A DNA stretch of 51,941 nucleotides from Candidatus Cryptobacteroides intestinipullorum. Its GTDB lineage: Bacteria > Bacteroidota > Bacteroidia > Bacteroidales > UBA932. The notes beneath the pieces are model-generated. The model worked only from the letters and a program-made list of their open reading frames with translations. It ran no database searches and was not told where the DNA came from. Within the stretch, counting starts at the first letter, position 1. Every line of letters begins with the position of its first letter. Location of the stretch: NCBI GenBank assembly GCA_018711225.1, contig DVIP01000028.1, forward strand, positions 1 to 51,941, written 5' to 3'. A program made the position numbers and the translations under genes. This document shows positions 1 through 51,941 of this stretch, piece after piece.

Positions 1-2058
1 AAATACGCCTTCGGCTACTGGTGGTGCAGATATTGGCAGTATTCCGATTTCGAACTCATCGACCTGGCCAGACATTTCAAGGACTTCAGCATTCCGATAG
101 ATGTGATGATTATCGACATGGACTGGCACGAGACCTGGTCCGAACTCAAGGCGGCCACACCTCCTCGCGAACCTGGAGGGAAACCGGGCCTGGACGAATT
201 CGGCGAGGGTATCGGCTGGACGGGCTATACATGGAAGAAGGAGCTGTTCCCGAATCCGGCCAACTTTCTGGAGGAACTGCACAGGATGGGGATAAAGAAT
301 TCCCTGAACCTGCATTTCTGCAACGGGATACAGCCATACGAGGAGCCTTATGACAGGTTCGTGAAGGACTATCTGTCCAGGACGGACGACTACGACGGGC
401 CGAAGGGGTATGTCCGCGAAGACGGCACGAAGGCGCCGGTACCGTTCAGGGTGGACCAGATAGAGTGGACGGACGCCTATTTCAATTCGATCATCCATCC
501 TCTGGAGAGCGACGGGGTGGACTTCTGGTGGCAGGACTGGCAGCAGTGGAAGGACAGCCACTACACGAAGGGACTGAGCAACACCTTCTGGCTGAACTAT
601 GTGTTCTTCCAGGACAAGGTGAGACAGACCGCGTCCATGGGCATATATGCACCGCGGCCGATGATCTATCACAGATGGGGCGGAATCGGGAGCCACCGCT
701 ATCAGGTGGGGTTCTCCGGGGACACCTTCGCCACATGGAAAGTGCTGGGCTACCTGCCTTATTTCACCGCCACGGCCTCGAACGTGTGCTACGGCTACTG
801 GGGGCATGACATAGGCGGACATCAGCAGCCGTCAGGAATACGCAGCACCGATCCGGAACTCTATACCCGCTGGCTGCAGTCCGGAGTCTTCACCCCTATT
901 TATAAAACGCACTCTACGAAAGACAGTACGATGGAGAAGCGTTTCTGGGTGTTCCCGGATCACTTCGACGCGATGCGCGAGGCCATAAGGCTGAGGTATG
1001 ACCTGTCCCCGTACATCTACACGGCGGCCAGGCAGGCATACGACACGGGCATATCCATCTGCAGGCCTCTGTACTACAGCCATCCGGAGAGCGAAGAAGC
1101 CTATGCATGGACGGAGGAGTTCATGTTCGGCGACGACATACTGGCCACTGTGGTCTGCGAGCCTGCGGACAGCGTCACGGGGCTTGCATCCCGCAGGATG
1201 TGGTTCCCTGAGGGCAACGACTGGTATGACGTGTCCACGGGAACCATGTACGAAGGCGGTACGGAGCACGAACTGCTCTACACCATAAACGAGAACCCTT
1301 ATTATGTGAAAGCCGGGGCTGTCATCCCGATGGCCGGACCTGAAATCAGGAATCTGCAGGAGCCGGATCCGGAGCTGCGTCTTCTGGTGGTGCCGGGCGA
1401 AGGAGAGAGCCGCACGAGGGTATATGAGGATGACGGTACGACACAGGCCTACGACACTGAATATGCTTTCACGGAGATAGTCCGTCGCGGTGATGCCGAT
1501 TCCCTGACGGTGGAGGTCCTCCCGAGGGAAGGCTCTTACAAAGGAATGCTGCCGATGCGGAAAGTGACCCTGATGCTGGACGGGTTTGCAGTACCTGAGA
1601 AAGTGAAGGTGAATGGGAAGGAGATTCCATATTCAAGGTTTGCGGAATCCGAAGCGGAAGACGGACAGGCAGTATGGGGATACGACGGAAACTCATTGAC
1701 CGTCCAGGTCTATACCGAAGAGGGTCCGGCAGGCTCCGGTCTGGTCGTGGAATGTGTATTCGGCGATGACGGGCGGCTGTTCCGTTCTGGAAGGAAGGGG
1801 CTGATCAGAAGGATGATGGCACTGACTCCGGAGGCCAAGCTGATGGTCGAACACCATGTGATGTCAGGAATGCAGCTCCCGGCAGAATTCCTGAACATAG
1901 CACAGTGCGGGAGCTACATCACTGAGGCTCCGGAGAATGCAGTCCGGCTTCTGGAGAGCATCGACATTCCTGCCATGACCGGATGGTTCGACAGCCAGGA
2001 AAGACTTCCGGAAACATTCAGACAGAAAACAGCCGCACAGACGGCATTCTGGAAATAA
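1..2058 (+). CDS. GH31 family alpha-glycosidase, 5'-truncated by window edge
   Basis: The frame is open from base 1, so the gene starts upstream; 685 residues are visible and the listed ATG at 103 is internal. The TIM-barrel core shows GH31 signatures. The segment DGVDFWWQDWQQW holds the expected Asp nucleophile (codon at 535). HRWGG...FSGDTFATW holds the acid/base Asp of the family's RWxGD-like motif, and YWGHDIGGH follows. GH31 enzymes are retaining glycosidases acting on alpha-glucosides or alpha-xylosides; the substrate cannot be read from sequence. The beta-sandwich region after the barrel is present, then an extra mostly helical tail of about 90 residues that I do not recognise. It is the first visible gene of an operon, 28 bp before the sigma factor. 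Confidence 0.9.
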   Translation, partial: KYAFGYWWCRYWQYSDFELIDLARHFKDFSIPIDVMIIDMDWHETWSELKAATPPREPGGKPGLDEFGEGIGWTGYTWKKELFPNPANFLEELHRMGIKNSLNLHFCNGIQPYEEPYDRFVKDYLSRTDDYDGPKGYVREDGTKAPVPFRVDQIEWTDAYFNSIIHPLESDGVDFWWQDWQQWKDSHYTKGLSNTFWLNYVFFQDKVRQTASMGIYAPRPMIYHRWGGIGSHRYQVGFSGDTFATWKVLGYLPYFTATASNVCYGYWGHDIGGHQQPSGIRSTDPELYTRWLQSGVFTPIYKTHSTKDSTMEKRFWVFPDHFDAMREAIRLRYDLSPYIYTAARQAYDTGISICRPLYYSHPESEEAYAWTEEFMFGDDILATVVCEPADSVTGLASRRMWFPEGNDWYDVSTGTMYEGGTEHELLYTINENPYYVKAGAVIPMAGPEIRNLQEPDPELRLLVVPGEGESRTRVYEDDGTTQAYDTEYAFTEIVRRGDADSLTVEVLPREGSYKGMLPMRKVTLMLDGFAVPEKVKVNGKEIPYSRFAESEAEDGQAVWGYDGNSLTVQVYTEEGPAGSGLVVECVFGDDGRLFRSGRKGLIRRMMALTPEAKLMVEHHVMSGMQLPAEFLNIAQCGSYITEAPENAVRLLESIDIPAMTGWFDSQERLPETFRQKTAAQTAFWK

Positions 2059-2086
2059 TCAGGAAAGACATTAATCTACTGGACAG

Positions 2087-2686
2087 ATGGCAGACAGGAT
2101 CCCGGATTCCATTTTGGTGCAGCGTCTCTCTACGGGAGACGAAGAGGCTTTCTGCGCCCTGTATGCACGGTACTGGAAAAAACTCTGCAATTTCTGCTGC
2201 CGTTTCATCGGGTCATATGACCTGGCCGAAAACTACGCTCAGGACATCTTTCTGAAAATATGGGAAAGCCGGGAACTTCTGGATCCCGACAAGTCGTTCT
2301 CGTCATTCCTATACACCATCGCGAGGAACAAGGCGCTGAACTATCTCAGGCATGTAAGCCGGTCGGAATCCTTGCAGAGGGAATTCATGCAGGGCTATTT
2401 CGGGAAACAGGGCTACGAACCCGAGTGCAGTGTGAAACTGCAGGAGAAAGACTATCTCGGCCTCCTGCAGAATGCGCTGCTCAGGCTGTCTCCGCGGCAA
2501 CGCCAGGTGTTCATGATGAGCAGGGACAGGAACCTTTCCCACAACGAAATAGCGGAAAAACTGGGACTGTCCGTCTATACCGTACAGGAATATATGTCGG
2601 ATTCGCTGAAATCCATAAAGGACTATCTTTCGAAGCATTCCGACGTAGTATTCCCGATGCTGTTTATTATAATGAATATTTTTTAA
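2087..2686 (+). CDS. ECF RNA polymerase sigma-70 factor (FecI-like, Bacteroidota type)
   Basis: A 199-residue extracytoplasmic-function sigma factor that would direct RNA polymerase to a small regulon. Region 2 spans roughly residues 22-90 (AENYAQDIFLKIWE, then FLYTIARNKALNYLR). Region 4 spans about 128-180 with LSPRQRQVF and the helix-turn-helix HNEIAEKLGLSVYTVQEY. The extreme C-terminus is hydrophobic (VVFPMLFIIMNIF), a tail common in this group. It sits 2 bp before the FecR gene, the usual sigma/anti-sigma arrangement, so activity is presumably released by a cell-surface signal through FecR. It is unusual that the pair lies in the middle of an enzyme operon rather than in front of a TonB receptor gene. 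Confidence 0.93.
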   Translation: MADRIPDSILVQRLSTGDEEAFCALYARYWKKLCNFCCRFIGSYDLAENYAQDIFLKIWESRELLDPDKSFSSFLYTIARNKALNYLRHVSRSESLQREFMQGYFGKQGYEPECSVKLQEKDYLGLLQNALLRLSPRQRQVFMMSRDRNLSHNEIAEKLGLSVYTVQEYMSDSLKSIKDYLSKHSDVVFPMLFIIMNIF

Positions 2687-2688
2687 CC

Positions 2689-3693
2689 ATGACTGATGCA
2701 GAATCGACACGGGAACTGATAGTGAAATATCTGAATCATTCCTGCACTGAAGAGGAGCTGAAGGAATTCCTCGAGATGATGAAAGACAGCACGGCATCCG
2801 TACCGGAACTGGACGCCGCCGCCAGAGAATACTGGGAAAAGGAACCGGAGGAAGCACTGACCGACGAAATCTACGGCCGGTATCGGCAGGACGCGCTCAG
2901 ACTCATCCGGAAACATTCTTTCGGAAGAAGGCTGAAAGGAAGATGGAAGGTTTCGCGGCGGATAGCGGCAGTAGCGGCTTCCATAGCGATGGTCGCAGGT
3001 GCAGGGTATTTCATCATATCGGATGTGACGGAAAGGCGGACGGCCATGCAGTTGGCATCGTACAGCACCATGGAGACCCAGCCCGGGCAAAGAAGGATGG
3101 TGGAACTGCCTGACGGGACCCGGGTGACACTGAACGTGGCCAGTTCCATCAGGTACAACGCACGCTACGGAAAGGACACGCGTGATGTCTGGCTTTCGGG
3201 AGAAGCGTTCTTCGATGTGGAGAGCGATCCCGAATGTCCGTTTCTCATACATGCCGGAGATCTGGATGTCCGCGTCACCGGCACGTCATTCAACGTAAAC
3301 GCCTACCCGGAAGACAGGCAGGCCTCGGTGACGGTAAAGTCAGGGAAAGTCGCGGTATCCTACGGAGATGACGATGTCAGGATGAACCTTCATCCGGATG
3401 AACAGCTCGTCATCGACACGGAGAACCAGAGCATATTCAGAGGGAATGCAAAGACCGGGGAGGTGCTTTCATGGATGCGCGGGACACTGACATTAAGACA
3501 GCAGACCCTGCCGGAAATACTGAAGACGCTGCGCAGATACTACTCCTGCAACATCGAACTGCGCGACACGACCTCGAAAGTGAAGCTCTCGGGAACGCAC
3601 GACAACAAATCGCTGGAATCGGTGCTGCAGTCGATATGCTTCTCCGCCGGACTCGAATACAGGAAAGAAGGAAACAAATACATAATTTACTAA
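2689..3693 (+). CDS. FecR-family anti-sigma factor
   Basis: A 334-residue single-pass membrane anti-sigma factor. The cytoplasmic N-terminus (about 1-90) would hold the sigma factor. One membrane helix lies near 91-111 (RRIAAVAASIAMVAGAGYFI). The periplasmic FecR domain spans about 130-225 (QRRMVELPDGTRVTLN, LSGEAFFDVE, TGTSFNVNAY). A C-terminal DUF4974-type domain spans about 265-332 (LPEILKTLRRYY). In this family the periplasmic part contacts the N-terminal signalling domain of a TonB-dependent receptor; none is encoded in this locus. The track ORF starts at 2260 inside the sigma gene; ATG 2689, 2 bp after the sigma stop, removes that overlap. Confidence 0.92.
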   Translation: MTDAESTRELIVKYLNHSCTEEELKEFLEMMKDSTASVPELDAAAREYWEKEPEEALTDEIYGRYRQDALRLIRKHSFGRRLKGRWKVSRRIAAVAASIAMVAGAGYFIISDVTERRTAMQLASYSTMETQPGQRRMVELPDGTRVTLNVASSIRYNARYGKDTRDVWLSGEAFFDVESDPECPFLIHAGDLDVRVTGTSFNVNAYPEDRQASVTVKSGKVAVSYGDDDVRMNLHPDEQLVIDTENQSIFRGNAKTGEVLSWMRGTLTLRQQTLPEILKTLRRYYSCNIELRDTTSKVKLSGTHDNKSLESVLQSICFSAGLEYRKEGNKYIIY

Positions 3694-3704
3694 CACAAAA
3701 TCAC

Positions 3705-5135
3705 ATGAAAAAGATTCTGTCACTGATTTTACTTGCCGGCTGTCTGATGACAGCCAATGCGAAAGTCACCATGCCGTCGGTATTCGCGGACAACATGGTG
3801 CTCCAGCAGAACACGGACGTAGCATTCTGGGGCACTGCCGACCCTGGGGAAAAAGTCACCGTATCCCAGACCTGGTCTTCGGAAAAGGCGGTCACCACTG
3901 CCGGGAAAGACGGGAAATGGTCCGTGACTGTCCCTACAATATCTGCCGGAGGCCCGTATGAAGTCACCGTGTCCGGCAAAGACGGGAAAACCGTCCTGAA
4001 AAACATACTCCTCGGAGAAGTCTGGATCTGCGCCGGACAGTCGAATATGGAGATGCAGATGAAAGGATTCCAGGGCCAGCCGGTAAAGGATGCGGCGTAC
4101 TATATCAGCGGAGCACGTCCGGAGATACCGATCCGGTCATGCAACCTTCGGAGAATAAAGTCCCTGAAAGTGGAAGAGGACTGCCCTGCCACATGGTATG
4201 TCCATGATTCGGAAGGAGTATCCGAAGCCAGTGCGACAGCATACTTTTTCGCGCTCAGACTGTATGAAACTCTGGAAATACCAGTCGGTATCATAAACGT
4301 ATCATGGGGCGGCACGCCTATCGAAGCATGGATGGACAGGGAACTCCTTGAGAAGGAATTTGCCGGGGAATTCGACCTGAGCAGCTACGAAACAGGCGAA
4401 TTCCGCAAAGACCGGCCCTACAGGACAGCAGCCTGCCTGTACAACGGAATGCTCCACACTGTCATCCCGTTCACTGCGAAAGGCTTCATCTGGTATCAGG
4501 GATGCGACAACAAAGACCGTTTCGAACAGTACAAGAGACTCCAGCCTGCCTTCGTGAAGATGCTCCGCGAACAGTGGGGAAATGAAGATATGCCGTTCTA
4601 CTTCACACAGATAGCACCGTATTCTTACGGCAGACCGCAGGACAGGGCAGCAGGCTACATGATGTGGGCCCAGGCGCAGACTCTGGCTCTGATACCACAC
4701 TCGGGAATGGCGGCCACACATGATGCCGGAGAACAGGAATGCATACATCCGGCAAACAAGAAAGCCGTGGGAGACAGGCTCGCATTCCTCGCCCTGTGCA
4801 ACGACTATGGCATCAGGGGATTCGATCCGAACCCTCCGATCTACCAGAGCGCCGAATTCAAGGACGGAAAGGCTTATGTGAAATTCAAGGTGGACGGCAT
4901 GGGACTGAGTCCTATAAATCTCGACCTGCCGGGCTTCGAACTGGCCGGAGAAGACCAGGTATTCTACCCTGCCACAGCCAGAATATGCCACGACAAGAGC
5001 ATGATAGAGGTTTCATGTCCGGAAGTCACGGCTCCTGCGGCTGTCCGCTACGGCATGAGGAACTGGTCCGAAGCCACAATGTTCAACTGCTACGGCATCC
5101 CTGTCAGTCCGTTCAGATCCGACAACTGGAAATAA
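3705..5135 (+). CDS. Secreted SASA-domain carbohydrate esterase (sialate O-acetylesterase-like)
   Basis: A 476-residue exported SGNH-type esterase expected to remove O-acetyl groups from sugars in the periplasm. It starts with a signal peptide (MKKILSLILLAGCLMTANA). A beta-sandwich domain covers about 20-105. The SGNH block I GQSNMEMQ gives nucleophile Ser113, WYQGCDN lies near 263-269, and His348 in CIHPANKKAVGDRL fits the catalytic His of block V. Family members are named for sialic acid but many act on acetylated plant or host glycans. The track start (3471) lies inside fecR; ATG 3705 gives a proper signal peptide and an 11-bp gap. It is co-transcribed with the GH31 and GH2 genes, so acetylated oligosaccharides are the likely target. 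Confidence 0.9.
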   Translation: MKKILSLILLAGCLMTANAKVTMPSVFADNMVLQQNTDVAFWGTADPGEKVTVSQTWSSEKAVTTAGKDGKWSVTVPTISAGGPYEVTVSGKDGKTVLKNILLGEVWICAGQSNMEMQMKGFQGQPVKDAAYYISGARPEIPIRSCNLRRIKSLKVEEDCPATWYVHDSEGVSEASATAYFFALRLYETLEIPVGIINVSWGGTPIEAWMDRELLEKEFAGEFDLSSYETGEFRKDRPYRTAACLYNGMLHTVIPFTAKGFIWYQGCDNKDRFEQYKRLQPAFVKMLREQWGNEDMPFYFTQIAPYSYGRPQDRAAGYMMWAQAQTLALIPHSGMAATHDAGEQECIHPANKKAVGDRLAFLALCNDYGIRGFDPNPPIYQSAEFKDGKAYVKFKVDGMGLSPINLDLPGFELAGEDQVFYPATARICHDKSMIEVSCPEVTAPAAVRYGMRNWSEATMFNCYGIPVSPFRSDNWK

Positions 5136-5151
5136 CCGAAATCCTGGAATA

Positions 5152-7062
5152 ATGAATAATCTGTTGACAACAATGCTGTCTGTAATGATAGCCGCACCTG
5201 CCATCGCAGGAAACTGGTCTCCTGTCGGAGACAATATCATGTCCCCATGGGCAGAAGACGTAAATCCCGAATGTCCGCTGCCTGAGTACCCGCGTCCCCA
5301 GATGGTCCGCGGGCAATGGATGAATCTGAACGGTCTGTGGGATTACGGCATCACGGATGCCGGTGCGGAAAGGTTCCGCAGCGAAGGAAAGATTCTGGTC
5401 CCGTTCGCAGTGGAATCCGCATTGTCCGGTGTAGGCAAACGTATGGACAGGGAAGATGCTCTGTGGTACGAGAGGACATTCACTGTCCCGAAAGACTGGG
5501 CAGAAGAGAGGATTCTCCTGCATTTCGGGGCTGTGGACTGGGAAACCACCGTATATGTGAACGGTTTCGAGGCCGGCACCCACAGGGGCGGATATGACCC
5601 GTTCTCATTCGACATCACCCCGTATCTGAAAGCGTCCGGAACACAGACACTCCGTGTCAAGGTTCTGGATGCCACGGATGACAGCTTCCAGCCGCGCGGG
5701 AAACAGTGCCATATAAACGGGGGCATCTGGTACACTCCGGTGTCCGGCATCTGGCAGACCGTATGGATGGAGCCGGTACCCCTCTGCAGCATCGGAAGCT
5801 ACTATACGGAAAGTGACATTGAAAACAGCACCCTGACAGTATATGTGGATGCACGCACGTCAGACAGGGATGAAGTGAAAGTCTCGCTTATAGAAGGCGG
5901 AGAAGGCTATTCTGCAGAAAAACCGGGCAATACCGTACTCTGCGAAGCCCTCGCCGTGGACGGAAAGGCCGTCCTTCGGGTCAAGGACATGAAGACATGG
6001 TCTCCTGCATCCCCGTATCTCTACGGACTGCGTATAGAAATATCCCGTGACGGCCGTACAGTCGACAGCGTGGACGGCTACACCGCGATGAGGGAGATAT
6101 CCGTAATACGCGAAAACGGGCTTTATGAATACCGCAGGATGGCCCTGAACGGCGAACCTCTGTTCCATTTCGGCCCGCTTGACCAGGGATGGTGGCCTGA
6201 CGGGCTGTACACCGCACCTACTGACGAGGCACTGAAATTCGACATAGAAAAGACCAGGGAAATGGGATTCAACATGATCCGCAAACATATCAAGGTGGAA
6301 CCTGCGCGCTGGTACTGGTGGTGCGATGTCATGGGTATGATGGTATGGCAGGACATGCCTTGCATCGGAGACTACATGGAAGCCCAGGCCCCTGCCCGCA
6401 GTGAGGAAGTGGTGGCTGCGAACAGGAACACATGGTCTTCCGGCAGTCTTCTCGGAGGTACGGACTGCCGGATTCCCCAGATATGGAAAGAGAACTTCTA
6501 CCATGAGTGGGGAGCCATCATGGACGCGCTCAAGGTATTCCCTTGTATCGTGATGTGGGTGCCGTTCAACGAGGCCTGGGGACAGTTCGACACCCCTGAA
6601 GCAGTGGCATTCACCAGAGCGAAAGATTCCACGAGACTCGTAAACGAAGCCTCAGGAGGGAACTACAGCCTGTGCGGCGATGTCATCGATGTGCACAACT
6701 ACCCGGCACCTGTGGTGAAGTTCTTCGAAAGGAAATTCGTGAATGTACTGGGAGAGTACGGCGGCATAGGCTATGTCGTGCCTGGACATACCTGGAATAT
6801 CGCGGAAAAATGGGGATATGAGGGAGTGAAAGAGTCTCCGGAAGAACTTCTGGACCAATACATAAAATACCTCGATGACCTGAAAGCCATCATCAGGACA
6901 GGCTGTGCGGCAGCAGTCTATACCCAAACTACCGATGTGGAGGGAGAGGTAAACGGACTGATGACATATGACAGAAAAGTCATCAAAGTGGACATTCCGA
7001 AAATCTCGGCAGCCAACGCCGCCCTGATACGGTCCATGACTGAAATGATGCCGCAGAAATGA
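5152..7062 (+). CDS. Secreted GH2 family beta-glycosidase
   Basis: A 636-residue retaining beta-glycosidase with an N-terminal signal peptide (MNNLLTTMLSVMIAAPAIAG). The sugar-binding jelly-roll domain spans about 45-210 (NLNGLWDYGI, LWYERTFTVP, VYVNGFEAG). An immunoglobulin-like domain follows to about 320, then the TIM barrel. Visible catalytic residues are acid/base Glu474 in VPFNEAWGQFD and nucleophile Glu535 in VLGEYGG. This is shorter than LacZ and fits the compact secreted GH2 group found in Bacteroidota polysaccharide loci; galactosidase, glucuronidase or other specificity cannot be decided. It follows the esterase by 16 bp and is the last gene of the operon, converging on rplQ across a shared terminator. 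Confidence 0.9.
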   Translation: MNNLLTTMLSVMIAAPAIAGNWSPVGDNIMSPWAEDVNPECPLPEYPRPQMVRGQWMNLNGLWDYGITDAGAERFRSEGKILVPFAVESALSGVGKRMDREDALWYERTFTVPKDWAEERILLHFGAVDWETTVYVNGFEAGTHRGGYDPFSFDITPYLKASGTQTLRVKVLDATDDSFQPRGKQCHINGGIWYTPVSGIWQTVWMEPVPLCSIGSYYTESDIENSTLTVYVDARTSDRDEVKVSLIEGGEGYSAEKPGNTVLCEALAVDGKAVLRVKDMKTWSPASPYLYGLRIEISRDGRTVDSVDGYTAMREISVIRENGLYEYRRMALNGEPLFHFGPLDQGWWPDGLYTAPTDEALKFDIEKTREMGFNMIRKHIKVEPARWYWWCDVMGMMVWQDMPCIGDYMEAQAPARSEEVVAANRNTWSSGSLLGGTDCRIPQIWKENFYHEWGAIMDALKVFPCIVMWVPFNEAWGQFDTPEAVAFTRAKDSTRLVNEASGGNYSLCGDVIDVHNYPAPVVKFFERKFVNVLGEYGGIGYVVPGHTWNIAEKWGYEGVKESPEELLDQYIKYLDDLKAIIRTGCAAAVYTQTTDVEGEVNGLMTYDRKVIKVDIPKISAANAALIRSMTEMMPQK

Positions 7063-7094
7063 TCAAACCACGTCAAACGGATACGAATTAAAAT

Positions 7095-7130
7095 CAAGAC
7101 GGACGGCCGGTTTTCCGGTCGTCCGTCTTG
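7095..7130. terminator. Bidirectional hairpin terminator between GH2 gene and rplQ
   Basis: A 16-bp stem, CAAGACGGACGGCCGG pairing with CCGGTCGTCCGTCTTG with one G-T or A-C mismatch, closes a TTTT loop between two convergent genes. On the minus strand it is followed by ATTTTAATT, on the plus strand by the weaker TTCTTGT. It most likely ends the ribosomal operon and the glycan operon together. Confidence 0.8.
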
Positions 7131-7151
7131 TTCTTGTATGTGCTGACAGAA

Positions 7152-7706
7152 TTACTCTGCCTTCTTTTCCTCTGCAGGAACTTCTGCAGCAGGTGCCTCT
7201 GCGGCAACTTCAGCGGCAGGTGTTGCCTCTTCTGCCTTTGGAGCCTCTGCAGCTGCCTCGGCGGCCGGAGCAGCAGCTTTCTTGGAGCGGCTGCGGCGCG
7301 TAGAGGTCTTCTTGGCCTCTTTCTTCGGAGATGAAGCCAGAGCTGCCTCGTTGAAGTCCACGAACTCGATAAGAGCCATTTCGGCAGCGTCACCCTGACG
7401 GAATCCGACTTTCAGGATACGGGTATATCCGCCCGGACGTGACATTATCTTTGGAGATATAGTGCCGAAGAGCTCCTTCACGGCCTCCTTGTTCTTCAGA
7501 TAGCTGAATACGGTACGACGTGAATGTGTGGTATCCTCCTTGGACTTGGTTACCAGAGGTTCAACATACATCTTGAGAGCCTTAGCCTTGGCAAGCGTAG
7601 TCGTAATCCTCTTATGCTCGATAAGAGAAACAGCCATATTGGCGAGAAGCGCCTTGCGGTGCCCGCTCTTGCGGCTAAGATGATTGATTGATTTATTATG
7701 CCTCAT
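7152..7706 (-). CDS. rplQ: 50S ribosomal protein L17 with Ala/Glu-rich tail
   Basis: A large-subunit protein near the peptide exit tunnel. The N-terminus [20 protein letters not shown] and the segment [16 protein letters not shown] are typical of L17. The usual domain ends near residue 125. This 184-residue form continues with a Lys/Arg patch ([13 protein letters not shown]) and about 45 residues rich in Ala, Glu and Pro with repeated AAEAPA-like units. Such tails occur on several Bacteroidota ribosomal proteins and are probably disordered. Last gene of the alpha operon, 3 bp after rpoA. Confidence 0.97.
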
Positions 7707-7709
7707 GTT

Positions 7710-8717
7710 CTATAGGGTCTTTTTCTTTGGTTCAATATTATACTTGGATACATCCATACCGAACGAAAGTTTCATCTTCTCTACCAGAAGATCGATCTCG
7801 TTGAGGGATTTCCTTCCGAAGTTCCTGAACTTCATCAGCTCTGACCTCGAATAGGAAACCAGATCCGCGAATGTATCGATATCCGCTGCCTTCAGGCAAT
7901 TGTATGCCCTCACTGAAAGTCCCATGTCGGAAAGCTTGGTGAGAAGAAGATGTCTCATTCTGAGTGATTCTTCATCCAGCTCCTTGGAATCGGACTCTAC
8001 CGCACTTTCGAGAGAAAGCTTCTTCTCGTCAGTGAACAGCTTGAAGTGATAGATAAGGATGTTGGCGGCCTCCTGAAGAGCAAGCTTAGGAGTAATGGAG
8101 CCGTCGGTTATGATTTCAAGAGTCAGCTTTTCGTAATCGGTCTTCTGCTCGACACGCCAGTTGTCCACAATCCAGTTCACATTCTTGATAGGAGTGTAGA
8201 TGGCATCCACCGGAATGGTTCCGATAGGAGTATCGGAGTCGATATTCTCATCCGCAGGCACGAAACCGCGCCCCTTGCTGATATTGAGAGATATCTCCAG
8301 TTTCACAGACGGTTCGAGCGAACAGATATGCAGCTCAGGATTCAACACCTTGAAAGAAGACAATCCCTTGGAAATATCCTCTGCGGTAAACTCCTGTTTG
8401 CCGCTGATCACGATGTTTGCCACCTCGGAATCTACAGTATCGACCATTCTCTTGAACCTCACCTGCTTGAGGTTAAGAATAATATCCTGCATCCCCTCAA
8501 TCACACCCGGGATAGTAGCGAACTCCTGGTCCACACCCGTGATCTTGACTGAATTGATAGCAAACCCTTCCAGAGAAGACAATAATATGCGGCGGAGGGC
8601 ATTCCCGATGGTCTGTCCGTATCCTGGCTCAAGAGGCCTGAACTCGAACCGGCCGACGGTGTCCGTCCCTTCGAGCATTATCACCTTATCCGGTTTCTGA
8701 AATGCTAAGATTGCCAT
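7710..8717 (-). CDS. rpoA: DNA-directed RNA polymerase alpha subunit
   Basis: A 335-residue alpha subunit. The N-terminal assembly domain is recognisable from [21 protein letters not shown] and LSSLEGFAI. The C-terminal domain from about 250 has [14 protein letters not shown] and [15 protein letters not shown], which binds upstream promoter DNA and activators in other bacteria. Usual length for the family. It sits between rpsD and rplQ, as in most bacteria. Confidence 0.98.
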
Positions 8718-8745
8718 ATTATAATTTCTTTATTGGTGTTAACTG

Positions 8746-9348
8746 TTATTTGGAGTACAACTCGACGATAAGCTGCTCGTTGATATTCTCAGGAATCTCC
8801 TCCCTTACCGGAACATTGAGGTATTTTCCGGTGAGTGTCTTCGCGTCAAATTCAAGCCATGAATACTTCGGAGCCGAAGCCACGCTGTTCTGGATAACCT
8901 CAAGGCTCTTGGATCTCTCCCTTACCGCAATCACGTCGCCAGGCTTTACCTGAGCTGAAGGAATGTTGCAGACAGCACCGTTCCTGGTGATATGGCAGTG
9001 TGAGACAAGCTGTCTTGCAGCAGCCCTTGTAGGAGCGATACCGAGGCGGTAAACGAGATTGTCAAGACGTGACTCAAGGAGTGTAAGAAGGTTCTCACCC
9101 TTCTGACCCTTCATACGGGAAGCCTTCTCGTATGTGTTGCGGAACTGCCTTTCAAGAAGTCCGTAAGTGTATTTCACCTTCTGCTTCTCTCTAAGCTGCG
9201 TACCATACTCTGAAGATTTCTTGCGCTTTCTGGCCAGGCCATGCTGTCCCGGAGGATAATTCCTTTTTTCGAAATCCTTGTCTGTCCCGAAAATAGGCTC
9301 TCCGAACTTACGCGCGATTTTAGTAGTTGGTCCAGTATATCTTGCCAT
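8746..9348 (-). CDS. rpsD: 30S ribosomal protein S4
   Basis: A primary 16S rRNA-binding protein that nucleates the 30S body. [18 protein letters not shown] and [18 protein letters not shown] are typical S4 N-terminal sequences. The S4 RNA-binding fold starts at about residue 90 ([27 protein letters not shown]). The N-terminus lacks the zinc-binding Cys set, so it is the zinc-free form. In E. coli S4 represses the alpha operon; no equivalent site was identified here. Confidence 0.98.
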
Positions 9349-9373
9349 AGTAATTTTCCTTTATCAATAAAAA

Positions 9374-9766
9374 TTAAACTTTACGACGGCCTTTTGGTCT
9401 GCAGCCATTGTGAGGCATAGGAGTCACGTCAATGATTTCAGTGATCTCGATTCCGGCTCCGTGGATAGTCCTGATGGCAGACTCACGTCCGGCGCCAGGG
9501 CCTTTCACGTATGCCTTTACCTTGCGGAGACCGAGGTCGTAAGCTGTCTTGGCAGCATCGGCTGCAGCTACCTGCGCAGCGTACGGAGTGTTCTTCTTGG
9601 AACCCCTGAAACCGCTCTTGCCTGCTGAAGACCAGCTGATAACCTGTCCTATACTGTTGGTAAGGGTCACGATGACGTTGTTGAAGGTCGATGAAATATG
9701 AGCCTCTCCGTATGCGTCAACCTTTACAACCCTCTTCTTGTTTGATGTCGTTGTTTTCTTTGCCAT
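9374..9766 (-). CDS. rpsK: 30S ribosomal protein S11
   Basis: A 130-residue platform protein of the small subunit. Recognised from [15 protein letters not shown], the [20 protein letters not shown] segment and the C-terminus [18 protein letters not shown]. The N-terminus is short and Lys-rich. It lies between rpsM and rpsD in the normal alpha-operon order. Confidence 0.98.
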
Positions 9767-9779
9767 AATTCATCTCCCG

Positions 9780-10157
9780 TTATTTGGTTGCCTTCTTCTT
9801 GTTGGCAACTGTTTTCTTCTTACCCTTCCTTGTACGGGCGTTGTTCTTGGTGCTCTGTCCGCGTACCGGAAGACCGATACGGTGACGGATTCCCCTGTAA
9901 CATCCGATATCCATCAGACGCTTGATGTTCATCTGGATAGAAGAACGAAGCTCTCCTTCTATCTTGTATTCGGTCGCAATAACATTACGGATGCCCGCGA
10001 TCTGCTCGTCATTCCAGTCACCGACTTTCGTGTCGAAATCGATGCCGAGACCAGACAGGATTTTTCTCGCTGAGCTGCGGCCAATCCCGAAGATATAGGT
10101 CAGACCTATCTCTCCCCTTTTGTTGTTTGGTAAATCAACTCCGGCTATTCTTGCCAT
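9780..10157 (-). CDS. rpsM: 30S ribosomal protein S13
   Basis: A 125-residue head protein that contacts P-site tRNA and forms bridges to the 50S subunit. [29 protein letters not shown] and the C-terminal [17 protein letters not shown] are characteristic. A basic Lys-rich end follows. Normal length and position, after rpmJ and before rpsK. Confidence 0.98.
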
Positions 10158-10192
10158 AATTATCTTGCTTTATTATTATACAATTTAACAGA

Positions 10193-10309
10193 TTATCCCT
10201 GACGCATCTTGAATTTAGGATTCTTTTTGCAGATTACGTAAAGACGGCCTTTGCGCTTTACGATCTTGCAGTCCTCGCTGCGTTTCTTTATGGATGCTTT
10301 GACTTTCAT
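10193..10309 (-). CDS. rpmJ: 50S ribosomal protein L36 (below ORF-track cutoff)
   Basis: Reading the minus strand from the ATG at 10309 gives a 38-residue protein beginning [20 protein letters not shown] and ending NPKFKMRQG, an unmistakable L36. The full zinc-binding set of three Cys and one His is not present (only two Cys remain and the late His is Lys/Phe-rich sequence), so it is a zinc-independent form. It lies between infA and rpsM, its usual place. Confidence 0.96.
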
Positions 10310-10321
10310 TTTCGTAAACTT

Positions 10322-10540
10322 TTATTTGTACCTGAATGAAATCCTTCCTTTGGTCAAATCGTAAGGTGACATTTCGACCCTGACCCTGTCTCCAGGCAGA
10401 ATCTTGATGTAGTGCATTCTCATCTTACCTGAAATATGAGCCAGAATCACATGGCCGTTTTCCAGCTCGACCTTAAACATTGCATTCGGCAGTGTCTCTA
10501 TTATGACACCTTCCTGTTCTATTGCTGACTGTTTCGGCAT
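10322..10540 (-). CDS. infA: Translation initiation factor IF-1
   Basis: A 72-residue OB-fold protein that occupies the ribosomal A site during initiation. Signature segments are [51 protein letters not shown] and the end KGRISFRYK. Normal length. The order map-infA-rpmJ-rpsM is usual for Bacteroidota. Confidence 0.98.
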
Positions 10541-10552
10541 TAAAATATCACT

Positions 10553-11329
10553 TTAAAATCCAACACCAGACTTTTCAATATAATCAAATGTCGACAGAAC
10601 CTCAGGAACGCCTTTTCTGACAACAACCGTAAGTTCGAAATGCGCCGATTTCCTGTGATCCGCCGTATGTACCTCCCAACCATTTCTTGCCAGATACACA
10701 CCGCGTGTCCCTGCATTGATCATCGGTTCGATGCAGATGGTCATCCCGTCTATCAGCTTCGGGCCTCTGCCCGGCCTGCCGTAGTTTGGGACTCCCGGAT
10801 TCTCGTGCATCTCCCTTCCGATCCCGTGTCCTTCAAGTTCACGTACTACAGAGAAACCGAACGATTCGGCATACGATTGCACCGCGTGTCCTATATCGCC
10901 GATCCTGTTCCCGTCCACCGCCTTCGCTATTCCCCGGTACAGGGATTCCTTGGTCACTTCCAGAAGTTTTCTGGCTTCCTCATCCACTTCCCCGACCGGA
11001 AAAGTGTATGCGGAGTCACCGTTGTACCCCTTGTACAGAGTGCCGCAGTCCACCGATACTATGTCCCCTTCCTTCAGCACATAGTCTGAAGGAAAGCCGT
11101 GCACCACGACATCATTTACAGAAATGCAGAGAGCGGCAGGAAAGCCTTCATAACCTAAGAAGCTTGGTATAGCTCCGTTGTCCCGGATATAGGTCTCTGC
11201 CACCCTATTCAACTCGAGAGTTGTCACACCTGGGGCGACAGCCTTACCGACCTCAGCCAATGTCTTGGATACGAGAATGGCATTCTCGCGCATCAGCGCT
11301 ATTTCTTCTTCTGTCTTAGGCTTTACCAT
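10553..11329 (-). CDS. map: Type I methionine aminopeptidase
   Basis: A 258-residue cytosolic metalloenzyme that removes the initiator Met from nascent proteins. The pita-bread fold metal ligands are visible: Asp in VSVDCGT, Asp in NGDSAYTF, His in GHGIGREMHENP, Glu in CIEPM and the final Glu in HFELTV. It has no N-terminal zinc extension, so it is the short type Ia. Located between secY and infA, 12 bp before infA, so it is presumably co-expressed with the ribosomal genes. Confidence 0.97.
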   Translation of the reverse strand: MVKPKTEEEIALMRENAILVSKTLAEVGKAVAPGVTTLELNRVAETYIRDNGAIPSFLGYEGFPAALCISVNDVVVHGFPSDYVLKEGDIVSVDCGTLYKGYNGDSAYTFPVGEVDEEARKLLEVTKESLYRGIAKAVDGNRIGDIGHAVQSYAESFGFSVVRELEGHGIGREMHENPGVPNYGRPGRGPKLIDGMTICIEPMINAGTRGVYLARNGWEVHTADHRKSAHFELTVVVRKGVPEVLSTFDYIEKSGVGF

Positions 11330-11349
11330 AACATCAAAGATTACTGAAA

Positions 11350-12687
11350 TTACATTCCTGAACGTCCTTTCAGACGGCCTGTCTTCATCAGTCCGTCATA
11401 GTGACGCATAAGCAGATGACTTTCTATCTGCTGGAGAGTATCCAGGACAACACCCACAAGAATCAGCAGTGAAGTACCGCCGTAGAAACTTGCGAACTGG
11501 TTGTTCACACCCAACAGCATTGCGAATGCCGGCAGGATGGCGATCAGTGCGAGGAAAACCGAACCTGGGAGAGTAACCCTCGACATGATGGTGTCGAGAT
11601 ACTCGACGGTCTTCTTTCCAGGCTTGACGCCAGGGATGAACCCTCCGTTCTGCTTCAACTGCTCGGCCATCATGGTCGGATTCACAGTGACAGCAGTATA
11701 GAAATATGTGAAAATCACAACAAGCAGTCCGAAGATAAGGTTATACCAGAATCCTGTATAATTGCTCAAAGTGGCTGCAAGACCTCTGGTGGCATCGAAC
11801 TGAGAGAAAATCAGAGGGAAGAGCATGAGTGCCTGCGCAAAGATGATAGGCATCACACCTGCCGCATTGATTTTCATAGGGATGTACTGGCGGACTCCGC
11901 CGTACTGCTTGTTCCCGACAATCCTCTTCGCATACTGTACAGGCACCTTCCTTACACCCTGTACGAGGGCGATGGCTGCCACGAACACGAAGAACAGGAT
12001 TACGAGTTCCACAATAAGCAGAAGCACGCCGCCGGCGGTGTTGTTCACCTTTTCTCCGATTTCAGCCGTAAGGGCATACGGGAGACGGGCGATGATACCG
12101 ACCATGATTATGAGGGAAATACCGTTTCCGATACCCCTGTCGGTAATCCTTTCACCGAGCCACATGACGAACATGGTGCCGCCTATCAGGATAATCGTGG
12201 AGACGAAGTTGAACATGAAGTTGCTCCATCCCAGATTATGAACCGCCAGGAAAGCGCTCTCCGGTATCTGGTTATGGAGGGCAGCCATGTAGGCAGGTCC
12301 CTGGATGCAGAGGATGGCGATGGTCAGATATCTGGTCATCTGGTTCATCTTCCGTCTTCCGCTTTCACCTTCCATCTGGAGTTTCCTGAAGTAAGGCACA
12401 AACACACCGAGAAGCTGGATGACAATGGATGCCGAGATATAAGGCATCACACCCAGCGCAAAAATTGAAGCGTTGCCGAAGGCTCCTCCAGAAAACATGT
12501 TGAGAAGGCCGACAAGACCTTCCTGCGTGTTGTCCTGAAGATTGGCCAGCTGGGCCGAGTCTATGCCCGGGAGCACGATGAACGAGCCCAGACGATAAAC
12601 CAGCAGCAAAAGAATCGTATACACGATTCTCTTGCGCAGTTCTTCAATCTTGAAGATGTTTCTGATAGTCTGTATAAACTTCTTCAT
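11350..12687 (-). CDS. secY: Protein translocase channel subunit SecY
   Basis: A 445-residue ten-helix inner-membrane protein forming the Sec channel. The N-terminus FKIEELRKRIVYTILLLLVYRLGSFI covers helix 1 and a plug follows (PGIDSAQLANL). Family motifs include GIGNGISLIIMVGI and MMAEQLKQNGGFIPGVKPG. Ends with HYDGLMKTGRLKGRSGM, the cytosolic tail. Its ATG overlaps the rplO stop by one base (TAATG), a sign of translational coupling. Confidence 0.98.
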   Translation of the reverse strand: MKKFIQTIRNIFKIEELRKRIVYTILLLLVYRLGSFIVLPGIDSAQLANLQDNTQEGLVGLLNMFSGGAFGNASIFALGVMPYISASIVIQLLGVFVPYFRKLQMEGESGRRKMNQMTRYLTIAILCIQGPAYMAALHNQIPESAFLAVHNLGWSNFMFNFVSTIILIGGTMFVMWLGERITDRGIGNGISLIIMVGIIARLPYALTAEIGEKVNNTAGGVLLLIVELVILFFVFVAAIALVQGVRKVPVQYAKRIVGNKQYGGVRQYIPMKINAAGVMPIIFAQALMLFPLIFSQFDATRGLAATLSNYTGFWYNLIFGLLVVIFTYFYTAVTVNPTMMAEQLKQNGGFIPGVKPGKKTVEYLDTIMSRVTLPGSVFLALIAILPAFAMLLGVNNQFASFYGGTSLLILVGVVLDTLQQIESHLLMRHYDGLMKTGRLKGRSGM

Positions 12688-13139
12688 TATTTCTCAATTG
12701 TAGTTGCTGTTCCACCCTGGGCCTCGATCTTGGCGATGGCACTCTTGGAGAATGCGTTGGCTGACACTTCCAGTTTGGCTGTCAGTTCACCGTTGCCGAG
12801 AATCTTGACCAAAGCAGTCTTGGATACGATTCCGTTCTGCTTGAGAAGCTCTACATTGATAGCGGTCACTCCAAGTTTCTCAGATATGGTCTGAAGATCG
12901 GAAACATTGAGAGGAATGTATTCCACCCTGTTAATGTTCGTGAAACCGAACTTCGGAAGACGCCTCTGGATAGGCATCTGGCCGCCTTCAAAACCTATCT
13001 TGCGGGAATAGCCTGAACGGGCCTGGGCACCTTTGTGACCACGGGTAGAAGTCCCGCCATGTCCGGAACCTTCACCACGGCCGATCCTCTTCTCTCTTCC
13101 TTTGGAACCCTTTGCAGGTTTCAATTCGTGCAATTTCAT
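12687..13139 (-). CDS. rplO: 50S ribosomal protein L15
   Basis: A 150-residue protein of the large subunit. MKLHELKPAKGSKGREKRIGRGEGSGHGGTS is the conserved basic Gly-rich N-terminus, followed by GFEGGQMPIQRRLPKFGF. Its stop codon shares a base with the secY start. Position after rpmD is normal for the spc block. Confidence 0.98.
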   Translation of the reverse strand: MKLHELKPAKGSKGREKRIGRGEGSGHGGTSTRGHKGAQARSGYSRKIGFEGGQMPIQRRLPKFGFTNINRVEYIPLNVSDLQTISEKLGVTAINVELLKQNGIVSKTALVKILGNGELTAKLEVSANAFSKSAIAKIEAQGGTATTIEK

Positions 13140-13157
13140 TTCTAGATTCCTCCCTAA

Positions 13158-13337
13158 TTAAATTTCCTCTACTTTCACAAGGTGGAGAACTTTCTGCAAC
13201 ATGCCGTTGGTCACAGGTGTAAGCTCTACCTCGACAGTCTGGTGCATCTTGCGGAGTCCGAGACCCTGCAGGTTGGCTATCTGCCTCTTTGAAGCACCGT
13301 TCTTGCTCTTGATCTGGGTTATCTTGATTTTTGCCAT
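13158..13337 (-). CDS. rpmD: 50S ribosomal protein L30 (absent from ORF track)
   Basis: Translation from the minus-strand ATG at 13337 gives 59 residues: MAKIKITQIKSKNGASKRQI, then the L30 core NLQGLGLRKMHQTVEVE and the end VLHLVKVEEI. It was missed by the track's length cutoff. It sits between rpsE and rplO, 13 bp after rpsE, in the usual order. Confidence 0.96.
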   Translation of the reverse strand: MAKIKITQIKSKNGASKRQIANLQGLGLRKMHQTVEVELTPVTNGMLQKVLHLVKVEEI

Positions 13338-13350
13338 TCGTCAGTCCTCC

Positions 13351-13869
13351 TTAACCTTTAAACACTCTGCTCATAGGAATACCGCGAAGTCCGGCAATCG
13401 TATAGGCATCCCTCATCTCGGACAAAGCCGCTACTGTAGCCTTTACGAGGTTGTGAGGGTTTGAAGAACCCTTGGACTTGGCCAGGACATTCTGGATACC
13501 CACTGACTCGAATACGGCACGCATCGCACCACCGGCCTTCACACCGGTACCCGGAGCTGCAGGCTTCATGAATACCCTTGCACCGCCGAACTTGGCTTCC
13601 TGCTCATGAGGAATAGTCTTGTTGAGTACAGGGATCTTCACAAGATTCTTCTTGGCATCCTCTATACCTTTTGATATAGCCGTAGTGACCTCGTTAGCCT
13701 TTCCAAGACCATAACCTACGACACCGTTCTCGTCGCCTACCACCACGATGGCTGCGAAACTGAAGTGACGGCCGCCCTTGGTGACCTTGGTCACCCTTTT
13801 TACGGCTACGAGCCTGTCTTTAAGCTCAAGATCAGTCGTCTTTACTCTTTTAACATTTGTATTTGCCAT
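13351..13869 (-). CDS. rpsE: 30S ribosomal protein S5
   Basis: A 172-residue small-subunit protein involved in decoding fidelity and mRNA unwinding. The double-stranded-RNA-binding-like domain begins with [23 protein letters not shown], and [21 protein letters not shown] and [15 protein letters not shown] follow. Normal length and position between rplR and rpmD. Confidence 0.98.
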
Positions 13870-13876
13870 AGTCTTT

Positions 13877-14239
13877 CTAGAATATTAGGCCACCTTCACG
13901 GGCAGCTTCAGCCAAACTTTTAACTCTACCATGATAAAGGTAACCTCCACGGTCGAAAGATATGGTGGTGATACCCTTAGCGATACTGCGCTCTGCAATA
14001 GCCTTTCCTACCAGGGCTGCAGCTTCCTTGCCGCTCTTTCCCTTGCACTCTGCTGCAAGAGCCTTGTCATTCGATGCGGCAGCCGCGAGTGTAATACCCT
14101 TTGTGTCATCCACGACCTGCACGTAAATCTGCTTGTTGCTTCTGAAGACTACCATCCTTGGCCTTTCAGCAGTACCGTTGACAACCTTGCGGATGCGGTA
14201 ATGGATTCTTTTTCTTCTTTCTATCTTATTCAATGCCAT
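13877..14239 (-). CDS. rplR: 50S ribosomal protein L18
   Basis: A 120-residue 5S rRNA-binding protein. The basic start [21 protein letters not shown], then [20 protein letters not shown] and the C-terminal [24 protein letters not shown] are diagnostic. Located 14 bp after rplF and 7 bp before rpsE. Confidence 0.98.
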
Positions 14240-14253
14240 AACTCAATCTCCTA

Positions 14254-14814
14254 TTATTTAGCACCTGCTGACTTGCCGGCCTTGCGGCGGATCTGTTCAC
14301 CGACAAACCTGATACCCTTACCCTTGTAAGGTTCCGGCTTACGCATAGAACGAATCTTGGCGGCTACCTGGCCGACAAGCTGCTTGTCAGCGCTCTTGAG
14401 AACCAGGATAGGGTTCGCACCTTTCTTCACAGGCTCTGCCTCTGCCTTCACTTCTGACGGAAGCATGAAATGCACGTCATGTGAGAAACCGAGGGAAAAT
14501 TCAAGGATCTGGCCTTTGACTTCGACACGGTAACCGACACCGATAAGCTCCTGTCTGATAGTATATCCTTCTGAAACACCGACTACCATATTGTGCACAA
14601 GCGCACGGTAAAGTCCGTGAAGAGAGCGGTGTCTCGGATTGTCGGTAGGACGAGTCAATTTAACTTCATTTCCCTCTACGGTCACAGTAATGTCGGAATC
14701 CACTTTCTGACTGAGTTCGCCGAGAGGTCCTTTAACCTTGACAACATTGCCGGGGAGCACTTCTACAGTGACCTTGGCAGGAAGGTGTACAGGCAATTTA
14801 CCAATTCTTGACAT
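14254..14814 (-). CDS. rplF: 50S ribosomal protein L6
   Basis: A 186-residue protein with two repeated alpha/beta domains, near the sarcin-ricin loop. MSRIGKLPVHLP, VKGPLGELSQ, and the C-terminal KIRSMRKPEPYKGKGIRF are conserved L6 sequences. A short basic tail (RRKAGKSAGAK) completes it. Normal position. Confidence 0.98.
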   Translation of the reverse strand: MSRIGKLPVHLPAKVTVEVLPGNVVKVKGPLGELSQKVDSDITVTVEGNEVKLTRPTDNPRHRSLHGLYRALVHNMVVGVSEGYTIRQELIGVGYRVEVKGQILEFSLGFSHDVHFMLPSEVKAEAEPVKKGANPILVLKSADKQLVGQVAAKIRSMRKPEPYKGKGIRFVGEQIRRKAGKSAGAK

Positions 14815-14832
14815 TATTTTATACTTTATAGA

Positions 14833-15228
14833 TTAATAAACATAACACAAAATCTCGCCTCCGACATTCATTTCCTTGGCTTCCTTGTCAGTGATGACAC
14901 CCTTGGAAGTGGAGATGATGGCTATACCGAGACCGTTGAGGACTCTCGGCATGGTTTCCACACCGGCGTATTTCCTGAGACCCGGCTTTGATACGCGCTC
15001 GATCTTCTTGATGGCAGCGGTCTTGGTCTGCGGATGATACTTGAGAGCGATCTTGATAGTGTTTACAGGCTGTCCTTCCACTACCTTGTAGCTGAGGATA
15101 TAGCCCTTTTCGAAAAGAATCCTTGTGATGGCCATCTTCATCTTGGAAGAAGGAACTTCCACGATTTTCTTCCCGGCCATGTAGGCGTTGCGGATTCTTG
15201 TAAGATAATCTGCTATTGGATCAGTCAT
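14833..15228 (-). CDS. rpsH: 30S ribosomal protein S8
   Basis: A 131-residue central-domain protein of the 30S subunit. It begins MTDPIADYLTRIRNAYMAGKK and ends GVITDKEAKEMNVGGEILCYVY, the usual S8 termini. The track start at 15273 adds 15 residues (MDIGHDSAGFKNNKK) not found in S8, so ATG 15228 was chosen. In E. coli S8 autoregulates the spc operon by binding near rplE; no such site was confirmed here. Confidence 0.97.
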   Translation of the reverse strand: MTDPIADYLTRIRNAYMAGKKIVEVPSSKMKMAITRILFEKGYILSYKVVEGQPVNTIKIALKYHPQTKTAAIKKIERVSKPGLRKYAGVETMPRVLNGLGIAIISTSKGVITDKEAKEMNVGGEILCYVY

Positions 15229-15304
15229 TTTTTTGTTGTTTTTAAAACCGGCACTGTCGTGCCCGATATCCATTATAAATAATCAAAGTACTTGTATTCA
15301 GTCA

Positions 15305-15574
15305 TTACCAGCTGGCTTTCTTTACGCCTGGGATGAGGCCGTTGCTTGCCATCTCACGGAACTGGATACGGCTTATGCCGAACTTGCGCATATATCCTTT
15401 CGGTCTTCCTGTGAGTGAGCAACGGTTGTGAAGCCTGCACGGGCTGGAGTTTTTAGGGAGCTTGTCAAGGGCTACCCAGTCTCCGGCCTCTTTGAGAGCC
15501 TTCCTCTTTTCAGCGTATTTGGCAACCAGTTTTGCACGCTTCACTTCACGTGCCTTCATTGATTCTTTTGCCAT
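15305..15574 (-). CDS. rpsN: 30S ribosomal protein S14, long zinc-free form
   Basis: An 89-residue head protein. [21 protein letters not shown] and the end [23 protein letters not shown] are typical. It is the long type without the CxxC-CxxC zinc knuckle; only CRLHNRC remains. Lies between rplE and rpsH. Confidence 0.98.
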
Positions 15575-15585
15575 ACCGTCCTCCT

Positions 15586-16188
15586 TTAGTTGTTATGTTT
15601 CTTGAAAGGCAGACCGAACTCACGCAAAAGGGCGTGTGCTTCTTCATCCGTCTTCGCCGTAGTTACAAATGTGATCTCCATGCCGAGAATCTTGGATATC
15701 TTGTCGATATCAATCTCCGGGAAGATGATCTGCTCCTTGATTCCGAGGGTATAGTTGCCCCTGCCGTCCATCTTCTCAGAGATACCGTTGAAGTCCCTGA
15801 TACGAGGGAGGGAGATACGGATAAGCCTCTCGAGAAATTCGTACATCCTGGTAGAACGGAGAGTCACCTTCACACCGATAGCATTTCCCTTACGGAGCTT
15901 GAAGTTGGAGATATCCTTTCTGGAAAGGGTGGTTATCGCCTTCTGTCCGGCTATGGCAGTGAGTTCCTGCTGTGCATTCTCCACGAGCTTCTTGTCATTA
16001 GTAGCGTCGCCCACACCCTGGTTGATGGTGATTTTCACGAGCTTCGGAACCTGCATGACAGTAGTGTACGAGAACTCCTTCATGAGCTTAGGGACGATAG
16101 TCTCCTTATATAACTTTTTCAGCGTCGGAACATATCCTGCAGGAACTGCAGTGTTCACGGCCTCTGTTGTCTTCTTAGTCTTTGCCAT
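15586..16188 (-). CDS. rplE: 50S ribosomal protein L5
   Basis: A 5S rRNA-binding protein of the central protuberance. The L5 domain shows [40 protein letters not shown] and [18 protein letters not shown]. At 200 residues it is about 20 longer than E. coli L5, due to an N-terminal extension ([20 protein letters not shown]). Its ATG overlaps the rplX stop by one base. Confidence 0.97.
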
Positions 16189-16505
16189 TATTTGATCTCC
16201 TCTCCAGATTTTTTAGAGTAACGGACTTTCTTTCCATCCACCATCTTGTAGCCGATTCTTGTAGGACCGCCCTTCGCAGGGTCTACCAGCTGAAGATTGG
16301 AAATATGGATTCCTGCCTCTTGTTTAACAATACCGCCCTGAGGATTTTTCGCATTGGGTTTGGTATGCTTGCTTACCATGTTGATACCTTCCACGATAGC
16401 GCGGTCCTTTGAACGGACAACCTCAAGCACCTTGCCGGTCTTTCCCTTGTCATTGCCGGCATTGACATAGACTGTATCGCCTTTTTTGATATATATCTTC
16501 TTCAT
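16188..16505 (-). CDS. rplX: 50S ribosomal protein L24
   Basis: A 105-residue assembly-initiator protein near the exit tunnel. The KOW motif is visible in [25 protein letters not shown], followed by [14 protein letters not shown] and [14 protein letters not shown]. Normal length. Translationally coupled to rplE by a one-base overlap. Confidence 0.98.
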
Positions 16506-16516
16506 AACGACTTCAA

Positions 16517-16882
16517 TTAAAGGACCTCAGGTGCCAGTGAAACGATCTTCATATAGTTTTCACGGAGTTCCCTTGCCACAGGGCCGAAAATACGTGTACC
16601 GCGGACCTCTCCCTGATTGTTGAGGAGGACACAGGCATTGTCGTCGAAACGGATATAGGAACCGTCCGGCCTGCGGATTTCCTTCTTGGTACGGACTACT
16701 ACAGCCTTGGATACTGAACCTTTCTTGGCATCCCCGCCAGGGATTGCACTTTTCACGGCGACCACGATCTTGTCACCGACCTTTGCATAACGGCGGCGCG
16801 TACCTCCCAGTACACGGATACAAAGCACTTCCTTTGCTCCACTGTTGTCTGCCACCTGTAAACGTGTTTCCTGCTGTATCAT
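16517..16882 (-). CDS. rplN: 50S ribosomal protein L14
   Basis: A 121-residue protein at the subunit interface. [27 protein letters not shown] and the closing [31 protein letters not shown] region match L14 throughout. It starts 2 bp after the rpsQ stop. Confidence 0.98.
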
Positions 16883-16884
16883 TG

Positions 16885-17139
16885 TTATTTGACTTTTTCT
16901 ACAATTTCTACTAATCTCCAGTTCTTAGACTTGCTCAACGGACGGGTCTCCATGATGCGTACTGTATCGCCCTCACTGCACTCGTTCTTTTCGTCATGAG
17001 CAACGAACTTGGTGGTCTTTTTTACGAACTTGCCGTAAATAGGATGCTTTTCTTTAGTTGCTACCGCAACGACTATGGACTTGTCCATCTTGTTGCTGAC
17101 CACGACTCCTATCCTTTCCTTGCGAAGATTTCTTTCCAT
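16885..17139 (-). CDS. rpsQ: 30S ribosomal protein S17
   Basis: An 84-residue OB-fold primary 16S rRNA binder. [40 protein letters not shown] and [19 protein letters not shown] are characteristic. Normal order rpmC-rpsQ-rplN. Confidence 0.98.
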
Positions 17140-17151
17140 CAGACTGAAATT

Positions 17152-17346
17152 TTAGTTCTGTTTTTCCTTTTCTGCCAGGATCGTCATCATTCTGGCGATA
17201 TCCTTCCTGGTCTTGGCGATTTTAGACGTATCCTCAATAGGAGAAATCGAGTGGTTTATCTTCATGGTGTCAAGAGCCGCCTTCTCCGCATCTATGCGGT
17301 CACGCAGATCTGTGATTGACATTTCGCGAATTTCAGATGCTTTCAT
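17152..17346 (-). CDS. rpmC: 50S ribosomal protein L29
   Basis: A 64-residue two-helix protein at the tunnel exit, part of the docking site for SRP and trigger factor. MKASEIREMSITDLRDRIDAEK and the helical remainder fit L29. It is 15 bp after rplP and 12 bp before rpsQ. Confidence 0.96.
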   Translation of the reverse strand: MKASEIREMSITDLRDRIDAEKAALDTMKINHSISPIEDTSKIAKTRKDIARMMTILAEKEKQN

Positions 17347-17361
17347 TTTTTCTCCTTTTAA

Positions 17362-17781
17362 TTATTCGACATAGTCTCTACGTACAACAAATTTCGTGGT
17401 GACAGGAAGTTTCTGTGCGCCAAGACGGAGAGCCTCTTTGGCAATAGCCATAGGAACACCTTCAGCCTCGATAAGCACGCGCCCGGGAGTTACAGGGCAT
17501 ACAAATCCCTCAGGATTACCCTTACCTTTACCCATACGCACTTCGGCAGGCTTCCTGGTATATGGCTTGTCAGGGAATATCCTGATCCATATCTTTCCCT
17601 CACGCTTCATGTAACGCACGACAGCCTGACGCGCAGCCTCGATCTGACGACCGGTAAGCCAGCAATTCTCCAGGGTCTTGATGCCGAAAGAACCGAACAC
17701 AAGCTGATTGCCTCTCTGGGCAAGGCCTTTCATACGGCCTTTCTGCTGCCTTCTGAATTTTGTTTTCTTCGGTTGTAACAT
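17362..17781 (-). CDS. rplP: 50S ribosomal protein L16, first gene of its transcription unit here
   Basis: A 139-residue protein that organises the A-site tRNA region. [48 protein letters not shown] and [12 protein letters not shown] are highly conserved. In most bacteria rpsC lies directly upstream. Here the upstream side is a 370-bp non-coding region with a clear promoter, then an unrelated divergent gene. So rplP heads its own operon, and the upstream half of the S10 block is elsewhere in the genome. Confidence 0.98.
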
Positions 17782-17819
17782 TGTCTATTACTTTTAAAAT
17801 TTACTTCAACTTCCTTAAA

Positions 17820-17860
17820 TAATTGAGTATCAGCTGGTTGGGCGGACTTATCCTCAATTA
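17820..17860 (-). promoter_or_regulatory. 5'-leader hairpin of the rplP operon mRNA
   Basis: On the minus strand TAATTGAG pairs perfectly with CTCAATTA across a 25-nt loop containing GTCCGCCCAACCAGC. It falls at the predicted extreme 5' end of the transcript, about 40 nt before the rplP start. It could stabilise the mRNA or be a ribosomal-protein feedback site; neither is shown by the sequence alone. Confidence 0.45.
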
Positions 17861-17868
17861 AGGGACTG

Positions 17869-17898
17869 CAAAGATAGTCAATTTTTCTGAATTGCAAA
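17869..17898 (-). promoter_or_regulatory. Promoter of the rplP-rplQ operon
   Basis: Minus strand: -33 element TTTG (17895-17898), an 18-bp spacer, then the -7 element TATCTTTG (17869-17876). This matches the Bacteroidota primary-sigma consensus TTTG/TAnnTTTG. Transcription should start near 17862, giving a leader of about 80 nt. A weaker -7-like TACTTTCG lies further up at 18017-18024. Confidence 0.75.
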
Positions 17899-18098
17899 TA
17901 TTTTTTCAATAAAATCCGCAATTTTTCGACCGGAAAATCGAATGGTTAAAAAAGGGAAAATCACACAGTTACCGACAATGTTGAAATTTTTTCCGCTACA
18001 ATTTCGACCGACGGCGCGAAAGTACAAATACGCATGTCCGCAGACAGATTCCCGGCCTGCAGACCCCGGACTCCACTCCGATTTGTCAGGATTTTTCA

Positions 18099-18106
18099 TA
18101 AATTTG
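18099..18106 (+). promoter_or_regulatory. -7 promoter box for the DUF4294 gene
   Basis: TAAATTTG matches the Bacteroidota -7 consensus; the start would be near 18113. A TTTG at 18082 is too close (13 bp) to be a standard -33 element. The position argues for a coding start downstream of 18113, not at the track start 18034. Confidence 0.5.
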
Positions 18107-18153
18107 CAATTCTGTTTCTGAACCAGTACCGAGTGAAACACGCCGGACAAATA

Positions 18154-18810
18154 ATGCTCGCCATCGCCGTTGCCGCCGTCCAGTCCGCGGCATGTATGCT
18201 GCATGCCCAGACGCCGGACAGACCGGAAGACATGTTCATGCGCTTCATGGTGGAAGGCAGCGATACGGTATTCACCGACGAACTGCCGCCCGCCCGCGTA
18301 TATTCGAGGATGCCGCGCCAGAAGGGACGCGAATGGAGGAAATACTACAGACTCGTCCACAATTTCAGCAAGACATACCCTTACGCCCTGGCAGCACGGC
18401 ATCTGGTACACGAGGTGGACAGCACCATAGAGGCAGACCATCTGAAACGTGCGAAAAGAGACAGGTTCATAAGCAGCAAGCAGAAAGAGCTGTTCGATGA
18501 CTTCGAAAATCCCATGCGCAATCTCACCGTTTCGCAGGGAGCCCTGCTGATGAAACTGATAGACAGGGAAGTAGGAAAATCGTCCTATCTCATCATAAAG
18601 GACTACAAGAACGGCATGGCCGCAGGATTCTGGCAGGGGATAGCCCGGATGTTCGGGACGGATCTCAAGAAACCGTATGACCCGGAAGGAGAGGACAGGC
18701 CCATCGAAGAACTCGTGACACTTTGGGAGACAGGCCAGTTCGAAAGCCTCTACTTCTCGCTGTTCTGGAAAGATCCTCCGGAAATAGAAATCCCGTCGAA
18801 ATACAGATAA
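18154..18810 (+). CDS. Exported DUF4294 family protein
   Basis: About 218 residues of unknown function, typical of Bacteroidota. A hydrophobic N-terminus (MLAIAVAAVQSAACMLHAQ) looks like a signal peptide. The conserved region includes WRKYYRLVHNFSKTYPYA, LTVSQGALLMKLIDREVG and MAAGFWQGIARMFGTDLKKPYDP. The track start at 18034 adds 40 residues of low plausibility and precedes the predicted transcription start. A GTG at 18133 is an alternative. Its last 61 bp overlap the 3' end of lpxH on the other strand. Confidence 0.82.
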   Translation: MLAIAVAAVQSAACMLHAQTPDRPEDMFMRFMVEGSDTVFTDELPPARVYSRMPRQKGREWRKYYRLVHNFSKTYPYALAARHLVHEVDSTIEADHLKRAKRDRFISSKQKELFDDFENPMRNLTVSQGALLMKLIDREVGKSSYLIIKDYKNGMAAGFWQGIARMFGTDLKKPYDPEGEDRPIEELVTLWETGQFESLYFSLFWKDPPEIEIPSKYR

Positions 18811-19505
18811 GGAGAATCCTTCATCCAGTCTTTCAGGACATACAGGTCGGCACCTTCGGGAGTCCGGATTTTCGCGTCGGTATGATAATGCCCGAAAATG
18901 AAATAATCTACCGGACGCGTCTTCTCATACTCCGAAGCGAACTTGTACAGCGGCTCGTCTTTCCCCCTGAAAAAATACTCGTCCCCCCTCGAAACCCTGT
19001 TGTTGCGGGACCAGTTCTTCCCGAATCGGAAAGCAATCCACGGATGCAGCATACTGAACAGACACTGCAGGAATCTGTTATGATAAATCCATCTCAGAAA
19101 ACGGTAAGTCCCCGACACCGGACCCAGACCGTCGCCGTGACCGAGACAGAACCACGAATCCGCGATACGCACATATTCTGGCTGCTCCAGCTTCACCATA
19201 CCCATTTCCTCGAAATAGCTGTATGCCCAGACATCATGGTTTCCGGGGAAGAAATACACCCGGACCCCGGCATCCATAAGGTCCATCAGGGCAGCAAAGA
19301 CCCGGACATAGCCTTTCGGGACCACGTCCCTGTATTCATACCAGAAATCCCAGATGTCACCCAGCATATACAATGCTTCTGTCCTGTCTGCAGGCAGAGA
19401 ACGGAGAAAGGCTACGAAACGCGCCTCCCTCCCCTCCGGGTCCATATAATCGAGACCCAGATGGACATCCGAAACGAAATATGTCAACGTACGCTTTCCC
19501 GCCAT
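18750..19505 (-). CDS. lpxH: UDP-2,3-diacylglucosamine diphosphatase LpxH-type
   Basis: A 251-residue metallophosphoesterase expected to cleave UDP-2,3-diacylglucosamine to lipid X in lipid A synthesis, on the inner face of the inner membrane. The metal-binding motifs run in order: SDVHLG, LGDIWDFW, GNHD, GHGD and FGHYHT. It is 18 bp after uppP and runs in a cell-envelope cluster with ftsX, DUF3098 and uppP. The function is by family; other calcineurin-like phosphatases of this subgroup exist. It converges on and overlaps the DUF4294 gene by 61 bp. Confidence 0.85.
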   Translation of the reverse strand: MAGKRTLTYFVSDVHLGLDYMDPEGREARFVAFLRSLPADRTEALYMLGDIWDFWYEYRDVVPKGYVRVFAALMDLMDAGVRVYFFPGNHDVWAYSYFEEMGMVKLEQPEYVRIADSWFCLGHGDGLGPVSGTYRFLRWIYHNRFLQCLFSMLHPWIAFRFGKNWSRNNRVSRGDEYFFRGKDEPLYKFASEYEKTRPVDYFIFGHYHTDAKIRTPEGADLYVLKDWMKDSPYLYFDGISISGGSFQNSEK

Positions 19506-19523
19506 CGCCGCGCGCTTGCCGTA

Positions 19524-20330
19524 TTATCCGAAAATGAAAATAAGCAGGGAAACGATTGCACAATAGAGTGCGAACCATGTCAATTTGGCCTTCTTCACTA
19601 TGGCAATCATCACCTTGCAGGCAAACAGCCCGGAAAGGAAGGCAGAGACAAATCCCAGGAGCACAGGCAGTACACCCAGTGTGGAACCTGTAAATTCGCC
19701 GCCTACAAGCTGGAGGAACGCTTCCCCGAGAATCGGCACAAGTACCATAAGGAAAGAGAACTGAGCCATGACGTCACGCCTTACACCGCAGATAAGCCCC
19801 ACGGAAATGGTGGTGCCTGAACGCGAAAGTCCGGGAATGACGGCAAAAGCCTGTCCGATTCCCACGGCCAGAGCCTGCCAGTAGGAAATGCCGTTTCGGT
19901 AATTGTTCGCCGGCAGCTGCTCCCTGCGCGGATTAGATGCCCTGTCTGACAGGAAAAGCAGCAATGCTGTCATCAGAAGGGCGACACCCACCACGAAAAG
20001 TGAGGCGAAAAGTCCCTCCACAAAAGATTTGAAGAACACCCCTATAATAAAGACAGGTATCATGGACACGCAGATTTTCAGGATATAGTCGGTCTCGTCA
20101 TTGTACCTGAACCTGAAAAGCCCCTTGAGAAGACTCCAGATCTGGTGTCTGAACACCACTATGGTACTCAATACAGTAGCCGCATGAACAGCGACCTCGA
20201 AAACCAGGTCGCCTGATTCCTCCACTCCGAGAATCTCCCGGCCTATCACAAGATGTCCGCTGCTGCTGACCGGAAGGAATTCCGTCAGTCCCTGCACAAG
20301 TCCGAGAATAATAGCTTCAAACCACTCCAT
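19524..20330 (-). CDS. uppP: Undecaprenyl-diphosphate phosphatase
   Basis: A 268-residue polytopic membrane enzyme that recycles the undecaprenyl carrier used in peptidoglycan and surface-polysaccharide synthesis. The two conserved motifs are visible: FLPVSSSGHLVIG near residues 18-30 and VIPGLSRSGTTIS near 165-177, which together form the active site. It sits 9 bp after DUF3098 and 18 bp before lpxH. Overexpression of this family gives bacitracin resistance in other bacteria. Confidence 0.95.
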   Translation of the reverse strand: MEWFEAIILGLVQGLTEFLPVSSSGHLVIGREILGVEESGDLVFEVAVHAATVLSTIVVFRHQIWSLLKGLFRFRYNDETDYILKICVSMIPVFIIGVFFKSFVEGLFASLFVVGVALLMTALLLFLSDRASNPRREQLPANNYRNGISYWQALAVGIGQAFAVIPGLSRSGTTISVGLICGVRRDVMAQFSFLMVLVPILGEAFLQLVGGEFTGSTLGVLPVLLGFVSAFLSGLFACKVMIAIVKKAKLTWFALYCAIVSLLIFIFG

Positions 20331-20339
20331 GACAATAAA

Positions 20340-20582
20340 CTATTCTGATTTCACATTTCCACTTTCGTCGTTCCTGTTCATTATGCCTGCGATAATCACG
20401 ACCACTCCGCACAGTATGACAACAGGGGCCGCAACCAGGCGTCTGAAATCGAACATCGCATAATTGAACACTTCCGGATCCTTCACTCCGCCACCTGCAA
20501 GCAAGATATATCCCGCCACCATGACAATCAGTCCGGCAAGCACAAATCTGAGCCCCTTACGGGTTATAGGCATATTTTCCAT
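20340..20582 (-). CDS. DUF3098 small membrane protein
   Basis: An 80-residue protein with two predicted membrane helices (LRFVLAGLIVMVAGYILLAGG and VVILCGVVVIIAGI) joined by a conserved FNYAMFDFRRLVAAP loop, matching DUF3098 as found next to ftsX in Bacteroidota. The role is unknown. The track start at 20615 overlaps ftsX; ATG 20582 leaves a 16-bp gap, and ATG 20573 is also possible. Confidence 0.85.
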   Translation of the reverse strand: MENMPITRKGLRFVLAGLIVMVAGYILLAGGGVKDPEVFNYAMFDFRRLVAAPVVILCGVVVIIAGIMNRNDESGNVKSE

Positions 20583-20598
20583 AATATTAACCGACTTC

Positions 20599-21477
20599 CT
20601 AATAATACAAATCATCCTTATCCAGGGATATGAGCTTGTTTACGACAAGGCAAGTGCTCACCAGGCATATGACAATGCCCGAAACCATCACAATCCCTAT
20701 GACCGCAAGCAGCAGGTCCAGGCTGAAAATCTCGAACAGGCCCGCAATCTCGTTCCTGATGAAAAACAGAAGCCCGATCAGTCCGAGAACCGCTATCATG
20801 GTCGAGAAAATACCCTGGAAAACCGCCTGCACCATAAAAGGCGACCTGATAAAGCTGCGGGTAGCCCCGACAAGCTTCATTGTATGTATCGTAAACCGCC
20901 TGGCATATACATTCAGACGTATCGTATTGTTTATCAGAACGAAAGATACAAACAGGAGAAGTACGATGAAAATGCCGAGCACAAATGAAATCTTGCTCAG
21001 ATTCGCATTGAGCGCTTCCACGAGGGATCTCTGGTACACGACCTCATCCACCAGCGGAGATGCCGAAATCTCGGTCTTCACCATGTCCAGACTGTCCGCC
21101 GAAACATAGTCCGCCTTGAGGGTGACGTCGATGGATATGGGGATCGGACTGGATTCGAAGACATCCAGGAAGTCTTCCCCGAGCATCTCCGCCATCTCCT
21201 TCTCACCCTGCTCCACAGAAATGAATTCCGTGGACTTTATATACCTCTCCCCGCCCAGTTCCAGAAGAAAAGCCCTGGCCGTCTTCTCCGTGACGTCCTG
21301 TTTCAGCATCACCGAGACCTGCATGTTCTCCTTGAAGTAATCGGACACCGACCTGGCATTCACCAGAAGAAGCGCGGCAATGCCGACCAGCAGCAGCACC
21401 AGACTGATACTAATCACCGTAGACAGGTACGAACTTCTGAGACGCCTGTTGATTATGCCCTTCTCTTCTTTTCCCAT
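20599..21477 (-). CDS. ftsX: Cell-division permease-like protein FtsX
   Basis: A 292-residue four-helix inner-membrane protein that works with the ATPase FtsE to activate septal peptidoglycan hydrolases. A first helix lies at about 18-40, a periplasmic domain follows (MQVSVMLKQDVTEKTARAF onward), then the FtsX permease domain with three more helices. The segment FTIHTMKLVGATRSFIRSPF is a conserved FtsX motif. ftsE is not adjacent, which is common in Bacteroidota. First gene of the ftsX-DUF3098-uppP-lpxH run. Confidence 0.93.
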   Translation of the reverse strand: MGKEEKGIINRRLRSSYLSTVISISLVLLLVGIAALLLVNARSVSDYFKENMQVSVMLKQDVTEKTARAFLLELGGERYIKSTEFISVEQGEKEMAEMLGEDFLDVFESSPIPISIDVTLKADYVSADSLDMVKTEISASPLVDEVVYQRSLVEALNANLSKISFVLGIFIVLLLFVSFVLINNTIRLNVYARRFTIHTMKLVGATRSFIRSPFMVQAVFQGIFSTMIAVLGLIGLLFFIRNEIAGLFEIFSLDLLLAVIGIVMVSGIVICLVSTCLVVNKLISLDKDDLYY

Positions 21478-21503
21478 AATGACACTGCGACCATTTAAAA
21501 GGT

Positions 21504-21511
21504 CAAAGATA
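21504..21511 (-). promoter_or_regulatory. -7 promoter box for the ftsX operon
   Basis: Minus-strand TATCTTTG, with a predicted start near 21497, 20 nt before the ftsX ATG. No clear -33 TTTG was found. It is divergent from the box at 21534. Confidence 0.55.
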
Positions 21512-21533
21512 ATGAAATATCAAAAATAATTAT

Positions 21534-21541
21534 TATATTTG
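21534..21541 (+). promoter_or_regulatory. -7 promoter box for the GT5-like gene
   Basis: Plus-strand TATATTTG, predicted start near 21548, about 22 nt before ATG 21570. No convincing -33 element. Divergent from the ftsX promoter 30 bp away. Confidence 0.55.
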
Positions 21542-21569
21542 TTGAGTTTTTGTCTATAATGCCTTGAAT

Positions 21570-22388
21570 ATGGGAGATACTGCTAAAAGAATTCTATTTG
21601 TCAACTCGGAGATATTTCCGTATCTGCCGGAGGATGACATTTCGAAGATAGGGCGATTTCTTCCACAGGGGATCCAGGAAAGGAAAAAAGAGATACGTTC
21701 ATTCATGCCCCGGTACGGCTGCATCAACGAAAGGAAGAACCAGCTCCATGAAGTGATCCGCCTGTCAGGAATGAATATCATCATAAACGATGTCGACAGG
21801 CCGCTTGTCATAAAGGTGGCTTCCATTTCCGCAGCCCGCATGCAGGTTTATTTCATAGACAACGAAGACTACTTCCACCGCAAGCAGGTATATCGCGACG
21901 AAAACGGCAGATTCTTCGATGACAACGGGGAAAGGGCCATCTTTTTCGCACGCGGCGTGCTGGAAACCGTGAAAAAGCTCAGATGGGCTCCTGACATCGT
22001 ACATTGCCAGGGATGGATTTCGCACGTGCTGCCTCTGTATCTCAAGAAAGTATATTCCGAAGACCCCATATTTTCCGAAAGCAAGGTTATACTGTCCCTG
22101 TATGACGACATAGGCGAGGAAACCTTCTCGGAAGACTTCAAGGAAAAGCTGCTGTACGGAGATGTCACGGCAGACGATGTGGCGGCCATGGAAAAACCGG
22201 ACGGCATAAATCTTGCGAAGCTGGCGGTCAGCTATGCTGACGGCATCATTCTGGGCTCCCCGGACCTCGACAGCCATCTGGTGGAATATTGCGGCAAGTC
22301 CGGGCTGCCTGTGCTTCCATACGACGGGGAAGCGCTCGAAAGCGGAGCCTACATCGATAATTACAACGACTTTTACGACAAGTTTTAA
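21570..22388 (+). CDS. GT5 starch-synthase N-domain-like protein, probably not a full glycogen synthase
   Basis: A 272-residue protein aligned by eye with the N-terminal Rossmann domain of glycogen/starch synthases: ILFVNSEIFPYL at the start, RSFMPRYGCIN, QVYFIDNEDYF, and WAPDIVHCQGWISHVLPLYL. Full GT5 enzymes are about 480 residues with a second nucleotide-sugar-binding domain, absent here. The KxGGL sugar-nucleotide motif expected after SEIFP is replaced by EDDISKIGRFLP, and the HDWH-like motif by HCQGW. So catalysis is doubtful; this is a known short Bacteroidota form of unclear role. The track start is a TTG at 21564; ATG 21570 was preferred. It is 2 bp before a DUF4270 gene, so the two likely act together. 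Confidence 0.82.
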   Translation: MGDTAKRILFVNSEIFPYLPEDDISKIGRFLPQGIQERKKEIRSFMPRYGCINERKNQLHEVIRLSGMNIIINDVDRPLVIKVASISAARMQVYFIDNEDYFHRKQVYRDENGRFFDDNGERAIFFARGVLETVKKLRWAPDIVHCQGWISHVLPLYLKKVYSEDPIFSESKVILSLYDDIGEETFSEDFKEKLLYGDVTADDVAAMEKPDGINLAKLAVSYADGIILGSPDLDSHLVEYCGKSGLPVLPYDGEALESGAYIDNYNDFYDKF

Positions 22389-22390
22389 AG

Positions 22391-24091
22391 ATGCAGTTGA
22401 AATTCATTTACCTTGCAGCCGGAATTCTGGCAGGGATATGCTGCCTGCATTCCTGCGTTGAAATCAACGAAGAGCTTGGCAAAGAATATATACCATACAG
22501 GCACCAGTATGATGTCTATATGGACACGCTCTATCTGCAGGACATCCGTCTGGGAAAGACAGACAGTCTGTCCGGCTACAGTTCCTCCAGGATAACCATA
22601 GGTGCAGTCAGGGACAATGTCTTCGGACTCACGAAGAGAAGCAGCGCATTCACCATCATACCGATGAGCCGGGAAATGGATTTCGGGGACAATCCGCGCT
22701 GCACGCAATTCCATTTCAGTATCGTTCGCGACACCCTCTCATGGCCGGACGAAAGCCAGGAGCACATCATCCAGAACATAAACGTCTTCAAGCTTACGGA
22801 GAAGCTCGGCGATGACGCCAATTATCTGGTCAGCGCCGGGAAACTGAAGACTGGAGAACGCGTCGCTCCCGTATTCAGCTATTTCGGGCAGGACACATTG
22901 TCCTTCGATTTCAATACTTCCTTCGGGGACGAATACATAGCCGCGATACGGGAGATGAAACTGGACACGACAAGTGTCAACACATACACGGAGGATCTTC
23001 CCGGCATATACATTACGGTGGACGACCCTATTTCCGAAGGGGGAAGGATAAACATCTTCGAGCTTCCTCTCCAGGTTTCGGACGAGACCTATTATATAAC
23101 GGGGAACTATGCCGAACTCAAGTTCCGCTCCGACTACGGGAACAGACATGACGTCGACAGTTCTTTCCTGTTCTTCTTCGGGGCTGCGGACATGCAGGTG
23201 TACGAAGATACCGAGAACGAATACGTGACACCGAGCCAGACATCGCAGTCTGCCCTGAATCTGGCTGAAGCAGGCGAACTGACGGCAGGTATGGACAAGG
23301 CCGCGGACAAAATCTACATAGAAGGAGGCAGCGGGGTCAAGCCCGTGATTTCGTCGCAGGAGATAAAGGAAAAACTGGAAGCCATTTTTGAAGAAAAAGG
23401 CATAAATCCGGAAAACGTGATTATTCACAAGGCATCAGTAATACTCCCGTACGAATTCGACCAGAGCGAATACGACAAGATGTATCTTTATCCGGACAGG
23501 CTCAGTCCTTCATGCAGGCTTTCCCTCACCAATGATGAAACAGGTGAAGATTATGTCACATTCGCAGGGCTCACCGACTATGGCGTGGAGAGCGAAAACC
23601 AGGGAGACATAAACAAGTCGCTGGAATGCTATGCACCCGATGTCAGCCACCATGTCCAGGAAATACTCAGAAGGGCGGATGAATCCAACTACCGGGATTT
23701 CGACATCTGGATGCTGACCATGGCCAATGAAACGGTGGAAAGCCAGTCACAGGACAACAGCGCCCTCAGCCAGTATTACCAGAACCTGGCATACTACGAC
23801 TACTATAACAGTCTGTATAATCCTTACGGCTACGGCGGGTATTACGGAGGATATTATGGAGGTTACTACGACAGCTACTACGGCATGAGCAATTACTACA
23901 ACTATATGCTTGCCGCACAGTACGCCAGCTCGTCATCTTCTCAGACTACGGTATCAATGCAGCTGGACAAGGACAGGTACTACCGCGGAGTACTCTGCGG
24001 GCCTGAAGCGGCGCCGTCTGCAGACGGGACCGACAAATATCCGAGGCTGACCGTGACCTATTCGGTATCAAAGACGGCCGGGGAGGAATAA
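22391..24091 (+). CDS. DUF4270 family lipoprotein with Tyr/Gly-rich tail
   Basis: A 566-residue predicted lipoprotein. The signal ends in CCLHSC with Cys22 as the likely lipidated residue. The DUF4270 body has YRHQYDVYMDTLYLQDIRLGKTDSL near the N-terminus and repeated beta-rich segments with SYGPASV-like turns. Near residues 475-505 is a striking run of Tyr and Gly (YGYGGYYGGYYGGYYDSYYG), probably flexible or sticky. Function is unknown. It is co-transcribed with the GT5-like gene, a pairing seen in other Bacteroidota, suggesting an outer-membrane role linked to surface glycan or glycogen-like metabolism. Confidence 0.87.
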   Translation: MQLKFIYLAAGILAGICCLHSCVEINEELGKEYIPYRHQYDVYMDTLYLQDIRLGKTDSLSGYSSSRITIGAVRDNVFGLTKRSSAFTIIPMSREMDFGDNPRCTQFHFSIVRDTLSWPDESQEHIIQNINVFKLTEKLGDDANYLVSAGKLKTGERVAPVFSYFGQDTLSFDFNTSFGDEYIAAIREMKLDTTSVNTYTEDLPGIYITVDDPISEGGRINIFELPLQVSDETYYITGNYAELKFRSDYGNRHDVDSSFLFFFGAADMQVYEDTENEYVTPSQTSQSALNLAEAGELTAGMDKAADKIYIEGGSGVKPVISSQEIKEKLEAIFEEKGINPENVIIHKASVILPYEFDQSEYDKMYLYPDRLSPSCRLSLTNDETGEDYVTFAGLTDYGVESENQGDINKSLECYAPDVSHHVQEILRRADESNYRDFDIWMLTMANETVESQSQDNSALSQYYQNLAYYDYYNSLYNPYGYGGYYGGYYGGYYDSYYGMSNYYNYMLAAQYASSSSSQTTVSMQLDKDRYYRGVLCGPEAAPSADGTDKYPRLTVTYSVSKTAGEE

Positions 24092-24105
24092 TACTATTTC
24101 CGATT

Positions 24106-24128
24106 CCGGCAGATTGCAAATCTGCCGG
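24106..24128. repeat. REP-like palindrome, copy A
   Basis: A 10-bp stem CCGGCAGATT/AATCTGCCGG around the loop GCA, followed by AACGA. The same 28 bp, including AACGA, occur at 43016. Two smaller palindromes with the core GCCGGAACGGC follow within 60 bp (near 24138-24152 and 24164-24178). Confidence 0.8.
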
Positions 24129-24188
24129 AACGAAGGGATTGCCGGAACGGCAACACAAACATAAATGCCGGAACGGCATGGGAGCTGA

Positions 24189-24225
24189 ATAAAAAAGTAC
24201 GGCCGGATTTGAAATCCGGCCGTAC
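24189..24225 (-). terminator. Intrinsic terminator of acpP
   Basis: A 14-bp perfect stem, GTACGGCCGGATTT with AAATCCGGCCGTAC around a single base, is followed on the minus strand by TTTTTTATT. It lies 25 bp beyond the acpP stop. Its GCCGGATTT...AAATCCGGC core resembles the dispersed palindromes of this window. Confidence 0.88.
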
Positions 24226-24250
24226 TTGCAACTGTCTATCTGCAGACTTG

Positions 24251-24493
24251 TTAAGCGTTAAGTTTGCTTTCGATATAATCAATAGCGTCCTTTACAGTAG
24301 ATATCTTCTCTCCTGCATCCTCGTCAGGGATTGTGATATTGAAAGCTTTTTCAAATTCCATGATCAGCTCAACCGTATCAAGAGAATCTGCACCAAGATC
24401 ATTGGTAAAGCTTGCAGTCTCTGTAACTTCTGATTCGTCAACGCCCAATTTGTCAACGATAATTGCTTTTACTTTAGATGCAACTTCTGACAT
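24251..24493 (-). CDS. acpP: Acyl carrier protein
   Basis: An 80-residue acidic carrier for fatty-acid synthesis. Ser37 in [11 protein letters not shown] takes the phosphopantetheine arm. The N-terminus [18 protein letters not shown] and the C-terminal [14 protein letters not shown] helix fit the family. In many Bacteroidota it is followed by fabF; here a strong terminator follows 25 bp after the stop, so it is a single-gene unit. Confidence 0.97.
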
Positions 24494-24557
24494 AATGTTA
24501 AGAATTTAATTAATTAAAAAGTTTATGTTTAAATACACTAAAATTCAAATCTGCGCG

Positions 24558-24565
24558 CAAAGATA
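24558..24565 (-). promoter_or_regulatory. -7 promoter box for acpP
   Basis: Minus-strand TATCTTTG within CCTATCTTTGCGCG. The predicted start near 24551 leaves a leader of about 58 nt. No clear -33 TTTG. Confidence 0.6.
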
Positions 24566-24593
24566 GGAAAAATTTCACGAAAAAACGAATAAA

Positions 24594-26384
24594 TCAGGAA
24601 TTTAACGCATCATGTATCCTCTGCGCGAGTTCCATGCCCACAAGTCCGGCAAGGTCATCGACCGATGCGGAAGCGATGCGCGGGACACTTCCGTAATGGA
24701 GTATAAGTCTCTGTTCTGTCTTCTCTCCCACCCCTTTTATCTCTCGCAGGGCCGACTGTATCTGGGCCTTGCTTCTGAGATTCCTGTGATGTGTGATACC
24801 GAATCTGTGCGCCTCGTCCCTGATATGCTGCATCACTTTGAGGGCCTGCGAATTTCTGTCCAGGAACAGGGGATGAGGGTCCCCTATCCGTATGATTTCC
24901 TCAAACCTCTTGGCCAGGCCCACCACAGTAAGGCTTTCCGCAATGCCGAGCTCGCTAAGGGCTTCGTATGCACTGCCCAGCTGGCCCTTGCCCCCGTCTA
25001 TCACTATCAGCTGCGGAAGATCGTCCGGGTCCTCCCGGAGCATCCTGGAATACCTTCTGTTTACGATTTCCTTCATGGAGGCGAAGTCGTCCGGACCGAC
25101 GACAGTCTTGATATTGAAGTGACGGTAATCTTTCTTGGACGGCACTCCGTCACGGAAGACCACGCATGAAGCCACGGGATTTGTCCCCTGGATATTGGAG
25201 TTGTCGAAACACTCTATATGGACAGGAAGTTCCTTCATCCCCAAAGCCGTCTTCAGTTCCTCCAGGACCTTGCGCCGGAATTCGTCCGGGTCAGTGTGCT
25301 CCTGCTGTTTCAGGGCATTGAATCTCATTTCCTTCGCATTTTTCAAGCTGAGGTCCATCAGTGCCAGTTTGTCTCCCTTGACAGGAATCCTGAACTCCAC
25401 CCCGTCTATTTCCACATCGGGTCTGAAAGGCACCAGAACTTCTTCCGAAAGATTGCCGAATTTGGACTGTATCTCGCCTATGAACATCCCCAGCACTGAA
25501 GACTGGTCTTCTTCTATGTTCATCTTGAAGCCCAGATTAAGGGACTGGATGACCGCCCCGTCCCTGAGACGCATGAAATTTCCGAAAGCTTCGTTGGCAT
25601 CGAAAACCAGGGAGAACACATCCAGACTGCCTATGACCGGACTTACAATCAATGATTTCGCATAATGTTTTTCCAGCGAGGCCATCTTCTTCCTGTATTC
25701 TTCGGCAGCTTCGAAATCCAGCCGTCCGGCAGCTTCGTTCATCTGCTCCTTCAGATGCCGGATCATGTCGCGGCCCCCTCCTTTCAGAAGCCGGACCACC
25801 TCTTCTATATTGTCATTGTATTCCTTAACTGAAATGCCTCCCACGCAGCAGCCGCGGCACCTTCCTATATGGAAATTCAGGCACGGACGGAATTTCTTCC
25901 TCAACACGGCTTCACCGGTAATCTTCAGATTGCAGCTGCGCAGCGGATAAAGCTCGGAGAAAAGTTCCAGAAGATTCCTGGCATGCATCACCGAACTGTA
26001 CGGCCCGAAATATCTTGACCCGTCCCTGACCATGCGCCTGGTAAGGAAGACTTTGGGAAATTCGTCCGCACTGACACATATCCAGGGATAAGTCTTGGAG
26101 TCCTTGAGCAGGATATTGTATCTGGGCTTGTATTGCTTTATCAGATTGTTTTCCAGAAGGAGGGCATCGGCTTCCGAATCCACGACGGAATACTGGGCAT
26201 CGGCTATCTTGGACACCATTATGGCCGTCTTGCGGGTAAGCCTGTCCGGAGACACGAAATACTGCGCCACACGCTTGTGCAGGTCCTTGGCCTTGCCCAC
26301 ATATATGACATTGCCCCCGGCATCATAGTATCTGTAGACGCCGGGGCTATGAGGAAACAGCGATATTTTCTCCTTTACAGTCAA
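24594..26384 (-). CDS. uvrC: Excinuclease ABC subunit C
   Basis: A 596-residue nuclease that makes the dual incision in UvrAB-marked damaged DNA. The N-terminal GIY-YIG domain shows SPGVYRYYDAGGNVIYVGKAKDL. A UVR domain lies near 205-240 (LEQMNEAAGRLDFEAAEEYRKKM-like helices). The RNase H-like C-terminal nuclease shows IECFDNSNIQG and VIDGGKGQL, and helix-hairpin-helix repeats close the protein. Its ATG overlaps the stop of the S46 peptidase by 4 bp, so it is translated from the peptidase message, an unusual neighbour for a repair gene. Confidence 0.96.
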   Translation of the reverse strand: MTVKEKISLFPHSPGVYRYYDAGGNVIYVGKAKDLHKRVAQYFVSPDRLTRKTAIMVSKIADAQYSVVDSEADALLLENNLIKQYKPRYNILLKDSKTYPWICVSADEFPKVFLTRRMVRDGSRYFGPYSSVMHARNLLELFSELYPLRSCNLKITGEAVLRKKFRPCLNFHIGRCRGCCVGGISVKEYNDNIEEVVRLLKGGGRDMIRHLKEQMNEAAGRLDFEAAEEYRKKMASLEKHYAKSLIVSPVIGSLDVFSLVFDANEAFGNFMRLRDGAVIQSLNLGFKMNIEEDQSSVLGMFIGEIQSKFGNLSEEVLVPFRPDVEIDGVEFRIPVKGDKLALMDLSLKNAKEMRFNALKQQEHTDPDEFRRKVLEELKTALGMKELPVHIECFDNSNIQGTNPVASCVVFRDGVPSKKDYRHFNIKTVVGPDDFASMKEIVNRRYSRMLREDPDDLPQLIVIDGGKGQLGSAYEALSELGIAESLTVVGLAKRFEEIIRIGDPHPLFLDRNSQALKVMQHIRDEAHRFGITHHRNLRSKAQIQSALREIKGVGEKTEQRLILHYGSVPRIASASVDDLAGLVGMELAQRIHDALNS

Positions 26385-28624
26385 TCCAGTCCTATTTCAT
26401 CAAGGATATATCCCATGCCTGCATAATTCTCCAGAACCCAGAGGACATACCTGATATCCACACAGACACATTTCGTGTAGCCGTCCACATAATAGACGTC
26501 CGAAGCCAGGGATTCCTTGTTCCCGTCAAACGCGAGACCTATAAGTTCTCCCCTGGCATTCATCACGGGAGAACCGGAATTTCCGCCCGTAATATCATTG
26601 TCTGTCAGGAAGTTCACATACATTCTGCCGTCTTTTGCAGCCCAGCGGCCCCAGTCGCCTTTCTCCAGGAGGGCCTTCTGCCTGGAGTCGAGACTGAATT
26701 CGTATGACGAAGGGTCGTACTTCTCCAGAATGCCTGCAGAAGTGGAATGCCACGACCATTTCACTCCGTCGTACGGATCAATATCGCCTACCGTACCGTA
26801 TGTGATCCTCATAGTCGAATTGGCATCAGGATACTGTGCGAGTCCGTCTGCCAGAGACTTGCGGTATCTGGCATGGGTGTACTCCCTGTCAAGCGCCAAT
26901 ATGGTCGGAGTCCCTTCTATGGCGGACACACGCCTGTTCAGCGTGATTATTCTGACATCCTGGAAGAAACGGAACATCGGATCGGCGAAATACTCGTCCA
27001 GGGTATGTTCCTGCGTCACGAAAGCCTCCAGTTTAGCCCTGTCCGTCATGAAACTGTTCTCCCACAGCCAGTCCGTCATGGCGTCGAAGTCGCATTTTCC
27101 GTCGTCACCGGTATATTGCGCCAGCAGTTCTTTCTGGTACGGTCCGAGGACAGAACTGTCGATATTGGCATAATACTCGCGGACGGAGTATTTGAAAAGA
27201 TCCCTTTCCACTTCCGGAACTATCTTGTCATAATCATTCAGCAGGCTGGTCCTTATGGCGTTGTAGTCGCGGCCGCAGAACCTGAAACGGCGGCAGCATT
27301 CTATCTCCGTGGAATCAGGCCCGCCCTTGTCGATAAAGGTGTGCATCCTGATATGATTTTTGTTCAGGACTTCCCTTTTCAGCATGTTCAGCCGGGACAT
27401 CATCCTGGATATGGTCGTTCCGCGGACCAGAGTTTCCCTGTAATAGGTTATGTCTCTTTCGGCATCCTCCACTGCCGCATATTTTTCATTCAGAAGCGGG
27501 ATGATACTGCCCCACTCTGCCTTGCGGGCAGGGTCGGCATCTATCCAGGCCTGGAGTTCCTTTTCCTCCGCAGCCTTTTTCCCTACGACATCGAACCTCC
27601 GGATATTCTTCTCCTTGCCGCAGTTCAGCTCCTGGACATTGCTCAGTCCGAAATAATAGTCCGAATATTTGAGCCTTATGGACGGGTCGGTGTTCATCCA
27701 CCGGTTTATGATTTCCATCTGCTCGCCGCGGATTCTGTTGGAAACCGGAAGCGTCACTTTTTCATCGAAGTCCACCTCAGCGGAAGAACTGTATCTGTTC
27801 GTCCTGCCCGGATACCCTATCACCATGGTGAAGTCCCCCGGCTTGTAGCCCTCTGTGGAAACGCGCAGCCTGGCCTCCGGTTTCAGAGGAACATTGGCAT
27901 CGGAATAGTCCGCAGGTGTACCGTCCGGAGCGGTATATATCCTGTACATGGCGAAATCACACTTGTGCTGCGGCCATTCCCAGTTATCAATATCGCCTCC
28001 GTACGCGGAAATGGAAACCGGAGGGGCAGCCACAAGCCTGATGTCAGAATATACCTTGTAGAGCATCATGTAATATTTCTCTCCGCCCCACATCGAAGCC
28101 AGGGACGCTTCCAGACCGTCAGGATTGTCATTGTACTTCTTCTCCATAAGGAAGCTGACCTTTCGCATTCCGAACGGTTTTCCCTGTCTGGACAGTTCCT
28201 CCTGCATCTGAGCCACTTCGTCAGTAACGTCAAAAACCCTTTTCAGAAAATACATCTTCTTCCCGGGTATCGGAACTTCCTCGGCACGTGACATGGCCCA
28301 GAATCCTTCTTCCAGATAATTCTTTTCATCCGTACTCAGAGCGTGGACATCCCCGTAAGCGCAGTGATGGTTCGTAATCACCAGCCCTTCGCCGGAAATG
28401 ACACTTCCCGTACAGCCGAAATCCAGTGAGACCACGGCATCCGAAATCGTGGCGCCTTCCGCATCGGCATTGTAAATCTCGTTTGCAGAAAGCTTAAGGC
28501 CGCGCTTCTTCATCTGCTTCTCCAGAGCCTTGTCGATGCCGTTTATCATCCACATGCCTTCGTCCGCCCAAGACAACGGAGCCAGAAAGCAGCCTAAAGC
28601 CAGTATCAGAAATATTTTTTTCAT
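26381..28624 (-). CDS. S46 family dipeptidyl-peptidase, DPP7-type specificity predicted
   Basis: A 747-residue exported serine peptidase that releases dipeptides from oligopeptides in the periplasm. The signal peptide ends ...APLSWA before DEGMW. The chymotrypsin-like fold shows the catalytic His in ITNHHCAYG (near residue 87), an Asp in GGDIDNWEWPQHKCDF, and Ser683 in TGGNSGSP. Eighteen residues after the Ser, the S1-pocket position is Gly701 (FDGN). In characterised members Gly here goes with DPP7 (hydrophobic P1) and Arg with DPP11 (acidic P1). The track start was moved to ATG 28624, where MKKIFLILAL starts the signal. Only 18 bp separate it from a terminator hairpin upstream. Confidence 0.92.
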   Translation of the reverse strand: MKKIFLILALGCFLAPLSWADEGMWMINGIDKALEKQMKKRGLKLSANEIYNADAEGATISDAVVSLDFGCTGSVISGEGLVITNHHCAYGDVHALSTDEKNYLEEGFWAMSRAEEVPIPGKKMYFLKRVFDVTDEVAQMQEELSRQGKPFGMRKVSFLMEKKYNDNPDGLEASLASMWGGEKYYMMLYKVYSDIRLVAAPPVSISAYGGDIDNWEWPQHKCDFAMYRIYTAPDGTPADYSDANVPLKPEARLRVSTEGYKPGDFTMVIGYPGRTNRYSSSAEVDFDEKVTLPVSNRIRGEQMEIINRWMNTDPSIRLKYSDYYFGLSNVQELNCGKEKNIRRFDVVGKKAAEEKELQAWIDADPARKAEWGSIIPLLNEKYAAVEDAERDITYYRETLVRGTTISRMMSRLNMLKREVLNKNHIRMHTFIDKGGPDSTEIECCRRFRFCGRDYNAIRTSLLNDYDKIVPEVERDLFKYSVREYYANIDSSVLGPYQKELLAQYTGDDGKCDFDAMTDWLWENSFMTDRAKLEAFVTQEHTLDEYFADPMFRFFQDVRIITLNRRVSAIEGTPTILALDREYTHARYRKSLADGLAQYPDANSTMRITYGTVGDIDPYDGVKWSWHSTSAGILEKYDPSSYEFSLDSRQKALLEKGDWGRWAAKDGRMYVNFLTDNDITGGNSGSPVMNARGELIGLAFDGNKESLASDVYYVDGYTKCVCVDIRYVLWVLENYAGMGYILDEIGLD

Positions 28625-28638
28625 ACTATATAAAATAA

Positions 28639-28677
28639 AATACACCGGACCCGGTATGGAAAAAACCGGATCCGGTG
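28639..28677 (-). terminator. Terminator after the polyferredoxin gene, just before the S46 gene
   Basis: On the minus strand CACCGGATCCGGT pairs with ACCGGGTCCGGTG (one G-T pair) across a T-rich loop, then TATTTTATTTTATA follows. The inner ACCGGATCCGGT followed by TTTTTT could form its own smaller hairpin. It ends the upstream operon or partly attenuates read-through into the S46-uvrC genes. Confidence 0.7.
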
Positions 28678-28688
28678 CAATATACTAT

Positions 28689-30704
28689 TTATTTGTCAAA
28701 AGGCTTCACTACTCCTTTCTTCTCGAATCCGAGTTTGGCAGGAACTTCTCTCACATCATCCTTGGCGTATGTGATGGTCCAGTTTTCCATAGTCATCTGC
28801 TTCCAGAGCTCATCTTCGGTCATAGGAGCGGCATAGCGTATCCTGATAGCCGGCACGAGATCCTCGTTAAGATCGAGATATATGCCGATGATACTCTCGT
28901 TGCGGGAAAGATGGTTGCTGAGATACGGCATATTCCTGAGAATTATCGGTTTCTCATAATCCTGGTCGGCAATCTCGTAAATATACTGAGGCTGGTCCGC
29001 ATACTTCTCCACCCTGCTCTTGAACTCAGCCTTGAAAGGTGTGAAAAGCATCCTTATAAGGTCTTCCGTCGGGATATAGCTTACACTGTCCTCCATGTCC
29101 ACAAACTCGAAGTCCACCTCTGTGTCCTTCGTGCCGCCGCCGTGCACAGGCATTGAAAGGACCTTCATTTCCACCACATTCCTGAACCAGTCCTTGTCCA
29201 GGTTTTCTGAAGGGTCCACATACACGTGGACAATGAGCGGGCAGGCAAATTCGGAAGTCAGGCCGTAAATCTTCTTGCCTGTAAGTCTCATCTGGAGACC
29301 GAGATAGTTCAGGTCCAGTTTGTCATACATCTTTTCCGTCCTGATAGTAAGGACCTTCACACTGTCCGTTACGGCAGGGTCAGGGGTATTGACACGGAAT
29401 TTCGAAGGCACGTATATGTTTTCCTGGATCTGCTCAGGAGTGATTTCATCAGGATTGTATGTGATAATCACATAATGATGGTTCACGAATGTCTTCACAC
29501 CGTATACGCCGCGGATTTTTTCGAGCTTTGCCTTGAAAGCCATGGAGCTGCCATAACATTTCACCGAACGGAGTCCGTCTATCCTGATTTCTGCCAGAGA
29601 CTCAGGGTCAACAAGCTGCGTCACCGTGCCGTCCTCCGACACCTGTTCTATTCCCCACTGTTCGTCAATGGTAGGAAGTTCGAACCTGTTCCCTATCCAG
29701 ATGCCGAGGATGATAAGGATAACCGTCAGCAGTGCCGGGAGATATTTGCCGAAGCCGGATTTCTTTTTCTGGCAGGCCCCTATATGGAGGGCATTCGTAG
29801 GGCATGAGGCCACGCATTCTCCGCACAGGGTGCAGTCCACTGCGTCAAGCCGTCCGCCTGCAAGGTCGTCCACGTCTATGCCGTACGGGCAGTTCTTGTT
29901 ACAGATACCGCAATGCGTACATGAACCGGCGGTCTTGATGACATTCAGAATCTGGTACTTCGGCCTCCTGTTCAGAATTTCAAGCAGATAACCCATCAGG
30001 CAGAACAGTCCGAGAAGCACCCACCACGGAATATCTGCCCCGAGGATATCCAGAATCCACCAGATGCCGAAGAGGACAATGACCCATATCCAGAATTTCA
30101 GGGAATTGGATATGGCTCCGAGCGGACAGAGGTACTTGCACCAGAACATGTTTATGAAGAAACCGCCAAGGACCAGAAGAGCTATGGTCACAATGGACAT
30201 CCAGAGGGTTATTTCACCCTGGAATCCGGTAGCGGCAGCATAATAAGGGTCGAGATTCTTGCAGAAAAGTTCGCTGGCGGTAGCCGTCATATAGAATATC
30301 CAGAACACAAGGGCATATTTGAATATCCTGAGGACCGCATCGGCTGCGGAACCGTTTCTTACCGTTATCCCTTTAAAGCCGATACTATTGCGAAGTTTTA
30401 TCAGGAGATCCTGCACTGTCCCGAGAGGACAGATATAGCCGCAGAAAAGTTTGCTGAACAGCACGACAGCAGCCGCAAGCATGATTCCCATCATTATCTG
30501 GAGAGAACTCATGCTGCACGGCAGGGAGCCGTTAACGAAAAATGTTGTCAGAGCCTCGAGTCCGCCCATCGGGCAGTAAGCCTCCGGGTCGGCAGGTTCC
30601 TTGCTCGGGATTATTCCTGTCAGGAATACCACAAGGGCGACGAGCACTCCCCACTGAAGGAGATATTTCGGCCAGTTCTTGATGATGATTGATCTTTTTG
30701 CCAT
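28689..30704 (-). CDS. Membrane polyferredoxin (NapH/CcoG-like) with HMA-like C-terminal domain
   Basis: A 671-residue inner-membrane redox protein. The membrane part has two CxxxCP motifs, CGYICPLG (88-95) and CKYLCPLG (189-196), as in NapH/CcoG-type proteins, among several helices. Two 4Fe-4S clusters follow: CTHCGICNKNCP (262-272) and CTLCGECVASCP (291-302). After another helix (about 320-337) there is a domain at about 372-435 with the shape of a heavy-metal-associated domain (GLRSVKCYGSSMAFKAKLEKI, then VITYNPDEIT), but CxxC is reduced to one Cys. A further unrecognised periplasmic region ends the protein. It would pass electrons across the membrane; acceptor unknown. Last gene of the receptor/protease cluster, 69 bp after the M16 gene. 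Confidence 0.85.
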   Translation of the reverse strand: MAKRSIIIKNWPKYLLQWGVLVALVVFLTGIIPSKEPADPEAYCPMGGLEALTTFFVNGSLPCSMSSLQIMMGIMLAAAVVLFSKLFCGYICPLGTVQDLLIKLRNSIGFKGITVRNGSAADAVLRIFKYALVFWIFYMTATASELFCKNLDPYYAAATGFQGEITLWMSIVTIALLVLGGFFINMFWCKYLCPLGAISNSLKFWIWVIVLFGIWWILDILGADIPWWVLLGLFCLMGYLLEILNRRPKYQILNVIKTAGSCTHCGICNKNCPYGIDVDDLAGGRLDAVDCTLCGECVASCPTNALHIGACQKKKSGFGKYLPALLTVILIILGIWIGNRFELPTIDEQWGIEQVSEDGTVTQLVDPESLAEIRIDGLRSVKCYGSSMAFKAKLEKIRGVYGVKTFVNHHYVIITYNPDEITPEQIQENIYVPSKFRVNTPDPAVTDSVKVLTIRTEKMYDKLDLNYLGLQMRLTGKKIYGLTSEFACPLIVHVYVDPSENLDKDWFRNVVEMKVLSMPVHGGGTKDTEVDFEFVDMEDSVSYIPTEDLIRMLFTPFKAEFKSRVEKYADQPQYIYEIADQDYEKPIILRNMPYLSNHLSRNESIIGIYLDLNEDLVPAIRIRYAAPMTEDELWKQMTMENWTITYAKDDVREVPAKLGFEKKGVVKPFDK

Positions 30705-30773
30705 AGTTCAGATATTAAAATTGTTATCGTTCTTTTCCCGAATTGTCCGCGGACTTGCATCCGGGCTGTTTTT

Positions 30774-33599
30774 CTATTCTTCCCGATATATAGTCACGAA
30801 CTTGTCCCCCTTATCCAGCCCGGACACGAACTTGCGTATGTCATCGGCGGTAATCCCCACGATGACTTCCTCATAATCGTAATCATGGGAGACGCCATAG
30901 CGTACGAAATCGCTGCATTCTCTCTTGCGTGCGGCGAGAGAATTCGCGGCCGCCGCATCTTTCTCCGCCCTGTGCTTGACAAGATATTTCTTCGCCTCGT
31001 CAAGTTCGGATTCATCCGGACCTTCCTCCGCCATCCTTGACATTCCGTCCTCAACATCCTTCACGAGCACGTCCACCATTTCCGGCCTGGTCTGGAAATC
31101 CACGAAGGATTCGAACATGCCGTTGTCGGAATAGTCCACTTCCGTACTGAAACTTACATGATAAGTACCGCCGCGGACCTCCCGGATCTGCTGGAGATAT
31201 CTGCCGGACATTATGTAGTCCAATATCTCGATGATGGCGAGATTCTTCGGATCGAGCCTTGTTTTTCCCTTGAAGCAGTACGAAACCTCTGCCTTGGGAA
31301 CTGTCTCCACATCATACGTGCGGTCAAGCACCACTTTCCCCCTGTATGCCGGTTCCGGAGCCGCCGTCCTTGAAAATTCCACGTCATATTCCCCGTCAAG
31401 CGAAGCCATGTATTTGCAGACGAGCGCCTCCACTTCCTCTTTCGGGAAATCACTGGCAATAAAGGCCGTCATGTGCCTGAAATCGCCGAAATTCCTGTGA
31501 TAGACATCCTTCACGAAATCCATGTCCGTCATCTCCACATCGGAACTGTCAATATCCGCCATCCACGGATGATTGCCGTATCTCAGAGCCCTGGCTTCCT
31601 TCTTGAACATGTCCGAATGGCTCTTTTTCTTGCCGAGGGAGCGGAGCTCGCCCTGTTTCAGCTTTTCCAGGTCGGCCGCCTCGGAGAAATACGGGTCGGA
31701 AAGCATCGCATGGACAAGCCTGAAACCTTTTTCCAGGCTCTTGCCGTCCGCAGTAACCGAAAGACTTGAATTTTTCTGTCCGAAATCCAGAGAAATATCG
31801 GCGCCGGAAAGATCCGGACTGTTGCGCAGGGTCGTGAAATCATATTTTCCGAAACCGGCATAACGCTGCATATAGGCAGAAGCCAGTCTGGCAGCCCGCA
31901 CCTTGTCTGAAGGGACAGCCCGGAGTCCCGTATCGAAATATACGGTCATCGACAGGTGTGTATTGGATTTCACCGGTCCGGACGGGATCCAGCAGACTCT
32001 GGCCCCGTTACTGAGAGTCCATTCCTCGCAATCTGTCCCTTTTACCGGTCTGACCTTGACGACAGTTCCCGGCCGTGGATCAGCCCCGAATTGTATCTTT
32101 TCATAACTGAGATATTCCGGCTGTATGTCTTCCGCCTCTGCTGCGGCGATTATCTCTTTCATCTCCGCCGCATCCGGCAGCCCTGCCTCTTCCTTTTCGT
32201 TCATGCACCAGGAATAGATTTTCCCGCTGTCCCGGAACATCTTCTGTTCATAACCCCTGACATCGTCGTATGAAAGGTTCCCGAGTATGATTTTCTGTTC
32301 TTCCTTCAGGTCATACGGGAATGCTGCGGTAAAACCTCTCAGGAAATTTTCCTTGCATGCGTCAACAATCTGCCGGTTCGTGACATCCGAGGCGAAATCC
32401 TCCATGTTCAGACGGTATTTTTTCATTATCTTGAACTTGGCAGCCTCGAACTCGTCCTCACTGATGCCGTAGCGGAGCATTCTCTGCACCTCTCTCGTAT
32501 AGAAGGCCAGCGCCGCCTCCGCATTGTCCGGGCCCTTCATTGACAGAGTAAAAAGCGATATATAGAAGTCATCGCTGTAAGGGTTGGTCACCAGGACAGC
32601 CGACGACACAGGACTGCCTTTCTTCCTGGCATCTTCCGACATTCTGTCTGCCAGGACGGACGTTATGATTTGTCTTGCATAAAGATCCTTGTAGAATGCG
32701 TCCGTATTTCTGATGTCACGTGCAGGGAACGGCTGCTTGTGAATGACTTTCAGGACATGGTATTTGACCTGCGGATCCAGCATGTTCTCGAACAGAGGTT
32801 CATCCAGGGCAGGTATCGGATATGTTTCCTTAGGGGCGGGATTCTCGCTCGCAGGAATGTCTGAAAACATCTTGCGGACCTTCTGCTCCATCATGTCAGC
32901 ATCGAAATCGCCCACAACGACGATTGCCTGAAGGTCCGGCCTGTACCATTTATGATAAAAGTCAAGTATCTCCTGCGGTTTGAAACCGTTTATGACTTCG
33001 AGTGTCCCGAGCACATTCCTCTGCGTGTGTTTCGCTCCCTTATAGACCAGACTGTTCTGCTTCTCCATCATCCTCATACGCGGTTCGTCCTTTCTGCGCC
33101 ATTCCTCGCTTATGACGCCGCGTTCCGCATCGAGGGCTTCCGGCTCGCAAGAGATGTCGCATGACCAGTCGTGCAGGACCATCAGAACCGAATCCACGAA
33201 GGAGTCACGGACAAGAGGCACTGAAGATATGTTGTAGACAGTCTCTGTCCTGTTGGTATAGGCGTTGACATTATAGCCGAACCTCACCCCGTCCTTCGCC
33301 AGAAATTCAAGGATTCCCTTGTCGGGATAATGGCGGGTGCCGTTGAAAGCCATGTGTTCAAGGAAATGGGCAAGGCCGTTCTGGTTGTCTTCTTCCTGCA
33401 GGGAGCCGACATTGTGTATGATATAGAAATCGGCGCATCCTTCCGGATTCCCGTTATGGCGGATATAATAGGTCATCCCGTTGTCCAGCCGTCCCCTGAT
33501 CAGCTGCGGGTCATCCGGGATAATCTCCTGTGCCCCGGCAGGAACGGTCATCAATACCGTAGAGACCGCCGAGAAAATAAATGTCAAAATCCTTTTCAT
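30774..33599 (-). CDS. Secreted M16 family zinc metalloprotease
   Basis: A 941-residue pitrilysin-type peptidase with signal peptide (MKRILTFIFSAVSTVLMTVPAGA). The inverted zinc motif HFLEH is at 78-82 and the third ligand Glu159 (LDAERGVI) lies at the expected spacing. The first half is the catalytic M16 pair; the second half is the inactive partner pair, so the clam-shell is made by one chain. Such enzymes degrade peptides or small unfolded proteins in a closed chamber in the periplasm. The start was moved two codons to MKR. It follows the DUF6850 gene by 98 bp containing a palindrome, and precedes the polyferredoxin gene on the same strand. Confidence 0.92.
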   Translation of the reverse strand: MKRILTFIFSAVSTVLMTVPAGAQEIIPDDPQLIRGRLDNGMTYYIRHNGNPEGCADFYIIHNVGSLQEEDNQNGLAHFLEHMAFNGTRHYPDKGILEFLAKDGVRFGYNVNAYTNRTETVYNISSVPLVRDSFVDSVLMVLHDWSCDISCEPEALDAERGVISEEWRRKDEPRMRMMEKQNSLVYKGAKHTQRNVLGTLEVINGFKPQEILDFYHKWYRPDLQAIVVVGDFDADMMEQKVRKMFSDIPASENPAPKETYPIPALDEPLFENMLDPQVKYHVLKVIHKQPFPARDIRNTDAFYKDLYARQIITSVLADRMSEDARKKGSPVSSAVLVTNPYSDDFYISLFTLSMKGPDNAEAALAFYTREVQRMLRYGISEDEFEAAKFKIMKKYRLNMEDFASDVTNRQIVDACKENFLRGFTAAFPYDLKEEQKIILGNLSYDDVRGYEQKMFRDSGKIYSWCMNEKEEAGLPDAAEMKEIIAAAEAEDIQPEYLSYEKIQFGADPRPGTVVKVRPVKGTDCEEWTLSNGARVCWIPSGPVKSNTHLSMTVYFDTGLRAVPSDKVRAARLASAYMQRYAGFGKYDFTTLRNSPDLSGADISLDFGQKNSSLSVTADGKSLEKGFRLVHAMLSDPYFSEAADLEKLKQGELRSLGKKKSHSDMFKKEARALRYGNHPWMADIDSSDVEMTDMDFVKDVYHRNFGDFRHMTAFIASDFPKEEVEALVCKYMASLDGEYDVEFSRTAAPEPAYRGKVVLDRTYDVETVPKAEVSYCFKGKTRLDPKNLAIIEILDYIMSGRYLQQIREVRGGTYHVSFSTEVDYSDNGMFESFVDFQTRPEMVDVLVKDVEDGMSRMAEEGPDESELDEAKKYLVKHRAEKDAAAANSLAARKRECSDFVRYGVSHDYDYEEVIVGITADDIRKFVSGLDKGDKFVTIYREE

Positions 33600-33666
33600 T
33601 GTCACTGTACTCCTTAATACCTTTTCCGGACCGTGCCGGAATGTTCTGTTTCACGTTCTGCTCTAC

Positions 33667-33695
33667 GTTCTGCCGGATTTGCAATCCGGCAGAAC
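33667..33695. repeat. REP-like palindrome, copy B
   Basis: A 13-bp stem GTTCTGCCGGATT/AATCCGGCAGAAC around the loop TGC, in the gap between the DUF6850 gene and the M16 gene. On its upstream side GTTCTG occurs two more times (near 33643 and 33655). It may also act as a transcription or mRNA-stability element. Confidence 0.8.
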
Positions 33696-33697
33696 TG

Positions 33698-35305
33698 TCA
33701 GAATGCGCATCCGACAGATACCGTAAACACATTCCTGTAACCGTCCGCCAGAAATTCAGGTTTTTCCAATGTATGCCTGTATGTGTCGCGGACATCTATA
33801 TATGCCGAAATCTTCTTGAAAAGACGGGTATATCTGAATCCCAGTGTCCCTCCGACTCTCGAAGCCGTATCATATTCGAAATCCCTGTTCAGGTAAGTGT
33901 CGTTTGTCCTGTGGTTGTCTGACGAAGTTGAAGCATAAACTCCGTCTCTGTTCCTGGTCCCGAAACCCGTGAAGAAATCCGCTGCCAGACTTACCGTAAA
34001 TATGTTCCTAGCGACTGTAATGTTTTTCCTGCCATGAAGATTCACTTCAATGTCCGTTATTTCCTGCTCGCGGTAATAAGGATAGTAGGTAGCTCTGAAT
34101 ATCCGATAGGAACCATCCGCCGACACGCCATATTCCCACGAAGGACGATAACCGCTGACACCAAGATACCCGTCATAAGCCAGGCCGCCGTCAAATCCGA
34201 CGGAACGGTATATTTCATTCTGCCCGAAATATTCCACTACTGTATTGCCCCCGGGATTGGTGGTCCTCCTGTATATGTTCTCATTATTGACCAGCCCCGA
34301 ATATCCCGCATCAAGCGATATCCTGTGAATATTATCCTGACTGCGGATATCCAAAATACCGCTGTACCCTACACTGCTGCCTCCAAACTCACAATACACG
34401 GCCTCATTTGAAGATCTTTCACCATAGTGCCCGTCCCGGTACTTGTAAGACAATTCATTGAAAAAACGGACATTGTTTTCTCTGCCGAACACCAGCTGCA
34501 GGGAACCTCCATAGAACGTATTTATCATCGGCCGACCCGGAGAAGTCGTCTTTACATAGCCATAATCACCGTCAAGGCCCTCTACCATTCCCAGGTATCC
34601 GCCGTAATCCACGAAAGTATAATACTGCTGGTCAGTCGTGCCGAAAATACTGCAGTCCAGATTCTCGCTCGTCCTTATGTACTGCAGCCCCAGACCGAAG
34701 GAAAAATTGTCGGCAGGAGCATATCTGACACCTGCCGTCATGTCCAGAGACATCCAGCGGCTTCTGGGTCTTGGGTCCTTGCGCTTAGCATAGTCCCCTG
34801 TTTCATAGGCAAACTGCACCCCCAGAGACCATTTGCTATCCAACGCATACGACATGGCCCCCAAAAGAGAATACAATTCCTTCACCTTGATGCCCGGATT
34901 GTCACTTGTACTTTCAAGGAAATTTATAGGATTATAGGAAGGATCCATAAGATAATGCCCGTTCATATTCTTTCCCTGGAAATAAGAATAAGAAAGTTTT
35001 CCATGGAACGCAATCCTGTCAGAAATCCGGACATAGGATTCTGTCAGGGCGCCTGCCTCAAGGCTGTTGTCCGACCCTTCCACAGGAATCAGACCTCCGT
35101 CATCCTTGTCGAAATAAGCCTCTACAAAAGATGTCCGCGGCACCTGCAAAGTTCCAAGACCTGCGGCATTGTCAGAAATCAGCCACGGATTTGTATTCCT
35201 TATGAACTCGAATTCATACGCACTTCCCGGATTTTCCTGTCCGAAAACACTCAGACAGCCAAAAGCCAGAGAAGAAACTATTGTATATATCCTGTATCTG
35301 CACAT
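33698..35305 (-). CDS. DUF6850 family predicted outer-membrane beta-barrel protein
   Basis: A 535-residue exported protein. A signal peptide precedes QENPGS. The body is made of alternating amphipathic strands (KLSYSYFQGKNMNGHY, WSLGVQFAYETGD, FSFGLGLQYIRT) typical of an outer-membrane barrel, and it ends in strand FTVSVGCAF with a terminal Phe, the usual signal for barrel assembly. It matches by eye the DUF6850 family that accompanies DUF4876 and a TonB receptor. The track start is GTG 35311; ATG 35305 was chosen. 18 bp after the DUF4876 gene, so co-translated with it. Transport or scaffold role unknown. Confidence 0.78.
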   Translation of the reverse strand: MCRYRIYTIVSSLAFGCLSVFGQENPGSAYEFEFIRNTNPWLISDNAAGLGTLQVPRTSFVEAYFDKDDGGLIPVEGSDNSLEAGALTESYVRISDRIAFHGKLSYSYFQGKNMNGHYLMDPSYNPINFLESTSDNPGIKVKELYSLLGAMSYALDSKWSLGVQFAYETGDYAKRKDPRPRSRWMSLDMTAGVRYAPADNFSFGLGLQYIRTSENLDCSIFGTTDQQYYTFVDYGGYLGMVEGLDGDYGYVKTTSPGRPMINTFYGGSLQLVFGRENNVRFFNELSYKYRDGHYGERSSNEAVYCEFGGSSVGYSGILDIRSQDNIHRISLDAGYSGLVNNENIYRRTTNPGGNTVVEYFGQNEIYRSVGFDGGLAYDGYLGVSGYRPSWEYGVSADGSYRIFRATYYPYYREQEITDIEVNLHGRKNITVARNIFTVSLAADFFTGFGTRNRDGVYASTSSDNHRTNDTYLNRDFEYDTASRVGGTLGFRYTRLFKKISAYIDVRDTYRHTLEKPEFLADGYRNVFTVSVGCAF

Positions 35306-35323
35306 AATCACGGACTTTTTAGG

Positions 35324-36631
35324 TTACTTCAATGAAGATATTCTTCTCTGATGGAAATCCGCAGAGGAATTGTTGGTTTTCATATAAACTATATGTGCCC
35401 CGTTGGCTATGGAAGCCTCGGCATCTATGCCTGACGGATCAGTCGTCCCGTAAGTCTGGTCATAGCCGTCCGTTCCTCCGTCATAATCGTAGACCAGTTT
35501 GCCCTCGTTTTCCGGCAGGGCTTCGGTAGCATTCTTGTCCACATTGCGGTACAAAGTATAGCCGCGATCTGCCGTATGGTAAATATACCCTGCATCAATA
35601 TCCGAAGTGAGCCTCTTGTTGTTGCTGGATTCATATCCTCCCCGGAAAACGTCTATACCGTCCAGAACCCATTCCCTGCTCACTTTTACGACAGGGAGGT
35701 TAGTACTTTCCGTCCTGTCATAGTTCGTGTCATCCATCGAATATTCCTCTATCCCGTCGTATTCAAGGATATAGAAAGCCGGACTCGTATTTGAAAGCGG
35801 CCAGGCATTGCCCTGTCCGTACAGATATGTCTGCAGATAATGCGACGGATCTATCCTGTCAGACGGATTCGGATAAAATGTAGTGTTGTATTTTTCTCCG
35901 TAAGCCTCCGGATCATACATCGCATAATATGACGCATCACTGAGATCTACGGAATTTGTATAAGTCTCCGAATGATTGATAGCCCCGTTGATAGCCACCA
36001 CTATCTGCGAATACGCAGGCAGTGAAACCTCTGTATTGAACCACCATATATTCCATCCGGCCGGAATCCAGCCTTCGGCATCATAGAGCAGGCTGCCATC
36101 CCGCAACCATCTGTTTCCGGCATTGCTGTTTGCCGGAGTGCAGAACGCAAAGGCCACGTCGCTGATATCCATATCCTCCGCGGAATTATTGTACAATATC
36201 ACATATTTGTCATAATTGTATGTACCGCTTCCGTCGTTATTCTGGCAGCCGCCAATATAAAGTTCCTTTATTACAAGATTACTGGCAAAAGTCCTGGTCA
36301 ATTCCATTTCCATACGGTTGTCCCCTCCGTCAGAAACAACGAACTGGGTATTCAGCCCGTAAATATAATCACTGTCCTTGAACGAAACCGTCGCATTGTA
36401 CAGTCCCGGCATAAGGGAAAACTCAGCGATCCCGGCCTCGGTATCTGCCTGGTAAGACACCGAATTGTTCTGAGTGGAGACAGTCAGCGTAACACCATCC
36501 ACCGCATATACTTCGCCGCCGCTTGTTAACACAAGACTGACATCGACGGATGTAATGCCTGGAGTAATCTCACATGCGGGGAAAACAAGTGAAACTGCGG
36601 CAAGGCATGAATATATGAGAAACTTTTTCAT
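35324..36631 (-). CDS. DUF4876 family lipoprotein, receptor partner
   Basis: A 435-residue lipoprotein: the signal ends SLVFPAC with Cys20 lipidated. An N-terminal immunoglobulin-like or carboxypeptidase-regulatory-like domain (about 25-110, VDVSLVLTSGGEVYAVDGVTL) precedes a larger domain starting VIKELYIGGCQNNDGSGTYNYDKYV that resembles lamin-tail-like folds (VILYNNSAEDMDISDVAF). Located 20 bp after the TonB receptor gene. By position it takes the place of SusD, so it may be the surface lid that captures the receptor's substrate; this is inference from gene order. Confidence 0.82.
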   Translation of the reverse strand: MKKFLIYSCLAAVSLVFPACEITPGITSVDVSLVLTSGGEVYAVDGVTLTVSTQNNSVSYQADTEAGIAEFSLMPGLYNATVSFKDSDYIYGLNTQFVVSDGGDNRMEMELTRTFASNLVIKELYIGGCQNNDGSGTYNYDKYVILYNNSAEDMDISDVAFAFCTPANSNAGNRWLRDGSLLYDAEGWIPAGWNIWWFNTEVSLPAYSQIVVAINGAINHSETYTNSVDLSDASYYAMYDPEAYGEKYNTTFYPNPSDRIDPSHYLQTYLYGQGNAWPLSNTSPAFYILEYDGIEEYSMDDTNYDRTESTNLPVVKVSREWVLDGIDVFRGGYESSNNKRLTSDIDAGYIYHTADRGYTLYRNVDKNATEALPENEGKLVYDYDGGTDGYDQTYGTTDPSGIDAEASIANGAHIVYMKTNNSSADFHQRRISSLK

Positions 36632-36651
36632 TTGTCTATATGTCATTTCGT

Positions 36652-39639
36652 CTAAAATTTGAGCCTCAATGTCAGCCCGTAATAGAAATTCGTTATATAG
36701 TCTGTCGCCGAAACGTAGTCCCCCGTCCTGGTGGAACGGATCCGGCTGAAATTGTTGAAGAAATTGTTCGCATAAAATGAAACCGATGCAATGTCCCCGA
36801 TTTCCTTTGTCACACTGAAGTTCATAGAAAAATACGGTGTGAGCAGGTCCTTGTTGTAATAATAGTCCAGGCTCGTGCTATATGCCAGGCGCGCCAGGTC
36901 GGAATACCGCTGTGTATTGCCGGTGCGTCTGGCCTGCTGCAGGTCCTCATAAAAATTCCTCAACGTCGTAGGATCATCGTAAGTCGTATAATATTCCGGA
37001 TATACGACCGAATAGCCGTTTCCGTCATATATGGATCCGTCCGTAACGGAAAGTATATCCGCCCCGTCAGACAGTACTAGAGAACGGTCGCCATCGCTCT
37101 TTCCGCTGAGAAAACGGGAATATTTATACAACGTGGCTTCCAGCCTCAGAGAAACAATCATCCTGACTTTGGGGATATTGGTGGTAATAGTCAGATTCGT
37201 ATTCAACTGGCTGTTCTCCCTTCCGTTGGAAAGCGACCTGCCTCCGACATAATAACCTATATACTTGTAAGGTTCACCGTCAGCCCCGGTACCATTGTAG
37301 CTGTAGGCCTCGATATTTTCATCAAGGGAATGATACCCGTAAAAGGATCCGTCCAGACGGATAGTAGTGTTTATCGGCTGGATTCTTTTGAAATCCACGA
37401 CCCATTCCAGACCGTAACGCGTGATGGGATTGACATTGTTGTTTGCATAAGTCAACTCATTGAAGCGCTTCCTTTCACTATATGCCAGCGTGACATCCTC
37501 GCTTGCACCGGTCACGTCCGACACGGTTACAATACCCGTATTCCTGTCCACTGTGAAACGTCTGTTTTCAGCAGGAATAGGACATGCATTCAAAGACTCT
37601 ATAGAGGTATAGTTGTATGTGAACCTTTCATAATCATTGCTGAGCCTGTATGCATCCAATGTCCTGTTGTAATACGCAGCCAGCGATATCTTGTTTCCGG
37701 CAAGATCTATGTCAAAGCCGATTTCAGCCTGCTGGTTCTTCTGCCAGCGCAGTTCAGGATTGTACGCTATGGTCTGCGGTATTATATAGTAGGCGGAATA
37801 GGCTGACCCGTCCGCGGAAGATGTCGAGGTAAAAGTATTGAGATAGGTATATGTAGGGACAGGATACAGGATGGAATACGACGGCAGCTTGGCCGCCACA
37901 CCCCAGCTTGCCCGGAACGACAGTTCTCGGACAGTCTTGTTCCACCTGTTTTTCGGAGACAGGATAGTATATTTCAGATTGAACCGTGGAGAAAGTCCCG
38001 ATGTAGTACCGTATGCCGAGTTCCTTATGATTGTATTGTCATTCCTGAGACCTGCAATGATATTGAGCCTGGTCTCTCCTATGGGAATCGTTATGTTTTC
38101 TTCAATATAAGCAGCCACATTGTTCATGAACGGCACATCACAATAACGGTATTCCCAGAAATCGGGAGCCGTCGACATGTTTTCCGTATACTGGCCGATA
38201 CCGAAATTGCCGTCTCCTGACCAGTCCAAACCGACTTTGAGCTTATTGTTTATATCTCCGAACTGCCGTGCCCAGTTGGCCTTCAGTTTCAGACTGTAGC
38301 TGACAGGGCGGTCATCCACGCACATTGTGCTGTACCAATACCCTCTCGGCCTGAGGATTACCGCCGCATCCGGATTCTCATCATAATACTGGGCCACATA
38401 GTACCCTTCTTCCGTACCATGAATTGCAGGAGAGTCCTGCGCCCAGTCCACATTCTGATGTTCCCGGCTATGTTTGTCGCTATAAACGACAGAACCGCTC
38501 AGTTCCACATTAGTAATCCATTTCTTGCTCAGCAGCCAGTCGAAATCGAAATTCCCCCTGAAGGAATTGTCCCTTACCGTAGTCCTGTTTTCCGAAAAGG
38601 CATCGGGGTCAGCCTTGGTATCCATACCTCCCAGATTCCCGGAAGCGCTTATGGAAAACCGCAGGGGCGTTTCGCTGAGAATCCCGCGGTCGAAAAGGTT
38701 GCTGTACGTAAGCTGTACCTGCTTCCTGTCGTATGATTCGTACGGAGACCGCTGGTCACTTGTAGCCCTCGTGTATTCCAGACTCGCGTTCAGAATCCCT
38801 TTTGAAGCCCCTCTTTTGGTCTCGCCGAGTCCGAAGCCCTTGCTGGCGGAAACCTGCTTCATGTTAGGGTTGGTGGACATGGTTATTATATAAGGTGTCC
38901 GGCCCTTGCGTGTGTTTATCTTTACGACTCCGGAAGTCATGTCCCCGTATTCTACTGAAGGGACTCCTGTTATAACTTCAATAGATTCCACATTCGTAGA
39001 TGCGACATTGTTCACGGCAGCGCCTGAAACTCCAGCCGTACTGAATGATGCGAAACTTCCGTTGTTGGAAAGACGGACTCCGTCGACCTCCACGGCTGTA
39101 CCGAAAGACACGTTTCCTGTTTCTCCGCTGTCTCCTGAACGGATATTGAATATCTGGTCGCTCAGAAGATCCGGATTCCTGGTCGCTCCGCCCGGAAGCA
39201 GACTGGTGGCATCCGCGACATTGAGCATCTGGATATGGTCAAGAGCGGTCTTGTCTATGGTGCGGCTTGTCGTAGCACTGTTGCTGTTGTCCTGAGCGGT
39301 TACGACCACGCTTTCGAGTGTCAGGTTATCCTCGGCAAGATAAATCAGATATTTCGGGATATCCTTGGTTATCACAATCTCTTTCGTATCTGTAACGAAG
39401 CCGAGGCATGATATGCTTATAGTATTCTTGCCCGGCTGTATGTTCTGAATCGTGAAGTTTCCGTTGGCATCTGCCACAGCCCACTGTTCTGTCGCAGTAA
39501 GGACTACGGTAGCATAATCCACCGGCTTGCCCGTGTCCTTGTTCAGGACAACACCGCTGATACTGTATGTGGTCCGGTCCTGGGCATTTGAAACCATGAA
39601 CACGGAGAAAAGGATAAAACCCAAAAAGAACCTTTTCAT
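36652..39639 (-). CDS. TonB-dependent outer-membrane receptor without SusD partner
   Basis: A 995-residue active-transport receptor. The signal peptide (MKRFFLGFILFSVFMVSNA) is followed by a carboxypeptidase-regulatory-like domain at about 22-105 (YSISGVVLNKDTGKPVDYATVVL), then the plug (VVVTAQDNSNSATTSRTI to VEYGDMTSGVVKINT, about 110-235) and a 22-strand-type barrel ending YYGLTLRLKF. No N-terminal STN signalling domain is visible, so it would not signal through a FecR protein. The partners downstream are DUF4876 and DUF6850, not SusD, so glycan uptake is less likely than peptide, protein or metal-complex uptake. ATG 39639 was chosen over 39678 to start at the signal peptide. Confidence 0.93.
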   Translation of the reverse strand: MKRFFLGFILFSVFMVSNAQDRTTYSISGVVLNKDTGKPVDYATVVLTATEQWAVADANGNFTIQNIQPGKNTISISCLGFVTDTKEIVITKDIPKYLIYLAEDNLTLESVVVTAQDNSNSATTSRTIDKTALDHIQMLNVADATSLLPGGATRNPDLLSDQIFNIRSGDSGETGNVSFGTAVEVDGVRLSNNGSFASFSTAGVSGAAVNNVASTNVESIEVITGVPSVEYGDMTSGVVKINTRKGRTPYIITMSTNPNMKQVSASKGFGLGETKRGASKGILNASLEYTRATSDQRSPYESYDRKQVQLTYSNLFDRGILSETPLRFSISASGNLGGMDTKADPDAFSENRTTVRDNSFRGNFDFDWLLSKKWITNVELSGSVVYSDKHSREHQNVDWAQDSPAIHGTEEGYYVAQYYDENPDAAVILRPRGYWYSTMCVDDRPVSYSLKLKANWARQFGDINNKLKVGLDWSGDGNFGIGQYTENMSTAPDFWEYRYCDVPFMNNVAAYIEENITIPIGETRLNIIAGLRNDNTIIRNSAYGTTSGLSPRFNLKYTILSPKNRWNKTVRELSFRASWGVAAKLPSYSILYPVPTYTYLNTFTSTSSADGSAYSAYYIIPQTIAYNPELRWQKNQQAEIGFDIDLAGNKISLAAYYNRTLDAYRLSNDYERFTYNYTSIESLNACPIPAENRRFTVDRNTGIVTVSDVTGASEDVTLAYSERKRFNELTYANNNVNPITRYGLEWVVDFKRIQPINTTIRLDGSFYGYHSLDENIEAYSYNGTGADGEPYKYIGYYVGGRSLSNGRENSQLNTNLTITTNIPKVRMIVSLRLEATLYKYSRFLSGKSDGDRSLVLSDGADILSVTDGSIYDGNGYSVVYPEYYTTYDDPTTLRNFYEDLQQARRTGNTQRYSDLARLAYSTSLDYYYNKDLLTPYFSMNFSVTKEIGDIASVSFYANNFFNNFSRIRSTRTGDYVSATDYITNFYYGLTLRLKF

Positions 39640-39667
39640 AACGGGGGAGTTTGTATCGTTCAGTTGA

Positions 39668-39675
39668 CGAATATA
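39668..39675 (-). promoter_or_regulatory. Possible -7 box for the TonB receptor operon
   Basis: Minus-strand TATATTCG differs from TAnnTTTG by one base. The start would be near 39661, 22 nt before the receptor ATG. No -33 element was seen; weak. Confidence 0.3.
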
Positions 39676-39875
39676 CATAAAAAATATGATAGAGTATCAC
39701 CGGTGCCATGTAATTATTTGCGCATATCCGCTATATATGAAACTTATGAAATGAAACGCTCCGGCAGGTTACATTTTCATACGGGAAAGTGCCGGAACAG
39801 GAAAAACAGTAAGCGCAAAAATTTATGGACGGAAAAAAGCCGCGATATGCGATGCAACGATTCTGTTTTTTTATG

Positions 39876-39883
39876 TATCTTTA
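39876..39883 (+). promoter_or_regulatory. Possible -7 box for the FISUMP lipoprotein gene
   Basis: TATCTTTA is one base off the TAnnTTTG consensus and lies 41 bp before the ATG. The rest of the 285-bp divergent gap (39640-39924) is AT-rich with no gene seen. Confidence 0.4.
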
Positions 39884-39924
39884 TATCGTTATGTTAAATA
39901 TATAAACAACTAAACAAATTGGTT

Positions 39925-40896
39925 ATGAAAAAGATTTATTCAATCATGATTGCAGCTGCCGTTGCTTTTGCATTTACAAGCTGCGAAGAAACTACTCCTG
40001 ACAACGGTACAGACGGAACCGAGCAGGGAGGGGGGGGAGAAGGAACCGATGAACCTGGAGATGATACCGAAGAGCCGGGTGGCGAGCCTGAAGATCCTAA
40101 TACGCTTACGTATGGCGGAGTTACTTACAAGACTGTCACGCTTTCCAACGGGCAGACATGGATGGCGGAACCTTTGAGGTATATTCCGGACGGGATGACT
40201 GCTTCCAGCGATCCTGCCGATGATAATGCGCATATTTGGTATCCTTATGAAGTTGTTGACGGGACGGCTACAGCACAGACCGACGAGGACGCCATTGCAG
40301 AAAAAGGCTATCTGTATGACATGTACGCCATGCTTGGAGGAGTGGAAATCACCCCGGAAAACTGCATGAATTTCGAAGGGGCTCAAGGTATTTGCCCTGA
40401 CGGATGGCATATCCCGACTTGGGAAGAATATTTCCTTTTATGCGGTAAATCCAATAAAATGGAAAACGGCAACGGTGCGTCATCAAATACTGAAGCACTG
40501 TTCTATGATGCCGAATACGACGGGGCAAAGATAGCTTCATTCAATGACGCGGGATGGAACTTCATTCAGTCCGGAATCCGGATGAAAGCCAACTATTCCG
40601 GAACAGGATCCTATAATACCCAGCTCACTGAAGCTCTCGGCACGGATGAAGACGGGAAGGTGACAGGCAACTGCTCTGTAGAGGAATTTCTTGGGAAAGC
40701 AAGGATGACATACGTAGCTTCATCAACCTGCAATGCGGCCAACTACAGTTCTTCGGATCCTACCGTTTTGAACCACATTCAGTTCATGTCTCTGATGACG
40801 ACATTCACTTCGACATATCCTGAAGGAAGACTGACGCTGTCTTTTGCCCATTGCGAAATGGGTCAGCAGCTCCGCTGCATCAAGGATGCCGAATAA
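39925..40896 (+). CDS. FISUMP-domain lipoprotein, probably surface-exposed
   Basis: A 323-residue lipoprotein with lipobox FAFTSC (Cys20), then an acidic low-complexity linker of about 35 residues (DNGTDGTEQGGGGEG, DDTEEPGGEPEDP). Acidic residues straight after the Cys (CEET) fit a Bacteroidota surface-export signal. The rest is a Fibrobacter-succinogenes-major-paralogue domain: YKTVTLSNGQTWMAEPLRY, GYLYDMYAMLGG, GICPDGWHIPTWEEY and the ending QQLRCIKD. Such domains are found in repeated adhesin-like surface proteins; function is unknown. The track start is TTG 39919; ATG 39925 was preferred. A run of eight G bases lies in the linker. Confidence 0.85.
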   Translation: MKKIYSIMIAAAVAFAFTSCEETTPDNGTDGTEQGGGGEGTDEPGDDTEEPGGEPEDPNTLTYGGVTYKTVTLSNGQTWMAEPLRYIPDGMTASSDPADDNAHIWYPYEVVDGTATAQTDEDAIAEKGYLYDMYAMLGGVEITPENCMNFEGAQGICPDGWHIPTWEEYFLLCGKSNKMENGNGASSNTEALFYDAEYDGAKIASFNDAGWNFIQSGIRMKANYSGTGSYNTQLTEALGTDEDGKVTGNCSVEEFLGKARMTYVASSTCNAANYSSSDPTVLNHIQFMSLMTTFTSTYPEGRLTLSFAHCEMGQQLRCIKDAE

Positions 40897-40916
40897 CGAC
40901 ATCTCATAATATAACG

Positions 40917-40946
40917 GAAAACGGGATTCTCACGAGTCCCGTTTTC
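40917..40946. terminator. Terminator between FISUMP gene and C69 peptidase gene
   Basis: GAAAACGGGATTC pairs with GAGTCCCGTTTTC (one mismatch pair) around a short loop, followed on the plus strand by TTTTTATTT. The two flanking genes converge, so it may serve both. Confidence 0.85.
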
Positions 40947-40998
40947 TTTTTATTTAATGTACGGATAAAAGCCGCCTGTCAGTCAGATTTTATAAGAT

Positions 40999-42792
40999 TT
41001 ACCGACACTCAAGGACATCTCCATGGTCCCGCACCACGGCTTCTTTCCACTTTTCCGTATAGCCCGGGTTCGTAATGCCGTCCGGAATCCTGTCTGAATA
41101 GCCGTTGGTAACGAACGAACCGTCAGGATTCTGCGCCTTCACGTTTCCGTCCATGAATTTCAACAGCAAGAAAGTCTCCAATGCCGTCCATTCCTCGAAA
41201 ATCCCCTGTGCGGTCTCCACCGAATAATCGGTAAGAAAATCCTTGACCTCCACGAACGGATCAACGACCTTTGCAGCTTCATCATTCCTCCTTATCTGCC
41301 GTTTCGGGATATCCAGAGCCTTCTGGTAAAGATCCAGTGCATGGCTGTCAATATCAGGAATCACTGCCATCTGGCCTTTTTCGAAACTGTCAGCCTTTTC
41401 ACGCACCACAGGAGCCATGATATTATACATCCTGTAACATGAATTGGCCACCCTGTTGCAAATCCAGAATGCCGAAGTAGGTGAATATTCGAGCATACTG
41501 CCATTGCCCTCGGCAAAACATTCCGGGACTTTCGTGATATTGGTATATATCGGTGTGAGATATGATGTAGCGGCGTCATCAGTACCGAACCACAGAAGTC
41601 CTCCTATGACATCCGGAAGCCAGCCACGTGATTGTCCGACAAACCAGAAACCGGTCTGCTGCGTGGCGATAGCCCTTTCATTGACATACAATTGTCCTTC
41701 ATATTCGAAGTCCATCGGCCTCCAACGGTACGGAAGCGCGTTGCCCCCGGCTCCTATATCTGTCGTCATATCCATCGGAGTGCCTTCGAAATGATCCCTC
41801 ATCACATCTGCCACATCCTTTACGGTAAGCTTGCGTTCCGGTCTGACAAACAGCGGGAAACGTTTGGAGACATCGTACCCCATAGCATAATCAATATAGT
41901 CGTATGAATTCCTGGTGACAAGGTTCCCGTTTTCGTCTTCGAATGTGAACTGTCCGTCACACAATATGTTGAACGCTGCCCACGCCCGGGCCTCGCAGCC
42001 TCTCATCGAACCGAAATTCAGCGGATTATATGCGTCACAAAAACTGAAATCTTCGTCCCTGCCGTCGAAATAGCCCATTTCCCTGGCAAATGAAATCACA
42101 TCCGGAGAATAGAGGCAGTTTTCCGGATCATCCAGAGGAAACGTACTTATCCTGGACTGGTTCGCATGTGCGCAGATATAGCCGTCAGGCAGTCTCCGGG
42201 CCACCCAAACAATACCCTTGCGTGCATTGCCGTCTTCAGATGCTCTGAATCCCTTTCCGATAAGTTCCATGACCCAGACCTCATCCTTGTCCGCTATCGA
42301 GAATGATTCTCCTGAAGAACAATAACCGTACGTATTGGCCAGATCCACTATGATATCTATAGCCTCCCTGGCTGTCCTGGCCCTCTGCAGGGCAACATAT
42401 ATCAATGAGCCGTAATCCATTATACCGGTAGAGTCATAAAGTTCGGGACGGCCTCCGAACGTGGATTCCCCTATTATGAGCTGGTGTTCGTTCATGTTGC
42501 CTACGGTCTGGTATGTATGGCGCACCTGTGGTATCTGACCGAGGTATTTCCCGGTGTCCCATTCGCGGACATCAAGCATGGCACCTTCCGGCCAGTCAGC
42601 GGCAGGACGGAAATACAGTTCTCCGAACAGTGTATGCGAGTCCGCAGCGTAGGAAATCATGCACGATCCATCCGCGCTTGCCCCTTTGGAGACGAGGATA
42701 TTTGTACATGCGTCAGCTTCCGGAACAGACGGAAGGCAAAGCAGTCCGGCTGTCAGACAAGCCGTCAATTTGGTTGAGGATGTGAATTTCAT
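40999..42792 (-). CDS. C69 family dipeptidase (PepD-like), exported
   Basis: A 597-residue N-terminal-nucleophile peptidase. The signal-like leader ends ...PEADA just before CTNILVSKGASADGS; the exposed Cys29 is the expected catalytic nucleophile after processing. Further C69 features are HTYQTVGNMNEHQLIIGESTFGG and CSSGESFSIADKDEVWVMELIGKG. It would split dipeptides in the periplasm, complementing the S46 peptidase upstream. The start was moved three codons to MKFTSS. It has its own promoter and converges on the FISUMP gene. Confidence 0.9.
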   Translation of the reverse strand: MKFTSSTKLTACLTAGLLCLPSVPEADACTNILVSKGASADGSCMISYAADSHTLFGELYFRPAADWPEGAMLDVREWDTGKYLGQIPQVRHTYQTVGNMNEHQLIIGESTFGGRPELYDSTGIMDYGSLIYVALQRARTAREAIDIIVDLANTYGYCSSGESFSIADKDEVWVMELIGKGFRASEDGNARKGIVWVARRLPDGYICAHANQSRISTFPLDDPENCLYSPDVISFAREMGYFDGRDEDFSFCDAYNPLNFGSMRGCEARAWAAFNILCDGQFTFEDENGNLVTRNSYDYIDYAMGYDVSKRFPLFVRPERKLTVKDVADVMRDHFEGTPMDMTTDIGAGGNALPYRWRPMDFEYEGQLYVNERAIATQQTGFWFVGQSRGWLPDVIGGLLWFGTDDAATSYLTPIYTNITKVPECFAEGNGSMLEYSPTSAFWICNRVANSCYRMYNIMAPVVREKADSFEKGQMAVIPDIDSHALDLYQKALDIPKRQIRRNDEAAKVVDPFVEVKDFLTDYSVETAQGIFEEWTALETFLLLKFMDGNVKAQNPDGSFVTNGYSDRIPDGITNPGYTEKWKEAVVRDHGDVLECR

Positions 42793-42859
42793 GTATGTCA
42801 ATAATTTTGTTTGTTACCGGTTTCGCAAGTCAGGAGGCACAGAACCCCCATGACGGGTA

Positions 42860-42867
42860 CAAATTTA
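42860..42867 (-). promoter_or_regulatory. -7 promoter box for the C69 peptidase gene
   Basis: Minus-strand TAAATTTG; the start would be near 42853, giving a leader of about 60 nt. No -33 TTTG seen. Confidence 0.55.
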
Positions 42868-42983
42868 AAAAATATTCCGCTCAGACTCCAAGACTTCCCA
42901 TCTGCCCGATCATATTCTTCTGACAATTAAACAATATCGGCAAAAATCCGCCACCCTGCCGGTCAATGAGACGTTAAGCGTTC

Positions 42984-43004
42984 AGCCGGATTTGCAATCC
43001 GGCT
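42984..43004. repeat. REP-like palindrome, copy C1
   Basis: A 9-bp stem AGCCGGATT/AATCCGGCT around the loop TGC. The inner GCCGGATTTGCAATCCGGC is the same as in copy B at 33667. Confidence 0.8.
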
Positions 43005-43015
43005 GCGAGTGTTTC

Positions 43016-43038
43016 CCGGCAGATTGCAAATCTGCCGG
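43016..43038. repeat. REP-like palindrome, copy C2
   Basis: The 10-bp stem CCGGCAGATT/AATCTGCCGG with loop GCA, identical to copy A at 24106 and followed by the same AACGA. It lies 11 bp after copy C1, forming a pair. Confidence 0.8.
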
Positions 43039-43072
43039 AACGATATGGTTCTGCCGGGACGGTACCAAAACG

Positions 43073-43105
43073 AAAAGAGGTTGCAGATAATTCTACAACC
43101 TCTTG
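43073..43105 (-). terminator. Terminator downstream of the tRNA gene
   Basis: On the minus strand AAGAGGTTGTAGA pairs with TCTGCAACCTCTT around a short AT loop, followed by TTCGTTTTGG. It starts about 10 bp after the tRNA 3' end. Confidence 0.8.
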
Positions 43106-43115
43106 ATTTTTAATG

Positions 43116-43190
43116 TGGTCCCACTTGGGCTTGAACCAAGGACCCCCTGATTATGAGTCAGGTGCTACTAACCAACTGAGCTATGGGACC
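43116..43190 (-). tRNA. tRNA-Met (CAT anticodon; Ile2 not excluded)
   Basis: The minus strand folds as a full cloverleaf: acceptor GGTCCCA/TGGGACC with discriminator A, D-arm AGCTCAGTTGGTTAGTAGC, anticodon arm CCTGA-CTCATAA-TCAGG, T-arm CTTGG-TTCAAGC-CCAAG. Anticodon CAT is at 43153-43155. CCA is not encoded. CAT tRNAs can be elongator Met or, after lysidine modification, Ile2. It is not the initiator: the acceptor ends in a regular G1-C72 pair. It lies downstream of rpsJ, at the site where rplC would be expected. Confidence 0.92.
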
Positions 43191-43259
43191 AAGACACAAA
43201 ATAAACTTCGTAAAAGAACTTTTAATTTGCGGGTCGTCCGGAGTTCCCGGACAACTCCG

Positions 43260-43267
43260 CAAATATA
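43260..43267 (-). promoter_or_regulatory. -7 promoter box for the tRNA gene
   Basis: Minus-strand TATATTTG, start near 43253, about 60 bp before the tRNA. The leader region has overlapping inverted repeats (GGAGTT/AACTCC and GTCCGG/CCGGAC) that cannot both form. Confidence 0.6.
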
Positions 43268-43357
43268 GTAATTATTTTTTAATCTACCATAAGAAATCCG
43301 CACCCGCACGCATTAAATGCGGCAAAAGGGAAGAACCAGCCTATGGCAGACTACCGG

Positions 43358-43663
43358 TCAGACCTTGATTTCAACCTCAACGCCACTCGGAAGCTCCAGC
43401 TTCATCAGGGCATCCACTGTCTTCTGTGTCGAATCATAGATGTCAAGCAGACGGCTGAATGAGTTGAGCTCAAACTGTTCGCGGGACTTCTTGTTTACAA
43501 AAGTCGAGCGGTTCACAGTGAAAATCTTCTTGTCAGTAGGAAGCGGAATGGGACCATTCACACGAGCTCCTGTAGAAGCCACTGTATCAACGATCTTCTT
43601 GGCAGACTTGTCTACCAGCATGTGATCGAATGATTTTAGTTTAATTCTTATCTTTTGGCTCAT
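43358..43663 (-). CDS. rpsJ: 30S ribosomal protein S10
   Basis: A 101-residue head protein, also the NusE antitermination factor. [53 protein letters not shown] and the end [11 protein letters not shown] are conserved. Normally it opens the S10 operon with rplC next. Here the next feature downstream is a promoter and a tRNA, and rplC is missing. Confidence 0.98.
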
Positions 43664-43696
43664 AGCAATTATTATCTGAAAATTAAACTTTCAATA

Positions 43697-45808
43697 TTAT
43701 TCGTCCTCATCTACGTTCTTGTAGCCGCTCTTCTCGACAATCTCCTTGGCGAGGTTTGCAGGAACTTCAGCATAGTGGTCGAATGTCATTGTGCTGGTAG
43801 CACGACCGGATGATATGGTCCTCAGGACAGTCACATAACCGAACTGCTCAGCGAGAGGGACGAATGCCTTCACAATCCTGGCACCGGTAGTGGAATCCAT
43901 TGCAGTCACCTGACCACGACGGCGGTTAAGGTCACCGACAATATCACCCATATAGTCTTCCGGAGTCACAACCTCGAGTGACATGATAGGTTCGAGAAGT
44001 ACCGGTTTTGCCTTAGGGCACGCATGACGGAATGCCTGGCGGGCACAAATCTCGAATGAAAGCTGGTCTGAGTCCACAGGGTGGAACGAACCGTCCTTCA
44101 ATGTCACCTTGAGTGAAGGAACCTCATATCCTGCGAGAACACCGTTTGCCATTGCAGACTTGAAACCTTTCTCGACAGAAGGAATGAACTCCTTAGGAAC
44201 ATTACCTCCCTTCACCTCGTCAATGAACTGGAGTCCGGTAACGCCCTCGTCTGCAGGTCCGATTTCTACTATGATATCTGCGAACTTACCGCGGCCACCG
44301 GTCTGCTTCTTGAAGACTTCACGGTGCTGTACGGTAGCTGTAATGGCTTCCTTGTAGTTCACCTGAGGTGCACCCTGGTTGATTTCCACACCGAATTCAC
44401 GGCGGAGACGGTCAACGATGATGTCCAGGTGAAGCTCACCCATACCGCTGATGACGGTCTGGCCTGTCTCGTGATCTGTCTTGACAGTGAATGTAGGGTC
44501 TTCCTCCGCAAGTTTCGCAAGTGCGATTCCGAGCTTGTCAAGATCCTTCTGGGTCTTAGGCTCTACTGCAAGTCCGATAACCGGATCCGGGAATTCCATT
44601 GATTCGAGAGTGATAGGATGATCCTCCACGCAGATGGTATCACCGGTACGGAGATCCTTGAAACCTACAGCCGCGCAGATGTCTCCGGCCTCTACAAACT
44701 CGATAGGATTCTGCTTGTTCGAGTGCATCTGGTACAGACGTGCGACACGCTCTTTCTTGTCAGAACGGGTATTGAGCACGTATGAACCTGCATCCAGACG
44801 GCCTGAATATGCCCTCAGGAAAGCCAGACGGCCTACGAACGGGTCGGTAGCAATCTTGAAGACCAGAGCGCAGAACGGCTCCTTGGCATCCGGCTTACGC
44901 TCTTCCTCATCTCCTGTCTTTGGATTCACGCCCTTGACTGCACCCTTGTCGAGCGGAGAAGGGAGATAACGCATGACAGCATCGAGAAGGAACTGAACGC
45001 CCTTGTTCTTGAATGAAGAACCGCAGCATGCAGGCACTATGGACATGTCGATGGTAGCCTTCCTCAAAGCCGTGATGATTTCGTCCTCGGAAATGGAATC
45101 AGGATCCTCGAAGAATTTCTCCATCAGGGACTCGTCATATTCGGCAGCGGCCTCTACAAGCTTTTCCCTCCATGCGGCGACATCTGCCTTCATGTCTTCC
45201 GGCACATCGGTCACCTTGTAGTTCACGAGCTCTTCACTGCTGTCATATATCAGGGCCTTGTTGGCGATAAGGTCCACAATACCCTGGAATTTGTCCTCAG
45301 CACCGATAGGCAGGCAGATAGGTACAGCCCTTGCTCCGAGCTTTTCCTTGATCTCTTCGACCACAGCCAGGAAATCCGCGCCTACACGGTCCATCTTGTT
45401 CACGTATGCAATCTTCGGGACACCGTACTTGTCAGCCTGACGCCATACCGTCTCGGACTGAGGCTGTACGCGGCCTACTGCGCAGAAAGTGGCTACTGTT
45501 CCGTCCAGTACACGGAGAGAACGCTCCACCTCCACAGTGAAATCCACGTGGCCCGGAGTATCAATCAAGTTAATCTGATAAGTATCCCCTTTATAATGCC
45601 AGAAAGCGGTAGTAGCGGCTGAAGTGATGGTAATACCACGCTCCTGCTCCTGGACCATCCAGTCCATAGTGGCAGCACCTTCGTGAACCTCCCCTATCTT
45701 GTGGGTCTTCCCAGTATAATAAAGGATTCGCTCTGAAGTTGTAGTCTTACCGGCATCAATGTGGGCCATAATACCGATATTCCTGGTGAATTTAAGATCT
45801 CTTGCCAT
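43697..45808 (-). CDS. fusA: Elongation factor G
   Basis: A 703-residue translocation GTPase. The G domain shows [10 protein letters not shown] (P-loop), [11 protein letters not shown] (switch I), DTPGHVDF and NKMDRVGAD. Domains II-V are complete, with [19 protein letters not shown] and the C-terminal [19 protein letters not shown]. Normal place between rpsG and rpsJ. Confidence 0.98.
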
Positions 45809-45830
45809 TTGTTCTTAACTTAATTGGGGA

Positions 45831-46307
45831 TTAGAAACGGAAGTGGGCAAATGCCTTGTTGGCCTCTGCCATCCTGTGCATATCTTCTTTTCTCTTGTAT
45901 GCCGCACCCTCGCAGTTATAGGCAGCGATGATTTCGGCACAAAGTTTTTCTGCCATCGAGTGGCCGGAACGCTTGCGGGCGAATACGATCATATTCTTCA
46001 TAGAAAGTGAAATCTTCCTTTCCGGACGAACCTCGGTAGGCACCTGGAAGTTAGCTCCTCCGATCCTGCGGCTTTTCACCTCTACCTGAGGTGTCACATT
46101 CTCGAGAGCCTTCCTCCAAATATCCAGAGGAGCCTTGTCAGAATCTTTCATCTTCTCGCCTACCATGTCAATGGCATCGTAAAAAATAGAATACGCGATA
46201 CTCTTCTTCCCCTGCAACATAAGATTGTTCACGAAACGTGTAACCATCACATCGTGAAACTTTGGATCTGGAAGTAGAATCCTCTTCTTAGGCTTCGCTT
46301 TTCTCAT
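45831..46307 (-). CDS. rpsG: 30S ribosomal protein S7
   Basis: A 158-residue protein that nucleates the 30S head and lies at the mRNA exit. [30 protein letters not shown] and [22 protein letters not shown] are typical. 22 bp before fusA in the str operon. Confidence 0.98.
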
Positions 46308-46338
46308 TGTTCTGAAAAATTAAATAGGTGGTAAATGA

Positions 46339-46722
46339 TTACTTCTTAGATTTCTTTGGTCTCTTGGCACCATAAAGGGAGCGGGACTGTGTCCTTCCCT
46401 CGACGCCTGCCGTATCCAAAGCTCCTCTAAGGATGTGGTAACGTACACCCGGGAGGTCCTTCACACGACCGCCTCTTACAAGCACGATAGAGTGCTCCTG
46501 GAGGTTGTGGCCCTCGCCCGGAATGTAGGCATTCACCTCTTTGGAGTTAGTAAGACGTACACGGGCAACCTTACGCATTGCTGAGTTAGGTTTCTTAGGT
46601 GTAGTAGTGTACACACGCACGCATACGCCCCTCCTCTGAGGGCATGCATCCAACGCGCGAGACTTGCTCTTGACTTCGATAACCTCGCGCCCCTTGCGAA
46701 CTAATTGTTGAATTGTAGGCAT
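46339..46722 (-). CDS. rpsL: 30S ribosomal protein S12
   Basis: A 127-residue decoding-centre protein. [13 protein letters not shown] and the two loops [13 protein letters not shown] and [11 protein letters not shown] carry the wild-type Lys residues whose change gives streptomycin resistance elsewhere, so no such mutation is present. First gene of the str operon. Confidence 0.98.
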
Positions 46723-46756
46723 AAATGATTGTTAATCTTAAATTTATGTATCCTTC

Positions 46757-46773
46757 CCCATACTTTGGGGGCT
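46757..46773 (-). promoter_or_regulatory. Small leader hairpin of rpsL
   Basis: On the minus strand CCCC-AAAGTAT-GGGG lies at the predicted 5' end of the rpsL transcript. It is only a short stem and its role is unknown. Confidence 0.35.
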
Positions 46774-46774
46774 G

Positions 46775-46782
46775 CAAATATA
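46775..46782 (-). promoter_or_regulatory. -7 promoter box of the str operon
   Basis: Minus-strand TATATTTG in GTATATTTGCAGCC. Predicted start near 46768, leader about 45 nt. A TTG about 22 bp upstream could be part of the -33 element. Confidence 0.65.
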
Positions 46783-46830
46783 CGGATAAAAATTTAATTA
46801 TTAACAATTTTATCAACAAAAACCGAAAAT

Positions 46831-46848
46831 ATTGTCCTGCAGGACAAT
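46831..46848 (-). terminator. Palindrome after the OstA-like gene, possible terminator
   Basis: ATTGTCCTGCAGGACAAT is a perfect 18-bp palindrome 10 bp beyond the stop, followed on the minus strand by ATTTTCGGTTTTT. The stem is only 7 bp with a 4-base loop, so termination may be weak. A regulator-binding palindrome upstream of rpsL is the alternative. Confidence 0.5.
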
Positions 46849-46858
46849 GAAAAAGACA

Positions 46859-49528
46859 TTATTCACTGTCAGGAACATCCGGTTCCCTGACTTTCCGTTT
46901 GGACATTTTCTTCTCGTAACGCTCGATGTACCTCTGCAGCATTTCGGAATCCCTGACAGCCTGTTCCTGCGCCTGTCTCAGGGCCTTGCGTTTCTTTTCC
47001 CTTATTCTGGCGGCCTTCCGGTCTGCCTTGGCCTTCTCCTTCTCCGCATCGGCCTTGTCCATTTCCGCCCATCTGGCCTCGCGGGCTGCAATCCTCTCCT
47101 GCTTCCTGCGTTCCTTTTCCGCTTTCTTCTTCTCGCGGATCTGTTCTTTCGTCAGGACTATGGACGGATCGTTCATGGCCGCTATCGAATCAGCTCTGGC
47201 AATGCTGTCTGCAAGCGCAAGGGAGTCAGACACTGCTTTCAGACTGTCCTGCAATGCCAGAGAATCCGCCTTCACCGTTTCAAGCGAATCGAGTCTGGCT
47301 ATGGCAAGAGAATCCTGAATTTGCTGCCGGCGGATTTCCTCCTGCTGCTCCGCCCTCTGTCTCTCTATCGAGCGCACATGATTCAGCGAATCCCTCAGGG
47401 AAATCTGCAGATAGATATCGTCGATATAACCCGGAAAATAGAGGTTCGTCTGTGCATAGCGCGCTCTCGGACGGGCATTGTACCGGGTCCGTTCCGTCGG
47501 TCGGAGCTCTATTGAGGTCACGGCATGCCTGTCCGCCGGTCTCCTGTCCGGCTGCCAGTTGAAACCTTTCAGCATCCTGTCTTCCTCGCTCATCTGCACC
47601 ACCGGATAGGCATCGCTTACCGCCGTATCAAAATAGTATATCCTGTGTATGGTCCCGTCCCTGAATATGGCGGAAAGCATTTTGGAGTCTTTCTTGTTCA
47701 CCGTCGCCAGGGCGTCATTTTCCTCAATATAGAACAGGGCAGAAGCTCCGCCCAGCGCGTCGAAACGGGAAAGTTCCCCTTCCGGAGAAAAATAGGCCAT
47801 CATTTCCGCCCCTCTTATCTGGTCATAGTGCGTAGTATCCTCTTCTATATGGATAAAGGCGTTGGACATCAGGCTGGCCTTCTCCATAGCGTTGTTTTTT
47901 ATCACTACAGATATGCTGTCCGCATTGTACTGCTGTGTGACTTCATTCCATATCATCGGCTCCTTGAACAGCCTCGCCAGAGAATCCAGGTCGGAATACA
48001 GCAGGGAATCGCATACTACCTGCATCGTACTCCTGTATATTTTCACATTCCTCAACGCGACGACAAAACCTATTTTCGTCGTATCTTTCACCGACGCGAG
48101 AGAGTCCGCGACACCCAGACTATCCGCCAATGACAACGAGTCCGTAACTCCCAGACTATCCGTCAATGACAATGAGTCCGTAACTCCCAGACTATCCGTC
48201 AATGACAACGAATCCGTAACTCCCAGACTGTCCGCCAATGACAATGAATCCGTAACTCCCAGACTGTCCGTCAATGACAATGAGTCCGCAACTCCCAGGC
48301 TGTCCGCCAATGCCAACGAGTCCGCAAGCGTCGCCGCCTTTACGGCAGCCAGAGAATCCGCCTGAGCCTTCGCTCTGGCCCGCTGCTGAGCCTCCATCTG
48401 TGCCTTTTTGTTCGGATCGTTCATCGCCTCTTCGGCAGCCTTCTTGGCAGCTTCCTCTGCTGCTTTCCTGCGGAACTCCGTCACCGGATCAATATTCAGA
48501 TTCGCCTTCCTCACGGCAGCATCCGCAATGGTGACGGAATCTATCTCGAACATCCTGAGAGTATAGTGAATCAGGGTGTCCGCACCGAAATATACCGTAT
48601 CCTTCTTCTGTTCTTCCTCTATAACGGTGACGACAGCAGGATCTCTGGTAAGCGTCACGACGGACAGGGAGTCCACGTAATCGAGTTTCCCGGCAAGCCC
48701 GTGCACATTCCTGGTGGTATCGGTAAGCTGCACATTGCCGTACATTATTATATTGGAAGTATTCCTGTTGAAATACAGCGAATCACACCATGCCTCCTGA
48801 GTATCGGACATCAGATGCACATTCCTGCTGAAAAAGAACTGCTCGCGGCTCCTGTCATACCAGCCGTGCTCGGAAGAAAGCATGTTTTCATCTTTCCAGG
48901 CATTGGTGCCGGTGCCGAATGTAGCCATGGACAAGTCCGACTCGTATTTGAGGGTATTGGTCTTGATGAAAATGGAGTCGGTGAACATATTGACATCCGT
49001 CTCGAAATCGAAAGTCTTGATTTTCGAATCATACGTTCCTGTCTGGCTCTCGATTATCTGTCCGTCCTTGTCCCTCATGGCCCCTCCCCTGAAAAAGACG
49101 GCCACACTGTCTTTCGTGTTGTAATCCAGAAACCTCGTCCTCAGAGTGTTGTTGTCCTTGTCCTGGAGCTGGACCACATTTCCACGGAACTCCGCCAGAT
49201 CCGTGTCTATGTAATATTTCATCTTCTCGCTCTGCAGCTCTGTCTGATCCTGTATGATACGGACGTTCCCGACAGCATCTATGACCCTTGTGTCGACATT
49301 CCACAGGGCAGTATCGCATAGAAGGTAAGTGTTGTTGTGAAGAAATCTCGCCGGGCCTACTATCTTCCTGTAATTCATCCCGTCTATCTCCAGGAGCTGG
49401 GCACTCTTTCCGCTTAACAGCCGCACGAGGCTGTCTTCCGGCTCTTCGGTCTGCCCCTGGGCAAGTATGCCAGGAGAAAACAGAAGAGCGGCAAGGGAAA
49501 GCAGTACAGTACAACAGGCCCTCATCAT
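46859..49528 (-). CDS. OstA/LptA-like LPS-transport protein with long repeat-rich tail
   Basis: An 889-residue exported protein. A signal peptide (MMRACCTVLLSLAALLFSPGILA) is followed by about 320 residues of OstA-type repeated strands (MKYYIDTDLAEFRGNV, VNMFTDSIFIKTNTLKYE, NVHLMSDTQEAWCDSLYF, IIMYGNVQLTDTTRN), the fold that carries LPS across the periplasm. Then come an Ala/Lys-rich helix and a block of six 12-residue DSLxxxDS repeats, a second OstA-like segment (VYRSTMQVVCDSLLYSDLDSL), and a charged Lys/Arg/Glu C-terminal helix. It is longer than usual for the family because of these insertions. ATG 49528 lies 2 bp after the SurA gene, against the track start inside it. Confidence 0.83.
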   Translation of the reverse strand: MMRACCTVLLSLAALLFSPGILAQGQTEEPEDSLVRLLSGKSAQLLEIDGMNYRKIVGPARFLHNNTYLLCDTALWNVDTRVIDAVGNVRIIQDQTELQSEKMKYYIDTDLAEFRGNVVQLQDKDNNTLRTRFLDYNTKDSVAVFFRGGAMRDKDGQIIESQTGTYDSKIKTFDFETDVNMFTDSIFIKTNTLKYESDLSMATFGTGTNAWKDENMLSSEHGWYDRSREQFFFSRNVHLMSDTQEAWCDSLYFNRNTSNIIMYGNVQLTDTTRNVHGLAGKLDYVDSLSVVTLTRDPAVVTVIEEEQKKDTVYFGADTLIHYTLRMFEIDSVTIADAAVRKANLNIDPVTEFRRKAAEEAAKKAAEEAMNDPNKKAQMEAQQRARAKAQADSLAAVKAATLADSLALADSLGVADSLSLTDSLGVTDSLSLADSLGVTDSLSLTDSLGVTDSLSLTDSLGVTDSLSLADSLGVADSLASVKDTTKIGFVVALRNVKIYRSTMQVVCDSLLYSDLDSLARLFKEPMIWNEVTQQYNADSISVVIKNNAMEKASLMSNAFIHIEEDTTHYDQIRGAEMMAYFSPEGELSRFDALGGASALFYIEENDALATVNKKDSKMLSAIFRDGTIHRIYYFDTAVSDAYPVVQMSEEDRMLKGFNWQPDRRPADRHAVTSIELRPTERTRYNARPRARYAQTNLYFPGYIDDIYLQISLRDSLNHVRSIERQRAEQQEEIRRQQIQDSLAIARLDSLETVKADSLALQDSLKAVSDSLALADSIARADSIAAMNDPSIVLTKEQIREKKKAEKERRKQERIAAREARWAEMDKADAEKEKAKADRKAARIREKKRKALRQAQEQAVRDSEMLQRYIERYEKKMSKRKVREPDVPDSE
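48102..48317 (-). repeat. 36-bp tandem repeat inside the OstA-like gene
   Basis: Six head-to-tail 36-bp units begin at 48102, 48138, 48174, 48210, 48246 and 48282, each differing by a few bases. They encode 12-residue units of the form TDSLGVTDSLSL or ADSLGVADSLSL. A decayed seventh unit starts at 48318. The length is a multiple of three, so copy changes keep the frame. Confidence 0.92.
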
Positions 49529-49530
49529 GG

Positions 49531-50913
49531 CTATTCTTCGGTTCTGATCTTGTCCATCCATTCCTCATGGGTGAACGGGCAATCCTTGAAAATAGGATCA
49601 ATGACTATGTATGTCTCGGAGATTTTCTTTTTTATGAATTCGTCGATGGCATTCATTGCCCTTTCGTTCTGGGCCTGCTCCGACAGCATGGTGTAGTCCT
49701 CGGAGAATGAAGCAGTATGGGCAGGTATTATCTTGTCCACCTTTATTATCTTATAGACGGTATTGCCGGACCGTCCCTCATTGTCCCTGGACTCGAAAGG
49801 TTCGGAAATCTCGCCTTCCTTGAGATCCTTGATGGCATTGTAGTCCTCAGGCTTGAGCTGGTCTATCTCGAAATAGGAAGAGCCCGTACTGGGATCCGCC
49901 ATCTGGCCTCCGTTTGTCCTGGTGGCAGGGTCCTGCGAATAGAACCTTGCGGCCAGGTCGAAAGACACCGCCCCGTTTGTAAGTTCCGTCTTGAGGCTGT
50001 CCAAGGTCTTGAAAGCCTTCTCCCTGTCCTCAGCCGTGTATTCAGGTTTCAGGAGGATATGCCTTGCATTGAACATGTCGCCCTTCTTCTCCAGCACCTC
50101 TATAATATGGAATCCGTCCGGAGTCTCGACTATCTGCGACACAATACCCGGCTTCAGAGCCATAGCCGCATCGGAAAACGCCGGCCAGAACACGGATTTG
50201 GATGCCATGCCGAGTTCCCCGCCCCTGCGTGCGCTTCCAGGGTCCTGCGAATATATCATGGCCAGGACGGAAAACTTCTCCCCGTTCATTATCCTTTCCC
50301 TGATCGCCAGAAGTCTTTCCTTCACTACCAGATTCGCAGCTTCCCGGTCAGGGTATATGCAGATCTGGCTCAGCTGGTATTTGATCGGGACTACAGGCAG
50401 GTCAAGAGAGTCCATCGCCTCCACATATTTCTGTACGTCGTACGGCGTCATCTCCGATACTGAAGAAGCCACATTCTGCTGCATCTGCTGTGTCAGGCTC
50501 TGGTCCTGCAGCGTCTGTCTCCATTCCTGGCGAAGGCGGTAAAGCGGCTTTCCGAAATATTTCTCGACATTCTCGTCACCTCCGAGCTGGGTCCTGATAT
50601 TGTCCACCCTGTTCCTCAGTTCGGATTCCACCATATCATTGTTCACAGTCAGGGAATCCAGCCTGGCCTGTATCAGAAACAACTTTGCAGTCATCATCTG
50701 CTCCAGAAGTTCGCACCTGATATTCCTGTCCGAAGCCATTCCCTGCGCCCTCATGACCTGGACTTCCTCTTCTATCTGGGAGACGGATATCATCTCGTTC
50801 CCGACTACCGCCACAGTCTTGTCAATAATCCCGTCAGGATATTTCTGGGCTGATACAGGTGCCTGCAAGACCATGAAGGCCAATAAGGCAGCTAGAACTT
50901 TCATCTTTTCCAT
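49531..50913 (-). CDS. SurA-type periplasmic peptidylprolyl isomerase/chaperone
   Basis: A 460-residue exported chaperone for outer-membrane proteins. A signal peptide (MEKMKVLAALLAFMVLQAPVSAQ) precedes a SurA N-terminal helical domain (GIIDKTVAVVGNEMISVSQIEEEV). Two parvulin domains follow, the first around IYSQDPGSARRGGELGMAS and GFHIIEVLEKKGD, the second around FNARHILLKPEYT and GGQMADPSTGSSYF. The track start at 51066 overlaps the next gene; ATG 50913 gives a signal peptide. Part of an outer-membrane biogenesis run with the OstA-like gene 2 bp downstream. Confidence 0.92.
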   Translation of the reverse strand: MEKMKVLAALLAFMVLQAPVSAQKYPDGIIDKTVAVVGNEMISVSQIEEEVQVMRAQGMASDRNIRCELLEQMMTAKLFLIQARLDSLTVNNDMVESELRNRVDNIRTQLGGDENVEKYFGKPLYRLRQEWRQTLQDQSLTQQMQQNVASSVSEMTPYDVQKYVEAMDSLDLPVVPIKYQLSQICIYPDREAANLVVKERLLAIRERIMNGEKFSVLAMIYSQDPGSARRGGELGMASKSVFWPAFSDAAMALKPGIVSQIVETPDGFHIIEVLEKKGDMFNARHILLKPEYTAEDREKAFKTLDSLKTELTNGAVSFDLAARFYSQDPATRTNGGQMADPSTGSSYFEIDQLKPEDYNAIKDLKEGEISEPFESRDNEGRSGNTVYKIIKVDKIIPAHTASFSEDYTMLSEQAQNERAMNAIDEFIKKKISETYIVIDPIFKDCPFTHEEWMDKIRTEE

Positions 50914-50948
50914 TGCCAATAATTTTCCGGCCCGTCCGGGGATGAGCC

Positions 50949-51815
50949 TTAGTAAATCACAAATTTTCCTTTTTCGCGCGCATCTTCCAGCAAGTCCTGT
51001 TCCAGACCGGTCACCAGCTGGTGGCGGCGGATACCGACAAGTATGCCTTTTATCTCCGCTTCGCAATATTCCAGCGGAAGAGGGTCGCCGGTTCCGACCA
51101 TATCATAAATGTAGGCCATGTTCAGCTTGTCGTAGTCATTGTCCTTTATCTGGATGAACGAATTTCTGATTTTCGGCAGCAGGCTGTTGTAATCCGTACC
51201 GAAATCCGCGGCAAGTTCGCTTATCCTTATCCATCTGCCGCCATAGTCGGTATATCTGTCAGCCGAAACGTAAGCCAGGCTGTCCACGTAAATCATGTCC
51301 TCCACATTGTCGGAAGAGAGATTCTTCTTTATGGGTTCGACATTGGGGGAATCCGTGGATATCCTCAAGAACTTGGCCTTCACCATGGGCATGTCGGCTA
51401 TGAACTTCTGCTTGTGGCTTTCATAATACTCTTCAATCTCGGACTCCGTCACGCTTGTATCCAGCCGTTCATTCACATAGCGCTGTTCATATCTGTATTT
51501 CAACACGGCCTTCCTATACTCTTCCAGCTCCTTGGACACATCCTTTTCCTGCTTGGACAGCTGTTCCTCGGCAATATCGGCATACACCAGGTCCGATGCC
51601 CAGGAATTGATATACTGCATCACGAGTTTCAGGCTGTCCTCGTGCGATGTACCGGAAGGAACCAGGGATTCCACCTCGCTCCGGCTGAGCTTGTGCTGGC
51701 CGACACGAGCTATGACCTTGTTGTCATTGCCGAAAAGCGACGAAATCGCCTCACACGATGAAAGCATCGGCAAGGCGACAATCATAATCATTACAGATGA
51801 AATCCAGCTTCTCAT
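50949..51815 (-). CDS. SurA-like lipoprotein, peptidylprolyl-isomerase related
   Basis: A 288-residue lipoprotein (lipobox PMLSSC, Cys at 21). An N-terminal helical part of SurA type (VIARVGQHKLSRSEVESLVPSG, SWASDLVYADIAEEQL, VTESEIEEYYESHKQKF) is recognisable, but the region where a parvulin domain would be expected is not convincing. So it is likely a chaperone-like relative without isomerase activity. It lies 6 bp after guaB and 35 bp before the larger SurA gene, and both probably serve outer-membrane protein folding. Confidence 0.78.
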   Translation of the reverse strand: MRSWISSVMIMIVALPMLSSCEAISSLFGNDNKVIARVGQHKLSRSEVESLVPSGTSHEDSLKLVMQYINSWASDLVYADIAEEQLSKQEKDVSKELEEYRKAVLKYRYEQRYVNERLDTSVTESEIEEYYESHKQKFIADMPMVKAKFLRISTDSPNVEPIKKNLSSDNVEDMIYVDSLAYVSADRYTDYGGRWIRISELAADFGTDYNSLLPKIRNSFIQIKDNDYDKLNMAYIYDMVGTGDPLPLEYCEAEIKGILVGIRRHQLVTGLEQDLLEDAREKGKFVIY

Positions 51816-51821
51816 CCGCTC

Positions 51822-51941
<120 letters not shown>

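Follow-up and report, generated by a model that had tools for sequence, protein, structure and literature searches.

The window, the whole stretch of 51,941 nucleotides analyzed here, is contig 186 of a Bacteroidales MAG that totals 2.44 Mb, is fragmented into 187 contigs and is 86.8 percent complete. Candidatus Egerieousia and Candidatus Coprenecus are among its named near relatives. The window contains a long block of ribosomal-protein genes headed by rplP and detached from the upstream part of the S10-spc-alpha cluster (Table 1). The order rplP, L29, S17, L14, L24 was confirmed in relatives, while the names of the other genes in the block were read from translations. A divergently oriented DUF4294 gene occupies the place in which rpsC would be expected, and the same gene is the neighbor of rplP in most loci of the genus. 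Between the two genes, we located a promoter, a predicted leader with an inverted repeat at its 5' end, and two conserved sequence stretches.

Table 1. Genes and sequence elements of the window, with their positions.
Feature	Positions	Strand	Basis or remark
rpmC, rpsQ, rplN, rplX, rplE, rpsN, rpsH, rplF, rplR, rpsE (block after rplP)	7710..17346	-	reading frames
rpmD, rplO, secY, map, infA, rpsM, rpsK, rpsD, rpoA (block, continued)	within 7710..17346	-	reading frames
rplP (uL16), head of the detached block	17362..17781	-	PF00252, E 5e-51; start codon 17781
Conserved AAAGTAATA, few bases before the rplP start codon	17786..17794	-	most genus leaders and several other genera
Predicted 5' leader of the rplP mRNA	17782..17866	-	placed by the -7 box; likely start within about 17868-17862
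Conserved core GCCCAACCAGCUGAUACUCAA, containing the near-invariant YAA-N5-UGA-N3-UCA	17823..17843	-	alignment of 91 leaders
5'-terminal hairpin UAAUUGAG (17860-17853) / CUCAAUUA (17827-17820)	17820..17860	-	exact inverted repeat
-7 box TATCTTTG (consensus TAnnTTTG)	17869..17876	-	18 bases after TTTG
-33 box TTTG	17895..17898	-	exact match
DUF4294 gene	18034..18810	+	PF14127, E 1e-45
rpsJ (uS10), with rpsL-rpsG-fusA (43697-46722)	43358..43663	-	PF00338, E 1.8e-33; neighboring frames

We compared the arrangement of the cluster with that in related genomes. The genes rplC, rplD, rplW, rplB, rpsS, rplV and rpsC sit together on another contig (C170), away from rplP, and rpsJ has stayed with rpsL-rpsG-fusA, so that the cluster is present in three pieces in the genome of the window. 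In none of the genus loci examined did we find rpsC directly before rplP, and many genera of the family likewise lack rpsC at this position. The adjacency is kept in the loci fetched from other families and, within the family, in those of genera g32, g33, g34, g45, g46 and g49. As several genera of the family thus still have rpsC next to rplP, the break arose within the family, with further movement later in some genomes. In many genomes of the genus (for example G013, G029, G076 and G091), rplC is found on the contig and strand of rplP, with a gap of ~10-18 kb between rpsC and rplP as calculated from match positions, and in G016 the rplC and rplP pieces are 500 kb apart. Given the fragmented and incomplete MAG, the split could be seen as an assembly error and the leader as a chance feature of a single genome. 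We consider the probability of this to be negligible: rpsC is absent before rplP in every genus locus examined, most of which have the same DUF4294 neighbor, rplC lies a short distance upstream on one contig in many genomes of the genus, and 22 of 61 genomes contain the core of the leader. An assembly artefact is excluded, and the split of the operon is real. In three genus genomes, rplP was matched in two pieces (G003:C99:4716-5086, G005:C83:13902-14319, G150:C80:537-873), and a portion of the N-terminal region was absent or lay in a different frame, which could be due to either genuine change or sequencing error. G145 (C68, C85) has an additional, more divergent rplP with 59 percent identity, and rplP of G123 (C14) contains an in-frame TAG; both are likely the result of contamination or error.

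The original prediction had placed a TTTG at -33 and a -7 box, with an 18-bp spacer, directly upstream of rplP. Both boxes and the spacer are found exactly as described, with TATCTTTG preceding the rplP start codon by about 88 bases, and they form the sole match to TTTG-N17..19-TAnnTTTG and thus the unique full promoter in the window. Shuffled versions of the window contain on average 0.31 such matches, or 0.09 at the exact spacing of 18. The housekeeping promoter consensus of Bacteroidota consists of TTTG at -33 and TAnnTTTG at -7 (PMC7366714). The rplP promoter has the two boxes of this sigma-ABfr type at the usual distance of about 18-19 bases, and with no difference from it represents an ordinary member. 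TAnnTTTG precedes rplP in 100 of 100 genus loci without adjacent rpsC and in all 36 of the split loci that belong to other genera, 33 of which have the exact TTTG as well. Across genus loci, an exact TTTG at a spacing of 17-20 is present in 83 of 115, with a few genomes counted twice. In two sets of loci where rpsC adjoins rplP (0 of 61 and 0 of 21), we found no full promoter within 200 bases of rplP. Promoter and split go together across the family. The original statement that the promoter shows independent transcription of the second half of the operon is too strong, but a conserved promoter that is absent where rpsC adjoins suggests that the rplP block has a housekeeping promoter of its own from which it is transcribed, with a putative start site a few bases downstream of the -7 box.

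To describe the leader, we aligned 91 unique genus sequences from the -7 box onward, which is nearly gap-free for 60 columns. Here, a core composed of YAA, five bases, UGA, three bases and UCA, then UU, is embedded in variable columns. U41 and A49 are invariant, and A34, G42, A43, U47 and C48 are conserved at 93-99 percent. Fifty-three leaders including that of the window, referred to as class A, carry CCCAACCAGCUGA or close variants, and the others mostly contain UAA where class A has CAA. Each of the above-mentioned 22 genomes has the class A pattern CCCAACCRRYTGANNNTCAA once, always in the leader just upstream of rplP, with a duplicated contig accounting for its presence twice in one genome; the reversed pattern, used as a control, has zero matches in the 61 genomes. 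In at least five genus members (L012, L022, L023, L056, L066), the promoter is retained with a much shortened or different leader in which the conserved element is apparently mostly lost, and the leader is thus dispensable there.

We next consider the hairpin that had been proposed at the predicted mRNA end. Its inverted repeat, TAATTGAG/CTCAATTA, is exact and in place. The 89-nt leader of the window folds no better than shuffles (z -0.40). Genus leaders as a group do fold better (mean z -1.56, SEM 0.11, n=91), with values of -1.08 for class A and -2.22 for the remaining leaders, and of -0.09 upstream of the promoter and -0.16 between the hairpin and the start codon as controls. As the hairpin of the window alone is unremarkable, the evidence that it matters is comparative. 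The inner five pairs (UUGAG/CUCAA) hold in 49-52 of the 53 class A leaders, and the outer three cannot form in 35, 28 and 16 of them. The stem shows 11 double-change cells in class A versus 5.9 (SD 1.8) expected, and by reading of the alignment about four independent compensations affect the inner stem (G-C to A-U in one clade and in L064, C-G in L058, A-U to G-C in L043); the overall percentage paired is not above that of shuffles. Covariation among relatives, on which the original prediction had staked the hairpin, is thus seen for the inner five pairs but does not support the outer three, and the complete 8-bp stem, as first drawn, is largely confined to close relatives. Since the 8-bp inverted repeat immediately follows a promoter, it could also represent a DNA operator for a transcription factor that acts on the initial transcribed sequence. 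We find this highly improbable, because conservation does not extend to the outer half of the repeat, the core is asymmetric, and both compensations and folding energy point to RNA pairing. An alternative helix, UUG-A-GG/CC-CAA, which is mutually exclusive with the UUGAG/CUCAA stem, is kept in 91 percent of cells and hardly varies, so that covariation provides no test of it. Genus-wide, not one pair is significant against a simulated null, as the pairing register of individual folds changes from clade to clade. Pairings differ in other clades and genera, so that what is conserved is a ~55-nt leader rather than the first-noted hairpin alone.

Thirteen leaders from other genera share a common architecture, in which a 6-bp helix and a single bulged base are followed by another short helix, CUGA/UUGA and a UMAG-like stretch. 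This hairpin is located at the position of the core in the genus of the window. The 13 leaders contain 19 double-change cells versus 7.1 (SD 2.3) and reach a covariation score of 0.464 versus 0.203 (SD 0.035); none of 500 shuffles attains either value, and slid partners score far lower. Folding is again specific to the leader (z -1.79 versus about -0.1 in flanks). The covariance model R1 yields 15 strong matches (E below 1e-5) in 120 genomes of the family, all just upstream of rplP and 2 of them outside the seed, and two further ones in a separate collection, L232 (E 1e-8) and L234 (1.7e-6). Within the genus of the window, R1 matches are weak (22.8 bits at best), with six of the seven at E below 1 falling on the rplP leader, and the genome of the window has no match. 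Homology therefore rests on common position, spacing and core, and indeed the UUG/CAA helix of class A equals the 6-bp helix of the other genera in positions and spacing. Equal helix geometry and R1 matches at the rplP leader together suggest, with moderate confidence, that the two groups are forms of one diverged leader. In a wider search of the order, R1 matched 0 of 198 genomes; this sample holds few genera in which R1 works and is thus weak evidence of absence. Other genera of the family (L138, L140, L141, L143-L145, L169, L170 and similar) have longer rplP leaders (about 130-170 nt) that lack a strong R1 match. Near the start codon, several of them carry ACGTTA...AACGT-like repeats, and these longer leaders are possibly a second leader type.

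The displaced rplC block was analyzed for comparison. In the genus, rplC has its own TATATTTG-type -7 box (L003:8380-8680 on contig 170; L185-L214) and a 5'-terminal hairpin, CCGCAA/UUGCGG, which shows compensatory changes in relatives. A stretch similar to ATTAATTAAACAAACCA is conserved ahead of the rplC start codon. The 5' region of rplC may represent a separate candidate leader. In the comparison with rplP that had been suggested, the rplC hairpin is unrelated in sequence, and we rejected a common leader for both blocks, as each has a 5' hairpin but the sequences differ. As rplC mRNAs of the genus also begin with a hairpin, a generic role is possible for that of rplP, and the main rival explanation is that it stabilizes the 5' terminus and slows the decay of an abundant mRNA, with no ligand involved. 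It would fit with this that the folded segment starts a few bases past the -7 box in most genus leaders, that CC near the leader 5' end can pair with GG at the end of this segment, and that varying pairing registers suit the need for any hairpin. A stabilizer would however need neither a near-invariant core at fixed spacing nor a bulged hairpin conserved across genera, and we judge it rather unlikely.

The most specific ligand idea that we tested is an autoregulatory site for S8 (uS8) based on mimicry of 16S rRNA helix 21, the mechanism by which S8 regulates the spc operon in E. coli (PMC10931766). The window contains AAGUC...GAUACU, the exact S8 core found in the 16S rRNA of genus member L147, and rpsH belongs to the rplP operon. 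Both halves of the core are present in only 5 of 91 leaders, however, and other genera lack it. In the S8 register, which conflicts with the conserved UUGAG/CUCAA pairing, no flanking helix is formed; in the window sequence, from which this was judged, the bases beside the core do not pair. With neither a conserved core nor a flanking helix in the rRNA register, the S8 idea did not hold up, and we rejected it as very unlikely. No rRNA mimic was identified; R1 has no match up to E = 1 in the 23S loci L148, which includes part of 16S, and L165, and the core pattern is not found in four rRNA-bearing loci. By inspection, we also rejected a GUAA element as in Firmicutes S4 leaders, as only its AA is constant, and a kink-turn, as the 5' strand has no NNN-GA side in most leaders.

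We compared the leader to known systems. Rfam 15 identifies only tRNA in the window at the gathering threshold, and a search of six loci, of which five contain rplP leaders, gave no convincing match up to E = 10. Among 20 newer r-leader motifs, none is located upstream of rplP (Eckert and Weinberg 2020, PMC7247131). With respect to Rfam 15 and to these motifs from the openly licensed literature, the rplP leader is new. Known r-leaders share its placement, and several of them do not mimic rRNA (PMC7247131). The S4 and L13 motif leaders come from the same bacterial class, Bacteroidia, and are likewise small hairpins in 5' UTRs of ribosomal-protein genes, and the S4 motif is apparently also without rRNA mimicry (PMC7247131). 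The S8-controlled spc operon of E. coli has the same gene set including S8 and a site on the mRNA, whose rRNA counterpart the window core resembles, but this site is inside the operon at rplE, whereas ours would be at the mRNA 5' end and has no conserved S8 core. Control of spc outside E. coli-like bacteria has been described as unknown (PMC10931766). As in the L4-regulated S10 leader of E. coli, a structured 5' end precedes a long ribosomal-protein operon; unlike it, the rplP block does not encode L4, and the leader is about 85 nt long, with no terminator-like hairpin and no intrinsic terminator found on its strand.

The rplP leader is located in the predicted 5' UTR of a ribosomal-protein operon and is specific to it, and its structure covaries strongly in other genera and moderately, in the inner stem only, in the genus of the window. 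Position, specificity, structure and the conserved core are traits of r-leaders, and on balance we favor the leader being a new candidate cis-acting ribosomal-protein leader with an autoregulatory function. The mRNA of the rplP block would be made from its own promoter and begin with the conserved structured leader. A protein encoded in the operon, when in excess over rRNA, would bind the folded 5' end at the hairpin plus the UGA-N3-UCA core, and binding may lower translation or stability of the message. The new autoregulatory site put forward in the original prediction is thus plausible as a regulatory leader, given covariation and specificity, but with S8 as a very unlikely ligand. In the genus leader, UUGAGG could pair either with the downstream CCCAA, which corresponds to the hairpin position in other genera, or with CUCAA. 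It is conceivable, if quite improbable, that this constitutes a two-state RNA switch in which a ribosomal protein picks the state. If true, this would be a new leader family that controls the detached uL16-to-alpha block and that evolved as the S10-spc-alpha cluster broke up.

In our best reading, the leader arose with the split. The S10-spc-alpha cluster is among the most conserved bacterial gene orders. In this one family, a natural break in it goes together with the appearance of a promoter and of a conserved structured leader on the detached half. The rplP leader represents a defined candidate, and thus a way to watch how ribosomal-protein control may be rebuilt after an operon has been cut.
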